64,000 nt of DNA from Torulaspora globosa. Its lineage: Eukaryota; Ascomycota; Saccharomycetes; Saccharomycetales; Saccharomycetaceae. A program made the translations under genes and the position numbers. The stretch is taken from positions 1-64,000 of the forward strand of contig NC_050728.1 of NCBI RefSeq assembly GCF_014133895.1. The letters run 5' to 3'. Under the pieces are notes generated by a model, which searched no databases, was not told where the DNA came from, and worked only from the letters and a program-made list of their open reading frames with translations. Below are positions 1 through 64,000 of the stretch, piece after piece. The first letter of the stretch is position 1. Each line of letters begins with the position of its first letter.

Positions 1-480
1 CATCAATCACAATATCACGATCACACCCCATCTCAATCTATCAATCAGTCACCACAACCTTCCCTTCATCAATCAAACAATGATCACACAACCCCATCTT
101 CATCTTAAAAGATCAATCATTCAATCACATCCCTCTTCAATCAATCATCCCACCACATATCAAAATCAATCATTCCTCACATCTTTCATCTTAAACCTAA
201 AATCAATCAATAATTCACCACAACCTTTATCAATCAATCAAATATCCCACCACATCCACATCTTAAATCTAACAATCATTCTTCACATCTTCATCTTAAA
301 AAACAAACAATCATTTCTCACATCCACAAAAAATAAATCAATCATCTCACCCATCTTCATGAATCAATCATCATCCACATCTTAAATCAATCAATCATCC
401 ACAAACACTAGTCATCTTGAATCAATCATCATCACAAACACTAATCATCAATCATCATCATCAATCAATCATTCCAACAC
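1..480. repeat. G-poor subtelomeric low-complexity tract
   Basis: The plus strand is built almost only from A, C and T, with short recurring words such as atcaatca, cacatc and catctt; only a handful of G occur in the first hundred bases. This extreme strand asymmetry, at the outer end of a window that next runs into tandem repeats, suggests subtelomeric DNA. The open frames here are compositional artefacts. Confidence 0.7.
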
Positions 481-483
481 ATT

Positions 484-1180
484 TACCCCGGAACTCCTTG
501 TCCTGCATGACAACATTCCTCAAGACGTCTTATCATGCAGAGTCCACAGTAACATTAACCCGGACATTCCTCGTGACGTCATATCATGCAGGTCATTGCC
601 ACATTACCCCGGACATTCCTCCTGACGCCATCGCATGCAGGTCATTGCCACATTACCCCGGACATTCCTCGTGACGTCATATCATGCAGGTCATTGCCAC
701 ATTACCCCGGACATTCCTCCTGACGCCATCGCATGCAGGTCATTGCCACATTACCCCGGACATTCCTCGTGACGTCTTATCATGCAGAGTCCACGGCAAC
801 ATTAACCCGGACATTCCTCCTGACGCCATCGCATGCAGGTCATTGCCACATTACCCCGGACATTCCTCGTGACGTCATATCATGCAGGTCATTGCCACAT
901 TACCCCTGACATTCCTCGTGACGTCTTATCATGCAGAGTCCACGGCAACATTAACCCGGACATTCCTCCTGACGCCATCGCATGCAGGTCATTGCCACAT
1001 TACCCCGGACATTCCTCGTGACGTCATATCATGCAGGTCATTGCCACATTACCCCTGACATTCCTCATGACGTCTTATCATGCACAACCATGGCAACCTA
1101 CCCCGAACATTCCTCGCGACGTCATATCATGCAGAAGTTTGGCATGTTACCCCCGGACTTTCCTTATCATGCAGGGTCCT
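484..1180. repeat. ~50-bp minisatellite with 149-bp higher-order period
   Basis: Monomers of 49 to 51 bp follow one another, each with a core like acattcctcgtgacgtcatatc, then catgcag and a C-rich end such as attaccccgg. Three monomer types (two of 49 bp, one of 51 bp) alternate, so near-identical copies recur every 149 bp (for example frames starting at 684, 833 and 982). Some monomers contain the palindrome tgacgtca. Units decay toward both ends of the array. Open frames crossing the array are by-products of the repeat, not genes. Confidence 0.9.
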
Positions 1181-1620
1181 GTCGGACTTTGCCTTACCGG
1201 TCGTTATCGGCCGTTATCGCTCTCGGAGTTTTCGCACTTCGGCGATATCGGAATCCACCTCGGATATCGCTCCCCACGGAATACTGTCCCTGTTACCCCC
1301 GATTCGGGTCTTACGCTAAAATTTTGACGCGCTTTGGACACAGACCAGTGTTACATGACCACAACACAAAAGGTCTTGCGCAATCCGCTTTCTGCATTCA
1401 ACATTGCTTGGGTAAAGTATTTAATCACACCGGGATGTCTACCTCATCATATCACACGCTTATCACACCACAAAAGATCTTGTCAACCGTTGCTCGACGT
1501 TTCCTGGTTTAATTATACTTACTGTTGGTGAGTTGTCTCGTCTTAAGAGTGAGAATAAAAAACCTTTGTGTCGCCCGCGCCTCGCTGCGTCGGCTCCTTG
1601 AAAAAAAAAGACCCAAAAGA
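1181..1620. other. Unassigned subtelomeric spacer
   Basis: The minisatellite fades out here (gcagaagtttggc and gcagggtcctgtcgg are its last diverged units). No recognisable gene, RNA or element is visible; short frames on both strands show no protein-family features. Confidence 0.4.
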
Positions 1621-2012
1621 CTTTCTGCGACCCACGCAAAAAAAAAAATTGCGACGACGCGCGACGACGCGGGCAAGAAAAACTTATTCGACTTTTTCGG
1701 ATGTATGGGTTACGAGAATCTGGATGTATGGGTTTCAAGAACAGTCACACAGCCGGGATCTACTACCACCGATGGATTCTACGTGATCGGCTCTGTGTGC
1801 TACGGCTCTAAAACTTTCTGCGACCCACGCAAAAAACATTTTTCACCCTAGTTGCGACGACGCGCGACGACGCGCTCAAGAAAAACTTATTCCAGATTTG
1901 CGGGTGTATGGGTTTCATGAATCTGCATGTATGGGTTTTAAGAACAGTCACACAGCTGGACTTTGGTCGATCTACTACCACCCATGGATTCTGCGTGCTA
2001 TGATCGGCTCCA
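1621..2012. repeat. Direct repeat of about 193 bp, two copies
   Basis: Copy 1 starts at 1621 (ctttctgcgacccacgc) and copy 2 at 1814. Both carry gacgacgcgcgacgacgcg, gtatgggttt, agaacagtcacacagc and gatctactaccacc in the same order. The copies differ by small changes and short indels. Confidence 0.8.
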
Positions 2013-2476
2013 CTTGACCCCTGACAGGTACCATGTGCTATGATAGGCCCCTCTTGACCCTCTGCGTGCTATGACCGGCTCCTCTTGACGCTCTTTGATC
2101 GTTGTACCTCCCCGGGGGCCACTACATGCTCTTTGCCTCCCACTGACAGGTTCCATGCGCTATGATTGCTCCTCTGGACCACCCCCGGCTCACCTCCTCT
2201 TGTCTATCTGCTCCGCAACTGCACAAGTCAATCTTTGTTTTTGCTGGATTTTCTATTTGCTCGACTAAACTTGTATCTGCAAAATGCTGAGAAACCTAGG
2301 ACAAGATTTTGCAATAATCTGTCGTGAGAGATGCTATCTAGGTGTTACCCGGACTCTAGGCACGCCTGAAAATTTTCAACCGTCGAGGACGTTACTCATA
2401 GACGTCCAAGACAGTGGATAGCGGATGATGTACTAGGAGTGGGCTGCTGGTACGGGGCGTAATGTAGCTGTGATAG
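2013..2476. other. Short interspersed repeat and spacer
   Basis: Between about 1990 and 2180 the phrase gctatgatcggctcc (or a close variant) followed by cttgaccc recurs three or four times. The rest of the interval shows no gene or known element. Confidence 0.4.
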
Positions 2477-2705
2477 GCTCAAGTGTTTGGGAATAGGGTA
2501 GTTGGAGTGTGGATGGTGGTTTAAGTGTTTGGGAGTAAGGTTGTTGTAGTGTAAGGTCGGGGTAGTTTAAGTGTTTGGGAGTAAGGTTGTAGTGTGAGGT
2601 CGGGGTAGTTTAAGTGTTTGGGAGTAAGGTTGTTGTGGTGTTAGGTCGGGGTAGTTTAAGTGTTTGGGAGTAAGGTTGTTGTAGTGTAAGGTTGGGGTAG
2701 TAGAG
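2477..2705. repeat. 46-bp GT-rich tandem repeat
   Basis: Four good units share gtttaagtgtttgggagtaa, then ggttgttgtagtg and aggtcggggta; one of them lacks a few bases. A diverged unit precedes them. The plus strand is very poor in C, the mirror image of the G-poor tract at the window start, which recalls telomere-derived sequence. Confidence 0.85.
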
Positions 2706-2737
2706 TCGTTGGGTGTGGATAGTGGTCTGATATGATT

Positions 2738-3890
2738 CTTGGACTTGGTTATCTTGCGGATGGTAGACAGCTCATCCCAAGAGCAGTTCTCTTAACATTG
2801 TGCGGTGGATATGTCTCTTGCATGGTATCTTGCGAATGGCTCAGCCCGAGAGCAGTTCTCTTAACATTGTGCGGTGGATATGTCTCTTGCATGGTATCTT
2901 GCGGATGGTAGACAGCTGAGCCCAAGTGCAGTGGTCTCATCATTGCGCCGTGGATATGTCTCTTGCATGGTATCTTGCGGATGTAGACAGCTGAGCCCAA
3001 GTGCAGTGGTCTCATCATTGTGCCGTGGATATGTCTCTTGCATGGCATCTTGCGAATGGCTCAGCCCAAGAGCAGTTCTCTTAACATTGTGCCGTGGTAT
3101 GTCTCTTGCATGGCATCTTGCTAATGGCTCAGCCCAAGAGTAGTGGTCTCATCATTGTGTGGTGATTTCCTATGCTCTTATGATTCTTGAGGTTTGCGGG
3201 TTGTAGACTTCTTAGCCCAAGTGCAGTACTCCCTGCAGTGGTGGTTTCCCACGCTCTTGTATCATTTGAAGTGATGCTCTTTGATTCTTGTACTGAGGCA
3301 TCTTGCGAGTGGCCCAGCCCAAGAGCAGTGGTCTTAGCATTGTGCCGTGGCTATTTCTGTTCTTGCACTTGGGTATCTTGCGAATGGCCCAGCCCAAGTG
3401 CAGTACTCCCTGCAGTGGTGGTTTCCCACGCTCTTGTATGATGCTCTTTGATTCTTGGATATGGATATCTTGAGGATTTTAGACGGTTCAGGTCAAGTGA
3501 AGTGGTCTTATCACAGTGTGGTGGCTTTTTCTCCTCAAGTATGCGAATTGTAGACAGCCCAAGTGAAGTAGTCTTATCATTGCGCCTTATGAGTCTTGAA
3601 GTTTGCGGATTGCAGAAGGCCCAGCTCAAATGCAATGCTGTCGTGCCTTGGATATACGCCCTGGAGTGGTGATTTCCCATACTCCTGTATGATTCTTGCG
3701 AATGGCTCAGCCCAAGGGAAGTGGTGATTTCGCATGTTCTTGCATGGTACCTTGCGAATGGCCCTGCAGTAGTAGTTCTTAAACTCTCAAAGTGCCAAGC
3801 GCCCCTAGTGGTTTCCTTTGTATGATTCTTAAGCGTACCGACCTGCTCAAGTGCCAAGCGCAGTACTGCAAAGTGCCCCTCTCTTGCGAA
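2738..3890. repeat. 69-76-bp tandem repeats decaying into dispersed units
   Basis: Units read tatcttgcggatggtag or tatcttgcgaatggctcag, then cccaagagcag, a core such as ctcttaacattgtgc, and tatgtctcttgcatgg. They are clean from about 2745 to 3140 and become divergent and rearranged to about 3890. The overlapping frames on both strands (for example 2749-3048 and 3351-4040) are repeat translations, not genes. Confidence 0.85.
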
Positions 3891-4039
3891 ATCTGATTGA
3901 CTGTCGTTTACAACTGCGCCATTTGTTTTCGCGTCCTCGTCGTCGCGTCGCGCATAAAATTTTTCGCCATAAAATTTTTCGTCTCCTCGCCTCCATATAA
4001 AAGCACAGGTGTTTTTCTCCCACCCAGAGTAACAGCGCA

Positions 4040-4235
4040 AAGCCCAGGCAGTCCCCTAGGCCCTCTTGGCGCTATCTCTTGGGTCTTCTGGGCCTTAGTA
4101 AATCTCTTGCAGGGGTATAACCCCTCGTAGTCTCTTGCAGGGCCTCTGGCCCTACGTAAATCTCTTGCAGGGGTCTAGCCCCTCGTAGGGGGTCCTCTGG
4201 GCCTCTCGTAGTCTCTTGCAGGGCTTCTGGCCCGT
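4040..4235. repeat. Short tandem repeat around cttgcaggg
   Basis: The words aatctcttgcaggggt, agcccctcgtag and tctcttgcagggcctctggc recur about five times in alternating arrangement. No coding feature is supported. Confidence 0.7.
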
Positions 4236-4596
4236 CCCCAAGAACCACCTCTTCATTGCAATTGGCCATTCGCAATTCCCTGTTTGCCCGACGAAACATA
4301 TATTTGCCCGGTCCGCGCGCCCGCGCCAGCTTCAAAATCGTCGCCCGAGCCCGTGAATATAAACGCCCGTCAGAAATGCAAGCCCCCCGTTACCCGGACT
4401 TTAAATCGCAGTGCCCCTTTGCTTGTTGACCCTTCACAACAACATTTACATCTCGTCAAGACCTGGGTTGCTCCATTTCCTGGTGGATACCTATAATCAA
4501 ACAATTACTACTCTAAAAACTCATCCATCTCTATCTTTCACCGAACAAGCTCCTCGATAAACCCTTCCTCTCATCTTACGGATCTAAAAAAATAAA

Positions 4597-4760
4597 CACT
4601 CTCACAACTTCCACCTCATCCTTACTATCTCTCCTCAAACTAACTTCTTCATCAATCACTCGTCTCTTTCTTGTATTTTCCGATCTAAGAAGTAATCAAT
4701 CTCATTTCTCACCTCATCCTTACTTTCTCTCCTCCTCATCAATCACTCGTCTCTTTGCCA
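4597..4760. repeat. Imperfect ~98-bp direct repeat
   Basis: The string cacctcatccttact and, further on, tcatcaatcactcgtctcttt occur near 4612-4661 and again near 4710-4756 with similar pyrimidine-rich filler. No gene is visible in the surrounding 4236-5130. Confidence 0.6.
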
Positions 4761-5407
4761 CCATCCGTCTTCGTAGCTCATCCCTCCAGGGCTTTACTCG
4801 CTGTCACGTGGATGGTTTCCCAAAAAGGAAAAGCAACCTCATGTCGACAGGCCTTAAATGACAAGCAGAGGAAAAATGTTTGCATAACATTCGTACAGGC
4901 TTATCTTGTCATTGCCTCTCCCATATAGAAAAGTAGACTCCCAGCCATCTGGACAGGAGCTACAGGACTCTTATAGGCAGTATACTTTTATCGTCATATA
5001 CGGCACTTACCTCAGCAGATTTGGCCCCAAGTATTTGTTACTTGCGCCTCTGCCAGGCCAAATTCAACACTCCGCACTTGAATAACTGGTTGAGCACACT
5101 ACTTCTGTGACAACCGCCCTTTCCTCGACTCTTTGTTTCGTCCTCTAATTGCTCTATTTGCCCTGCCAAATATGTATTTGGTCCCAACCGTGGACCTGAG
5201 ACTAACAATGTTTCTGAAGTATCAAAAGAGACTGGCCCGAAATGTCACTACGAGAGCGGGACGTGCAGATAGAGCCGACAAGGCTTGCATGGCGGCTGCA
5301 ATCCTCTCTTGTCTCTGGGACCTGGAAGTCTAGGCAGCACAGCATAAAAGCGCACAAAAGTAAGCAATATATGGTCGATAACTGGTGGAGTAGAGTACAA
5401 AACCAAA

Positions 5408-6428
5408 CTATTCGTAGCGCTCTACAAGATGAGATAGCTTATTGCAAATGGCTCCGCACTTAAGAGTACTATTCTTCATGACTATTAGAGCTACTTCCAG
5501 CACCATGGCGGCACTCAAATATGATAAAACATTCTCAACGTCCGTTGGATCGTCTGGCCGCCCCACAGCTTGTAAAAAAATAAAAGCAGACTTGAGGAAT
5601 GAATACTCTGTAAAATTGACACTCACTTTTATTGATCCATCATCAAGTACACGAGTTCCTCGCTATATTTTGAATTTTTCCTTTGGTAACCATGCCCGAG
5701 GTTCTGCAATCCTTCCGGTGCTGCTGCAATTCGTGCACTTGTTCTGGAAAAAGTTTCAGGAGGTTAGCCACTTTCGTCATCTTTTCGTCTTGAGAGGGAA
5801 TATGGATGAGGCACCATTGAAGGTCTTCAAGTGTACTCCAAATTTCCGTTGAAGGAAGGTCCCTCTCTGAGCGGCGAACAGTGTCTGGCAATCTATTATA
5901 GAGCGCTAGAATTTTCTCAATGTACCAAAATTTTTCGCAAGTATTGCGTAAGAACGATAAGTTCTGTTTTCGTTCTTATGGATACGCTGACACTAATTGG
6001 ATAATTGCCGGGTCTTGATATAGTTCTAAGTGCTCGGAGCTTAGAATTTCATCGAAGAACTTGGCAACATCATTCCTTGTGTTCTGACCCCTCAAAACCT
6101 TCATCACACGGTTGTTGTTCGCGCTCACTTTACTTGCGCTATAAGGCATTTCTAGGACTTCGTCCTCCATGCCATTTGGGATCACATCACCTAGTGCTAT
6201 AACCTTTCTAATGTCCTCAGGTATAGTGGCAGCATCAGCATTCCCCTTCAGAAATCGGTGGCTTCGTAGTCGCTTCATAATAGTGTTTAGGACCACATAT
6301 GGTTCAGGCCAATTGATGTCGTTGCGAAGAACGTCAAAAGGATATTTCCTGAGCCTGAACTTGGCGACGTAGATGGCCAGCAGTGGGTATTCAGCAAAGG
6401 AATCAGGGACGTTCATCCATCGACGCAT
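5408..6428 (-). pseudogene. Decayed protein-coding gene, family not recognised
   Basis: Three consecutive minus-strand reading frames (5976-6428, 5643-5891 and 5408-5626) look protein-like rather than random and together suggest one interrupted gene. A stop lies just after residue 150 of the first piece, and stops or frame changes separate the other two. The first piece has a mixed hydrophobic and charged composition (KRLRSHRFLKGN, FFDEILSSEHLELYQDP). The second has EIWSTLEDLQW, and the last FLKSAFIFLQAVGRPDD. I do not recognise the family. A fungal transcription-factor regulatory domain is possible but unproven. The gene lies next to the Ty3 relic, which also reads on this strand. Confidence 0.3.
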
Positions 6429-6899
6429 TGAAATGATACATGATCTTCAGGGCTGTAAGCGACCCGATGTGGTAAGAGGAAGAAGCATTATGACAAATAA
6501 GCTAGAACCTCTTTGTTTGTTGGCTGGTCTTTTGGTCTAGTTGGTGATGCCCAAGCCGGAGTGCTTGTCAAAAGGCCTAAAGGAGGGCCTGTACGTATCC
6601 TGTTTGCCATTATAGTCTTCTCCTGACAAAAGTCTTATAGAAAGTTAGAGGCAAGGATTGTCGCGAAAGTCTTGAAAACAATTTCATTTCCTGTGCGAGA
6701 CTAAAGGTGACCTTCTCTCTACCATCCCTGGGAAACTCAAGCAGGTATTTGCGGAAAGCAGAATATTTGACAAAATCACCCGCAGTTGAGTTGAGAAAGG
6801 GACAAGACTGCAGGGCAGTACGAGAAAAGGCTTGACATTGTGCACGTCGATCCAGCTGTAATGTGGAATCCTTGACTGCCCAAGTTTCATTTCGGCGCT

Positions 6900-8345
6900 T
6901 TGCAGGATTCCTACGAAAAATTTACTCCCGCCGCCTAGTCTGCCACAACCAGGATCATTTTCAGGTTGTCCGGTCTATGACACAGGATTATTATTAAATG
7001 AACCTGACGGGTAATATATTGTAAATATGCCTATTTCATTTTAAATCTATATTGTAGGCGGTAGTCCATTGATATGTCAAGCCATCTTCCGTCCGCTACG
7101 GGTAGCGGGTTCAGCAAGCCGTGCTGGCGTGGCCTATGGGATTTGATCAACTGATATTGGACGTAAGGTTGTGTGGTGTACTGGTCAATCGAATGTTGTA
7201 ACTTTGGCCAGTAGCACATGGGGGCTATTTTCCCTAGTGTGACTCTAACGCCGAAGTGTCCACCGAACAAGGTGTGGTCGTGGTATAACTTCATGACTTC
7301 ATCTTGGTATTTCCTAGGAACAACAATACGATCTCGGTAGTAAATCAAACCATTGTTCGAGATTCAGGAAAGCCGGTAATTTTGTTTGGTGCATTCATCT
7401 CTGGAAGGCGCTTTTTGTCGCTTAACCTACTGAGGCCTCCCTTGGCTCCTAGATCTTTTTACTCGGCGGTTGTTGGAACCGGAGACTGTTGAGACGGTTG
7501 TGTCCTCGTCGCCTTGGTCAATGTCCGGTACGCGATCGGTTGTAATACAGGTCCGTATTACCAGATTAGCTTAATGGGTTAGAATGTGTATCTTGAGTAG
7601 CTTCTTGGCTAAGGTTATCAGGCGTGGAAATCAATCTATTATCTCTTTCAAGGTGGTCAGTTTGTGGAGCCGTACAATATTCTGTGTTGACGACTTGAGG
7701 CATCGGAAATAGTGAGCTATCGCCAACTTCTCAATAGTATGGCTTTTTGGGAATCTTATCCTAGTTCTTTTTGAACTGCTCGTTAAAATTGTTCGATTCC
7801 CAGCTTTTCTTGGGAAAACATAATGATGCTGTTGAGTATCCCACAAACGTCGGGCTCCTTCTAGAAGTGATTTGGAAATGCTTCCGTGAAGTCATCGAAT
7901 GACACATCCTGATAGTTTTCAGCCCATTCTGCGGCTGGACCGCTAAGGTGTTTCGTGAAATAAGCAACACGGGCGACTTCATTATGCCATTGCCATTGAC
8001 CAATCTGATGTCAGCTTTTTTATCAGGACAATACTATTGAATATTGCTTCTCCGTTGATGGCTTTTATGATTGGTTGGTTCCCTCGGTTCTCTTACTGTG
8101 TTCACGACTTCTAACCTTTGTTATACTTGGACATCCAGCTCAGCATGAGTTTGTATCAGTTCTAGATACAATATCTTCTCCCCTCTCGGGATCCCCTTGA
8201 GATTCATAGAGTTGTCGGAAGTTGGCAAGCACTGATTTGCGGATGTTGTCAGGGACCTTGGCGAATTACTTTTCGGAGTATTCAACAGTCATTGTCGGGT
8301 CTACGTCCCGCATACGGCATAAGTAGACATGATGCGTAGTGTCAA
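6900..8345 (-). mobile_element. Rearranged, decayed Ty3/gypsy relic
   Basis: Pieces match the fuller element at 18452-23921 but are broken and out of order. 7031-7348 encodes an integrase fragment with HRPRQHGLLNPLPVADGRW in common with that element. 7630-7990 matches its gag region. Near 7540 is an LTR-like end (ggttgtaatacaggtccgta). From about 8150 to 8345 the LTR start, purine tract and pol tail recur (ctagataca, then cctctcgggatccccttgag). No long frame survives, so it is a dead copy older than the element at 18452. Confidence 0.8.
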
Positions 8346-9348
8346 AAACGGGCACTGAGCCCAGTCTTGAGAAAAATCAACTACGTCTGCATTTCTAAAA
8401 AAAGAAAGCAACCTCTCAAGCGTTACTGCAAGACAAAGTTTTACTCTCTATATACGGCACTTGCCTCTATTACCTGGTAAATATGTTCTTCGCATGTTCT
8501 TCCCACAAACGGACCCCTAAAAAACCGGGCCGCGTGATGACAATACTTCGCACGCCAGCGGAAATACTCCGAAACTTTACCCGGGAATCATTCTTGGTCA
8601 CGCGATGCCATGCAGGGTCTTCCCCTAAATTAGCCGCCGAAGGGAGTTTGTCTTCTCGCTGATAACGTGTTGGGATCGGGAAAGTCATGGATTAGTTTGA
8701 GCGCTCCGCCAGATCGGACTTCATCGATCTCTATCTCCTATCTTATTTGTTATTGTTATCGCGATTTTGCCGCATATCCGGTGTAATATTTGTCAGCAGG
8801 ATTCGAATTCCCGCAAATCCCAATATTACCTCCCAGGTGTAACATCAACACATTTGCCGTCTTAAGAAGCCTACGCCGCTTTGCGTGGAGAATACACTGG
8901 TTCTGGACAGCCTGCTGTGCTAATTGATATCAATATTGACTTTATCACCAGTTCATCTGTCTTCCGTGAAATATCAAGTTTGTTAGCGAATCCGGTTAGG
9001 CATTTTTTCATAAAAATTCATTTTTGTTGATATCCTTTAGTTGAATATGCGCTTTATTTTTGAGAAACTATTGAATTTCAATGAATTGTATGTAGCTCTT
9101 TGTTGACGCCAAACTTCCAAAATGCTGCTGAGAATCTCAAGCTTAACAAAATGCCGTTAGATATCTAATGATTCTCGGCTCTAATGCAACTCACAAGAAC
9201 CGACTACGATTATTAGTAAGCAAAGAAGCTCAAGAGATCGCTTTGTGACAGATACCAAGTATAATAATGCTGAGAAAGATGCCCACATTATGGGAGTTTG
9301 CGCATCGTTAGTTCCTCCACCCTCCAAGGATTTCCTAGCTGTGTCTTG
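8346..9348. other. Gene-free spacer before the redox island
   Basis: No convincing frame or RNA is visible. A string near 8450 (tatacggcacttgcct) resembles one near 4997 (tatacggcacttacct), which hints at another old repeated element. The interval must also hold the promoter of the oxidoreductase that starts at 9349. Confidence 0.35.
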
Positions 9349-10125
9349 ATGAAAGTTTTGATTGTATTGGCACATCCTGAAAAAGCCTCTTTAACCAGTT
9401 CTCTGGCCATGTTGGCCAAAGAGACTTTCGAATCGCAAGGAGATGAAGTTAAGGTTAGTGATCTTTACGGTCTTGGTTGGAAGAGCAATGTCGATAAAGA
9501 AGATTTCCCCGGAAATAATTCGGACAGACTTTTTGTCTGCGACGCCTCCAAGAAAGCTACGCGATCAAATAGCCTAACCGAAGATGTCGTGGAAGAACAA
9601 AAAAAATTACTTTGGTGTGACACATTGTTTTTGGTGTTTCCGCTTTGGTGGTTCTCAATGCCTGCAATTCTCAAAGGCTGGGTGGAGAGAGTCTTCTCCT
9701 ACGGAGTAGGCTATGGAGTTGGCGTTCACGATAGTACCCATTGGGGTGATAGATATGGCGAAGGGACTTTTGCGGGGAAAAAAGCTATGGTTATAACTCT
9801 TGCTGGAGGCTGGGAGTCTCATTACAGCGCGAGGGGCATAAACGGTCCAATAGAAGACCTTTTGTTTCCTATAAACCATGGAATTTTGTATTATTCGGGA
9901 TTTGATGTTCTGCCACCACTTGTTGCATACCGTTCAGATTCGGTTGATGATAGTTCTTTCAAAAAGCTGTCTCTTAAGTTAAAAGAAAGGATTATTTCTC
10001 TTCAGGAAACGAAACCAATCGCATATAAGAGGCAAAATTATGGTGACTACACGATACCAGCTCTTGAACTTAAGGGCGACATCGGATGTGGATGTGGAGG
10101 TTTCAGTTTGCATATTAAAAACTGA
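9349..10125 (+). CDS. NAD(P)H quinone oxidoreductase, flavodoxin-like fold (PF02525 type)
   Basis: The 258-residue protein should reduce quinones or related electrophiles with NAD(P)H through a bound FMN or FAD, in the cytosol. The start at 9349 is chosen because MKVLIVLAHPEKASLTSS is the classic first strand and nucleotide-binding segment of this family; the frame is open 17 codons further upstream with no better start. The central block LFLVFPLWWFSMPAILKGWV is the second hallmark of the fold, near residues 92-111, followed by the Gly/Tyr-rich loop YGVGYGVGVHD. The tail has an unusual CGCGG cluster (residues 248-252). This family is common in bacteria and filamentous fungi and uncommon in Saccharomyces-type yeasts, so acquisition by transfer is possible. 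No operon logic applies; nearest neighbours are other oxidoreductases on the opposite strand. Confidence 0.85.
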   Translation: MKVLIVLAHPEKASLTSSLAMLAKETFESQGDEVKVSDLYGLGWKSNVDKEDFPGNNSDRLFVCDASKKATRSNSLTEDVVEEQKKLLWCDTLFLVFPLWWFSMPAILKGWVERVFSYGVGYGVGVHDSTHWGDRYGEGTFAGKKAMVITLAGGWESHYSARGINGPIEDLLFPINHGILYYSGFDVLPPLVAYRSDSVDDSSFKKLSLKLKERIISLQETKPIAYKRQNYGDYTIPALELKGDIGCGCGGFSLHIKN

Positions 10126-11559
10126 TAATTCGACTTAACCTTTGAGGTTACTGGTTCTTTTAGATTAGATTTTTTCGCAGTACTATTAAAAAATGATAAA
10201 TACTGATAATCTTAACAGCGATAGAAGTGAAAGACCTGATTGATGTATGTGATAGCCTCAATCAGTCTGACAGTGCTCCTGAAGGTGGCTACGGGACTCT
10301 AAGCGTATGAAAACTCTACGATTTGTGATGACAGAAACAAATTTGTATCCCCCAGTGCTATGCCAGATGACATAGGCAGCTTGCACGCCCAGTGGAACTT
10401 CACTATGTTCCAACGATGGGCACAAAATAATAAGCCCCGTCGTCAGCTCGGACATTAGACTGATGAAGCGGCAATAGCGCCTATCCTACAACTATTTTAT
10501 TCAGCCGCTGAATGACAGGACCGGGAGAATCATGATTATGTCACATAGAAGCTTTGTTGCAGACTCGTGATTGAAAGTACTACCTAGCAATGGAGAAGCC
10601 ACCGATGGTGGGACTGGTGACCTCTTTCACGTGTGATAGTCATGAGGAGCAGGTACGGCCTCTAATGGATACTCAGATCCGGAAAATAATTTCTTCATAA
10701 CCAGAGGCAGATTTGAACCCCCTTGATGCCTTGAAATAATCATGACTTAAGGGGCACGGCATGCTAACTGCCAAATTCTCTATCAGTACCCTGTGATTGT
10801 TGCTGCAAGTTCAAGTAATGCTTCCCAATTAGATTTAGTTCTGGGTAGCATAAGCCAGCGATGGCTGACCATCACAAGCGAGGAAGCAAAATCATCTTAC
10901 AGGTCGTGGGTGCTTCAGACTTCGATCGTATGGGACACCCACGAAATTACGGGTTCATCGAGATCCCTTTACGGAAGAGCGTACGCTTTCAAGGGAGATG
11001 AAATACAGGTCCGGAACAACAGTCCATTTTGGGAGCGATCCATCTACGGAATTGGGAAACCCTGGTAAATTCCAATCGTTGAAAAAACTGGCTGAAACAT
11101 ATTATACATCGGACTGGCGAATTTGCTTTCAAATAGAGCAAAATGTGTACCAGTAGGCATATTTCTTAAACTCGCCACCATGCATTGGCCTCTTGACGAT
11201 CGATACGCCTAAACATAAACACCAGTGGCGCTATCTGAGCACCTCGAAGAGTGTTTCTGTGGTACGTCTGGCATCGCTACTTATAGAGGGAGTTCTATTT
11301 GCTGTAAATACAAGACCTCCATGTTAGTAGCATATTTGGCTGGTTGTCTTTCTATGCTTTAAATTGAAGGGCCTCCACAACCGAAATACCTGATGTAGAT
11401 CAAAACTTAAAAACGAGACAGCGCGAGCAACGCCGCAAGATCTTTATCCTAAAAAACTCCCGGAAGCCCCAGCACACTTGTAGGTTAACTCTTCCGCTTT
11501 TCAATCCGCCCTGTATGGTTTACTTACTACTTACATGAGAAATCTGCGTCGTGCTTCAA
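10126..11559. other. Gene-free interval with weak frames
   Basis: A 91-codon plus-strand frame at 10793-11068 shows no family features, and no longer frame exists. A tRNA-like relic is described separately at 10708-10772. The right-hand end is the 3' flank of the aryl-alcohol dehydrogenase. Confidence 0.35.
10708..10772 (-). other. Possible decayed tRNA (Leu- or Ser-like)
   Basis: On the minus strand ggcagttagcatgcc (10758-10772) resembles a D-arm with A box, cttaagt (10745-10751) resembles an anticodon loop with TAA, and gggggttcaaat (10711-10722) resembles a T-arm with B box. The spacing would suit a class II tRNA with a long variable arm. Acceptor and T-stem pairing are poor, so if it is a tRNA it is dead. 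The call is weak. Confidence 0.2.
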
Positions 11560-12702
11560 TCATTTGAACTGCAAAGAATCAAAGTTTAGCTTGTAAGAAG
11601 CGGCCGAGGCAAAGGGAAGCTTGCCGGAAATCGCTGGATCCTCGCCGACAAAATTGTTTGGGAACCCGATATCAAAGGGTACAACACTCTCGAGGTAGCT
11701 GACTTGCTCTGAAGTCAGCTTGATCGACAAAGCGGCAATGTTATCTTTCAAATGCTCAACCTTTCTGCCTCCCACAAGCGGGAAGACGTTAGTTCCCTTG
11801 GACCTGACATACGCAAGCGCAATGGCTGTGATGGAATGCGTGCCATGCTCTTTGGCAACATTTTCCAAAGCGGAACTGATCTTCACTTCCTGCTCAGTCT
11901 GCTCAGGAGGCTGAACAAACGACCGCAATTTCTCTCCACGGTCTTTACGCTTCTCGATAGATTCTTTGGTCTGGAACCTTCCCCCACCAAGAACATCCCA
12001 GGGCACAAGCGCCATACCAAAATGCCTGGCCATTGGGAGAATCTCCCTTTCGAAATCTCTGAGCATCACATTCCATCTTCCCTGATAAACACTGAAGGGC
12101 GTCTTACCATGCGACACAGCGTAATAGTTAGCGGCAGACACGACCCATGCTGGTGTGTCAGAAGCCCCTAGGTACAACACTTTACCCTGCTGCACCAGAA
12201 CGTGCAAGCTATCCATCAACTCCTCTATCGAAGTCATATGGTCCCACCAGTGAACATACAAGATATCGATCCAGTCCGTCTTCAGCTTCTTCAGAGAGTC
12301 GCGCACACTTACGTGTAGACTGCGCCTATTGTTTCCACAAAAATTCGCACTCCTGCCTTTGCCCACTTCGTAGGATTTGTAATCGGTTGTAAACTTTGTA
12401 GCGATCACCAGCTGGTCGCGAACTTTCCTAGACTCCATCCATTCGCCAAGCCAAGCTTCGGACTCTTCATTCTGGTAGTTGTTCGCCGTGTCGATAAAGT
12501 TCCCTCCCGCTTCGTAGTATGCGTCAAGCAATTTGAAGCTACTCTCCTTGTCCATTGATCCCAAAGCCTCAGACCATGCTTGCCCAATCGACATAGCTCC
12601 AAGGACCAAAGGAGAAACTTTGATACCAGCGGTTTTCGATAAAAGGTTCAAGCGGCCCAACTCGGTAGGAGGTTCAGGTGCAGGGGCAAACAAATCAGAC
12701 AT
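11560..12702 (-). CDS. Aryl-alcohol dehydrogenase, aldo-keto reductase family (AAD type)
   Basis: This 380-residue protein is an NADP-dependent aldo-keto reductase of the fungal aryl-alcohol dehydrogenase group (S. cerevisiae AAD3/AAD4/AAD14). That group reduces aromatic and aliphatic aldehydes and often lies near chromosome ends. The catalytic tetrad is visible: Asp71 and Tyr76 in DTANNYQNE, Lys103 in IATKFTTDY and His151 in LYVHWWD. The cofactor-binding end includes [12 protein letters not shown]. Length is normal for the family and no residue is missing, so the gene looks functional. The ATG at 12702 gives a family-like N-terminus ([18 protein letters not shown]). A Yap1-type site at 12848 suggests oxidative-stress control. 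Next on the same strand is the GRE2-like reductase, about 0.9 kb away. Confidence 0.93.
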
Positions 12703-12847
12703 GATGATATAATTCGGTAGTAATTAGATGGTTATCTCTCCAACTAGCCCAACTACCACTGACAGACGAGACGTATCCTTTTTATATGATTCTCACCAAA
12801 GCACATTCTCCAAAACTCCCTAAGGGTTAGGTATCCACGAACTTCGC

Positions 12848-12854
12848 TTACTAA
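12848..12854. promoter_or_regulatory. Yap1-type response element upstream of the aryl-alcohol dehydrogenase
   Basis: TTACTAA, the Yap1 recognition sequence, lies 146 bp upstream of the ATG at 12702. AAD genes of S. cerevisiae are known Yap1 targets. The assignment is from sequence and position only. Confidence 0.5.
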
Positions 12855-13584
12855 GAGACTCGGTTGACCTCTCTCCGTGGAACATTCAGTTACTGCTAGC
12901 CTCTGCTCACTCTTTCCTGAGTTAACTTCTACATGCGTCAAAAACCCCTAAGTAGTCGTACCGTGGAACTGTTCAGTTATTCGCTCACAACAAGCTCCTA
13001 ATACCTCGCCAATCGACCAACCCGTGACAGTGTATTGCTGGTAGGTCGAGTTTGCCAAGCCCCCCTTGAAATCGCTTGGATGTTGATATTCTTCCACGGA
13101 AGTAAATGCTGAAACGCTGACTGAGCCTGGCAACTCAAAGCTTACAACGGCGGGCGCATACTAGGTGTAGTCTACCTGTCAATCAAGTCCTTCAATCCAG
13201 AAGGTTGAAACTTGTCATTGGCCGATGTTCGAACGAGAAGGCTCGATAGATCATTGATAGAACATAACTAAGCTGATTCCACCACCGATCGAGTTGCGGT
13301 GCTTCACTGCAGATCCGGAAGTTGAAGGTGCTAGCTACAAGTTAAAGCACTATATGGGAACATGGCGGTTTCAAAGCGATAGGTATCCCGCCTAGCACCC
13401 GAGATCTTGGTATTACTCGACGAATAATCATCGATCAGTGTTCAACTGCGCGCAATAATTCAGAAAAAAAGATTAACCTTCAGGAACTATATCACTGTTG
13501 CTATGTGTATGACATTGAAATATTTCTTAGCGATTTAATTGTCGTGCCGACTTCCGCGCGCACTCATAGGCTCCTACGTCAAGC
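12855..13584. other. Intergenic region between two reductase genes
   Basis: It contains a short direct repeat: ccgtggaacattcagttac near 12873 and ccgtggaactgttcagttat near 12960. No gene is visible. It combines the upstream region of the aryl-alcohol dehydrogenase and the 3' flank of the GRE2-like gene. Confidence 0.4.
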
Positions 13585-14616
13585 CTACAACTTCCCATCC
13601 TTCTTCAAGATTTGCGCAGCCGTGTCATCGACGGTTTCCTTCAACGATTTAAAAGGATAACCAAGTATTTCTCTAGTCTTGGAGTTATCGATGGTGGGCA
13701 TGGTCTTGTGGATGTCTTTGCCTGATCCAGGATTGCCAACCAGGATTTTACCCTTCAGTTGGGGAAAGTCTTCATTGACAATATCCTCCAAATCTTGATA
13801 CGTAAATGGGCCGTTGGACAGAATCAGTCTTTTCCCAATGGCTTGCTCCTTTTGGAAGGCCGCGAGATGGGCCCTCGAGACATCTCTCACGTCAATATAG
13901 TTGCCGCGCATCCCCTGCAGGTACTGCGCCTCTGGCTTGCCGCGAACCAAGGCATTGATTAGCTCGCAGGATGAGCTCAAACGATCCTTAACCTCTTCGT
14001 CGAAAAGTTGCGGTCCGAAAACGTAGATCGGATTCACAGTGCTCAACTGGAACTTCACAACGTTTCTGTTCTCGCGCACAAAGTCCCAAGCTGCCGCTTC
14101 TGCCAGCTTCTTCGAACCGCAATACGCACTTATACCGTTCACCTGACAGCTTTCCCAGGTTGCAGGGTTCCATGACTCTTCGGTGTAGACGACTGACCCG
14201 TCGCCTTGATTCGAAGTGTCCACCACGGCAGCGCACGACGATGTTACCACCACTCGTTCAACCGACTTGGCAGCATACTTCTTGATCGCCTCTAGGATGT
14301 TCTTGGTACCGTTCACGGCAGGAATTAGCAGATCCTTCTCGTATTCCTTTGTGTTAATTGAGACTGGAGACGCCGTATGCAAGACAACCTTGATGTCTGC
14401 TCCATATTTCTTGAAGACGCTGTCAAAGGCGTTTGGTGCAGCGATGTCGGCCACGAGCTCCAAAGCGAGATTGGGGTTATTTCCGAAATGCTTCTTTAGC
14501 TTATCAGCTTTCTCTTGGGACCTGACGGTACCTATAACCTTGTAGTTCTGCTTCAGCAAGTCGTTAACAATATATTGAGCAATGAAGCCGGTAGCACCGG
14601 AAACCAAAACTGTCAT
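13585..14616 (-). CDS. GRE2: GRE2-type NADPH-dependent carbonyl/methylglyoxal reductase
   Basis: The 343-residue protein matches the length (342) and pattern of S. cerevisiae Gre2, an extended short-chain dehydrogenase that reduces methylglyoxal, 3-methylbutanal and other carbonyls with NADPH in the cytosol. The nucleotide-binding GATGFIA is at residues 7-13. The catalytic residues are Ser127 (VVTSSCAAV), Tyr165 and Lys169 (SAYCGSKK). The substrate-side NPIYVFGPQL is present. The gene looks intact. It could be GRE2 itself or one of its close yeast paralogues (YGL039W/YDR541C/ARI1 group), some of which are subtelomeric. A TATA box and a CCCCT stress element lie just upstream. Confidence 0.9.
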   Translation of the reverse strand: MTVLVSGATGFIAQYIVNDLLKQNYKVIGTVRSQEKADKLKKHFGNNPNLALELVADIAAPNAFDSVFKKYGADIKVVLHTASPVSINTKEYEKDLLIPAVNGTKNILEAIKKYAAKSVERVVVTSSCAAVVDTSNQGDGSVVYTEESWNPATWESCQVNGISAYCGSKKLAEAAAWDFVRENRNVVKFQLSTVNPIYVFGPQLFDEEVKDRLSSSCELINALVRGKPEAQYLQGMRGNYIDVRDVSRAHLAAFQKEQAIGKRLILSNGPFTYQDLEDIVNEDFPQLKGKILVGNPGSGKDIHKTMPTIDNSKTREILGYPFKSLKETVDDTAAQILKKDGKL

Positions 14617-14684
14617 GTTTGTTGTAGAGTATTCTCTGACCTCTTCAAGGATGACTTTCCAGCTCGATCATGGTAGCAATTGCT

Positions 14685-14700
14685 TCCCCTTTATATACCC
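14685..14700 (-). promoter_or_regulatory. TATA box and stress element of the GRE2-like gene
   Basis: On the minus strand tatataaagggg lies about 70-80 bp before the ATG at 14616. It joins a good TATA box to AGGGG, the Msn2/4 stress-response core. GRE2 of S. cerevisiae is stress-induced, which fits. Confidence 0.55.
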
Positions 14701-16082
14701 ATAACCATCGGTGTCGCCCATTTCAGATGTTCAACAAGACATAGACAAGTCCTTGGACAATAAACTGCTCCTTGAAACGACTTAGCACCATAACCCAGAG
14801 AACATCACAGAGAACACTAGCCGGAAATATTTCCAAGCTTCACGAAAACACTAAAGGTTTAGTGTTTTCATCACATGGAAGTATCTACAGTAACCAAGGC
14901 TTGGCAACAAAGACCATTAGTAAGCCATTTAACGACTCCGCGGAATGCTTCCCAGCGGCCAGGGATATGATTGGGAACCTGAGGGGATGCTAATGAGTAA
15001 AATTATGTCCAGAGCTGAGCTGTCCTTTGAAAGTTTTCTAGAAATGGCCTGCACGTTCTTCCTCTTGTATTCATGCGACTACACCATTATAATCTTGTCG
15101 TCTCTGCGAGTGGCGAGGTAGGCCGCCATCCACCAAATTTATGCCCCATCAATGCCATAGTGTACTGCATTGTTACGAAGAGCAGGTTGATGCTGAAGTC
15201 CGTTCCGCAGTAAGTAAGTCACATTGTTAACATGCTTTATGCCTGCAGTACTGTGCGTTCGATCGTCGATCACCAGACTGGATTAACCCACATCAACCAG
15301 ATGCTCACCGAAACCAATCAGCCAGCTAGCCTCTTGCCAGGTTCTTTATTGGTCCCGCTTGTCGCCAACCTTTTCCCCTCCAGAAGTATTCCTCATCGGT
15401 TCGCAAGCGTATGTAGCCGATCCGTCTAAAGAAATCGTCCCCTTCTGGTGGGTTATATCTTGCACATCGTTGTGGTTTTACTCAGATACTTGACTTTGAT
15501 TTCCCATACGCAGCATTGCCAATCCATTGAGCCCATTCTCCGTAACGCTTTCTGGCAGTTATGCTGAAAAACCTCAAAGCCCTTTGCATCAATGATACTG
15601 AGCTTTGGCTTCTAGATTTCGCATCGAGATACAATGGCGATTCGTCTTTCTCGTTATGCTAATGCTTGGATTGTGTTAGAGGCAACCATCTCCGACTCTC
15701 GCCCGCTCATCTAATTTGATCGACTACAGCGGTTGCTAGAGGAAAATATTAAATGGAGTCGCCTTTACGTGATCAATCTGAGTTATCTGGTCCATCGTAT
15801 CATAGAATGCTTCTGCTATATAAAGTATTCAGCCGGCTGCCATAGGAGTTAAATATATCTGTCTTGTCAGTAATGTGCGACAAAAAGAGCAGATAGTGTA
15901 AACCTCGTAAATTTCCTCACAAGTTACTCCGGAAATTGTTTGCTTCAGAAACACTATCAAGAAGTTACGAGAGCCTACTTGCAATTTTTGAGCAAAACTG
16001 CATATGGATCACTGTTAGACATATAATCAGAAATTATTTGACTAAAAAACTTAGAAAAATCATATCTAGGCGGACCAGAGGG
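14701..16082. other. Gene-free interval, possible gene relics
   Basis: Only short frames are present. A minus-strand stretch around 15485-15670 reads as a protein-like segment (for example RALRFFSITARKRYGEWAQW) bounded by stops and could be a relic. I could not assign it. Confidence 0.3.
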
Positions 16083-16211
16083 CTAAGAGCAGCACTTTTT
16101 ATCGGTACACTCGCATCCGGAAGAACATTTGCAAGCACAGGCCTGGCATTTGCAGAGTGTTTCGCAGCAGCAGCCGGATCTAACAATATTTTCTTGGACT
16201 GTAGCAACCAT
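16083..16211 (-). CDS. Metallothionein-like 42-residue cysteine-rich protein
   Basis: A short minus-strand frame with an ATG at 16211 encodes 42 residues, 12 of them cysteine. The core is CCCETLCKCQACACKC and the end CECTDKKCCS. Cys-X-Cys and Cys-Cys spacing with no aromatic residue is the signature of metallothioneins, which bind Cu(I) or Zn(II)/Cd(II) through thiolates and detoxify or store the metal. S. cerevisiae Cup1 also has 12 cysteines, but sequence similarity outside the cysteines looks low. A TATA box (16301-16309) is 90 bp upstream and two Ace1/Cup2-like sites lie further up, so copper induction is plausible. The opposite strand carries a longer spurious frame (15936-16220) that hides it. 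Subtelomeric position beside stress genes fits an adaptive role. Confidence 0.75.
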   Translation of the reverse strand: MVATVQENIVRSGCCCETLCKCQACACKCSSGCECTDKKCCS

Positions 16212-16300
16212 CCTTTATGATCGAATGAATCGATTTAATCTCCTGATCAATTCTGAAGAGCAATCGTTCAGATATGGTTTGTAGAATCGAGTAAGCACGG

Positions 16301-16309
16301 CTTTTTATA
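16301..16309 (-). promoter_or_regulatory. TATA box of the metallothionein-like gene
   Basis: Minus-strand TATAAAAAG, 90 bp before the ATG at 16211, in a region otherwise without genes. Confidence 0.5.
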
Positions 16310-16434
16310 TGTTTCGTGAAACTGTCAGCATTAACCACTCAGCCTATTGAGAGCCTTTAGTTGACAGCGGAGACGCACATGTCTCGTGTAGAAGATAATA
16401 CTTTTGCAGCGTGCAGCGGTGCTTCGATGAGTCT

Positions 16435-16461
16435 TTTCTGCTGGCAAGCACTTTTAGCTGA
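16435..16461 (+). promoter_or_regulatory. Two Ace1/Cup2-like copper-response sites
   Basis: TTTCTGCTGG (16435-16444) and TTTTAGCTGA (16452-16461) both match the Ace1 consensus HTHNNGCTGD, on the plus strand, about 225-250 bp upstream of the metallothionein-like ATG. The motif is short, so the pair and its position matter more than either match alone. Confidence 0.4.
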
Positions 16462-18130
16462 TTCGTTTTTGTTCGAGAAACCAAAACAAATGGCATGAGC
16501 ACTCCGTTGTATCCTGAAGCTAAGCTCACCATTCTACAGACTCCTATCAGAATATGGAGCTATTTCAGCCTACTCGAGGACTGCTCTAGTGCCTCGGTTA
16601 GTCCCGGAACAGCTCTGCTAATATAGTCGCTTACACCTTAAACTTGGGATAACAACGTACCTGCTACGATATCGTGGACACAACGGTCGATGTCCAGGCT
16701 ACGGCAGTTGCGGCAATGAGAATCTCAGTACAACAGAAATGGAGGACATGCATGGTGCTGTTGCCCACTTGCATAGTTTCATTCCGAGGAGACGCTGTTT
16801 ATGGGTGCAGCTTTCAATGCTTTCCGGTCTATCGTCTCTCTGCGCATATGACTTACCAAAGTAGTCAGGGAACATTACCAGATGCGGTTCGCCGAATAGT
16901 GGAATAGATAAGTCTCTCGGTTTCACCTCAAAACATGCGAAGATGGTTGTCATGCTAGGTTGGTGGACAGATGTTTTGGTGATATGATAAAATGGTTCAT
17001 CCTGCGGCAGCTGTTTGATGGTTTCTTGCAACTATCTTTCTCTATCGAGTGTCTGCTCGGTTTTCATCTTGGCATACTTGCCTAGGCACGCTTTTCCTAA
17101 AGCGGTATAGTATCTCGCTTGGTCGCGTGGCAACGCTCGGACCTTCCCAGCTTTTTTACGTCATAGCGCGCCTCTCTCCGCCAAGTCCTTCTGATAAGCG
17201 GATGAACTGACCATAACGCCTCTTACGGAAATACCATGAAAGCCTCAATTATTGTATAACGATGGGTTAGCGCTATGGGGATTGTAGATACTACTGGTAT
17301 CTTAAGGAAAGGCTGTTCCCAACATCACCCAGGACGTTTTAATTGACGTTGTAAACTGGCCGTTCCATGGTGCCCTGAAATCTGAAATTCCAGAGGTAGC
17401 ATTCTTTCATCAAGCATCAACTGCTGATACATGCCTGCAGACCGCATTGCATCCCCTGCATCACAGCGGCTCAAAGTAGAATCACATTATTAAGACATGT
17501 TTGAGAAGGTTTTGTTTTACTTAAACACTGGGTAAAGAGTATATGAAAAGCTTCAAATTTCAATTGCAAGCTGCAAGGAATATATACTCCTTTGTCAAAG
17601 AAATATGTGGTGAAAACTAACATATACAGCTTTTGCAAGTCTTGATCTTGTTTGGCAGTGTTGATTTTCACTGACCATAACCAAACAAAATGCCTTTTAT
17701 ACTATACAACAGTCCTGTAATTGAATTTCAGATCCACAAGACGATGAAAGATTTTTATTTTTAATCAGGATCCGATTACTTTGTGAGCAGTCCACGCAAA
17801 ATTCGTAGATCATATTGATGAAACAAATCTCCTAAAATATAATACTAAACTGTGATGGCTAAGCAATCAGGAACTATTAGAATACTCTAAGCCCTTTCTG
17901 TATTTTGGTTTCGTTTCTGAGGATCATTCGAGATGGAGATTGTCTTTACCAGGGCTATAAGTTGGTATTAAAGTTTGACTCTGCTCGAGGTTTCAATATG
18001 CGCCAATTTTACGAGGATGGCTCAGAGCCAAAAAAATTGGATTTCAGGGGGGTCACTATCAATCCAGATGTTAGGTGTATTTTTATTTTCACAACCGCTG
18101 GTCCTGTTTAGCTTTAAGAATAAAAATATC
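16462..18130. other. Gene-free interval with protein-like relics
   Basis: A 110-codon minus-strand frame (16699-17031, containing KPRDLSIPLFGEPHLVMFPD) and a 68-codon plus-strand frame (17905-18111, containing FYEDGSEPKKLDFRGV) look weakly protein-like but are short, unflanked and unrecognised. I treat them as possible relics only. Confidence 0.3.
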
Positions 18131-18451
18131 ACTGCTGGCGTCCAAGTTGAACTAAGCTAACTAGCCTCATATGTATACGTCTCAAGCTCAATCTCAGCAT
18201 TAGAGTTCCCAACTTGTATTCTGTTGCAAACTTTTCATTGGCAGCACCGATTATGTTACATGCAATCGTTTCACACCTTCAGATTTAATATTACACCTTA
18301 ATTTTCGGACCATAGTAATCAGATCCTGAATTCGTCTTGAACTGACTATTCACTGTGCATCGTCCGTCATCCGTAGTCCCTTCAAGTTTGATTGCTTTGC
18401 TGAGTCAGACCATGATCAGTTCAACTGAAATTTGTGTCACATCTAGACACT
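18131..18451 (-). mobile_element. Degenerate solo LTR relic abutting the Ty3-like element
   Basis: The stretch follows the LTR at 18452-18945 loosely but in order: aagctaactagcctcatat against aagctagctggcctcgcat, then aatcgtttcacac against aatcgtttcatag, ending at tctagacac. It is an older, diverged LTR lying head to tail with the left LTR of the main element. Confidence 0.6.
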
Positions 18452-18945
18452 GTTGTAATGCAGGTATATTAGCGGGATAACTTATGAGATTGAACAGGCT
18501 ATCTTGAAAGTAACTCAGGGATAAGTTACTAAGAGAGCAATAGGTTCGGTTACTAAGTAATTACTGTTCTATCCAACTCCAAGACTAGCAGCTAAGTGAA
18601 AGCACAACTTGGATCTAAGCTAGCTGGCCTCGCATTTATACGCTTCAATTCCACTATTCGATTAGCCTATTTGAATTGCACCTGAACTTTCCAATTCCAA
18701 CATTGTTGCACATAATCGTTTCATAGTTGTTAGATCACCATCGACCGATCTGATGTCAGTTCACTTATCAGACCAATATTATTGGACATTGATTCTTCGA
18801 TAATGGATTGTATGATCATCAGAATTCAGTCTATGATTCTCTTGATTGGTTGATTCACTTTGTTATCGTACTCCTCATGACCTCTCATCCTTTGCTAGGC
18901 TCGAGCTACATCAGCTCAGCTGCTGCTTGTATCAGTCTAGATACA
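18452..18945 (-). repeat. Left (3') LTR
   Basis: On the plus strand it starts tgttgtaatgcagg and ends gtatcagtctagataca, matching the right LTR in both ends and in internal blocks such as gctagctggcctc followed by a TATA-type atttatac. At about 494 bp it is longer than and clearly diverged from the right copy, so the insertion is not recent. Confidence 0.8.
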
Positions 18946-18963
18946 AAATTTTCTCCCCTCTCG
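18946..18963 (-). other. Polypurine tract of the Ty3-like element
   Basis: Minus-strand gagaggggagaaaat lies directly before the left LTR, the position and base composition expected for the plus-strand primer of a gypsy element. The same block recurs in the relic near 8175. Confidence 0.65.
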
Positions 18964-19161
18964 GGATCCCCTTGAGATTCGTAGAGCTGTCTGAAGTTGG
19001 CAAGCACCAATTTACGTATGTTGTCAGGGACCTCGGTGAACTCCTTTTCGGAGTATTCGACAGTTATTGTCGGGTCTACGTCCCGCATACGGCATAAGTA
19101 AACATGATGCGTAGTATCAATCCCAAACAGTGCTATGACCTCATTGGCTCTCTGAATACGT

Positions 19162-20691
19162 TCAAATGAGGTCCGTGCCTTCTCTTTGGGGTAGGCATCT
19201 GCGGCGAATGAAATTTTTTAGGTCTTGGACGTTAATAACTCTATGCGCCTTTTGGTGGGAGTCTAGACTGATTTCATAAGCGTTGTCATGGATTTTTTTG
19301 ACGACGTAGAAGGGACCAACGTAAATGGGTTGTACCTTCATGTAGGCTTCTCTCTTAAAGTACGCATCTCTGTGGACGAGAACGTCATCTCCTCTTTCCA
19401 GGATCAGCGGTTTCCGTCCTTTGTTGTTATTAACTTCCATTTCTACCTGAGCAGCTTCTAAGCGTTCCTTCGCTTGTAATGTAATAGCTTTCAAACGTCG
19501 AGACATTTCGACGGCTGAAAAGTTTCTTGCATTAAGCTCCTCATCTGTCTTGAGCACCGGTTCGTTAGGAACGTATCCTAAGTCTATTTCAAACGGTGAT
19601 GCACCTAAAGTTCTATTTGCAGTTGAGTTGTAGACAAACTCAATTTGCGGCAGATATTTATGCCAATTTTCGATATCTGTTGAAGCGCATGCTCTGAGCA
19701 TTCTATTCAGTGTCTGGATGGTCCTTTCAGTTGACCATCCGTCTGGGGTGATTCGGGGTCGACATTGTTGATTTAATCCCCAGCCGTTTCGTGAATTCCT
19801 GATATTTGCCTGCAGTGATGCGGATATCTCTATCACTGGTGATAGTTCTCGAGAACCCATGATACGAAAACACATAGCGGAATAACAGGTCTATCAAATG
19901 AGATGTGTCGAGGGTTTTTCTTGTTGCAATGGAATGGGCACGTTTAGAAAAACGGTCTACCACAACCATGATCATGTTCAGGTTATTCGCTGTGGGCGGC
20001 AGTCCAGTAACAAAATCCATTGATATGTCCTGCCATCTTCCGTCCGCTACGGGTAGAGGGTTCAGCAAGCCGTGCTGGCGTGGTCTATGGGCTTTTATCA
20101 ACTGGCATTGGACGCATGTCCGGATATACCGCTCAATGGAATGTTGTAACTTTGGCCAGTAGTATATTGGGGCTATTTTCCCGATTGTAACTGTAACGCC
20201 AAAGTGCCCTCCGAACAAGGTAGATCATGGTATAGCTTCATGACATCGTTTTGATGGATTGTGGGTACAACGATTCGATCTCGGCAGTAAATTAAACCAT
20301 TGGATGTTGAGTACTTGCATCGGAAGGTCTCCGAGAGTAAGAATTTCTTCTGGTAACTTTGGAAAGCGGACATATCCTGGGCACTAACGTTGTGTCTCGT
20401 TAATTCTTTCATGTGAATTAGAGCAGCACTACATGGCGGGTCGGATTTATAATCCAATTTCCATTGTTCCAGATTCAGGGAAGCCGGTAGTTCAGATTCT
20501 ACCACGTACACCGCACGGGATATGGCATCTGCAACTACGTTCTTAGGACCAGCGAGATATTCTAGGGTGCAGTCATAGGTGACTAGGTCATCTAGCCATC
20601 CTTGAACCCTCCGGGCTGGCTCATTTTTATTCTGGAGTGACAGTAAACTGATATGGTCCGTTCTCAAGGTAAAGTGTGTACCATGCAGCAA
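19162..20691 (-). pseudogene. Ty3-like pol, RNase H end and integrase, frameshifted
   Basis: Three overlapping frames (20173-20691, 19727-20218 and 19162-19875) give the end of RNase H, the integrase zinc region and the catalytic core. Visible landmarks are TDHISLLSLQNK (RNase H end), the CVQCQL zinc pair, MDFVTGLP with the first catalytic Asp, SDRDIRITAG with the second, and a later TERTIQTLNR with the probable Glu. The last frame ends in a basic tail. Frame changes near 20200 and 19800 break the protein. A further piece, in another frame, continues to about 18906. Confidence 0.85.
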
Positions 20692-20732
20692 GTACCTGAA
20701 GTGTTGTAAGTCTTTAATAATGCCTAATAGTT

Positions 20733-22561
20733 CTAGTTCACCAGCAGGGTAGTTTTCTGAGCACTTTCTAACGATTTGGAGAAATAACCAACAACGGCAA
20801 TAAGCTTATTCTTGGCATTAACCTCCTCTAGAACAGCACCAATGCCATCTTTAGAGGCATCTGTGGTTAATCGGTAAGATGCTTTGCTTTTGAACAGAAT
20901 CAGTACCGGCGAATTGCAGAGCGCTGCTTTCAGCTTATCCACTGCTTTGTCTTGTAACTTGGTCCAACGACTTTTGTTACAAATAAACAATTGGATCGGT
21001 TGCGCTACCTGGGAGCAATTCGGAATAAATCGTCTATAGTAATTTATCATTCCTAAAAACCTTTGAGCTTCCTTTATCGTTTTAGGTGTCGGGTACTTCT
21101 CAACGGCCTCACATTTATTCTGTAAGGGTTCTATCTTGTTGACTCCGGTCTTATAACCTAAGAATTCGGTTTGCTTTGCAGCAAATCGACACTTTTTCCT
21201 CTTTACAATCAGATTCTTCTCTTGTAGAATGTTCAAAACCGTATCTAGATGACTCCAATGTTCTTCCAATGTTTCAGGGAAGATTAAAATATCATCTAGA
21301 TAGACAGTGACGAACTTCAACCCTCGGAAAATGTCAGCCATATATCTAGCGAACGTACTAGGTGCGTTAACTAGTCCAAAAGACATCACAGGGTACTCAT
21401 ATTTCCCAGATGGAGTCACGAAGGCAGTTTTATATGTGTCTTCCGGATTCATCGGGATCTGGTGGTAACCACTGTGCAAATCTAAGGTTGTAAAAACCTG
21501 CGCATTTCCAATACGGCTTAATAAGTTGTCAATTCTTGGTAATGGGAACGGGTCAGAAATGGTAATCTTGTTCAGCTCTCTGTAATCAACACAGAGTCGA
21601 AATGATCCATCTTTTTTGTCGACAAGGACGGCAGGAGAGAAGTACACGGGGACTTGGAAGGGACAAGCTTATTGATCTCTTGCTCAGTCTTTTGTGTAGT
21701 TTGATAAGGTTGGAGTCTTGGTAGACGAGCGTTCTTCTTGATTTCAATATCATGTTTCACGGGTGCCTCGTCTGAGCTTGAAAATCTAGGCGGAAGGTCA
21801 TTTCTAATCTTCCCATACTTTTGTTGAAGCCATGGGGGTAGCACATCAACGGTATCTTTCAACCTTTGTTCACGCACAACCACAGGTGCTAACCCTCTTA
21901 CACTTGCAACCAGGGACTTCTCTCCCATCTCCTCCAGGAATGCCGCTTCTTCAGGTAGCCTAATCTGCTCCAACTCTTGAACGATTAACTCGGGATCACC
22001 TGGATAACCAGGGTTGTCAAGCGCACTCGCTGTCTCAGAAGTAGTGGTAACAGGAGATGCACATTTGGCTTTACCACGATGGCCAATGGATTTCCGGTCA
22101 ATTGCTTCAAGAGTAGTGGTAGCAAGAGACATTTCAGGCCTTCTGGAATTACCACAATTACCAGTAGACTCAGGCTCAAGGTAGCTAACCTTGACACGAT
22201 TTTCACAAGCTTTCAGGTTCGGGGTCGATTCCAATATTATTGACAAGAGTTTCGGGTAGCGGCGGAGGATAGGATTGGCAATTAGCAGTTGATAGTCCAT
22301 ATTCTCCAGGATATATGCCACTACTGGGATCTGTAAGTCTTCTACCGGAACGGTTAGACTTACGGCTTCCGTTGTCGTTGACGCATCGGTAGGGATAAAC
22401 CCTCTGAATCGGAATGGTGGTGTCTCGTATGTCCTCAGGTTTAATAACTTCACCATATCCGAACGGATGAACGAAGTAGGCGATCCACTATCAAACAAGG
22501 TTTTCATTTTTTGTTTTTTGATGACGATTATCCATCTCCGGGATGGAAATATAATGTACAA
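20733..22561 (-). pseudogene. Ty3-like protease and reverse transcriptase, frameshifted
   Basis: Frame 21572-22561 begins with an aspartic protease active site (FDSGSPTSF) and runs through a linker toward the reverse transcriptase. A frame change near 21600 leads into frame 20733-21647, which holds the RT fingers and palm: LCVDYRELNK, DLHSGYHQIPM and the catalytic YLDD in FVTVYLDDILIF, then KCRFAAKQTEFLG. The RNase H part follows with another break. Family and order are those of Metaviridae (Ty3/gypsy). Confidence 0.88.
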
Positions 22562-23440
22562 TGGGCTGGCTTCTAATGCACAAAGATCGTTTTTTCGGAC
22601 TCGTCTCAGTGTCCATGTCGGCTAGGCCTCGCCTCACGCTCTCGGCATTCATTCATACGGTGACCGGCCTTCTTGCAATAGAAGCATAAGTTTTATTTTA
22701 TGCAGTCATCTCTGCAAGGCGTTTTTTTGTCGCTTAACGTATTGAGATCTTCCTTGATTCCTAGGTCTTTTCACTCCGCGATTATTGGAACCGAAGACTG
22801 CTGAGACGGTTGTATCCTCATCCGCTACTCTATCGGTTTTTACGTTGACGTCTATTGACTGGTACGCCTTCTCCATAGCCTCTTTTAAGGTGGTCAGGTT
22901 CTGTAACCGTACATTATTCTGCGTTGACCACTTGAGGCATCGGAAATAGAGAGCTATCGCAAGCTTCTCAATCGTATGGCTTTTTGGGAATCTTATCCTA
23001 GTTCTTTTTGAATTGCTCGTTAAAATTGTTCGATACCCAGGTTTTCTTGAGCTAACGGAATGATGCTGCTGATTATCCTACTAACGTCGGGTTCCTTTGT
23101 AGAAGTGTTTTGAAAAGACTTCCGTGAAGTCGTGGAATGACACATCCTGATAATCCTGCTCGCTTATGTAGTCTTGGGCCCATGCTGGGACCGTTAAGGT
23201 GTCTTACGAAATAAACAACTCGGGCGGCTTTGTTATGCCAATCAAATGTTCCCATGTAAAATTTCATGTTGGATATGAACCCTTTCAATTTGTCGACGTC
23301 CTCTTCCATACCTTCGAAGCGTAACGATGGGTGTTTTTGGACCTTGGGTCTAAACTCGCTTGGAGTTTCTGAGTTCCTTTCTCCCTCGACATTAGAGCTT
23401 ATGTTGACAGGGTGTTAAATTTTCAGGTAGAGGCAGCCAG
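22562..23440 (-). pseudogene. Ty3-like gag, decayed, with zinc knuckle
   Basis: The region upstream of protease encodes gag remnants in several frames. A capsid-like piece is at 23073-23309 (MGTFDWHNKAARVVYF). A perfect CX2CX4HX4C zinc knuckle (CFYCKKAGHRMNEC) is read at about 22645-22686. Stops and frame changes separate the parts. The same blocks recur in the relic at 7630-7990. Confidence 0.75.
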
Positions 23441-23449
23441 TAACCGTAA

Positions 23450-23458
23450 GCGCTATCA
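23450..23458 (-). other. Primer-binding site of the Ty3-like element
   Basis: Immediately inside the right LTR, the minus strand reads tgatagcgc two bases after ...ttacaaca. This is one change from TGGTAGCGC, the initiator tRNA-Met complement used by Ty3. Confidence 0.55.
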
Positions 23459-23460
23459 GG

Positions 23461-23921
23461 TGTTGTAATACGGGTCGGTATTACTTCTGTAACTCAGTCG
23501 TTAGGGTCGGGGTATCTTGAAGTAAATTAAGCGGTAAGTTATCAAGATCAAAAACGAATCAATTATTACTTATTCTATTTAACCTTAAACTAAGTACAGA
23601 TGAATTGCTACTTGGATCTAACCTAGCTGGCCTCTATTTATACATTTTGGTTCCACCCTAGATTCCTCTATTTGGGTTCTAATAGTAACCTTCTGATTTG
23701 CATAATCGTCTCTCAGTCGTCGGACCACCAGTGTAATACTGGAAGCTGAACCATAGGTATCATGCCACGGTCCCTACGTTATCGCCTCGTACAGCTATCC
23801 GATAGTAGTCTGGATTTGTCTTGGTCAGACCACTCGCTTGACCTTGTCACTTATGACTCATAGGCCTTGTTTGGGTTAGAGCTTCAAAGCTCAACTGCTG
23901 CTTGTATCAGATCTAGATACA
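23461..23921 (-). repeat. Right (5') LTR
   Basis: On the plus strand it starts tgttgtaatacgggtcggta and ends tgtatcagatctagataca. On the minus strand it contains a TATA-type gtataaatagaggcc, a plausible element promoter. Length is 461 bp, close to other Ty3-type LTRs, with short inverted repeats at both ends. Confidence 0.85.
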
Positions 23922-23936
23922 AAAATAACTAAACAG

Positions 23937-24008
23937 TCCGATGTAGTGTAACGGCTATCACATCACGCTCTCACCGTGGAGACCGGGGTTCGACTCCCCG
24001 CTTCGGAG
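23937..24008 (+). tRNA. tRNA-Glu, anticodon CTC
   Basis: The 72-nt sequence folds as a standard cloverleaf: D-stem GTG/CAC, anticodon stem TCACG/CGTGG with loop CTCTCAC (anticodon CTC at 23970-23972), and T-stem CGGGG/CCCCG around TTCGACT (B box GGTTCGACTCC). It closely resembles yeast tRNA-Glu genes. The acceptor stem has one T-T mismatch at position 6:67, so function is likely but not certain. No intron. T-rich sequence after 24008 can end Pol III transcription. It lies between the Ty3-like element and the mating-type cassette. Confidence 0.92.
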
Positions 24009-24585
24009 TTTATTTTATTTCTAAAATAAAAAACCCCAGAAGTATGAGTTGCAGCAAAAATCTTGCATATGCCGCTCTCTTTTTTTGACATTGTAAATAG
24101 ACCGTTCTCTTAGCGAGATCCATATCCTATTCGTTCGGCGTGATGTGACGTAACATACTTACACCACGCATCTTTCCCAAAAAGGAAATTGTGCCTCTGT
24201 AGAGAACATAGTGAAATGTACCAAATTCTAGTGAATTTTGGCGAGTGAAGGGCTTCTGTCTTCTAAAGATATGAGACTTAACAATGCGAGGGTCAAATGG
24301 AGAAGGGAAATGTCTTCAGAAAGTTTACTCGGTTTCGAATGTGTGAATAATCGGATACCATTAAACTGATTTGTTGGGTTTTAAACGATCTCACAAGTTA
24401 TTCCTCTTCGCTTTAACGATGAAAACCATTGATCATGCGCATGTCACAAAGGTTTCGCTGTAATTTGACAATTTTGGACATGATTTCCATGTCATAAATT
24501 TGGAAATGAAAAGTGGCAAACCTTTCCTGAACGTTGAATATCAGGACGAAATTATATTTAATAGATTTTTTATCGCGTCATAGCA
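24009..24585. other. Spacer between tRNA-Glu and the cassette
   Basis: No gene is visible. The right end is the apparent outer edge of the cassette repeat, where SLA2-like coding sequence begins abruptly a few bases after an in-frame TAG. Confidence 0.5.
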
Positions 24586-24586
24586 T

Positions 24587-25162
24587 GTTGAATTCACTAG
24601 TACAACACTTAGACGCCTAAATCAAGATGTTGACGACCACGCAGCATTAGAGCAACTGAGTGAGCGCTATCGTATGCAGCACAGAGATCTTTTTGAGCTT
24701 TATGCTGATTGTTCTTCGATCAAGTCACTTACTTCGTTAATCAGCTTGCCAAAGTTACCACCAGAACCAGAGTCGTTTGATATGACTGACAAGACACCCT
24801 TGGAGAGAGCAAAGGTGCTTTCAACAGACCAGAGACTTGCCATTCATCTTGCTCTTCAATCAATTAATCATAGCCGAGAGCCAGTTTCGTTTTACTCCGT
24901 TTCCCAGCTTGCCAATGAGATAGCCGTTTCGGCAGAGCCCTCAATTCCAGCCATCATCCGGTTGACACATCAAGTAACAACATTGCTACAGCGCAACCCG
25001 TCCCCACTCCTCGCCCAAGCTTCTCAACTCTACTTCCAAGCATTACTTTCCCCCTCCCAACAAGACATCATCAATGCAAATACAAATCTACAAAATCTTT
25101 TAATTAACTCTCCCGCTCATATCTTTGATCCACCCACTCCACAAACCCACACTTCGGCTTGA
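24587..25162 (+). pseudogene. SLA2: SLA2 fragment fused to an unidentified reading frame
   Basis: From about 24587 the frame encodes a segment matching the end of the ANTH domain of Sla2, the clathrin and actin adaptor: RRLNQDVDDHAALEQL, then QHRDLFELYADCSSIK and LPKLP. Only about 70 codons match. The frame then stays open to 25162 through a hydrophilic, Gln/Leu-rich stretch I do not recognise. The first ATG inside it is at 24674. SLA2 flanks MAT in many yeasts, so the piece is probably copied MAT-flanking (Z-side) DNA. The frame runs toward alpha1 and overlaps its last codons on the opposite strand, and it lacks most of Sla2, so it is not a functional gene. Confidence 0.7.
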
Positions 25163-25700
25163 CAAAATTAAACTGCTGCGCAAAAGTGTCCCATATTTCT
25201 TGTTGTTCAGGATGTGAATGCCACGCGGATGCAAGCAGCGGGGATAAAATATTCTGTTTCAGACCATAGCCGAATTGGGAATTGTAAGCCCTAAATGCCA
25301 TAAAGGAATTAAGCGGCTTTGTGGAGGCACCTTTCCTAGCGGGCTTTTTATATATGTTATCTAATACATCGTTCGCTATGGAAAATAGTATTTCCTCGCT
25401 GTCCCAGGAAATTGGAGAGTCCCATAATGATCCCTTCTCCGCGGAGCTCTCGGACTGCAACTTCAGCTTCTCTTCCTCAATCTTCCGGAGCAAGGTATTA
25501 GGAGGAGAAGGAATCTTAATTGGTCCCAATTTTGCCATGAAGGTCTTGGTGCTTTTCTCCTTTGTATAGCCAGATGTATGAGAACAACTCCCTTCCATAC
25601 ACCGAGCTTTTGCTGGTCTACACTGACCAGGTTTCCGTTTAATCTGGACTTTGAACAGAGGTCTGTTAGCTTTGAACCCACGGAAAGATTTCTCGTGCAT
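25104..25700 (-). CDS. HMLALPHA1: Mating-type protein alpha1 (alpha-box transcription activator)
   Basis: The 198-residue protein carries the alpha-box at residues 129-190: LNSFMAFRAYNSQFG, LKQNILSPLLASAWH and IWDTFAQQFNFVKP, closely matching S. cerevisiae alpha1. Alpha1 works with Mcm1 at promoters of alpha-specific genes (pheromone and receptor) in the nucleus. The N-terminus is basic. The protein ends soon after GFVEWVDQRY, a shorter tail than in S. cerevisiae. The ATG at 25700 gives an alpha1-like basic start. The frame is intact. Because the copy is flanked by truncated SLA2 and DIC1 and sits near a chromosome end beside VAC17, it is read as the silent HML copy rather than MAT. Confidence 0.93.
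   Translation of the reverse strand: MHEKSFRGFKANRPLFKVQIKRKPGQCRPAKARCMEGSCSHTSGYTKEKSTKTFMAKLGPIKIPSPPNTLLRKIEEEKLKLQSESSAEKGSLWDSPISWDSEEILFSIANDVLDNIYKKPARKGASTKPLNSFMAFRAYNSQFGYGLKQNILSPLLASAWHSHPEQQEIWDTFAQQFNFVKPKCGFVEWVDQRYERES
25163..25186 (-). other. HO-type cleavage site at the Y/Z boundary
   Basis: On the minus strand TTTTGCGCAGCAGTTTAAT codes for the alpha1 residues FAQQFNF. It matches the HO site of S. cerevisiae MAT (CGCAACAGTATAATTTT), which lies in the same alpha1 codons. It marks the expected Y/Z border of the cassette. Confidence 0.65.
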
Positions 25701-26119
25701 GGCAGTAGTTTGACGATTCTGGTAAGGTAACCAGGACGGTTTTGACGAACGTTAGGCGTTACTCTTTATACTCGAGAATTAGCCTAAATTAACCCTAGCG
25801 CTGTTTCATATTGATTTTTGTCTGCTCTACATAGAGGGACATCATTGCGCATAGAGCCTCAAAACAAAACTATGCACCGTACACCATACAGCTGGAGCTC
25901 TCATATATCTACTCCAAACACTGTATTGAAACGGGGAGATTGCTTAAGGGGAAGTTCGATGACAAAAGCTGTAGTTTTAATCATTGTTGATTATTTTTAC
26001 AGCGGCTAATAATCTCTCAGTGTGTACCGCCCGAACTCTATGAAACAACCCTGCTCCTCACCACATATTAAAAACTGACTGGAAAGCAGACGAAGAAAAA
26101 AAATTATGTAAAAATGTGA
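25701..26119. other. Y-alpha promoter region without an alpha2 gene
   Basis: In most yeasts a divergent alpha2 homeodomain gene begins here. The three plus-strand frames contain no homeodomain and no frame longer than about 60 codons. The region is therefore alpha1 promoter plus residual Y sequence up to the apparent Y/X border near 26120. Confidence 0.6.
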
Positions 26120-27139
26120 ACAAAACTCTGCTATAGCTCTGCAATCACTTCACAACTATGGGGGAAGAATGATGGAATATTTCAGCTATACTTTGAGCTT
26201 CTTTCACAATTAGAAGAGCACTGGCATCTAAACATTTATCCTGAGTATCGTTACCATAAAGTCAATAAAATAAGTCGGCAACTGGAGAATAAGCTCGTGT
26301 ATCAGAATATGTTAAATCGGATGCGCTTTTTTACAGCATCTTCGCTGTCATCGAAATTGGAAGGTATTCTAAGCTCCGCACGTGCTTCTGCTGCGGATAC
26401 TGCCGCTGATGCCCCTGCTGCTCCAGGTGTTCCCCTTGCCGCCGATCCGGTCGGTTCCACCTATGCCTACTCTTCGTTGTCCTCTTATCAAGATGGCGTA
26501 AACCATCAACTTCCTTCTCGCCAACAAAACCGCCCGGTGACAAGTAGTGTCGAGCCAGCTACAAATCGACAGCTCGGGCAACAACAAGATCCAGCAAACG
26601 TCCCAGACCGCAATCCCTTCAAGACACATCACGACAGATGCTTCAGGCCCAAGAGCATGAAGAGTGATACTAAGAGAGTCCGCAAGCAGAGGTGTACGGT
26701 AAAGATGCAGGGTCACATGTGTGATCGGATCAAGCTTGGCTCGGAAAAGAAGGAACGCCGTGCTACCGCGCACCCTTCGAAGAGACTGAAAGTATCCGGA
26801 GTTACCAGAACCGGTGGTTGCAGATCACCGAAGAGGGATACAAAATCTCTATGTCCTATAACCATTGGACAGAAAGAAGATCCTTGTGAGATGGCATTGG
26901 ATCCTTCTTTATCGGTTGAGAAGTACGGCTCATTCATTTCCCAGCATAACCAAGCAACCGGTTCGCCTCTTCGAGGCGACCCGAGTCGTTGCGACGTCTC
27001 ATCCACCGCTTTGGCGTCTGTGCATGCCAGCGCCAAGAACATGAGTTCCCTCGGCTTCGATTCCAGCTCATTGCACTCGAAGCTGCGGTGTATGGTTGGC
27101 ACCAAGCAGCATCTGGAAGTACAAGATCTTTATGTTTAA
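26120..27139 (+). pseudogene. 5'-truncated HMG-box mating-type gene (a2-like 3' part)
   Basis: The frame opens at 26120 and runs to 27139 with no start codon at its head. It begins in the second half of an HMG box: AITSQLWGKNDGIFQLYFEL, then EEHWHLNIYPEYRYHKVNK, which fits the final helices and the YPdYrY motif of MATa2-type HMG proteins. The first half of the box is missing, and no frame upstream supplies it. A long Ser/Ala/Arg-rich tail of about 280 residues follows. The simplest reading is that a2 spans the Y/X border at MATa, and this alpha cassette keeps only the X-encoded 3' part. The frame stays open, as expected if gene conversion keeps X identical between cassettes. Confidence 0.65.
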
Positions 27140-27741
27140 CCTGCGCGCAGATCCACTCGCTCGCCCCTCCTATCCTTCTTTTGGAGCCGTTTCGCCGTCA
27201 GAAGAGGAAAGCTTCAAAAGGGTTGCGTGGTAGAGAATGATACATCTCTCAGCGGTTCAGACCATATCACAACGAGGGGAGATCAATTGCCTGTTGAATC
27301 AGATCTGCTACTAATTTACTTGTGTCAAGAGAACTAGTGGAGTATTGAGCACTCGGGCTATTAAAATGAGTGGAAAGACGCGAGACACATTCGGTTCAAG
27401 AGAGGAAAATCATCAGGATAGCTTTCTAACTGCGCCTGTTTTCCGTCCTCCCTTCTGGATCACAGATCTAATAACAAATTTTGAATTAGGCTTATTATTA
27501 TTCCACAACCTACCATTATTATCCATGGGTTTTTATTTCCATGTTACTGTCGCCGGTTTCTTTTTTTTTTTTCCTTGGGTTTTCTCGTTTCAATGATCAT
27601 CTTCGTCCTCACTGTATAATCCTCAATGCTTCGTGATATGTAAAATATAAGCTGAGGCATGCTTTTTTTTTTCCCAATCTCAGGCAATTTGACTTCGAAG
27701 GGCGATAGCACATAAACTGCGCTCAGCACAGTTCAAAGGTC
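27140..27741. other. Spacer inside the cassette X side
   Basis: It joins the a2-like 3' end to the DIC1 start. No further gene is supported. It holds the presumed DIC1 upstream region, with long T runs near 27560 and 27665. Confidence 0.45.
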
Positions 27742-28455
27742 ATGTCCGGCAAAGTGGCGATGACAGACACCCCAATCAAGTACCCCTGGTGGTATGGCGG
27801 TGCGGGTGGCATTTTTGCTTGTATCGTCACCCATCCACTTGATCTAGCCAAGGTTCGCCTTCAGACCGCCTCTCCGCCAAAGCCAACGCTTCTGAACATG
27901 ATTCGAAGAATCTTACAACAGGAGGGACCTCGTGGACTTTATGCCGGGTTGAGCGCCTCTGTTCTTCGGCAGTGCACCTATACCACCGCGAGATTCGGGT
28001 GCTACGACATCATTAAGGAAAATTTAATCCCCCAGAGCGAGATCAATAATAGTTTGTATCTTTTACCATGTTCAATGTTGAGTGGAGCAATCGGTGGTTT
28101 TGTAGGAAATCCAGCAGATGTCGTCAACATCAGGATGCAAAATGACTCAGCACACGATCCACATCTAAGAAGAGGTTACCGAAATGCATTTGATGGGTTA
28201 AACAGTATTGTTAGGGAAGAAGGCTTTTATAAGCTTTTTACGGGACTGGCGCCAAACTTAATAAGAGGTGTCTTGATGACGGCCAGCCAAGTAGTCTCTT
28301 ATGATGTATTTAAGCATCGTTGGGATTTATTATGTTTGGAAAGATATGTCTTTAATACTACTTTTTGCGCGTTGTGTAGTACTTCGTTTATCACCAGGTT
28401 TCTTAGTATATTATTGTACTTCTCGCTCTTTTTAGCTATGTTTCAACTTTATTAG
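27742..28455 (+). pseudogene. DIC1: 3'-truncated DIC1 (mitochondrial dicarboxylate carrier)
   Basis: The first 191 codons match Dic1, the inner-membrane dicarboxylate/phosphate carrier: the start YPWWYGGAGGIFA, first carrier motif THPLDLAKVRLQ (residues 30-41) and second GNPADVVNIRMQ (122-133). A full carrier needs three repeats and about 300 residues. Here homology stops after SYDVFK at about 28314 and an unrelated hydrophobic tail of about 46 residues follows. The third repeat is absent, so transport activity is not expected. DIC1 borders MAT in many pre-duplication yeasts, so this is best read as MAT-flanking DNA copied with the cassette; its break marks the X-side outer edge. Confidence 0.85.
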
Positions 28456-31400
28456 GCGATTTCATTGTCTAGAACTGCTCACGGTATCTGGAGCATCATT
28501 AATTGATATAGGTACCGTTTTGAAGACAAAGCTATCTTCTCCTTTAGATTTTGCAATTCCTGCTCGTCAGGTTTTCTAACTGTTCTAGATTTCTTTCTCA
28601 TTTCAGTTATTTCATATCAATGAGCTCAATGTTCTAGATTCCCATTTGAGAAGTAGCCACACGCTTTTTGAAGTTGATATGAAACGGGTCTACAGTGGAT
28701 AGCTGTTTTATCATAGAGGAAATCTTTTCGATCGTCAAAGATCGTCAAAGAGCAATCCATTAAAATTACGTCTACAACCGGGAATAAGCGATAGTCGTGA
28801 GTCTGCACAGAAAAGGCGATAAAAAATACCTTAATTAAACATTTAAACTTTTTAATCAATGCTCATATGGTAAGAAATATCATGTACTGGAGCTAATGTG
28901 TTTAGTGAAGCTATGCATGAATCAATTCGAATAGAATGTCGATCTGTTATCGAGACAATGACTCAAATAAAATTTGGCTTATGTCCCTTTTTATGTCTTG
29001 TCTCTGGATCACTTCTTTCATTGATTAGAAATTTTGATCTTCAGCAGAGCATATATCCGAGAATGCTGATTATGAACATGGTAGCGCACAAAAAAAGGTC
29101 CTAAATATCCAGCTGATCTTTTCAAGACAGCATTCTTTGGTTGCATTTCTTTGGATCGATATAAGGGCTTGTTGTTGTTTTCATGACAATAACTTGGTTA
29201 CTGTGTAAGGACTAAATCGATTTTGTACTAAATCTCATATACCCGTGTCTGCGATGTCAAGTTTTGTTGGGTTACTCCTTTTTGTGTATTTTTGCAGCTT
29301 GTCTTCTACTGGTAACTTCATCTTCTTTTATGAACCTTTCCGACGCAAGCCAAGAGCTGTTATGAAAGAAATATATTAAACTAAATGAGAGCGTCATATA
29401 ATTTTTATGAACTTTGCCTATCGATTGGTTCATGTTAGGCAAGCGCTATTTGGTAATGCCATGCGGCAACGGAAGAGGCAGAGGCTTGTCGGCGTTAAGA
29501 TGCGGCAAACTGACCTGAAATTAATTGAAACGGTATTTAATAGTTGTTCCATATTGAGGCATTAGAATCCTTTATGAGACATACAATAGAGTTTATATGT
29601 ATTGCGCGAAATTTAAGCTGGGTGTCGTATAATGGAAATTGTGCGCTACTACAGAAGAAGATACTAAACTCGTAGAATAGTTACCTCTTGCTCAAGAAAT
29701 TTCTGTATCACAAATAAAAATAGATTTAGTCACAAAAAGAACCGCATGACCTTATCTGGCGACTATCCAAATCCTTTAGCTGGATAAACCCAGAAACACG
29801 CGCAAGCCTATCACCGGTAACGTTCTTTCTAAGCACTATCCAATGCAACACTTTGACAGCTTCAAGATTCTGCGCGCAAGATAACTCACAAATTTGTTGC
29901 CTGAGGTTTCAAATGCTCTTGAGTGCTAAAAGATCATAGATCAATATCCAAACTCTGGTAGCATTTGCCCGAGCTTTTTATGTATTATATATACAATAAA
30001 ATCATGCGTTATATGAAATCGAACAAAATAGAGATTATATAATTATTTTGCTTGACTTATATGGGATTACTTTGATGCTTTTTAAATAATGATGATTAGA
30101 TAATTCATGAATAATTATGATGGCTTCATTTTTACTTTTATAATAAAGTATTGTTAGATACATCAACGAAAATAATGGCATTAAAGCCTTCTATTAAAAA
30201 TCCATTTCTTGTGAAAGAAAATCGTCTTTCAACCTCACTTCATTGATTTTTCGACAGATTTAGTACGATAATATACTATTATTTCTTCATAGGTATATAT
30301 TTTTTATTTATTTTCTGTGTAATGGAACATAAGAATCCTTGCTGAATACAGCAATATAATAATTATTATAAAAGCAATAATAAATAGAAACATGTACTTT
30401 ACGCAAACTAATTTTCGTTCTGATCCATTTTCGATGAGAGTAATTTTTTATATTTTGTGTCACTATGATATGATTTAAGTTCCGTAAATTTATACGCCTT
30501 AATTTTCTGTTAATAAAATTTCAGGATTAAATGTATCGAAAATATAACTTGTAGGTCAAAATTGCGTAGCAATTTAGAAGACTAGTTCAGATACTCTCAA
30601 AATCAAATTAATGGTAATCATGAACTTTATTTTACAATTGTAACTTTTTTCTCTAGCTATTTACATCACACATTTGTCTGATCTCATCTGCTATTTTTAT
30701 TTATGTACCTTTGCTCTAGGGTCTCATAAAAATAATCTAGAATTCTAACAATTCATATCCACAGATATATATTCACCCTAGCATCTTTGTTAGCTTTAAT
30801 TGGATTGTTTTCGGTTTAAGATTAATCGTCAGCAGGGTATTTATTATGATTGCGTTAGCAATTTTAGTTCTCACAATAATGCCTACTAATTTTTTCATCC
30901 TCAGTTTCGTTCTTTTAACCGATAACTTACTATTTTGTAGTTGAAAGATTTCTATTGCTATAGAGCAGAGTTACATTTCACCTATTTTAGCGAACCTTTT
31001 TACTTAAAGTATTCTTTGTACTTTCATTGATGGATACTGCATCTTAATATGCGACAAATTATATTTTTGTAATTTATTATTTAAACGGTGGCTCTACAAT
31101 GCGCCATGGAGGGTCCACTGGCCATATTATAGGTGATTTTTATAACTATACCATTACTTCAGGATTTTTCTGCTTATAGCTTTGAATAATGATATATTTT
31201 ACAATCTACCTCATTAATATTTGTCGTATCTGCAACTGAGCGAGATTATTGAAAGTCGTTAATATATAAGGTTCCGAAGGTAGAAGAAAGAGAATCATAA
31301 TTATTCTTTCTACGACATCAAGCTTTAGTTTTATCAAAATTAAGATAAATGTATAGCAAATTTTCAACTACTTCCTTCTCGCGCCGGCCTATGAGGACCA

Positions 31401-32908
31401 GCGCGGGACTAAAGTTAAGTAATAAGAATAGCTAATTCCATTAATCTAATAAATATAAAATATCAGACGATAACAGAGAATATTCAGTAGAGGACCAAAT
31501 AACTTGACTATTTTTTATTTTGATTGGCTAAATTACTTTATAAGTTGGAATATATGGTCTATGTGTGTAGTCTTCGAGAGAACCACGTTGCATTCTTCAA
31601 TATTGAAAAATAATAATATCCTACTAATTGAACCTGCGAATCGTTCTGGGTTCAGTTAAAAGCATGTTATTGAATAACTTAAGCCGCACTAATGGTGATA
31701 ACCGCGTCCTTTGTGGTTTGTGTCAGGATTTGGACATTTTTTTTTCTCAGTATATATGTTGTCCAGATTCACAGATGTAATTTATCAAAGAGTGGTAGGC
31801 TCCGCGGTACTGAATCTCTTCTTTCTTAAGGTCATTTTCAGTCATATATACAGAGAGCACGTTATACACTGCAATCAAGTACCCTCAATTTGACATTACC
31901 CGAAAACTCTGCGTGCTTTCTTTTTGGGTTCGTCACAGTTTTAGGTTTAAAATTAGATACCCGGTGTGGACGCAGTTCTGGCTATTTCAGCTGTTCGGTT
32001 TGAGCGCATGAGCAGGCACCAGTCAGGATCATTTTAGCTCTATCTTGCTCAAATTTGCTGCTTGGAGCGAGCATTGCCGACAGTCAATTCTACTAAGGAA
32101 CTATCCTAAAAGTTACAAAAATCTGGCGTTCCTGGAGATATTTGTGATACCATGGGTGTGCTTATGTAGATTCTAATTCTAGCGGCTTCATATCGTTAGT
32201 TTACTAGAGATTAGATTAGACTGCTCTTGGGATAGATACTAGCATCTCCCCACGAGTTTTCTAGAAAGGAGAACCTTTCAGCGTCAAACGTGGGGCTGTA
32301 CGACGGCTTTCGCCACTTCATTTGAAATCCGCTTATCGCTACTACAGCTTTGTGAGATAAGGCAATTAGGTCAATTCATTTTTTATTATAGCGGATAGAT
32401 CAAGGAAAAGCAAGCAGATTTACGCTAGAAGGACGCTGCCTATCGAATTTGTGAGAAAGGAGCATTCTGCTGCAGGATACATTTCATATTGAAAGCCACG
32501 AGGTGCAGCTGCCTAAGATAATCAGCTGATCTTTACACGGTTCGATCATCATCTAGTTAGCGTGTCACCGTGGAAAAACCAAAACCCTATTTCTATGAAG
32601 ATATCAGCTTTTCTAGATAGAGGCCATTTTAGAGCTACACCACGGCTCGACTTTGGTGCACGGCTGAATATAGTATCAGCGAACTGAATACGAGTTTGAA
32701 AGGGCAACCACTGTTCGCAGCTAGAGTCGATCGCCAAACTTTCAAGTTGCACGGTTGTTTCGTTTAAGATGACTTCTTATCTCGTCTTTTCCCGTCTCCG
32801 CTTACTTTGTTGCTCCTTCGCGAAAATCTTGATGAGATTTAAAAACAATGTCAACTTGAAGCCAACCAGAGATATTAACTGAAGTATAGCCTACTGGAGT
32901 CCGAAAAG
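28456..32908. other. AT-rich gene desert next to the cassette
   Basis: About 4.4 kb contains no frame that looks coding; the longest (28626-28859, 28898-29104, 31711-31893) are short and unconvincing. The part from about 29940 to 31700 is strikingly AT-rich. It includes an exact match to the ARS core WTTTAYRTTTW at 30446-30456 and one isolated GC-rich block at about 31378-31412. No tRNA was seen. Confidence 0.6.
30446..30456 (+). other. ARS consensus match
   Basis: TTTTATATTTT matches the 11-bp S. cerevisiae ARS core exactly, within AT-rich DNA about 2 kb from the cassette. A replication origin, possibly also acting with a silencer, is plausible but such matches also occur by chance in AT-rich DNA. 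Confidence 0.3.
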
Positions 32909-34168
32909 ATGACGCAGCTTGAGGATATATCAGAGCGGCTGCTAACCAGATCCCAAGAAGCCATCTTGCAATTAGAAATATGGATTCGAAGACAGCAACA
33001 TCTGCGCGAACTGGAAGATGACTCGATTGACAGGCTAGGAGATCAATATAACATATACATTGCGCAACTTAATTCGCTATGCATAAGATCCGAATACGTT
33101 CGTGATAAGTTGAATAAGGAGCGGGAGCGCCGTCTATCTTTGATTAACGACCGCAAGTATATTGAGAACTTAGTTCTTGAGTTCCAAGATATTACAATCA
33201 AGCTCAATGAGCTTGCGCATTGCCGAAGTTCTCATTCGACACCTTGTTCCAAATCTACCAGAAGCAGCTTAGATTCCTTCCAGCCTAGACCCTTGAAACT
33301 GACTGAACGTCATGGATCCAAGATCAGAGAAACTCGCGAATCTCCGCTAAAAAGAAAGCCCTTCATGCAGAATGTTGAATTTGCAGATATCCCAGAGTCT
33401 TCAAATTCGAAATGTCTATCATTGCCTGGATCGCCGGTAAAGGGAACAACGACTGAGAAGTCGATCCGAATGGCCAAATCGTATGATACTGGTCTGAGGC
33501 CTAAGAAAAAAAAGGCGTCAAATGGAGATGGCGATAACGAAATCAGGTCATTTTTCAAAGAAAATCAGCGCTTGTCGATAAGCTTTTTTGGAGAATATGA
33601 CGACGACGTCGATTCAACATCTGATCAAGATACTGTTATCTCAGTGAGCCCCGCTTGTCCGCCAAAAGGAGTACCTTTGCGAAGATATAACTCACATGAA
33701 AGCATATTTTCAACCAAAATTGAGCCTATCAACTTCGAAAAAGGTCATTCTTCATTCCTTCTCCCAGCCTCGACCAGGCCGTCGATGACAAGCGCGCGCG
33801 TGAGCAGTGCAGCCGTATTTTCCAGGACAACGGGACCAGGTAGTTCGAAGGATCTGCTTTCGACCTTTATTGCTGGGCACAGTGAAGCGCGAGTGATAAG
33901 TGGAAAAAGGCAGGAGACAAAATCGAGCTCCTTTTTTTCTCGATGGAACCTTTTTGGCAGTAGCTCAATACCGAACCAAGCAAAAGTCAATGATAATGCA
34001 AGTGCTGAGGTGCAGCGTAACTTTTCAAGTTCTTCATCGCTGGCAGCAATTTCTTCCATCAATATCTCACCGCCACGCTCGAAAATACCCGTATTTGATA
34101 GCCTGATATCGTATGATGACCTTCGTGATGCTTTAGACACAGAGCTCATTTTAGCGGCTGAGCTCTGA
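32909..34168 (+). CDS. VAC17: Vac17, vacuole-specific myosin V receptor
   Basis: The 419-residue protein matches the size of S. cerevisiae Vac17 (423) and sits in the same place, beside MRC1. Vac17 links Vac8 on the vacuole to the Myo2 tail and so drives vacuole inheritance into the bud. The N-terminal 100 residues are predicted coiled coil (Myo2-binding part in the family). The rest is Ser-rich with the phrase LSISFFGEYDDD. Several Ser/Thr-Pro sites (RESPLKRK, GSPVKG, SPPRSK) suit cyclin-dependent kinase control. Identification rests on length, architecture and synteny because Vac17 diverges fast. It converges with MRC1, with 81 bp between the stop codons. Confidence 0.8.
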   Translation: MTQLEDISERLLTRSQEAILQLEIWIRRQQHLRELEDDSIDRLGDQYNIYIAQLNSLCIRSEYVRDKLNKERERRLSLINDRKYIENLVLEFQDITIKLNELAHCRSSHSTPCSKSTRSSLDSFQPRPLKLTERHGSKIRETRESPLKRKPFMQNVEFADIPESSNSKCLSLPGSPVKGTTTEKSIRMAKSYDTGLRPKKKKASNGDGDNEIRSFFKENQRLSISFFGEYDDDVDSTSDQDTVISVSPACPPKGVPLRRYNSHESIFSTKIEPINFEKGHSSFLLPASTRPSMTSARVSSAAVFSRTTGPGSSKDLLSTFIAGHSEARVISGKRQETKSSSFFSRWNLFGSSSIPNQAKVNDNASAEVQRNFSSSSSLAAISSINISPPRSKIPVFDSLISYDDLRDALDTELILAAEL

Positions 34169-34249
34169 TATATTTTTGGAACTTTTTTGGTTGTAATTTA
34201 GACTATGTATTATTGATAATGGAGAGATAGATTTAGCGTCATGTTCAAC

Positions 34250-37015
34250 TTACGTTTCGAAGCTGCTGTCGAAACTTCCAAAAATCTTACGTTTTCCAAG
34301 GGATGCCAATTCGTCCAGTTTGGGTTTGAGAGGCCTGTTTGCTTTGGGGGCAACAAGCTTTCGCATTTTAGCCAGGTAGGTAATTGAAGTCTTACTTCCG
34401 CCAACTGTCCTGTATGACTTAGAAACAGTAACTGTCTTCTTCCCATTTTTGAGCTTGTTTTCTAGGTCCGACCTATCACCGAACGACTTGACTACGGAGA
34501 TGTAACGACCTTCAGCTGGGAGAGTATATGAGTAGTCTTCTTCTTCAGTTTTGGCCGAATGAGGGTTATCCAAAGATTTCACAGAGCTGCTTCGCTTTAG
34601 GTTGAGCAAATCAGTTCCTAAACCATCTTCTCCAGCGGGTTGTGTAACGTCAAATTCGCCGCTGTCTCTGCTACCATTCAAGAAAGATAACCTTTCTAGG
34701 ACAAACTCTCGAGAAATTGCAACCGTCTCCTTCGTATCATGTTTATCATCTTGAGCTTCAACCTTCTGCGCTTGATTTTCAAATGGACCATTTTCCATCA
34801 AATCTTCAAGCATGCTGTCAAAAAACGCCTTGGATTTCGTATTCTTCAGAAGCTCCGAATTGCTTTGTCCGAACTGAAGTCTCTTTTTCCTCATTGTTTC
34901 TAATCGTTTCCTCCTGTAGTTTCGAAGTTCATCATCCTCATAATCACTTAGTTCCAGTTGTAAGTCGTTGTTGCGCCTCTTTCTGAACCCGCCGTTCTTT
35001 AGGTCATTAAGTATTTTGTTGACTGTTTTTAAATCTGTTTCTTTGTTTTCTGCAATAAGCAACTGTCGTATTTGATTCGCATTGGATGTTGTGTGAGAGA
35101 AATCATCGATCATCTTCTCGAGGTCAGAATCGTAATTATCGATGCTTTCTCCTTCGGCACCACCTAATCCATGCCATTCATCGTCTGATTCTTCGGCTTC
35201 CATATCGAACATATTGCTTACGCCGCTTTTTCTCATTTCGTTTATTTCTTGACTCTCCTTCAGCGCTCTCCGTTTCATCTCCTCTTTGATGAAATTTCTG
35301 TGTTCCCTTTCTAATTCTTCAGTAACAGGTTGGGTATCCTCGTCTCCACTATAGTGACTTTCTTCACTGACACTTTTTGTAGATAGATTTCCTCCATATG
35401 AACCAAGATCTATACCTTCTTTGATCGAGTCATCGTTTTCGTCGCTCAAGTCATTTTCGCTGAGAATTAGAGTCTTATGAGCTCTAACCTTACTTCTCGA
35501 TATATTTTCATCGTCACTTTCATATATTGGATCGGCATTTTCTGCTGGTGTCTTTTGGGCTTGTAAGGACGTTTCATCTTGGTCTGACTCAAAATTCGAG
35601 TCGTCAGAATTACTTCCGGAGAGAGAAAATCTATCGCTTTCAACTTCTTGAGATTTATTAGAGTGCATTAAAGTAAATCCTTCCTTATCTGCTTTCTGAG
35701 GAGACGAAGTTCGTACGCTTCTATTATCTTTTTCTCTTTCACGCATTCTTATACGTTTATTACGAGCGATTTCTTGTTCCAACAGATTCTCAACCATCTC
35801 CTTTTCCTTTTCGATGTCTTGCAACTTCATCCCATGTCGTTCTACCATCTCCTTTTGGCATTGAATAATCTGCTCCTTAGAAGCTTTCCTAAGATTGCTT
35901 ATCAATGCAGTGAGAGACGCTCCTCCTCCGCGAGCTTTGGTTCGCACCTTCCGCTTTGATATTCGTGCTCTAATTTCCAGCACAGTTGCCTTAGACGCAA
36001 ATGATGGCGATACTCTGTCATCTTCGCTACTCTCACTCTCCGAAGAGAGTGCAATGCCATGGTGCTGCTCCAGTTGTTGTTTGAGCTCGCGCTCATATGC
36101 ATTAAGCGACCCTGATTTATGTACTGTCCTGCTTCTCTGTTCAAGTTCATCACTGTTCTGCGTATTGTGGATCGCCACTGTCTGCTGATATGGCACTTCG
36201 GAATCTGAATCACTACTATTATCAAAATCTTTCATAAAAGCTTCTCGAGAAAAAACTACATTCTTTTGAGATGTTGCTTTTTGGGCTTCAAACTTTGTGT
36301 ATGTTGGTTCGTTTTCATTTTTCAGTTGTTCTTGAATCTCATGGATCTTCAGTTTTGTAGGGTCATCAAAATCTGCTGCTGTCGATTGTAAATCATTGCA
36401 TGATACAGCGTCATCATCGCAGGGCGTTAATATTTGAGGGACCTCAGAAGACTTGGTCTGCGACACAATTTTCGCCGTTCCCTCTGAAGCTTGTTTCGGC
36501 TCCTTCATGGGTGAAATCAGTTGCGTTCTTGCCTCAGCTGAGCACTCGAGAATAGGCTGAGTCATTCCATCAGCATTCGAACCTGCATCTGAAATAGTCA
36601 TGGACCTACGTCTCCGAAAGGCTTCGTCAGCGGTCGGAGGGCTTTTTAGCCCTTCTTGCTTGCCAATAAGGCCATCATTAATAGCATGTAATACAGGTTT
36701 CTCATTGGTTTTTGGCTTAGGCTGTATCACCTTTTGATTCCATTCTTTCGCTGTCAAAGTTTCCGTTTCCACCTCTTCAGCGTCGCCATACAGGTTAGAA
36801 AGCATTGAAGTCTCACTGAAATGTACTGTTTCGCAGCTCTCATTATCCAACCTCTTTTTCACCCTGTTTAATACATCACTTTGAAACAGAAATCCATCTC
36901 CAAGAACAGCTGAAAGGGATGCCTCAGGTGGTTCGTCATCGTGCCGTAAAACCTTTTTATAAGTGGTTTTCCTTCTTGTCTTTGCAGCATCTAAATCCTG
37001 AAGTAGTTGATCCAT
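34250..37015 (-). CDS. MRC1: Mrc1, replication checkpoint mediator (Claspin homologue)
   Basis: This 921-residue, highly acidic, Ser-rich protein corresponds to Mrc1, which travels with the replisome, activates Rad53 when forks stall, and supports normal fork speed. The conserved Mrc1 core appears around residues 610-750 (DNYDSDLEKMIDDF, IRQLLIAENKE, LRNYRRKRLETMRKKR). Earlier there are coiled, basic helices (VENLLEQEIARNKRIRMR). The family is phosphorylated by Mec1 at SQ/TQ sites. It is somewhat shorter than S. cerevisiae Mrc1 (about 1096). Two MCB boxes upstream predict G1/S expression. It lies between VAC17 and KRR1 exactly as in S. cerevisiae. Confidence 0.92.
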   Translation of the reverse strand: MDQLLQDLDAAKTRRKTTYKKVLRHDDEPPEASLSAVLGDGFLFQSDVLNRVKKRLDNESCETVHFSETSMLSNLYGDAEEVETETLTAKEWNQKVIQPKPKTNEKPVLHAINDGLIGKQEGLKSPPTADEAFRRRRSMTISDAGSNADGMTQPILECSAEARTQLISPMKEPKQASEGTAKIVSQTKSSEVPQILTPCDDDAVSCNDLQSTAADFDDPTKLKIHEIQEQLKNENEPTYTKFEAQKATSQKNVVFSREAFMKDFDNSSDSDSEVPYQQTVAIHNTQNSDELEQRSRTVHKSGSLNAYERELKQQLEQHHGIALSSESESSEDDRVSPSFASKATVLEIRARISKRKVRTKARGGGASLTALISNLRKASKEQIIQCQKEMVERHGMKLQDIEKEKEMVENLLEQEIARNKRIRMREREKDNRSVRTSSPQKADKEGFTLMHSNKSQEVESDRFSLSGSNSDDSNFESDQDETSLQAQKTPAENADPIYESDDENISRSKVRAHKTLILSENDLSDENDDSIKEGIDLGSYGGNLSTKSVSEESHYSGDEDTQPVTEELEREHRNFIKEEMKRRALKESQEINEMRKSGVSNMFDMEAEESDDEWHGLGGAEGESIDNYDSDLEKMIDDFSHTTSNANQIRQLLIAENKETDLKTVNKILNDLKNGGFRKRRNNDLQLELSDYEDDELRNYRRKRLETMRKKRLQFGQSNSELLKNTKSKAFFDSMLEDLMENGPFENQAQKVEAQDDKHDTKETVAISREFVLERLSFLNGSRDSGEFDVTQPAGEDGLGTDLLNLKRSSSVKSLDNPHSAKTEEEDYSYTLPAEGRYISVVKSFGDRSDLENKLKNGKKTVTVSKSYRTVGGSKTSITYLAKMRKLVAPKANRPLKPKLDELASLGKRKIFGSFDSSFET

Positions 37016-37115
37016 TGTTCAACCGGCTTGATGCTTCAAATGTAGCGTACTCGTTCGAATGTCTCTCACTAATAGTTTAAATTGTCATCGCAGCCCGCCA
37101 CTAGAGGTTTTATCG

Positions 37116-37147
37116 ACGCGTCTTTCAAAATTTAATGACAGACGCGT
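37116..37147. promoter_or_regulatory. Two MCB (MBF) boxes upstream of MRC1
   Basis: ACGCGT occurs at 37116-37121 and 37142-37147, 101 and 127 bp upstream of the MRC1 ATG. Paired MCB boxes are the standard G1/S control element of yeast replication genes. Confidence 0.75.
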
Positions 37148-37212
37148 CAGAATGGTAAGAAAATCAGCTACGAAATGTTTAATCGAATGACTCTACAGTT
37201 CAATTCTTCTAT

Positions 37213-38289
<1,077 letters not shown>

Positions 38290-38298
38290 TCACCTTGG

Positions 38299-38327
38299 GC
38301 GATGAGATGACTTTCGAAAATTTTTCA
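38299..38327. promoter_or_regulatory. PAC and RRPE motifs between KRR1 and ADF1
   Basis: GCGATGAGAT (PAC, 38299-38308) and, on the minus strand, TGAAAAATTTTC (RRPE, about 38316-38327) are both exact consensus matches, 50-80 bp upstream of the KRR1 ATG. This pair marks ribosome-biogenesis promoters. Confidence 0.85.
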
Positions 38328-38476
38328 CTATTGCCTTTTCTTACGCTGATCACTGTAAAAGCATCGGAAAAAGAGCAACTTTTCACTACCATGACTACCT
38401 ATGATCAGAAAATAACCCGATTGGCACCGATAGAGACAGATCCGATTTTGGCCAGGTTGCTACGAGTTTCGCAAGG

Positions 38477-38809
38477 ATGACGATAAAGAATAAGGCGAAG
38501 AAGGTCAGCAAACTCCCACCCAAGCAAAAAGGCAGGAAGATACCGTTATTGCGAAAAGACACCAAAAAGACTAAGCTGAAGGTTGAGAACTTAAACAAAG
38601 AAGGAAGTGATATAGCAGAAATCGTTAGGCTCAGTGCAGTTGGGGTCATACGACGGGCTACATGCAGTCTGAATACACTGGAAAACAAAAGTTTGCAAAG
38701 TGATTGGAAGAAGGACAAAAGGATCCAGGAAAAGGCGAACGCCAAGAAGCAGGAAATCGCTGACAAACTCGAAAAGCAGATAGAGTCAATTTCAAGCTTT
38801 TCGCTGTGA
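38477..38809 (+). CDS. ADF1: Adf1-like small basic protein
   Basis: The 110-residue protein has a Lys/Arg-rich first third (KNKAKKVSKLPPKQKGRK) and ends LEKQIESISSFSL, matching the C-terminus of S. cerevisiae Adf1 (113 residues). The length, the divergent position beside KRR1 and the next gene (MIC10) all agree with the ADF1 locus. Adf1 is a poorly characterised nuclear protein, reported as a repressor of the antisense gene MDF1. A charged C-terminal helix is likely. The sequence is otherwise fast-evolving. It starts 229 bp from the KRR1 start and may share the PAC/RRPE promoter. Confidence 0.85.
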   Translation: MTIKNKAKKVSKLPPKQKGRKIPLLRKDTKKTKLKVENLNKEGSDIAEIVRLSAVGVIRRATCSLNTLENKSLQSDWKKDKRIQEKANAKKQEIADKLEKQIESISSFSL

Positions 38810-38965
38810 AGAACTGAACATGCATGGCCGCCTGCAGGTGAGCAGCAGCGATCAAATTTTCGATATAAATTTTATATGTAGCATATACAGAGTTGTGGTT
38901 GCCTAGATGGAATAAATGATATAGTAGAAATAGTTGACAAGATTGATCCTTCATGCATATTCAAG

Positions 38966-39220
38966 TTAGGCCTTGACTGACCTTAGTCCGGCAGCGGAGC
39001 GGAAGATGGCATCTCCTTCAGCATAGCCTCTGCCAAGACCAAAGCCTATACCTAGCCAAACAGGGAAAGCACGGCGTTTGAAGAAAAGCACAGAGCCTAC
39101 TACACCGACGCCAAAACCGAGGCCTGTCTTTACCAACATGTTCGAGAGGACAACATCCCACTTATCATTAAGGATACTCTTGTTGGGTGTGGTAACCTGT
39201 AACTCCGGCTTTTCAGACAT
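38966..39220 (-). CDS. MIC10: Mic10, MICOS subunit of the inner mitochondrial membrane
   Basis: The 84-residue protein is Mic10 (Mos1), the core MICOS subunit that bends the inner membrane at crista junctions and forms oligomers. Two glycine-rich membrane hairpin segments are visible: [16 protein letters not shown] and [15 protein letters not shown], both with the family's GxGxG motifs. The ATG at 39220 ([15 protein letters not shown]) gives the usual short N-terminus; the frame is open 9 codons upstream without a better start. The length and position between ADF1 and PEX34 match S. cerevisiae YCL057C-A. Confidence 0.96.
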
Positions 39221-39779
39221 TCTCCAATAATTTCGACGACAGGTCAAGAGCGCTGACTGCTAACAGTTGTAATTGATGCTTGTCCTAGACTTCGAGTTTA
39301 GACTACTTCACCTCTCCTGCCATTAGACATTGTTAGATCACGGTCGGGTAACGTTTGTAGATTTTCTCTAGACTATGATTGGCCTGTCATGAGCTAAAGT
39401 AAGCTCGATGAAGACTTTTAAGGCGGTATAGAAGCATCCGATACTTTTCTACCCCATTTATCTAATTAAGTGAGCCCATATAATAGTGGTGCTTCGTGGG
39501 CTTTGCTTCTCGTGCGCAGGGCCGACCTTAAAGGCACTTTAGCAAAGGTATCATATTCTTGAAATCTTAAAAACGGACGGACTATTCCATACCTGCTGCG
39601 AGCAGTCCTTGTAGCATTAATCGAAGCGGCTGGAATGACTGGAAAGTTTATCGCAGGCGTCAAGAATTACTGACGCATGCTAAAGCCCACTACTAGTGTC
39701 ATGGTTAAGATGGCATTACAGTTCTGGTCCACCATGAGAATGTATATTTCACGTCAAATCAACTAAGTTCCAATAAACC
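39221..39779. other. Intergenic region MIC10-PEX34
   Basis: No gene visible. It combines the MIC10 promoter and the PEX34 3' flank. A 65-codon minus-strand frame at 39466-39663 has no family features. Confidence 0.5.
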
Positions 39780-40349
39780 TCAAATGTCTAATGATGAGCT
39801 TGTGCCGAACGCAACTAATCTCAAAACTGTGACGAAATTGGAAATAGGCTCCAGCACTCGCCTCCACCTTCTGGGTAGCCTTATTTTGAAAACGTCCACT
39901 GCAACAATAATGAGGTACAGGGTATTCTGAAGAACCTCGAACATAATAGCTTTAATCATCAAAGAGCTCTTTTGCAGCATTGTGGACAGTTTTTCTTTCA
40001 GAACATCTTTTACAAGCCCCGTTTCACTCTTACCCATACTTTTGAGCTCCTTCTTTAGCTTTACACGATCCTGCAGGATTCTGAACAACTGTCGTAGACA
40101 TCTTCTTATCGAGAGCACCAGCGTGACAAACCACAATTTAGATCCCCAGTCGCCCTTGTTCAGATGCCTGTAGAGAACATTTTGCTCGGTTATGATTCCC
40201 AAACTCTTGGCAAAATATACGTTGTCAAAGAAACTGCACACTGACTCTAAGCCAGTGATGAGGCTGTCCTCGAACCAGGGCAATCTCGAGTCACCTGTAG
40301 AGATATTATCCCGCTTATAACTGGAAGAATTATATTCCTTGGATGTCAT
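39780..40349 (-). CDS. PEX34: Pex34-like peroxisomal membrane protein
   Basis: The 189-residue protein matches S. cerevisiae Pex34 by position (between MIC10 and KAR4) and by the block LESVCSFFDNVYFAKSLGI, a Pex11-family feature. Pex34 acts with Pex11, Pex25 and Pex27 in controlling peroxisome number. It has several hydrophobic stretches (KLWFVTLVLSIRRCLRQLF, VLQNTLYLIIVAVDVFKI) suitable for membrane association and a basic central helix. It is longer than the S. cerevisiae protein (144), mostly at both ends. The ATG at 40349 is the only good start. Confidence 0.85.
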   Translation of the reverse strand: MTSKEYNSSSYKRDNISTGDSRLPWFEDSLITGLESVCSFFDNVYFAKSLGIITEQNVLYRHLNKGDWGSKLWFVTLVLSIRRCLRQLFRILQDRVKLKKELKSMGKSETGLVKDVLKEKLSTMLQKSSLMIKAIMFEVLQNTLYLIIVAVDVFKIRLPRRWRRVLEPISNFVTVLRLVAFGTSSSLDI

Positions 40350-41018
40350 GATATTTCAAGTTCATATGACGCACACGCATCGCTCCAGATAGCTTGCTGA
40401 AGCTCATATTTATGAGGACGGTCCCTCATCGAAGCACATACATAACCAACAAAGCTGTTTGTCCGGTATCTCGCTCGTCCGGTAGTGCCAGGGTCTGTCC
40501 GGACTGCTGCCTCTTCTATAATAGCTCATCAGAAAAGCACTTTGATGGACACCGAAGAGGAAAGCCGGTGCATGATGGATTGTGCACCCACTTGACTAAT
40601 GAGATTAATCTCGAGATACACGTACAGTGATCCAATATGAGAGATCTACCGTAGAATAGCCATGTCCGGTTCATGAGATCTGTTACCCTCTCTTCTTATG
40701 TTTCTTTAGCCAATTAAATGCTTCACTCCGTGCACCCTCGCGACACGAAAGATTTAATTTCATGTCGGACAAACATCACTTTCTTTCAACTCCTCACCAC
40801 TTTTTCGAAAAAAAAAGTTTTTTTAAGCTTCCAAACTAACTTGGTCACTGTACACGACCAGATATCTAGGGTCAAAAGTTAGGGCTTCAAGTTAACTTGC
40901 GTTCTTGAGCACTAGCCTGAAAATCATACAGAGGTCTGCGAATAGTCGTGTCTGCCTGCGTGCGTGTGAGCATCATTGGTTATTTTTGACGCCTTCATTG
41001 AGCAGCTCAAAAAGGTAG
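40350..41018. other. Divergent promoter region PEX34 / unassigned gene
   Basis: It is flanked by a minus-strand and a plus-strand gene start. A 78-codon frame at 40394-40630 looks accidental. No known motif stands out. Confidence 0.45.
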
Positions 41019-41945
41019 ATGCCAGTTTCCAGTAAACGTCGCTATTCGGAGCGTGAAGCCACCGAATCAGGTATTGCTCTGAAAAGACGATCTTTCATTC
41101 TGAGCAATCATGCCGCCACTCCAAGGAACGGTAGCTCTTTCAGCTGTTTCTCATCTACATCGGAAGATGGAGAATATGAAAAGGCAGACCATTTATTCAG
41201 CTTTCCTGGCGCTGGCGGCGTTCTGAATCCTAAACTCGTGGAAGCGGTTTCGAAGTACTCTGATTCTGATACTACGATGAAGTCGGATAAGGATTATAAT
41301 TACCAGACTGGAGATGCATGCCTGAGAAGAAAGTCTTTGTCGAGGCCAGGATCGTTCTCATGCAGTTCACGAAAATCTCAGGCGCCAAGGTCGGATTTGG
41401 TTGCCAGAGAGCGATGCTTTGACTACATCGTTCAGTCGATTGATGAAGTTTGGGCAAGATACTGTGATACAACGTCTAGTGCAGAAGCTGTTGTGTACAA
41501 TAATTTTGGTGCAAAGGCTCAAGCCGGTGTGAAGATCCCTTTATCTCGGCCGCATAAGAGTTTGAACATATCTGAGACGGAGTCAGACAACTGCACATTT
41601 GGAGGAACTGAAGAAGCTGATTCCGAAGATGAGGACGAAAGTAGTGGTTATAAATCCGAAGCAACGAATCCCACTGAATACGAGACAGATCACGGCGAAA
41701 ATCGCACGGTTTCGAATTTGCCCGACTCAGTCAAATTACAGTCTTTGAAGCACCGGCTGACGAAAGCCAAGAACGATCTGGAGTTGGTTTATGACTCGAA
41801 GCATCTGGAGAGTTCTGCATCCTTTTGGAGGCGATGGGACATGATCAAATATAGTGCGGTAGAGATGATGGAAGATGATGATGATGATGACGTCATTGAG
41901 AACGCTATAGAGGAGCTGGAACAAGGTAGGTGTTACACCTGTTGA
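41019..41945 (+). CDS. Conserved-looking protein of unknown function
   Basis: A clean 308-codon frame with a good ATG lies between PEX34 and KAR4, where S. cerevisiae chromosome III has no gene. I do not recognise the family. The N-terminal third is Ser/Arg-rich and probably disordered (RRKSLSRPGSFSCSSRKS). A compact segment follows (RERCFDYIVQSIDEVWARYC, residues about 131-150), then an acidic linker (EEADSEDEDESSGYKSE), a likely helix (LQSLKHRLTKAKNDLELVYD) and an acidic run of aspartates. It ends GRCYTC, where Cys-Tyr-Thr-Cys could serve as a CaaX-like box, though this may be chance. Codon use and length indicate a real gene. It may be an ancestral gene lost from the S. cerevisiae YCL block. 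Confidence 0.7.
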   Translation: MPVSSKRRYSEREATESGIALKRRSFILSNHAATPRNGSSFSCFSSTSEDGEYEKADHLFSFPGAGGVLNPKLVEAVSKYSDSDTTMKSDKDYNYQTGDACLRRKSLSRPGSFSCSSRKSQAPRSDLVARERCFDYIVQSIDEVWARYCDTTSSAEAVVYNNFGAKAQAGVKIPLSRPHKSLNISETESDNCTFGGTEEADSEDEDESSGYKSEATNPTEYETDHGENRTVSNLPDSVKLQSLKHRLTKAKNDLELVYDSKHLESSASFWRRWDMIKYSAVEMMEDDDDDDVIENAIEELEQGRCYTC

Positions 41946-42451
41946 AGCTTTATGATGTATGCTGTCATCTGGTTATGAACAGTGACATATAACACACAAG
42001 CTCACATCTAGCCGCATCAAAATGTTCGATATTGGGTTTTTCTATTTAATGGGAGATGTTATAGCAAGGAGTATGTTTTAAATCGATAATTTTTGTACAT
42101 TAGAATGAATAGAGCTTCGGTTGAGATTTTATTAGAAAGTCCGAATCTCCTTCTATGAGTGGCATGCGTGTGTTATGTTTCGAGCACTCTCCAACAAGCC
42201 GGTGCATTCAAGATGTGTCTTTATTTTTCTTCATCCCGATGGGTCTTCTTGTCTTCGACTCTGACGCGCGGCTGAAACTTGGTTTCACAATGGAACGGAC
42301 TATTGCCTTAGACGCCATCAAACAATTTCACTAATCAGAAATCTAGCAAAGGTACAAAAGATACTGTTTCGGAGAGAGACAGCGATTAACATAACTGAAT
42401 TACCAATTATTCCGGTTAGTTCATTAGAATACCTATCATAGTAGAGTGAAG
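41946..42451. other. Intergenic region before KAR4
   Basis: No gene is visible; it is AT-rich and should hold the KAR4 promoter. Confidence 0.45.
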
Positions 42452-43381
42452 ATGAGCAATAAAGATCGCAAAGAAAAACATGTTAGTTTCAAGCCTGCCA
42501 AAGAGTCCCACAAAAACGATTATTCGAACCATTACATTCACGTTGGATCATTACCACAGAGCCATGTCTCTAATGTCGCGAACCCGATCGAAGGCTATCC
42601 TAAGCTGGAGAAGCTGTTTCAGATGAAAAGCGAGCAGATTGCTCAATACACGACTACGCCGTTTGGCTGTAAGGTCGATATAGATCAGATGGTTCCGACT
42701 ATAAATTATTGGATCCAAAACGAGAAGCTAATTTTCGATGTGGTTATGATCGGCTGCCTAACTGATAATCAATTCATATACCCGCTGCTGACGCAGTTAG
42801 CAATTGACAAGCTGGTTTCAAAGCCAGGATTCCTGTTCATCTGGGCAAGTGCTCAGAAAATCAATGAACTCAATAGATTGGTGAACAGCGAAGGCTGGGC
42901 GAAGCAGTTCAGGAGAAGCGAAGAGCTCGTCTTCGTTCCTATCGATAAAAACTCGCCATTCTTCCCTGGACTTGAGCAAGATGACCATTCGCTGATAGAG
43001 AAAATGCAATGGCACTGTTGGATGTGCATTACTGGAACGGTCCGGAGGTCAACTGATGGCCATTTGATTCACTGTAACATTGACACGGATCTAAGCATAG
43101 AAGAAAAAGGTGCCCGCGACGGAGCTGTGCCTTCTCACTTATACAGGGTTGCAGAAAACTTCTCTACTTCTACCAGAAGGCTGCACATAATTCCTGCAAG
43201 AACAGGTACAGAAAACCCGGTTCGGTTGAGACCTGGCTGGGTCATTATGAGCCCCGACATTATGTTGGATAATTTTGTCCCAGCTAGGTACAAAAGTGAA
43301 ATTGACAAACTGGGCTATAATATACCACTTAAGAATGAGATTCAGCAATTGCGGCCAAAAAGCCCCACGCAGAAAGTATAA
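42452..43381 (+). CDS. KAR4: Kar4, MT-A70-like regulator (karyogamy and m6A complex)
   Basis: The 309-residue protein matches S. cerevisiae Kar4 (335). Kar4 acts with Ste12 on karyogamy genes in mating and with the Ime4/Mum2 methyltransferase complex in meiosis. The MT-A70 fold is visible: FDVVMIGCLTDNQFIYPLLT (first strand), then KPGFLFIWASAQKINEL, WHCWMCITGTVRRSTDGHLI and NCIDTDLSIEE-type strands, and RLHIIPARTG with RPGWVIMSP. The catalytic DPPW motif of active MT-A70 enzymes is not seen, as expected for Kar4. The start is the ATG at 42452; the frame is open 2 codons further without an ATG. SPB1 follows as in S. cerevisiae. Confidence 0.93.
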   Translation: MSNKDRKEKHVSFKPAKESHKNDYSNHYIHVGSLPQSHVSNVANPIEGYPKLEKLFQMKSEQIAQYTTTPFGCKVDIDQMVPTINYWIQNEKLIFDVVMIGCLTDNQFIYPLLTQLAIDKLVSKPGFLFIWASAQKINELNRLVNSEGWAKQFRRSEELVFVPIDKNSPFFPGLEQDDHSLIEKMQWHCWMCITGTVRRSTDGHLIHCNIDTDLSIEEKGARDGAVPSHLYRVAENFSTSTRRLHIIPARTGTENPVRLRPGWVIMSPDIMLDNFVPARYKSEIDKLGYNIPLKNEIQQLRPKSPTQKV

Positions 43382-45364
43382 CTCAAAAGTTTGACCGACG
43401 TGTAAAAATAACTAATAGCATTTGCTAACGTACGGTTGTGTCCTATTTCTTGTGTGACGTAGCTATCCTCTTTCCGAAACTGTTCCGAGGCCTGCAGAAC
43501 TTGGGAGAGCTCATTAACGACCGGAGTCCTCCATGCTGCTACTATTGGCGTGAAATGTATTGCTTCCATTAATCTCGGATGCGTAGTTTCTCTCCTTTGA
43601 TACTTCATGGTGCCTGGCAAGAGAACAAAAGATAGATACTGCTTCAGTGAAGGTGTTGAAATATTAGAGCTCTCATACTCGATTCATCGTAATGTTCTTT
43701 AGAATAATGCCTATAGCTATCAATGATCAGGAACATTATTGAAGGCTGAATCTGCAATTGCCGGCACTAGAAGAAAACGGAAAAATGAATCTCATTGCCT
43801 GAAATGCGGAGGGAAAAGATGAGATGCAGGACATCTCTGCGAAGTCTACATTTTCATTGCACAAGTCAAAAATGTGCTCTTGAATTGTCGAAGTGCGACG
43901 ATCATCATCTACCTTTAAGATACCAATAATTCAACCCGAAAAATCGGCAAGCCTCCTGCTATGAAAAGGCCTGATACCAAAAAATAACCAGATTTATTCA
44001 TTTCGAAGGCCGGTTCTGATCAACTGGCATTCTTTACCGCGTATGACTTCTACCAGCCTTTTTCATCGAAATCTTGGGTGATTGGAATACTCTAAGAAAT
44101 CAGGAGCGGTATGGGACTGATTTTGAGTGAGATCGTCAATTCTCGACCCGAAAGGCTCTAATCCGGAGTATTATATTGCTGCAATTTTTATTTTCTGCCC
44201 TAGTCAAGTTTGCTTGATGCGATTAAATTTCTAGTTGTGCTAAGAGCTTGAATTCAAGCAAAACGTAAATAATTTAGAAACCATTAAAAGAATAAAAAAA
44301 AAACCTGCCTATGTTCTACGTGAGTGTATTCTACGGTCGATCATAAATCAGAATCTTCCTTTAAATGCTATATTTTTTAATCTGAGCCATGACATTGAGG
44401 CAACCTACCGCGCATAGCTTGAAAATACGGAGAATCAGGCCATGCACTCCAGCATCAGCCTAAATGGCTGTTGTATCTGCCTTTAATTTTGTCGGCCATA
44501 GGCCGATCAGTGCTGAATCTGATAGACCTTGCTTTTCCTTTTTGGGCGATTACAATGGCAACTGACAAAAAGGCAGCGGAAGCCTGATCGGCTGGCATTC
44601 TGAGTGAATCCAAGGGCTTCTGGCGAGCGGGGCCAGCCTCTGGTTGGACGTTGGGTATCTGCAATCGTAACTCATTCTTCGCGAAGCGGCTGCCAGGGGT
44701 GTGGCCTTGGTCAAGCACCTGTTCGTGATCGTGGTGCGCCAGTGAACACGAAATCGGCGTCTTGAATTGAATATTGCCATTGCAAGGATCGCTTTCAGTA
44801 AACTCTGTGTCAAGAATTGAGCCAGTCCTAAGTCCAAGCGACTACCACTAAATCGCGAACCGCGCTAACGACAAACTTGAACAGAAATAACCAGAAGTAA
44901 TCCGGGATTTCAGAAGCTCTTGATCTTTTCTTAGTACTTGCGGTCGACTGGTCATAAAGCAGTTTCATGGGGAGCGCGAAACCAAGAGATTGTAAATATC
45001 ACAAGTGGTAATTCCAAGTCTCCGTACCAATGCCTTTTCCACTCATGCATCTCGCCAACTCTCAATCCGTCGTAGAAGATTTGCTGGAATTTCATTCTGA
45101 GGTCAGATTTGTAAAGGCAGTTGATATTCGCTTGAACTATAAAAACAGCAGGGTTTAATCATTCCTTCAACACAGCTTTCATATCTCAGTTTACTTTGAT
45201 CTGCTGCTAGACTTATGAACGAAAATATGCGCTATTCAGTTACCTCGATTGAATGCAATTAGCCGACACTGCCAGAAGTCTTGAAAGGCTTGAGCTTGTC
45301 TGGCCATCGCAGCTTTCAGTTTATATGGTTAGAAAGATCGAATCACGTGACAAGAGTTTAATAC
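43382..45364. other. Long gene-free interval KAR4-SPB1
   Basis: Two kilobases hold no convincing gene. A 92-codon minus-strand frame (43342-43620) overlaps the KAR4 3' end and is doubtful. The section from about 44450 to 44840 is visibly richer in G and C than its AT-rich neighbours and could hold a structured RNA, but I recognise none of the standard yeast snRNA or SRP RNA sequences in it. Confidence 0.4.
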
Positions 45365-45366
45365 GG

Positions 45367-45411
45367 AAAAATTTTCGAGTGATGAGGTAGCTCATCTCAT
45401 CTCATCTCATC
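45367..45411. promoter_or_regulatory. RRPE and multiple PAC cores upstream of SPB1
   Basis: AAAAATTTT (45367-45375, RRPE) is followed by GATGAG (45381-45386, PAC core) and then by four overlapping CTCATC cores, the reverse complement of GATGAG, at 45391-45411. All lie 90-135 bp before the SPB1 ATG. Confidence 0.8.
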
Positions 45412-45501
45412 TCACCACATAGTTGAAGATTCGAAAGGCCGAGCGTTAAACTAGTTTGGGTTGGCGGCTCCTTTGGAAGGCCTGATTGTTAGCTGCACAA
45501 A

Positions 45502-47994
45502 ATGGGTAAGACTCAGAAAAAAAATAGCAAAGGTCGTTTAGATAGGTACTATTACCTTGCCAAGGAGAAAGGTTACCGTGCTCGTTCTTCCTTCAAGGTG
45601 ATTCAGATCAATGAAAAATATGGTCATTTTTTAGAAAAATCGAAGGTCGTGATTGACTTGTGTGCAGCTCCTGGTTCTTGGTGTCAAGTTGCCGCAAAGT
45701 TGTGCCCAGTCAATTCGCTTATCATTGGTGTGGATATCGTGCCAATGAAGCCAATTCCCAACGTCATCACATTCCAGAGTGATATCACGACTGAAGATTG
45801 TAGATCTAAATTGCGTGGATATATGAAGACATGGAAAGCGGACACGGTCCTGCATGATGGTGCTCCCAATGTGGGTCTTGGATGGGTCCAGGACGCGTTC
45901 ACCCAGTCGCAGCTTACGCTGCAAGCTCTCAAACTGGCGGTCGAAAACCTTGTCGTGAATGGTACTTTTGTGACCAAGGTCTTTAGATCAAAGGATTACA
46001 ATAAGCTGATTTGGGTTTTCCAGCAATTATTCGATAAGGTGGAGGCCACCAAACCACCAGCATCTAGAAACGTCTCTGCAGAAATCTTTGTTGTTTGTAG
46101 AGGTTTCAAAGCTCCAAAAAGACTCGATCCTCGTCTGCTCGATCCGAAAGAAGTCTTCGAAGAGCTGCCTGGCGGTCCTCAAAACATGGAAGCTAAGGTT
46201 TATAACCCAGAGAAGAAGGAAAGAAAGAGAGGTGGTTATGAAGAAGGCGATTATTTATTGTACCATGAGGCTCCGATCATGGATTTTGTGAAAACAGAGG
46301 ACCCAATAACGATGCTGGGTACGATTAACAAGTTTACCATCGACGAGAACGATCAAGAATGGAAAATAATCAGCAAGCTGAAGCAAACGACAAATGAGTT
46401 GTATGAGTGTGTGAAAGATCTTAAGGTTCTAGGTAAAAAGGATTTTAAGATGTTGCTGAGGTGGAGAAAAGCGGCTGCCGAGATTCTAGGTTATGGAAAG
46501 GAGGAAGAAAAGCCATCGATCGAGGAAGTACCGCTTACCGAGGAGGAACAAATCGACAAGGAGTTACAACAGTTACAGGAAAAACAGCGTCTAAATCAGA
46601 AACGTGAAAAAAGGAAGAAGAATGAAATGAAGCAGAAAGAGCTTTTGAGGATGAATATGAATATGCTGACTCCTCAGGATATTGGTATCGAGGCTGCGGA
46701 AATAGGCAGGGATTCCGTGTTCAATTTGAAAACTGCTGAAAAAACTGGTATGCTAGATAAGTTAGCCAAGGGTAAGAAGAGAATTATATTCAAAGATTCT
46801 GACCAGGCACGCGACAATGATATTCATATTGAGGATGGAGCGCGCTTTACTGACAAAGACGACGGAGCGCTGGCTGATGATTTGGAATCACAGTTGGATT
46901 CCATGTATGAAAGCTACAAGATGAGCAAGGCCGAAAGGGACGCAAAATTCAGAGCCAAGCAGGCCAGAGGAGGTGATCAAGAAGATGAGTGGACCGGATT
47001 TGAAAACCCAGAAGATGAAAAGGAGGAAAAGGAAGACAGCGAAATTATAGAGGAAGAATCGGAGCTTTCTGACTCCGATGACGATGAGGCAATCAACAAT
47101 TTAATCAGCAAATTGAAAGGAAAAACTGGCGATTCAAAACTAAGTACTAAAGCCAGGATGCTGTTCAATGACCCAATTTTCGAGAATGTCACGCCAGATC
47201 TACCCAGTTCTCAACGCTCCACAGCAACAGCTGATCAGGAGGAAGCACAAGAGACCTTAGCGAGTATCACCCAAAAGAGGAGCCATGAGGAAGTGGAATC
47301 TGATAGCGAGACCGATGACGATTCCGACTTTGAAATCGTTGCCAACAGTGGTCCGGAAGACGAAACTCTCTCCGATTACGATTCTGACGAAGAAGCGAAA
47401 CAAACCAAGAAGCAAAAACATGCCAAAGATGTTGACATTGCTACTGTCGAAGCCATGACCCTAGCTCACCAGTTGGCTCTTGGTCAAAAAACAAAGCATG
47501 AATTGACGGACGAAGGTTTCAATAGGTACTCTTTCAGGGACTCAGAAAATCTGCCGGCTTGGTTTGTCGATGAAGAGAAGGAACATTCTAAGATTAATCG
47601 GCCAATAACTAAAGAGGCGGCGATTGCAATCAAACAGAAGATGAAAGCTCTGAATGCCAGGCCGATTAAAAAAGTGGCTGAAGCAAAGGCTAGAAAGAAG
47701 ATGCGTTCTCTGGCCAGACTCGAGAAGATAAAGAAGAAAGCCGGCCTAATTGTTGAGGATGGTGACAAATCTGAGAAGGACAAGGCGGATGAAATCGCTA
47801 AACTGATGCGCAAAGTTAGCAAGAAACAGAAAACAAAACCCAAGGTCACACTGGTTTACGCGACCGGCAAGAACAGAGCTTTGTCAGGTAGACCAAAAGG
47901 CATCAAAGGCAAGTATAAGATGGTTGATGGTGTCTTGAAAAACGAACAAAGAGCTTTGAGACGCATAGCCAAGAAGCACCACAAGAAGAAGTGA
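45502..47994 (+). CDS. SPB1: Spb1, 2'-O-ribose methyltransferase for 25S rRNA
   Basis: This 830-residue protein (841 in S. cerevisiae) methylates the ribosomal A-loop (G2922 in yeast 25S rRNA) in nucleolar pre-60S particles and is essential. Residues 1-230 form the FtsJ/RrmJ methyltransferase domain: SSFKVIQINEKY with a catalytic Lys near 32, the SAM-binding IDLCAAPGSWCQVAAK at 51-66, and ADTVLHDGAPNVG. The middle is charged and coiled (KELQQLQEKQRLNQKREKR) with acidic Asp/Ser clusters. The C-terminal Spb1 domain (about 640-830) includes LPAWFVDEEKEHSK and ends with a basic tail (RRIAKKHHKKK). The gene is intact. Confidence 0.98.
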   Translation: MGKTQKKNSKGRLDRYYYLAKEKGYRARSSFKVIQINEKYGHFLEKSKVVIDLCAAPGSWCQVAAKLCPVNSLIIGVDIVPMKPIPNVITFQSDITTEDCRSKLRGYMKTWKADTVLHDGAPNVGLGWVQDAFTQSQLTLQALKLAVENLVVNGTFVTKVFRSKDYNKLIWVFQQLFDKVEATKPPASRNVSAEIFVVCRGFKAPKRLDPRLLDPKEVFEELPGGPQNMEAKVYNPEKKERKRGGYEEGDYLLYHEAPIMDFVKTEDPITMLGTINKFTIDENDQEWKIISKLKQTTNELYECVKDLKVLGKKDFKMLLRWRKAAAEILGYGKEEEKPSIEEVPLTEEEQIDKELQQLQEKQRLNQKREKRKKNEMKQKELLRMNMNMLTPQDIGIEAAEIGRDSVFNLKTAEKTGMLDKLAKGKKRIIFKDSDQARDNDIHIEDGARFTDKDDGALADDLESQLDSMYESYKMSKAERDAKFRAKQARGGDQEDEWTGFENPEDEKEEKEDSEIIEEESELSDSDDDEAINNLISKLKGKTGDSKLSTKARMLFNDPIFENVTPDLPSSQRSTATADQEEAQETLASITQKRSHEEVESDSETDDDSDFEIVANSGPEDETLSDYDSDEEAKQTKKQKHAKDVDIATVEAMTLAHQLALGQKTKHELTDEGFNRYSFRDSENLPAWFVDEEKEHSKINRPITKEAAIAIKQKMKALNARPIKKVAEAKARKKMRSLARLEKIKKKAGLIVEDGDKSEKDKADEIAKLMRKVSKKQKTKPKVTLVYATGKNRALSGRPKGIKGKYKMVDGVLKNEQRALRRIAKKHHKKK

Positions 47995-48065
47995 AGTATG
48001 TTTATTGTATTTTCTTTGGTACATTAATTTGTAGAAGGTTATTGGGGCAGTTTATCATTTGGTCT

Positions 48066-49313
48066 TCATTTAGCTGTGTATCTCCCAGAACGCGGTTTCA
48101 TAGCTATCTTCAATAGAATGTAAACCAAAGAAACCAACAGGCATGTCAGCGTTACCAATTTGGTAGTTTCATAATGAACAGTGTCTGGTCTAGGAATCGT
48201 AACTTCTAGGACAGACGAAGGGAAAGCTTCAAATATGGTATTGGGCGTAAAGAACGATTCGTATCCAAGCCCTCTGGAGTAGAATGGATTCTCCATAAGA
48301 ATCTTCTCATCGGAGTCGCACGCGCGGAACAGCAAGGGAGTGAAGCGCACTGTTTTAGACTGATTACCAGCCATTGGCTCAACGTACCTAGAATGGAGAG
48401 TGATTTCATTCAGTCGCTCGGCGTCCAGTTCGAACAATGATTCTGAACCCCAAGTCTCTCCCCTTAGCTTGTACTCTGGGAGCTCCAAATCTTGAGCACC
48501 GTAGAGAAACAGAGGAGAAGACTGGAATCGGTCAACAAACAAATCTGTTGGTAGCTTCAAATGTAGAAAATACTCGCATTTCTGACTCTTGGGCGTGCTG
48601 CTTAGGTCGATCAAAATCTTGGGATGGAGGCCGACAGGCGTTTCTAGCTCTATAGTCGGGCGCTCGAGAGTCGTGGGAGAGATGTGAGCGGTTTTGTAGA
48701 AAAGAGTGGTTTTTTGACACTTATTCATCACACCATCAGGGCCCCATTTGCATCTCAGACCACTGAGATTCACGTCTATGGAGTCCCTTGTGTCTAAATA
48801 AAAGAGTCCTGCCTCGCAAGCGTCAATATCTGCTTCCTTTCTAAAAGTGATATTCTCGTTATCCCGTAGAAGACACCATTGAGCTATCTCCGTGCGATTG
48901 CCCATGAGCCTGATGTCTATATCACATTTTTCAGCATCCAACTGAGATAGAATTTTCCCAAGTTCGACCGGAACATATTCCCTGACCTTAGGAATCGTGC
49001 TATGATACGATCTGTAGAAAGGTGTCTCAAGACTTTGACTCAAAAAGCTAGCTTCTGTGCTGTAAACGTTAAATCCTGGGCTCAGCGCCGCGCTGATCAC
49101 TCTTGAGAGGCTCGAACGCTCGACAGCGCCATTGCTCCACGTTACACGCCTCAATCCCTCAATTCCCTGCTCCGCTGAATCTATAATCCACCTCTGCTGC
49201 ACCACCACATCAGGCCCTCCTTTCACCGTAAGCTCGTCATCGCTGATCTCCAACCGTTCGCCAACATCCTCAGCTTCCTGGAACACAACTGTGAAGCGAC
49301 TCTTGACACCCAT
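48066..49313 (-). CDS. PBN1: Pbn1, subunit of GPI mannosyltransferase I
   Basis: The 415-residue protein equals S. cerevisiae Pbn1 in length (416). Pbn1 (PIG-X homologue) is an ER membrane protein that stabilises Gpi14, which adds the first mannose to GPI anchors; it also helps processing of protease B. Conserved blocks are QQRWIIDS near the start, LRCKWGPDGVMNKCQK, PVGLHPKILIDL, ELPEYKLRGETWGSES and PFYSRGLGYESFF. A single membrane helix near the end (LVTLTCLLVSLVYILLKIA) precedes a short basic tail, so the bulk is lumenal. Confidence 0.96.
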   Translation of the reverse strand: MGVKSRFTVVFQEAEDVGERLEISDDELTVKGGPDVVVQQRWIIDSAEQGIEGLRRVTWSNGAVERSSLSRVISAALSPGFNVYSTEASFLSQSLETPFYRSYHSTIPKVREYVPVELGKILSQLDAEKCDIDIRLMGNRTEIAQWCLLRDNENITFRKEADIDACEAGLFYLDTRDSIDVNLSGLRCKWGPDGVMNKCQKTTLFYKTAHISPTTLERPTIELETPVGLHPKILIDLSSTPKSQKCEYFLHLKLPTDLFVDRFQSSPLFLYGAQDLELPEYKLRGETWGSESLFELDAERLNEITLHSRYVEPMAGNQSKTVRFTPLLFRACDSDEKILMENPFYSRGLGYESFFTPNTIFEAFPSSVLEVTIPRPDTVHYETTKLVTLTCLLVSLVYILLKIAMKPRSGRYTAK

Positions 49314-49779
49314 TGAAGCTCTTTGGCGCCATTCGACACCGGTCGATGATCTCAGTCATTTCACCTAGTTTAATATCCCATTTACATAAAGGGTAAGCAA
49401 ATTCTCGAACAGGAGAAAAAGGCAAACTTATAAAAGTTGATGGTAGTTAAGACTGCTAAACGACACAAAGAAGAAGTACTACTCATCGGTTGAACTGACT
49501 TGTCTGAGATTGGTGTTAAGAGCGGAAGCATATCGATTGGGAAGCTGAGAAGACTCATCTCAGTTGCACTGTTCCTCCCGATTCTTTGCAGGTACTCCTT
49601 CTACTCCAATTTGTAGCGAGAGAGCCATAGACGAAGCTGGCTGGCTCAGTATCGATCAATTCCACTTTTGTTTGAGCATAAAGAGCCCAAGATTTGGCTG
49701 GTCTCGTTATCACGGTCTTCTGCGTCCCCTCTTCAAGAAACTACACCAACTGCTTTCGCTCGTTTATTAGAGGACTCGC
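49314..49779. other. Divergent promoter region PBN1 / LRE1
   Basis: No gene visible; short plus-strand frames are shadows of composition. The interval must hold the promoters of both neighbours. Confidence 0.45.
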
Positions 49780-51306
49780 ATGACGGATGCTCAGCATATG
49801 CAAGTTACCGGCTACTTAACAGCAGACACAACGATGACTCCATTGAGAGGACGCCATCGACATAAAAGGTCGTTTGCTATCTCCGGAGACTTCGATTTCG
49901 TCAAGCAGCCGGCCGCGTTGCCTTCGTTGCCTAACAACAAGCTAGATCCATCAGATGTCCAAATTGATAGGACTGGCGGCTCGAGGGAGCCGCCCGAAAT
50001 AGTGGTTGAGCAGAAGATAGTGCCACCGGAGGCGGCAGCTGCATCATCTCCGAGTCCTCGGCTGGAGAATCCCAATGCTACAAGCCCTAGATTCTTCATA
50101 AGTGAGGAGCCACGATTTTCGTCTCCATTTCGTGGGGTACCAGATGCAATCATCAATCTGGATGACGCATTGAAAACTAAACCGAAATGTTTCAAGTCGC
50201 ATAAAAGATCAGAATCAGCTCCGGCCGATCTGGCTGTTTTACTGAATGCGAAGACCGTCTCTCACTCAAGTCAGATGATAGAAGAGGAAGATGACGATGG
50301 CGATGAGACTGAGGAGGACCATAACTCGCAGATTAACTTTGGGGTGCCTGATGTTGCTGAGGGGGGCAACAAATCTACTTTGCTATCACCATTACGGCCT
50401 ATGTCTCCGTCTCCGGCAGCACATCTGCAGGAATTAACTTTGGACGGTTCGCCTGTGCGTTGGAACAGGGACAGTCGAGCTGACAACTACAATTCTTTGA
50501 AAATCAATAGACAAAAGCAAAGATATTACCAATACACAAAAAAACTACCCATCGCAAATGCAGGCATACAACCTCAAACGCTGAGGGAGAAAGAGTCTTC
50601 GACTTCCCTTTCTTCTGCATGTTTAAAAACTCCCCTCTCATCATTCCAAACTCCGTCAAGACAAGCTTCGACGCCTTCAACGCCGCTCTCCGCTGGCTTC
50701 AGTAACAACAATGATCAGTTTGAAAACAACAGCGGACTAACCAGTCCTTTCAGATCCCGCCAGATGCATTCAAGTATGCGTAACGCAGCCAACTCAAGTT
50801 TCGGATATGAGCCAAAGGTCTATGAGATGCCTCATGGCAGAGCGAACTCTGATTCAGTTTCTTCAAGAGATGATAAAACTCTTTACAAGAACGAGATGTC
50901 ACTCACGGACGGTTGCGACGTGACGGACGATGACAACAATGGTAGCGAGAATGACGGAGAGAAAGCCAACATGTTATCAATTTCTAAAGAATTGCTTTTT
51001 GGGCAGCCTGGCGACACAGTCGATTTGTCTTCCATATCATCGTCAGTCAAAGAAACCTTTACTAACTATAAAAGCTCGAGCAACGAGGTTCTGTCGCCAG
51101 TAAGGCTCGATACGAACGATGACAGCGAGCCTTTGTCTTCTGCAAATGATACCCCTGAGTCTCGAAGCGTGAGCGATACCCTTCTTGTCGTGCAGAAGAC
51201 ACGGAAAGAAAAGCGCAAAGTAAAGTCCAAACTAAACGTTCTTTTCATGAACATTTTCAGATACACTAACAATTATGAACGAGGAGCCAACGAAAAAAAG
51301 GCTTAA
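49780..51306 (+). CDS. Lre1/Hlr1, Cbk1 pathway and cell-wall regulator
   Basis: The 508-residue, Ser/Pro-rich and largely disordered protein corresponds to the single pre-duplication ancestor of S. cerevisiae LRE1 (YCL051W) and HLR1 (YDR528W). Lre1 inhibits the Cbk1-Mob2 kinase, and both paralogues affect cell-wall integrity and PKA-related phenotypes. The family block RGRHRHKRSFAISGDFDF is at residues 24-41. A second conserved segment is SPVRWNRDSRADNYNSLKIN, followed by KQRYYQYTKKLP. The first block includes an HxRxxS/T-like sequence (HRHKRSF) of the kind Cbk1 recognises. Position between PBN1 and QCR7/APA supports the assignment. Confidence 0.9.
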   Translation: MTDAQHMQVTGYLTADTTMTPLRGRHRHKRSFAISGDFDFVKQPAALPSLPNNKLDPSDVQIDRTGGSREPPEIVVEQKIVPPEAAAASSPSPRLENPNATSPRFFISEEPRFSSPFRGVPDAIINLDDALKTKPKCFKSHKRSESAPADLAVLLNAKTVSHSSQMIEEEDDDGDETEEDHNSQINFGVPDVAEGGNKSTLLSPLRPMSPSPAAHLQELTLDGSPVRWNRDSRADNYNSLKINRQKQRYYQYTKKLPIANAGIQPQTLREKESSTSLSSACLKTPLSSFQTPSRQASTPSTPLSAGFSNNNDQFENNSGLTSPFRSRQMHSSMRNAANSSFGYEPKVYEMPHGRANSDSVSSRDDKTLYKNEMSLTDGCDVTDDDNNGSENDGEKANMLSISKELLFGQPGDTVDLSSISSSVKETFTNYKSSSNEVLSPVRLDTNDDSEPLSSANDTPESRSVSDTLLVVQKTRKEKRKVKSKLNVLFMNIFRYTNNYERGANEKKA

Positions 51307-51593
51307 GCTAAACCTTCATTATACCGAAACAGAATAAACTGCCTGCATTGAACACGTCATATTTATCTAACAAGTTGTAATTTTATTTACTAATTCCGTT
51401 TAACACATTGTAGATGATAACATCCGAGTACCTTCACACTTAATGGTTGGGAATAATAAATATACGTAATATATTGCAAGAATAATTATCCTAAAGACAG
51501 GCACAACTAGTACCTCCATTTAACTTGTCGTTCTCTCCTGATCAAAATGCTCTTTTGGCCATGCTTTTCTTTATTCTAAACTCATCTGTCAGC

Positions 51594-51977
51594 TTATTTG
51601 CTGATCTCCAAGTTATCCAACTCCTCTTTCTCCTTGGCTGCAGCCTCTGCCTCCAAGATGTATGGTGTCAGGTAGGGAACGTCTTCGCTGGGTTTGGTCC
51701 ATTCATTTTCTGGAAGCAAATGGTGAGTCAACTCAGTCTGGTGAGCTCTGATGATTCTGAAGACTCTGGCGTACGATTCATCTTCAGGCAATCTTCTCAA
51801 AGCAGTCTGAGCAACTGCGTTCTCTTCAGCAATAAGATCATCAAATCTCAAACCCAACTGTCTGTAGCCTGCTAGGTTTACAAATTGCTTGGCGACTGGC
51901 ACAGCGATCTTGGACAAAGCTGCATGCTTTAGGATGAAGTCACCCATCTTCACTACCGAGGTCAACGATTGAGGCAT
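51594..51977 (-). CDS. QCR7: Qcr7, complex III subunit 7
   Basis: The 127-residue protein is almost identical in pattern to S. cerevisiae Qcr7 (127), a matrix-side subunit of ubiquinol-cytochrome c oxidoreductase that binds cytochrome b early in assembly. Recognisable blocks are [54 protein letters not shown] and [15 protein letters not shown]. There is no separate presequence, as in the family. Upstream HAP- and CBF1-type sites predict respiratory control. Confidence 0.98.
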
Positions 51978-52182
51978 TATGATATTTTTGAGGAACTATC
52001 GTGAGACAGACTTGAAAATTAGGATATACCTGTCGGACTGAATATAATGAAACCACCTCAGCTAGATGTAACCCAGCGCTACAATCCTCTCGACTTTATT
52101 AATTATGTATTGTAGTTTTTACTTACAAAGCTAGCTGAACGCTCAGCGATATCGCCGGCCAAGAAAGCAAAATTCCGCCGTC

Positions 52183-52204
52183 TGATTGGTAGCGGGTCAC
52201 GTGA
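52183..52204. promoter_or_regulatory. HAP complex (CCAAT) and CBF1 sites upstream of QCR7
   Basis: TGATTGGT (52183-52190) matches the Hap2/3/4/5 site TNATTGGT, and TCACGTGA (52197-52204) is an ideal Cbf1 box. They lie about 205-227 bp upstream of the QCR7 ATG, just past the APA stop. S. cerevisiae complex III genes are controlled by HAP and Cbf1. Confidence 0.7.
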
Positions 52205-52281
52205 AATAGTCGTTATACGGTTATAAAGTGTGAAGCCTGCTACTTGGTGAAGTATACCGGTTCCAGTTCACATTGAGCATG

Positions 52282-53238
52282 CTAGTAATTGTACTCTGTC
52301 TGCTTCTTGCCCGCGGAGTTGGGAAACCCACATTCGAGCAGGGCTTCGTCGATCTTGTGTGGTAGTTGCAGGATTTGGTCGTAGGCTTCCTGTGTCTTGA
52401 CGAGGATCAAACCGGCATATCCGGTGGCGTTGAAACCGATCTGCAAGGACTTAGCCCTTGTGCTGGACCGTGGGACGACGCAAATCCAGTTTTTGGTCAT
52501 GAGGACGTTGTAGCCTCTGCTGTTGGCCAGCTCTGGCTTCTCTCCGGCCCAGTCCTGGAAGAATGTGAATGCCCTCTGAACCAAAGAAACGTAGCACATG
52601 GCCAGCAGGTCTTCGTTGACATCCTCCTCGGACTCCGGCAAAGGCAGAACGAAATGGGCGAACGAGACCTTGTCGTCCTGCAAAGGCTCAGTCTTGAAGT
52701 CTGGCAAGAAGTGACTCTTACCAGCACAGATCCTATCTTGCAGGGTGACGAAGTTTTGAGGTAGTCTCAAGGTCTGCAAGTGTTTGTGGTCCTGTGAGGA
52801 GCCGCTGGAAGGACCGGAATTGTAGATCATCATGTGTCTCTTGTTCTCGTCTTCGTCGTCCAGCTTCAACAGCAGATTGTACGCTGTCATCAGGTCAAGA
52901 GGACTCAATGGCGACTTCTGGTCCTTGAACGTGTTCGTGACTAGCAAAGTATGCTCAGGAACAATGGGGAACTTGTTCAACAACAGTTTGTACTCGCCAT
53001 CAGCGACGTTTTCGACCACGGTCAACTCAGGCTCAGGCTCTGCGAATGGGTTTTTATCTGGCTGGTCACCACGCTCTGGCTTCGAAGCCAGACTTGGAGC
53101 GTAGCTGACGACGTAATTCATCCCGCTGTTCGCATCCTTTAACTTTTTGGTCGTGGATTCCGTGAAGCAAAGATGTCCATTATTCACAGCTTCTTCGTAT
53201 TTCTTGGAGATAAGATCTGCAACGTTTTCCGGTAGCAT
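52282..53238 (-). CDS. Diadenosine tetraphosphate phosphorylase (Apa1/Apa2)
   Basis: This 318-residue enzyme cleaves Ap4A with phosphate to ADP and ATP. It is the single ancestor of S. cerevisiae APA1 (YCL050C) and APA2 (YDR530C). Conserved blocks are NKFPIVPEHTLLVTN, the phosphate-binding and nucleophile region SGPSSGSSQDHKHLQ (HxH-type catalytic histidines), VSFAHFVLPLPES and the C-terminus LLECGFPNSAGKKQTEYNY. The ATG at 53238 (MLPENVADLISKKY) aligns with the Apa1 start; another in-frame start 10 codons upstream (MNVVQQSGPN) is possible. Length is normal (321 in Apa1). Confidence 0.96.
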   Translation of the reverse strand: MLPENVADLISKKYEEAVNNGHLCFTESTTKKLKDANSGMNYVVSYAPSLASKPERGDQPDKNPFAEPEPELTVVENVADGEYKLLLNKFPIVPEHTLLVTNTFKDQKSPLSPLDLMTAYNLLLKLDDEDENKRHMMIYNSGPSSGSSQDHKHLQTLRLPQNFVTLQDRICAGKSHFLPDFKTEPLQDDKVSFAHFVLPLPESEEDVNEDLLAMCYVSLVQRAFTFFQDWAGEKPELANSRGYNVLMTKNWICVVPRSSTRAKSLQIGFNATGYAGLILVKTQEAYDQILQLPHKIDEALLECGFPNSAGKKQTEYNY

Positions 53239-53701
53239 ATTGGGACCTGATTGCTGGACTACATTCAAAGGAGATACATGAAATGTGAGAAATATCTAAA
53301 CCTTTGAAAAGTGAAAAGTTTGCTTACTTTATGAACAGCGGCTTGACGTCGCGCAGTGGCCAGCAGGTGGTGTCATCAGCCAAATGCTTGAAATTCAAGA
53401 CACTCTAGCGAGTGCTAGGAATTAGAGGTCTTAAGTGGGTTAAAGCTGATGGCCGCTCTCATTAATGGTGAAATCGTAGCAGCATCGAGTGGCTTAGCAC
53501 TTGCTTGTTATCTCTTCTCGTTCTTGAGTGAACAATTTCAACAGTACGCCGTGAACGAACACCGCGAAGGGCGAACTGCACAGTCGAATGAATGAGAAAG
53601 CATTCAACAGTGCGATGTTCATTGGTAAAGCCTAGCGAGAGCTAGCTAACTTGTCGTAGTGCTTGTGTTGTGGCGAATTTGATATTCGCTGGTCTGCAGC
53701 A
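53239..53701. other. Divergent promoter region APA / CAB1
   Basis: No gene visible. It should contain the promoters of both flanking genes, which are divergently transcribed. Confidence 0.45.
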
Positions 53702-54781
53702 ATGCGAGGTTCAATTGCGCAGGAGATTCAATATCCGTGCCAGTACGACGACGGCATCTTCAACATAGCGATTGACATTGGCGGAAGTCTAGCGAAGGTG
53801 GTGTTTTCACCAATTGGAACCAACCGAATATTATTTCACACCGTTGAGACTGAGAGGATTGACAAGTTCGTGCGATTATTACATTCGATTGTCGAGAGTC
53901 ATCATGCTGGAGATTATTCGACGACTCAGATAACAGCGACTGGCGGTGGTGCGTACAAATTTTACGAGCTTTTGAACAAGGAGTTTCCAAACGTTATCCA
54001 GATCAAGCGGCTCGACGAGATGGAATGTCTGATCAAAGGCGTCGACGCGTTCATCCACGAAATTCCGGACGAGGTTTTCACCTACAACGACCAGGATGGG
54101 GCCCAGAATGTTCTCCTACCCAATGGATCGGCACATTCACCTAAGACCTACCCGTACCTGCTTGTAAATATCGGATCCGGGGTGTCGATCCTGAAAGTAG
54201 AGAATGCAGAAACCTTCTCGCGCGTTGGTGGCTCTTCGCTTGGAGGCGGTACGCTGTGGGGGTTGCTTTCTCTTATCACCGGTGCGCAGACTTATGACCA
54301 GATGCTGGACTGGGCCCACGACGGCGACAATACTAACGTCGATATGCTTGTTGGTGACATTTATGGGACAGATTACAACAAGATTGGTTTAAAATCTTCG
54401 AACATCGCCAGCTCATTTGGGAAGGTGTTTCAAAACAGAAGGGGATCGCTGAGTAAATCATCAGCTGCCGCCTCAAACTCCGCGAGTCCAACTACATCTC
54501 ACGCGGATATAGCATCGAGAAACAAAAAGTTCAAGAACCCAGACGTTTGTAAAAGTTTACTTTACGCCATCTCCAATAATATTGGACAAATTGCATACCT
54601 ACAGGCAAAAATCCACAACGTTCAAAATATTTATTTTGGTGGATCGTACATTAGAGGCCATTTAATGACTATGAATACCTTAAGCTTTGCTATAAACTTC
54701 TGGTCCCAGGGAAGGAAACAGGCATTCTTCCTGAAACATGAGGGGTACCTCGGAGCGATGGGCGCACTCTTAAGCGCCTAA
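53702..54781 (+). CDS. CAB1: Cab1, pantothenate kinase
   Basis: The 359-residue enzyme (367 in S. cerevisiae) makes 4'-phosphopantothenate, the first committed step of coenzyme A synthesis, and is the essential eukaryotic-type (type II) pantothenate kinase. ATP-binding signatures are FNIAIDIGGSLAKVVFSP near residue 20, ATGGGAYKFYELL near 80, and LVNIGSGVSILKV with RVGGSSLGGGTLWGLLSLI near 155-190. The C-terminal SQGRKQAFFLKHEGYLGAMG is also conserved. The ATG at 53702 aligns with the S. cerevisiae start; the frame is open 13 codons upstream. A Ser/Ala-rich insert around residue 255 is variable in the family. Confidence 0.97.
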   Translation: MRGSIAQEIQYPCQYDDGIFNIAIDIGGSLAKVVFSPIGTNRILFHTVETERIDKFVRLLHSIVESHHAGDYSTTQITATGGGAYKFYELLNKEFPNVIQIKRLDEMECLIKGVDAFIHEIPDEVFTYNDQDGAQNVLLPNGSAHSPKTYPYLLVNIGSGVSILKVENAETFSRVGGSSLGGGTLWGLLSLITGAQTYDQMLDWAHDGDNTNVDMLVGDIYGTDYNKIGLKSSNIASSFGKVFQNRRGSLSKSSAAASNSASPTTSHADIASRNKKFKNPDVCKSLLYAISNNIGQIAYLQAKIHNVQNIYFGGSYIRGHLMTMNTLSFAINFWSQGRKQAFFLKHEGYLGAMGALLSA

Positions 54782-54807
54782 GTAAGACGCTGCGGAAGAT
54801 AAGTAAG

Positions 54808-55902
54808 TCATTTCACAGGTGCTAAACCTATCAAATAGCCCGTAATAGCCTCCATAGATTTGTAAACATCTCGAGAACCAACATTCTGCTGCTTCAATTC
54901 TGATTGCAAATCCTCATCCACGCTCATGCCTCCCTCTCCTTTTCTGTAAATCGTGACATCGCTTATCCTGTACCCGCCATCCAGGGCTATCAAAACTGTG
55001 AAAATTTCCAGCACATCGAACTGAATTTTCTTGATCTGAGGATATATTTCAAGATCGTGCCAGCCTGGGTTTGGCAAGAAGTTGGATTCCCACAGTCTTA
55101 TCAAGGAGTCTAATGTACAACCAAGTTCATTCAGCTTAGGGTCCTGTGTCAGTTTCTTTGCAGTGTCTTTCGCCTCGAAATCTTTCTTGATTAGTTCAAG
55201 TTGAGCGATTTGCGCTTCCAAATGTTTCAAATCGTTCTGGCATCTTCGTACCTCGTCCCATTCGTCAAAAACTTTCGCCACAGAGGGTTTCTGACGTTCT
55301 ACTTGTTTCTTATAACGTTCTTTTTCCTCCCTCATCTTCTCTACCTCGACGAGCAACTGGTCACAATCATCCAAGATATCAGCAGTTTCAAGATAAAGCT
55401 CGTTGACAGTATCTTGATCCTTCACAATCTGCTCTGCAGCGTTAGATATCTGTAGTTTCGTTTCATCGATCCAGCGATGATGAGCTTCTTCAATTTCACG
55501 CTCCAGTGCTTTGACGGCGCTCTCCATTTCGACGTATTGCTGATCATGCGTAGATTTCAGCTGCAGCAACTCTGCCGAAGATATCGTATATCTCAGAAAG
55601 AAATCGAGCGTTTCCTGTTCCAAATGCGTCATTTTGAGCAACTCTATTAGTTTATCGAACTCAGCAATCCTTTCAGCCAACGAACTCAGATCTATCGTTA
55701 TCGCTCCAGCGTTTCCGTCGACGCCATCCAGTCTCACCAGGTTATTCTCATGGCTCATGGACGTGATGCTTTGAGTTATTTCGCGAATCGCTGAAATTAG
55801 TCGCTCTTCCTGGTCTCTTAGCGTCTGTTCGCTTCCTCTTGTCGTCACATCCTCCAATACTTCCACTTCAGTCCTGAAGTCTCGTAACCCATCTGACGAC
55901 AT
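54808..55902 (-). CDS. KRE28: Kre28, kinetochore protein (partner of Spc105)
   Basis: The 364-residue protein, mostly predicted coiled coil, corresponds to S. cerevisiae Kre28 (385), which binds the kinetochore scaffold Spc105 and stabilises it (Zwint-like). Shared blocks are LIELLKMTHLEQETLDFFLRY near residues 85-105, NELYLETADI and LRLWES-type segments, and a compact C-terminus (YPQIKKIQFDVLEIF) that is probably the RWD-like domain. The ATG at 55902 (MSSDGLRDF) fits the S. cerevisiae start; another ATG at 55941 is possible. It converges with CAB1 with only 26 bp between stops, matching YDR531W-YDR532C. Confidence 0.9.
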   Translation of the reverse strand: MSSDGLRDFRTEVEVLEDVTTRGSEQTLRDQEERLISAIREITQSITSMSHENNLVRLDGVDGNAGAITIDLSSLAERIAEFDKLIELLKMTHLEQETLDFFLRYTISSAELLQLKSTHDQQYVEMESAVKALEREIEEAHHRWIDETKLQISNAAEQIVKDQDTVNELYLETADILDDCDQLLVEVEKMREEKERYKKQVERQKPSVAKVFDEWDEVRRCQNDLKHLEAQIAQLELIKKDFEAKDTAKKLTQDPKLNELGCTLDSLIRLWESNFLPNPGWHDLEIYPQIKKIQFDVLEIFTVLIALDGGYRISDVTIYRKGEGGMSVDEDLQSELKQQNVGSRDVYKSMEAITGYLIGLAPVK

Positions 55903-55947
55903 CGATGAAACACATCGCCAGGATTCAAGACATCGACTCATCGTCAC

Positions 55948-56721
55948 CTCGAAGAGCTGTCAGTCTTAAATACTTCATTTCGCGTCTGTCAACATAGCCA
56001 TGTGATCCAGAGCCAAACTGAAAAATTTTGACTATAAAGTCTGCACTGTTTGAAGGTTTAGATATCCAATATTCATCTCAAGACACCAAGAAGAGGTTAT
56101 GTTAAGCCATGTATCTATCGCTTGAGATCGCTGGCGGCTAACGCTTGTGAATTGAGTGAGACGGTTTTTGATGGAAGGCAGTGCCTTCGGCTTTCATAAC
56201 ATCCTGCACAACTTAAGTTTGTTGAGTTTCATCGTTTATGTATACATACTCTTCGAATGTGTCTATGTGCGCAGATCAAATCCTTTCCGTCCCAGATTCC
56301 AGGGTATTTCATATTACAGCAACCGCCTGACGTTTTTTTTGGAACGTCGACGAGTTCCTCTTTGCGCAACAATGCTTATCCTAGTTCTGAATGATGAGTT
56401 CTTCATCTTTGCAGAAAGTTTAATCATAAAGTTGTCGGGAGGGTTTGCCTCGTGCCATTGCGTTGCTGTTCGATGAAAAACACTCATTTAACGTTGGAAT
56501 CCCTTTGCTAACTCATCGAAGACACCTGCCTTCATGGGAAAACCCAGTATATGGCTCCACATGATGTCTTCTTTGAGCAGACAGCCTATGTTGTCTGCTG
56601 TAGAGCTCGGTCAGGTAAGAGTTTTTCTTTCCAGACGATGCTCGCCAGAATAGGGTGGCAAAGGTCTTGCGTTAGAGAGCTTAGAGAAAGGAAACATGCT
56701 GCGAGATGGCCCAGCGCTGCA
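55948..56721. other. Gene-free interval KRE28-RBA50
   Basis: Frames at 56156-56476 and 56551-56766 are unconvincing. The KRE28 promoter is here, since the RBA50 3' end lies at the right. The interval is long enough for a small RNA, but I recognise none. Confidence 0.4.
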
Positions 56722-57936
56722 TTATTTTTCATTTTTCCTGAAGTCCCCTCCGCCTCTTTTCCATAGCCAAAGTGCGTCTAAGGCGTAATTTCTCGTGGAA
56801 AGATGCTTTGTCTTCTTCTCGTCGGAGGCATCTTGTAGACACTCTATGATTCTGAACTCGTAGCAAAGATCCCAAAAAAGGCCGTAAATCTTCTCAGTCA
56901 CCTTCTGTGTACCTCCGTCCTGTTGATAGGTTTCCAGATCGACTTCTGGTACCAGCTGGTAGTACGCTTGTCGGCCGAGCTTATACAAGATGCGGCCCAG
57001 GGTCTGCACTGCTATCGCTCTTTGCGCCGGATACGTAGATCTCGACAGTCTTTGCAGTTCCGGTATGGTGTAACCAGCAAGGTGCGGGTCGTCCGCATGA
57101 TGGTGCAAAGCGGAATGAGTGGTGGACGTTATCTCTCTCGTTGGAGGCACCAGGTTACCGTCAAAATCAAACCTACACTGCGAAACATCGTCAATCACCG
57201 TACAAGGCTGCGCGTCTGGTACTGGCTGCATCCATTGCAACTTGTCGACGTCTCTGGGCAAATCCGGGAAGAACTTTTCGTGAAGCTTTTGATCGAAGTC
57301 TGGGTCATTTAAGGCGATCTTCTGGTCCGCCTCGCTGTTCCTGCGAGTCACGAAATGAACGTCCTTCAGCAGCTCTTCATTGGCCATATGATCTATAGAC
57401 TGTGCGATTTGGAAATCGAGCGGTGCGACATCCTCGTCATCAGGAATATCCTGCTCCAGGGACTCATCGTCTCGAGGGCTAATTCCAAGTGCTTTAGCCA
57501 CTTGCTCATCGTCCAACGCCGGCAGTTCCGTTAGCCGGTCTGTTTCGCCAACCCATGTCCCAGACGCACCCTCAATCTCCGCGAAAAGAGGCCCACCGCC
57601 GGACTTTGCAGCTCTTCTGTTAATGTTGGAGAGCAAACGCTTAACGAGCTTTGGATCCAAAGACTCTAACAGCTCTTTTCTTTCCCGCGCAATTTCCTCC
57701 TGTGACATGTTCTGCAAACTTTTGATGTTCTCCTCATGGATAGACTGAGCTTCCGACCTCTTGGACTCCGGCCTACAGGCCTTTTTCGCCTTCAAACGCT
57801 GTTTCCACGACGAAACCTCTTTGGGCTTGTACAACTCTGGAAAACCACTGCTGTTTCTAGGCGCAAATTCAGCACACTCGTCATCTGACGACCCACTACC
57901 AGTGTCCCGCTCAACAACGTCGCCCAACAGGTCCAT
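56722..57936 (-). CDS. RBA50: Rba50, RNA polymerase II assembly factor (RPAP1 family)
   Basis: The 404-residue protein (439 in S. cerevisiae) is the yeast RPAP1 homologue needed for assembly and nuclear import of RNA polymerase II, acting on the Rpb3 subassembly. The ATG at 57936 (MDLLGDVVERD) aligns with the S. cerevisiae start, with GFPELYKPKEVSSWKQRL soon after. The RPAP1 N-terminal motif is ENIKSLQNMSQEEIARERKE, residues about 85-105, followed by ELLESLDPKLVKRLL. The RPAP1 C-terminal block has LQRLSRSTYPAQRAIAVQTL and ends in LDALWLWKRGGGDF. The gene looks intact. Confidence 0.94.
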   Translation of the reverse strand: MDLLGDVVERDTGSGSSDDECAEFAPRNSSGFPELYKPKEVSSWKQRLKAKKACRPESKRSEAQSIHEENIKSLQNMSQEEIARERKELLESLDPKLVKRLLSNINRRAAKSGGGPLFAEIEGASGTWVGETDRLTELPALDDEQVAKALGISPRDDESLEQDIPDDEDVAPLDFQIAQSIDHMANEELLKDVHFVTRRNSEADQKIALNDPDFDQKLHEKFFPDLPRDVDKLQWMQPVPDAQPCTVIDDVSQCRFDFDGNLVPPTREITSTTHSALHHHADDPHLAGYTIPELQRLSRSTYPAQRAIAVQTLGRILYKLGRQAYYQLVPEVDLETYQQDGGTQKVTEKIYGLFWDLCYEFRIIECLQDASDEKKTKHLSTRNYALDALWLWKRGGGDFRKNEK

Positions 57937-58081
57937 TTTCTTCACCGCTCTCACCTAAATTTGCATATGTCATCGAGATGTGATGCCCGTTTTTTTTTTT
58001 TTCTTGGCTTACGTAGGGCCCCGCTATGAAAAACAATAACCATTACGCACACTAATCACAGTACGTAGAATGTAGTCTAAG

Positions 58082-58315
58082 CTATACGGTGGAACCGTAG
58101 TTGTTCACGGAGTGCGTCAGCGTCTCCTCGTCAGGACCCTCGAACGGATGCTGGCTGACGATATACAAGGCGTGGATCAAGCCGGGGATGAATCCAAGCA
58201 CCCACAGCAACACATTGATGAGCAGATCCTTGGTGAAAAAACCTCTCTTCAGCCAGACGGCAACAGGCGGAATGAAAATCGCCACCAGCACTAAAAACCA
58301 ATCACGAGCATGCAT
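58082..58315 (-). CDS. SNA2: Sna2, PMP3-family small membrane protein
   Basis: The 77-residue protein matches S. cerevisiae Sna2 (79), a two-helix membrane protein of the PMP3/UPF0057 family found in the vacuole and plasma membrane. MHARDWFLVLVAIFIPP and LKRGFFTKDLLINVLLW contain the first helix and loop; GFIPGLIHALYIV is the second helix with the family's FPG-like motif. The C-terminal Asn-Asn-Tyr-Gly-Ser end is shared with Sna2. The ATG at 58315 is chosen by family length; the frame extends upstream through another ATG at 58399 and beyond, antisense-like to DCG1, but that extension is not family-like. Confidence 0.95.
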   Translation of the reverse strand: MHARDWFLVLVAIFIPPVAVWLKRGFFTKDLLINVLLWVLGFIPGLIHALYIVSQHPFEGPDEETLTHSVNNYGSTV

Positions 58316-58467
58316 CTTGTAGAACACACGATTGTTCGACACAGCCAGCATCCAGCTCTGCGGTGCGGCCTTCTCCTGCTTTTTATATCGCTCCTGCATA
58401 TCCCCCCCAGAGCACGGCTTAGATCGCATTGCTCTTGAAGCGCGTGTCACGTGACACAACGAACCTC

Positions 58468-59196
58468 TTATCTCATCGCCTGCAACAGGCTGGCGCTGCC
58501 CAGCAGCGCCTGGAACCCGATCACTATCGGGTCGAGAAACACCACGCCGCGGTCCTCGAACAGCTTGTTCAGTCTGCGCTCCAGCCCCGAGAACCCGGCG
58601 CACCCCAGGATCACGTATCTCGACCCGAGGCGATCGACGTTCTCGGCGCGGATCACGTCCACGATCGCGCCGAAATTGGCCTCGTCGTGCAACTCCAGCA
58701 CCTGCAGGTTCGAAGACACAGTACCGCGCCATAGACCCAGGCGGCGCACGTGTCCCGCAAGAAACTGCTGTTCCACACTGTCGTCGAGGATCTTGACCCA
58801 CTCTACGTTGGACGTGATGATGGAGAAGGGGCCGCGGGCCGCGAGACTCGCAAAGCTCACGCTGGCGTCGAGCAGCCCGAGGACCACCGGCGCCTGGGGC
58901 AGCGCTGCCAGCGCTGCCACCAGCGGGTGGTCTGAAAAGCACGCCACAAGTAGGCCCTCGAAGCGCGCGTAGTGGAACTCTGACCTGGGGTCGCTGAGCA
59001 CCGCCAAGCACGCGTCGCAGCTCGCGCTGCTGGCCTCCGGCCCGTCGATCTGCGGCGGCGCGCCGCTCGGGCCCGTCATGTAGCGGACTTGGAACGCGAA
59101 ACCGCGGAACGCGTCGCACGCCGCCACGCTTCTGGCGACCGCCTCGGTCATCGAACGCGAACTGTTCGGATTCACCACCAGCAACTGCAAAACCAT
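58468..59196 (-). CDS. DCG1: Dcg1-like Asp/Glu/hydantoin racemase family protein
   Basis: The 242-residue protein belongs to the Asp/Glu/hydantoin racemase superfamily and matches S. cerevisiae Dcg1 (YIR030C, 244), a nitrogen-regulated protein of the allantoin (DAL) region with no proven reaction. The start MVLQLLVVNPNSSRSMTEAV holds the family's substrate loop. The two catalytic cysteines are Cys86 (LLVACFSDHPL) and Cys199 (VILGCAGFSG). The gene is strikingly GC-rich compared with its neighbours. Overlapping GATAAG sites lie upstream, so nitrogen catabolite control is likely. In S. cerevisiae DCG1 sits in the DAL cluster on chromosome IX, so this location is different. Confidence 0.92.
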   Translation of the reverse strand: MVLQLLVVNPNSSRSMTEAVARSVAACDAFRGFAFQVRYMTGPSGAPPQIDGPEASSASCDACLAVLSDPRSEFHYARFEGLLVACFSDHPLVAALAALPQAPVVLGLLDASVSFASLAARGPFSIITSNVEWVKILDDSVEQQFLAGHVRRLGLWRGTVSSNLQVLELHDEANFGAIVDVIRAENVDRLGSRYVILGCAGFSGLERRLNKLFEDRGVVFLDPIVIGFQALLGSASLLQAMR

Positions 59197-59282
59197 AGTG
59201 AAACGCAGATCTGGGCTGTGGGTTTTCTGTGGCGCGGGGACGCAGCCGTTATATAGCCAAGAAATACCGTCTCGACCGCTGG

Positions 59283-59293
59283 CTTATCTTATC
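59283..59293. promoter_or_regulatory. Paired GATAAG sites upstream of DCG1
   Basis: CTTATCTTATC reads as two overlapping GATAAG sites on the minus strand, 87-97 bp before the DCG1 ATG. Paired GATAAG is the UAS-NTR recognised by Gln3/Gat1 in nitrogen catabolite repression. Confidence 0.75.
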
Positions 59294-59669
59294 GGGCAGC
59301 GATCGCTGTTTCTGGCGCTCGCGTTTCCGCTACGGCCGAGAATGCGCTGGAAACTGTCTCGGCACATCCATAACATGACCGGTTTCGGAGGCGGTGCCCC
59401 ATTCTGGTGGCCAGACCAGCCTTGCCCCTCCCCATGGCCTATTGTGGCGATCCACAGTTGTCCCAAAGAGGCGATGCGCGCGCTGGGCGTTCTACAGATT
59501 CGGGAAAAGAAACCACGCATGGCCAGATCTGAAAAATTTTCTCACTGAGACAGGAGGCTCTGTTGGGGTGGGCAAAGATTTGTTATAAAAGGCGCGAGTG
59601 TTGACCAGGAGAGAGCCTGTTGATGCTATCGGTTCTATACAGAAAAGCATCACATCAAGACTACCAGAA

Positions 59670-59864
59670 ATGCAATTCAAGACCATTGTCGCTGCCTTCG
59701 CTACTGTCGCTGCTGTTCAAGCTGCCAAGGACAACAGTTCTAACGGCTCCAACCACTCCAACAAGACTTCTTCCAGTCTTACAACCGGTGCTGCCAACTC
59801 CAACGTCTTGAACGCTGGTGTGTTCGGTGCTGCTGTTGCTGCCGGTGTCGCCTTCTTGTTCTAA
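59670..59864 (+). CDS. Small GPI-anchored cell-wall protein (YDR524C-B / YCL048W-A type)
   Basis: The 64-residue protein begins with a signal peptide ([19 protein letters not shown]), continues with a Ser/Asn/Thr-rich stretch ([14 protein letters not shown]) with N-glycosylation sites, and ends with a hydrophobic GPI signal ([15 protein letters not shown]). This layout and the place next to AGE1 match the small S. cerevisiae proteins YDR524C-B and YCL048W-A. The ATG at 59670 is chosen because it starts the signal peptide; the frame is open 24 codons upstream. A TATA-type ttataaaag at 59583 lies 87 bp upstream. Role: probably a minor cell-wall or plasma-membrane component. Confidence 0.88.
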
Positions 59865-60078
59865 GCGGTCTGCTGGACCAGAAATGGCGTACAGCTTTAT
59901 ACATATATAATACTATTATAAAGACCATTGGGAGGGCAAGTTTAAGTAACATTAACTAGTGTAATATCGATTTAGTTGAATTTGGCTTACTGTTCTTCGT
60001 GCGTGACGACTCGGGATTAAGCTGGTCGGCGCTCGGTTCCCTAAGAGACCTTGTTGGTAGTGGATATAATGACGGCGA

Positions 60079-62517
60079 ATGCACAAACGGGCCGTTTGGG
60101 CTGGGCAGAGCAGGCTCGGTACAAGGATGGGTCAGCTGGTGAGCAGCAGTAGCGTTGTTGTGGAGGTGACCGTTGGCGAGTGCGGTGACAGGCCCTTTTT
60201 CGTTGAGTACAACGGGTCGTATGTGCCCGCTGTGCGGCCGGGCGTTGTGTATGCGGTGCGGTTGAACCGGGACGGCGGTGAGGTGGTGTGTATGTTGCAG
60301 AAGGACGACTCCAGTGTCGAGATTCCGTTGCAGAGAACCGGGGCGCCCGACCGCTACGGCTTCAGACTGGATACGCCGTGTGCGAGCGGGTTCTACCGGC
60401 TGAAGTGTCTGGATGTGGACGCTGTGGTGTTCGTCAGTGGAGCCGAGGGTTCTCGGGCTGCTGAGCATATTTCTGGGTCCCACAGATTGCGTCATGGTAG
60501 TGCCTGGTTGCCAGATGGCGCGGAGTTTCGCAAACTGATAGGCGGTCTCGAGGATTCGGTGGCGTCTCTGCAGAAAAGCGCCCGTTGGAGGATACTGCTG
60601 GATAATCTAGTGAGACTTAATGATCTTCTTCGAGCGGTTTCGTCGGTTTGCGACGGTTTACTGAGCATAAGGGTCAGTTTCGCTGGCGACGAGGACCACC
60701 CTTTGAAACGACTTTTTAACGAAGATTTGCACGCTTGGATCCGTGCCTTTAATGCGAATCATGTGCTGAACGTATCGCAATCGCTCAGCAAAGACGTGAT
60801 AACGCCCTTGCAGGAGTTCCTGGAGTTTGAGAAACAAAATCAGAAGATACTCCCCAAGAAGCAAAAGAACTTTCACGAAGCGATGAGACTGATGTACTCC
60901 ACGCAATCGTCGCTACCTTTGAGCAGCAAGGTGCAGTACGAATTAGCACGGTTGGAATACCAAAACTTTCTCGACCAATGTTTTGTTGTTGGTCCGCCTC
61001 TGCGAAGATTATACAGCGGGGTATCGCTCTTTCTGCGAAAGCGAGTGCCAGAGAAGGAGCTCAACGAGAGCTACATGAAAAAAAATCATCAACTGAGATT
61101 ATCCATAAAAAACGCACGAAGTTTGAGTGACTTGACAAAACTGTACTCCTCGTTAAACACGCCGCATGTAGAGACTTATGCCTGGGTGGAATTTCAGGAA
61201 GGCGACAGTACTTCTGCCCCTGGCAGCACTGGCTCAAGCAGTGGCTCCCAATGGCGCCAATGGATTATCCTAGATGGTAATCAGTTGAGTGTATTTCATC
61301 ATTCCAAGAAGATACCCTTGCACACTGTTGATTTATCGTTCGCATGCATCAAGAAAATTAATAGGACCACAGTCGAGATACAAACGTCCGGATTACCTTT
61401 TTCAGTTCCAGCGTCCGCCAGTTCTTCTTCATCTGTTGAGCATACTAGCTCGAATTCCAAGAATCATCGGTCAAAGGTTTATTTGCTCTTCAAGGATCAT
61501 TCAGAGGCTGAGCAATGGTTTGATATGCTAAAGCAGGTCAATCTAGAAACTAAACAGTACTCAAGTTCTGCAGTTGAGGCCTCATCAAAACATAAGGATC
61601 ATACTGCCACTACTGCATCGTTAATTGATGTAGTCATGAGCCAGCATGAATCTAATTCCAGGTGCTGTGATTGTGGCGATTCCCAGACTGTGGAATGGAT
61701 TTCCATAAACCTACTCTGTGTGCTTTGCATAAAATGCTCCGGTGTTCACAGATCAATGGGTTCTCACGTCTCGAAGGTAAGATCCTTGACATTGGACAGT
61801 TTCACTTCACCGGAAATACTTCATCTTCTTCGAAACGACGTATCCAATGCGAATGTCAATTCCATTTACGAGTCAAGTGATCCAGAAGAAGCGAAACTCA
61901 CGCCACAATCCTCCGATTCTGAAAGATCGCGATATATCATCAACAAATATCAAGCATGCAAAATGGTATCCGATGGCAACCAGGATGCAAAAACCTCTTT
62001 GAAGTCGTTGATAAAGGCAATACATTTGGACAGCATCTACCTGCTACAGAAAACTATAGCACAATCCAAATACTCCCTCAGAGATATCGTCACCGAGCAG
62101 TCCAGATCCGATTGCGATGTAGTACTACCAACAATATTCCAGTACTCTCTTAAACACCACGAAATGGTTCATGGAAAACCTGTATTCTTCATAACTGAGT
62201 TCCTGCTGTACAACGGCCTTCCGGTTGATAGAATTCCAAATAATACATCCAATTGGTCTCCTGCTGTCATCGAATACTGGAAGAGCAAATTCGACATGTA
62301 TGGCGTTTTCTCGCCGAATACACACACGTCGAAACCTCCCGAGGGCAGGGAATCTACGCTGGCTCCGCTAAGCATACCAGCAGATAAACAGCCAGGGCGG
62401 CGATGGAGCTTGAATCATATGCCAAGCTCTCCGCAGATCAAGTCGCCTACGAATATATTAAATATGCATAAGTCTTTGAAGCTTTCGAAGAGGGGAAACG
62501 GAACGAGGAAGTCTTAG
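60079..62517 (+). CDS. AGE1: Age1-like ArfGAP with long N-terminus and PH domain
   Basis: The C-terminal half holds an ArfGAP zinc finger (residues about 531-600: CCDCGD, VLCIKCSGVHRSMGSHVS with the catalytic Arg, RSLTLDSF). Age1 activates Arf GTPases in transport from the trans-Golgi. Residues about 370-475 look like a PH domain (YAWVEFQ, WRQWIILDGNQL, VYLLFKDHSEAEQWFDML), and 150-350 is helical, BAR-like. The tail has degenerate ankyrin-like helices. At 812 residues it is much longer than S. cerevisiae Age1 (482) and resembles ACAP-type BAR-PH-ArfGAP proteins. The first ATG (60079) and a second at 60127 (MGQLVSSSS) are both possible. The 5' part is GC-rich. Confidence 0.9.
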   Translation: MHKRAVWAGQSRLGTRMGQLVSSSSVVVEVTVGECGDRPFFVEYNGSYVPAVRPGVVYAVRLNRDGGEVVCMLQKDDSSVEIPLQRTGAPDRYGFRLDTPCASGFYRLKCLDVDAVVFVSGAEGSRAAEHISGSHRLRHGSAWLPDGAEFRKLIGGLEDSVASLQKSARWRILLDNLVRLNDLLRAVSSVCDGLLSIRVSFAGDEDHPLKRLFNEDLHAWIRAFNANHVLNVSQSLSKDVITPLQEFLEFEKQNQKILPKKQKNFHEAMRLMYSTQSSLPLSSKVQYELARLEYQNFLDQCFVVGPPLRRLYSGVSLFLRKRVPEKELNESYMKKNHQLRLSIKNARSLSDLTKLYSSLNTPHVETYAWVEFQEGDSTSAPGSTGSSSGSQWRQWIILDGNQLSVFHHSKKIPLHTVDLSFACIKKINRTTVEIQTSGLPFSVPASASSSSSVEHTSSNSKNHRSKVYLLFKDHSEAEQWFDMLKQVNLETKQYSSSAVEASSKHKDHTATTASLIDVVMSQHESNSRCCDCGDSQTVEWISINLLCVLCIKCSGVHRSMGSHVSKVRSLTLDSFTSPEILHLLRNDVSNANVNSIYESSDPEEAKLTPQSSDSERSRYIINKYQACKMVSDGNQDAKTSLKSLIKAIHLDSIYLLQKTIAQSKYSLRDIVTEQSRSDCDVVLPTIFQYSLKHHEMVHGKPVFFITEFLLYNGLPVDRIPNNTSNWSPAVIEYWKSKFDMYGVFSPNTHTSKPPEGRESTLAPLSIPADKQPGRRWSLNHMPSSPQIKSPTNILNMHKSLKLSKRGNGTRKS

Positions 62518-62944
62518 TAGCGGTTATTGTATCAGTATTATAACAATAATTTTTTTTTTTTTGCAGCAGTTGTTTTTTCTTTAGTTGCCAAGGCGCCTGG
62601 CGACACAATATCCGCCATTGACGCTTTTTGTGACACCGAGCTCGAATAAGCTTTAGAGTCAGGAGGCGGCCCGTTTCTGACTTACTTTGCTGTCCTTCTC
62701 ATCAAAGTCTTCCTCGCGGAATATTCACCTCAGCAGATTCGAACTGCTGGTGTGCATCTGTCCCTGGCTTCTGAATACACTTCATCATCGCATTTTTTCC
62801 TCAACAACTATTCGATTAAGAGTTGATCTTTTGCTCATCTCCATCGCTTTGATTTAACCTTAACTGCTTTTATCCGATATTGCGTGCATCGCTACACAGT
62901 GAACTATTTGCTGTCACAGTTTGGAGCGACTAGTGGTACTGAAA
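62518..62944. promoter_or_regulatory. SPS1 upstream region with a candidate middle sporulation element
   Basis: The interval separates AGE1 from SPS1. TTTTGTG at 62626-62632 is the reverse complement of CACAAAA, the Ndt80 MSE core, about 313 bp before the SPS1 ATG. SPS1 is a sporulation gene, but the core is short. Confidence 0.3.
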
Positions 62945-64000
62945 ATGACTATTAACAACCTGAGTTGCTCAGAGCCCTCTGAGCTCTACTCTATACGGCA
63001 ATGTGTTGGGAGGGGCAATTTTGGCGACGTCTATAAAGCCTGTGACAAGAAAACTGGCGAAATCGTCGCCGTCAAAGTTGTCAACTTGGAGCACACCGAT
63101 GAAGACATAAATTTACTGGCTCAAGAAATATTCTTCCTAGCTGAATTAAAGTCGCCCTATATTACTAACTACATAACCACAATGACGGAAGATGCCTCGA
63201 TGTGGATCATCATGGAGTATTGCGGAGGCGGCTCATGTGCCGATTTATTAAAGAACATATACAATAATGGTTTACCAGAGGCAAAAGCTGCATACATTAC
63301 TAGGGAAGTAGTCAAAGGCCTTGTGTATCTACACGAGCAGAAGAAGATTCATCGCGATATAAAAGCGGCAAATATTCTGTTAACCGATGAAGGAAAGGTA
63401 AAATTAGGCGATTTTGGAGTAAGTGGTCAAATCAGGGCGACTTTAAAGAGAGGAACTTTTGTTGGGACTCCGTTTTGGATGGCGCCGGAGGTAGTTTCTA
63501 AGGAATCAGACGGCTATGACGAAAAAGCAGATATATGGTCGCTGGGAATTACGGTCTATGAACTCTTGAAAGGTTCACCTCCGCTTTCGAAGTGTGATCC
63601 AATGAAGGTAATGGCCAATCTTCCCAAAAGAAAACCACCTGTTCTTCATGGCAATTATTCGAGTACGGCGAAGCATTTCATAGCTTCGTGTCTGGTTAAA
63701 ACGCCCAAGAATCGACCATCAGCTGTCAATTTACTTGACACGGATTTTATCAGTAATACGCAATGCGTTGATCTGAAAAGCGATGTTGAAATGCTCAACA
63801 AAAGAAAATCAAAAGATGACTATCGCAGAATGCCTAAATTTCCTTTATGCGAGAAACTGTACGATGGATCTGAGAGCAGCGTACGTTGGGACTTCAGCAC
63901 TACTACGACGGCTGATAGAAACCCCGCCCTCTCTGCATCTGAGGCCAGTAAGATAACCACCAGCACACCTAGAAGTCCACTTTCCTCCAACATCAACAGT
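62945..64000 (+). CDS. SPS1: Sps1, Ste20/GCK-type protein kinase, partial (runs off the window)
   Basis: The frame starts with ATG at 62945 and is still open at the window end after 352 codons, so the 3' end is missing. The kinase domain begins near residue 14 and has VGRGNFGDVYKACDKK (glycine loop), AVKVVNLE (ATP lysine), HRDIKAANILL (catalytic loop), LGDFGVSGQI (DFG) and GTPFWMAPEV (activation segment, Ste20 signature). In S. cerevisiae Sps1 (490 residues) coordinates prospore-membrane closure and spore-wall formation in meiosis. It lies next to AGE1 as in YDR523C-YDR524C. The region after residue 270 is Ser/Thr-rich. Confidence 0.95.
   Translation, partial: MTINNLSCSEPSELYSIRQCVGRGNFGDVYKACDKKTGEIVAVKVVNLEHTDEDINLLAQEIFFLAELKSPYITNYITTMTEDASMWIIMEYCGGGSCADLLKNIYNNGLPEAKAAYITREVVKGLVYLHEQKKIHRDIKAANILLTDEGKVKLGDFGVSGQIRATLKRGTFVGTPFWMAPEVVSKESDGYDEKADIWSLGITVYELLKGSPPLSKCDPMKVMANLPKRKPPVLHGNYSSTAKHFIASCLVKTPKNRPSAVNLLDTDFISNTQCVDLKSDVEMLNKRKSKDDYRRMPKFPLCEKLYDGSESSVRWDFSTTTTADRNPALSASEASKITTSTPRSPLSSNINS

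Follow-up and report, generated by a model that had tools for sequence, protein, structure and literature searches.

A subtelomeric alpha cassette in Torulaspora globosa, probably a donor in a switching system that appears to have lost both alpha2 and a1

Introduction

Some 25 kb into a Torulaspora globosa contig, MATalpha1 lies between broken copies of SLA2 and DIC1. What is a mating-type gene doing there, and which mating-type genes accompany it? We analysed the first 64,000 nucleotides of contig NC_050728.1 (the window; the contig is C2 below) and searched the rest of the genome. We interpret the block as a subtelomeric HMLalpha donor in a four-cassette, HO-type switching system in which, judging from sequence, none of the cassettes appears to have kept alpha2 or a1; we put the probability of this reading at roughly 0.85. 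For this clade, neither the cassette itself nor its orientation is unusual.

Results

Positions 24630-28318, 3,689 bp in all, recur without a single difference further along the contig (C2:251092 onward; 251.1-254.8 kb). Identity on this scale is not chance, and the second copy is MAT. A sequence-only reading of the window had proposed an alpha cassette edged by broken SLA2 and DIC1 and duplicated elsewhere in the genome; the duplicate is the MAT copy, which, together with an HO-like gene, an HO-type site and two a-type donors, supports that proposal. Its suggested edges, 24585 and 28314, fall 45 and 4 bases from the exact limits of identity. At MAT the homology continues, as anticipated, into the flanking genes, of which DIC1 is whole (293 aa), but the sole SLA2 gene found in the genome is not full-length (383 aa). 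Beyond these lie coding sequences that we take to be CRS1, CWC25 and SUI1 at one end and PEX2 at the other end.

The block divides into three parts, none assigned a strand. The Z repeat (24630..25180; 551 bp) and the X repeat (26138..28318) are identical to MAT; between them lies Y-alpha (25181..26137; 957 bp), with most of alpha1 and 437 bp more. Genome searches returned at least two alpha-box places and at least two Ya places, and four cassettes share X and Z, comprising the active MAT and its donors: MATalpha and HMLalpha on C2, and two a-type donors on near-identical subtelomeres of contigs C1 and C4. HMR copies had been expected to share sequence exactly up to the block edges. Instead, the a-type donors match only at 24950-25180, an inner Z common to both with 3 mismatches in 231 bp, and at 26138-27614, the part of X that they have in common with the block.

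MATalpha1 (25104..25700, minus strand) is an open frame of 198 aa with an alpha-box (Pfam MATalpha_HMGbox, 9.2e-10), confirming the earlier call, and is 88% identical to the T. globosa protein HG537_0B00200. The predicted HO-type site could also be located: its core, CGCAGCAG, occupies 25173..25180 (minus strand), so that Z opens with it at the Y/Z border, inside alpha1. The same core sits exactly at this border in HML, C1 and C4, in alpha and a cassettes alike, and is also described for Z. sapae (PMC4065246). The SLA2 3' fragment (24584..25162, plus strand) is an open frame starting at 24584 that equals the end of MAT SLA2 from 24630 on, and its 3' end overlaps that of alpha1 by 59 nt. On the other side, the DIC1 5' fragment (27742..28318, plus strand) runs on in frame to 28455 in unrelated sequence.

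The X repeat also holds what we identify as the 3' part of the HMG-box gene MATa2 (26138..27139, plus strand), a feature absent from the earlier reading. It is headless in the alpha cassettes (open reading frame 26309-27139); a whole MATa2 of 437 aa is present in both a cassettes. This putative identity rests on its place, on a domain position as in Z. sapae and on comparison with SOX-5, against which the box aligned with a score of 67 (maximum 51 in 2,000 shuffles). SOX-5 ranked second in a PDB search with a2 (E 0.27), and Pfam did not recognise the box. Each idiomorph has one activator, either alpha1 or the HMG-box protein a2.

VAC17 (32909..34168, plus strand; Pfam 8.1e-115), a syntenic HML neighbour, adjoins the block as the sequence-only reading had stated, and MRC1 (34250..37015, minus strand) follows. 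HML and MAT lie 222.8 kb apart on C2 in the same orientation. The block had been described as inverted relative to S. cerevisiae HML, with consequences for whether switching proceeds without rearrangement; the inversion agrees with S. cerevisiae coordinates, but the inference does not follow, because it is the orientation of HML relative to MAT that decides between gene conversion and rearrangement. In published passages on Z. rouxii NBRC1130, VAC17 adjoins HML on its MAT side, and PEX2 and SUI1-CWC25 flank MAT (PMC3628578, PMC6405483). Z. rouxii has the mirror image of the same order, and on our own reading of those passages its X side faces VAC17; the orientation is therefore not peculiar to the T. 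globosa genome, and we discarded it as a special feature.

The HO-family gene is an open frame of 581 aa with Hom_end_hint and Hom_end domains. It adjoins an Hsp70 gene, presumably SSB1, which would match the known HO neighbourhood. The pheromone receptors STE2 and STE3 were each found at one place in the genome, with unbroken frames. A Sir1-family gene, with no other match, adjoins both HMRs; KOS3 of T. delbrueckii is likewise reported beside HMR (PMC6405483). We considered the 12-mer ATTTTTTATCGC, inverted on both sides of HML and absent from the C1, C4 and MAT stretches, as a silencer. No such claim is made, because for a pair of AT-rich flanks, each about 1 kb long, one common 12-mer is by our estimate close to chance expectation.

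Genome searches gave three homeodomain loci; MATalpha2 and MATa1 were not among them, nor did we find either gene in any of the four cassettes. Both homeodomain models recognise S. cerevisiae a1 and alpha2, used as a control; their three matches in the genome all lie outside the cassettes, and no Y region contains the helix-3 motif. With an alpha2 profile, no cassette frame scored above 1.7 bits, compared with 36.9 for the first of two homeodomain loci used as controls; the second, more distant control reached 1.8 bits, no better than the cassettes, so the profile detects close relatives only. On the alpha2 strand of the 437 bp beside alpha1, the longest open frame is 64 codons and no alpha2 gene was found, a point of gene content that the earlier reading overlooked. 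The search for a1 used one S. cerevisiae a1 sequence and the general homeodomain models. Genome searches covered six frames without introns, in which an intron-split homeodomain could score low; in S. cerevisiae the last homeodomain helix lies within one exon. A scan for a1-alpha2 operators upstream of alpha1, a2 and HO, using one consensus and run without a control, gave no site with two or fewer mismatches and carries little weight. T. globosa seems to have lost both homeodomain genes.

Is the loss species-wide, or limited to this strain or assembly? Our DNA-level reading covers one genome. None of the 56 alpha2-like proteins in the profile search is named as Torulaspora, although 38 of them carry no species name, so that the set cannot show absence, and among the 15 proteins from the alpha1 search the named Torulaspora or Zygotorulaspora entries are one from T. 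globosa and one from Z. mrakii. Nevertheless, alpha2 is gone from both alpha cassettes and a1 from both a cassettes, two genes in four places, and another T. globosa record has an alpha1 protein while no alpha2 is named for T. globosa among the 56 matches. We therefore consider a strain- or assembly-limited loss unlikely.

Alternatively, the block could be a standard HMLalpha in which alpha2 persists but has diverged past recognition, as would a1 in HMRa, since mating-type proteins evolve rapidly. Y-alpha does contain a weak alpha2-like stretch at 26055-26102 (SSPHIKN*LESRRRKK versus SGPQIKNWVSNRRRKE); aligned to one Z. rouxii alpha2, the match widens to 25863-26102. A second stretch lies at 26089-26142. 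However, the two overlap in different frames and contain stops. Shuffled sequences reached the score of the long alignment (49) once in 200 trials and that of the short one (43) in 12 of 200, and the profile score was reached five times among 400 shuffles and five times among 400 genomic pieces. Moreover, no frame on the alpha2 strand stays open beyond 64 codons, compared with the 222-225 residues of Zygosaccharomyces-like alpha2 proteins. Divergence beyond recognition is accordingly very improbable, and the stretches are relics at best; we dropped a clear alpha2 pseudogene at 26040-26102 as a candidate, the shuffles and the conflicting second stretch leaving it suggestive only.

SLA2 at MAT is reduced to its ANTH part, and the genome search found no I/LWEQ domain. 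Two other ANTH loci were excluded as the true SLA2, as they match clathrin-assembly protein and Epsin-3 chains. A PDB search with the SLA2 tail gave no relation to Sla2; compared directly with a piece of the Sla2 rod, its score was reached by 10 of 2,000 shuffles, which is suggestive. On balance we favour the view that erosion beside MAT removed the actin-binding half of the sole SLA2 gene, together with complete loss of the a1-alpha2 diploid sensor, in an HO-bearing switching yeast.

Discussion

With the homologous systems of S. cerevisiae and Zygosaccharomyces as a guide, we infer cutting, repair and silencing from this anatomy. HO would cut MAT at CGCAGCAG, at the Y/Z border; the Z-side end would then invade a donor by way of the Z repeat, which contains SLA2 sequence, Y would be copied, and the exchange would close in the X repeat, which holds the 3' part of a2 and, in HML, also the beginning of DIC1. 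The HML copy is probably silent. That it is instead a defunct remnant of a MAT duplication, as its broken SLA2 and DIC1 might suggest, is barely credible: all 3,689 bp, Y-alpha included, match MAT exactly, the alpha1 and HO frames are open and the HO-type sites are conserved, all of which points to recent gene conversion between HML and MAT. Because alpha2 and a1 appear lost from all four cassettes, switching in this donor system would amount to an exchange between two HMG-type activators, alpha1 and a2. An a/alpha zygote could not make the a1-alpha2 repressor, so HO, mating and meiotic entry would be controlled in another way; the likeliest arrangement may be that cells are haploid for most of the life cycle and that zygotes enter meiosis directly.

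Several elements of the three-locus HO system of Saccharomycetaceae are here: cassettes with X and Z, an HO gene and a Y/Z site inside alpha1. HML, MAT and HMR of Z. rouxii and Z. sapae likewise form a three-locus system with HO. T. globosa differs from these species in having an HMR on each of two subtelomeres and a shortened SLA2 at MAT, and whereas the Y-alpha and Ya of Zygosaccharomyces carry alpha2 and a1, respectively, neither component of the a1-alpha2 cell-type circuit was found here (for a1, with one query sequence). Like S. cerevisiae HMLalpha, the block is a subtelomeric alpha donor by VAC17 and MRC1 with an HO site at Y/Z; unlike it, the Z side faces the telomere, alpha2 is missing and an a2 tail is present.

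One activator per idiomorph is also the Hanseniaspora arrangement, in which MAT has only a2 or alpha1 and the a1-alpha2 repressor is apparently absent (PMC10970870). However, Hanseniaspora is classed as heterothallic, and so are all species of its family in one survey (PMC6692504), whereas T. globosa has donors and an HO-like gene. In the same survey, Blastobotrys also lacks MATalpha2 genus-wide and has alpha1 and a2 as its named genes, but B. proliferans carries them at separate sites and is classed as primary homothallic rather than a donor-based switcher (PMC6692504).

We found no report in the literature of one-activator idiomorphs in an HO-bearing, cassette-carrying yeast; they are published for Hanseniaspora. 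Diploid S. cerevisiae cells use a1-alpha2 to shut down HO and the mating genes and to allow meiosis (PMC4827841). We lean towards the view that an HO-bearing, cassette-switching yeast gave up this diploid sensor, that mating type became a swap of the HMG-class proteins a2 and alpha1, that another signal controls HO, mating and zygote meiosis, and that half of SLA2 was lost by the same erosion. If so, this would be a further route to the two-activator state besides that of Hanseniaspora, and a yeast with HO, donors and both pheromone receptors, but without a1 and alpha2, would raise the question of what stops switching and what starts meiosis.

The putatively silent alpha cassette and its copy at MAT

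A 4.2-kb query from the alpha block matched six places in the genome (9.28 Mb in 8 contigs), which are parts of four cassettes. The window is the initial 64 kb of contig C2, and from C2:251092 onward this contig repeats window positions 24630-28318 base for base (3,689 bp, 0 differences), with immediate divergence beyond 24630 and 28318. At this copy, the sequence runs on into DIC1, which encodes 293 aa with three carrier repeats, and on the other side into SLA2, of which the N-terminal ANTH part is present. We take the CDS beyond DIC1 to be PEX2 and the SLA2-side neighbours to be CRS1, CWC25 and SUI1. The original MAT position is given as DIC1-MAT-SLA2 in one published account (PMC3628578), and the C2:251 kb cassette is at that position. 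Since it is, and since the window block adjoins VAC17 and MRC1, the block is HML. The absence of any difference, Y included, points to recent conversion between HML and MAT. The sequence-only reading had anticipated a second copy leading into full-length DIC1 and SLA2, with HMR sharing the same edges; the second copy and whole DIC1 are present, but SLA2 there is 383 aa long and the HMR copies share the inner part only.

The left end of the window carries subtelomere-type repeats, in pieces, common to the left ends of contigs C1 and C4 (168-4094 versus C1 1-3695), and for this reason lies close to a telomere; no telomere repeat was seen in its first 200 bases.

Two a-type donors with adjoining Sir1-family genes

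The HMR cassettes are on C1 and C4, each ~18-21 kb in from the left contig end. On the Z side, HMR shares only 24950-25180 with HML and MAT, differing at 3 of 231 positions; the corresponding 242-base BLAST alignment extends 11 bases beyond the HO site and contains 3 further mismatches. On the X side, only 26138-27614 is shared, with 4 mismatches in 1,478 aligned positions for C1 versus the window and 6 in 1,481 for C4 versus MAT. Common Z thus measures 551 bp between HML and MAT versus 231 bp between HMR and MAT, and common X 2,181 versus 1,477 bp. The Ya regions of the two donors are identical except for one missing base.

HMRa is doubled on near-identical subtelomeres (C1:14.7-22.3 kb, C4 likewise; 99.6% identity over 13.3 kb, then 95-98% to ~22.3 kb), with a Sir1-family gene adjoining each copy; thus, a silencing gene was duplicated along with its target. 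Next to HMR on C1 this gene is 468 aa long and encodes a Sir1 ORC-binding domain, and the Sir1 model also matches beside HMR on C4, with 0 other matches in the genome. In T. delbrueckii, KOS3 is reported to have a key silencing role and to lie ~1 kb from HMR (PMC6405483).

Around HML, a tRNA-Glu (CTC) gene (23937-24008) lies telomere-proximal to the cassette, ~620 bp beyond its Z edge, and 5' of this gene is a Ty3-type element (19162-22507) with protease, reverse transcriptase and integrase-end parts in fragmented frames. HMR silencing in S. cerevisiae is bounded by a tRNA gene. Between HML and VAC17, no ORF reaches 80 aa in the 4.4 kb of 28456-32908, where GC content falls to 25%; this interval is a possible place for a silencer, origin or recombination enhancer. 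The 12-mer ATTTTTTATCGC occurs exactly at 24565-24576 and, inverted, at 28816-28827, just outside both cassette edges. Allowing ≤1 mismatch, these are its only matches in the window, with none in the MAT, C1 and C4 stretches; the pairing is near chance level.

HO site and HO-family genes

The sequence CGCAGCAG (25173-25180, minus strand) marks the exact Y/Z border in HML and in the C1 and C4 cassettes; in Z. sapae, Z starts with CGCAGC according to PMC4065246. An HO-family model matched 14 times in the genome, including a 581-aa gene on C4 with both Hint and endonuclease models. We take this gene to be HO from its neighbourhood, the adjoining Hsp70 gene being presumably SSB1. Among the remaining matches, one appears to be the VMA1 intein and others WHO-like genes, three of which (C1:1517939, C2:709965 and C3:227696; loci L037, L038 and L039) have unbroken frames of 614-625 aa. 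Several matches elsewhere are in shorter frames. One of the three WHO-like genes lies between genes read as PRE7/ERD2 and SOD1/URA7, and MIN6 is presumably located beside URA7. The WHO insertion sites named for T. globosa CBS764 in an eLife paper are CMC4, RKM5 and MIN6 (PMC7282813); we made no match to the CMC4 and RKM5 sites in the WHO-like loci. Together with the alpha1 identity given below, these genes make T. globosa CBS764 the most likely source of the genome.

A shortened SLA2 at MAT

Of the four genomic matches to the ANTH model, the gene at MAT and the fragment at HML are SLA2; the remaining two were ruled out as SLA2, since they match clathrin-assembly proteins and Epsin-3, respectively. 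The MAT gene (2474-3625 of L007, the stretch C2:248000-257900) encodes 383 aa, the ANTH part plus a stub, its closest solved structures being Sla2 ANTH domains (3.7e-92). It ends inside Z (HML copy of this end, window 24630-25162), and its final 59 nt overlap the oppositely oriented alpha1. An I/LWEQ actin-binding domain model and an S. cerevisiae THATCH piece, itself recognised by Pfam at 6.6e-33, each gave 0 matches genome-wide; without a positive genome these results show little alone, although the ANTH matches show that SLA2 is searchable here. No SLA2 gene other than this truncated one at MAT was found in the genome. Two articles (PMC3628578, PMC6405483), following Gordon et al. 2011, describe how genes next to MAT are eroded.

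alpha1 and a2 are present and homeodomain genes were not found

Among 15 proteins including the query, the closest relative of alpha1 is T. globosa HG537_0B00200 (88% identity; next 70%). In both a cassettes, ORF 26309-27139 extends upstream into a 437-aa protein that differs by 1 residue between C1 and C4. Its residues 71-143 align to the SOX-5 HMG box with a score of 67, against a maximum of 51 in 2,000 shuffles, and SOX-5 ranked second in an open PDB search (E 0.27). The a2 of Z. sapae has its HMG box at residues 72-145, spanning Ya and X (PMC4065246); likewise, the Y/X border falls inside the T. globosa HMG box. The protein is MATa2, of which the alpha cassettes hold only a headless 3' part.

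Homeodomain models PF00046 and PF05920, which both recognise S. cerevisiae a1 and alpha2 (typed homeodomain parts agreeing with PDB chains), each matched the same three places genome-wide, all far from the cassettes. In six-frame translations of the four cassette stretches (9.0-9.9 kb each), a strict helix-3 motif, found at 2/3 control loci, had a single match, near window position 30204, which is not within the cassette and lies in a frame with many stops. The relaxed motif (3/3 controls) gave 3, 1, 2 and 2 matches in the HML, MAT, C1 and C4 stretches and 0 within any cassette. A profile of 12 alpha2 proteins scored ≤1.7 bits on any cassette frame versus 36.9 on one control locus; being blind to distant homeodomains, it gave the other control locus 1.8 bits. 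In tblastn, queries of 38 alpha2 proteins plus S. cerevisiae a1 returned only marginal cassette matches. The lowest E value (0.020) came from a1, on the opposite strand from the one expected, while alpha1 queries matched HML and MAT at 1e-70 or better. The 437 bp from the alpha1 start to X hold no frame >64 codons on the alpha2 strand; the 613 bp from the HO site to the a2 start hold no minus-strand frame >92 codons, and the 155 codons open on the plus strand lack a homeodomain. No homeodomain gene was found in the cassettes.

Within Y-alpha, there is similarity to the recognition helix of alpha2 at 26055-26102, where a stop stands in place of the tryptophan; in comparison with one Z. rouxii alpha2, the similarity extends to 25863-26102. 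The alpha2 profile favours a different, overlapping stretch, and the two cannot be relics together. The scores of these stretches were reached by 12/200 shuffles (short), 1/200 (long) and 5/400 (profile), and by 5/400 genomic pieces for the profile. These resemblances are no more than suggestive.

Implications for mating-type regulation

In a literature search covering listings and main-text passages of largely open-access papers, we found no report of a1 and alpha2 loss in an HO-bearing yeast, and the novelty claim is limited to this statement. The main text of the one paper found on the T. globosa MAT locus was without MATa1, MATalpha2, MATa2 or homeodomain, and that of a 2019 survey of budding-yeast mating systems was without "globosa". 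alpha2 loss is noted for several other yeasts, including Blastobotrys (PMC6692504). For Hanseniaspora, the literature describes the same gene set, alpha1 and a2, and according to PMC10970870 this genus lacks the a1-alpha2 repressor.

The reading frames of both receptor genes are uninterrupted. A literature search on a mainly haploid life cycle gave nothing that is used here. In the regulation we propose, alpha1 and a2 would be the sole regulators, with alpha-specific genes activated via alpha1 in MATalpha cells and a-specific genes activated via a2 in MATa cells; we infer that the life cycle may be mainly haploid.
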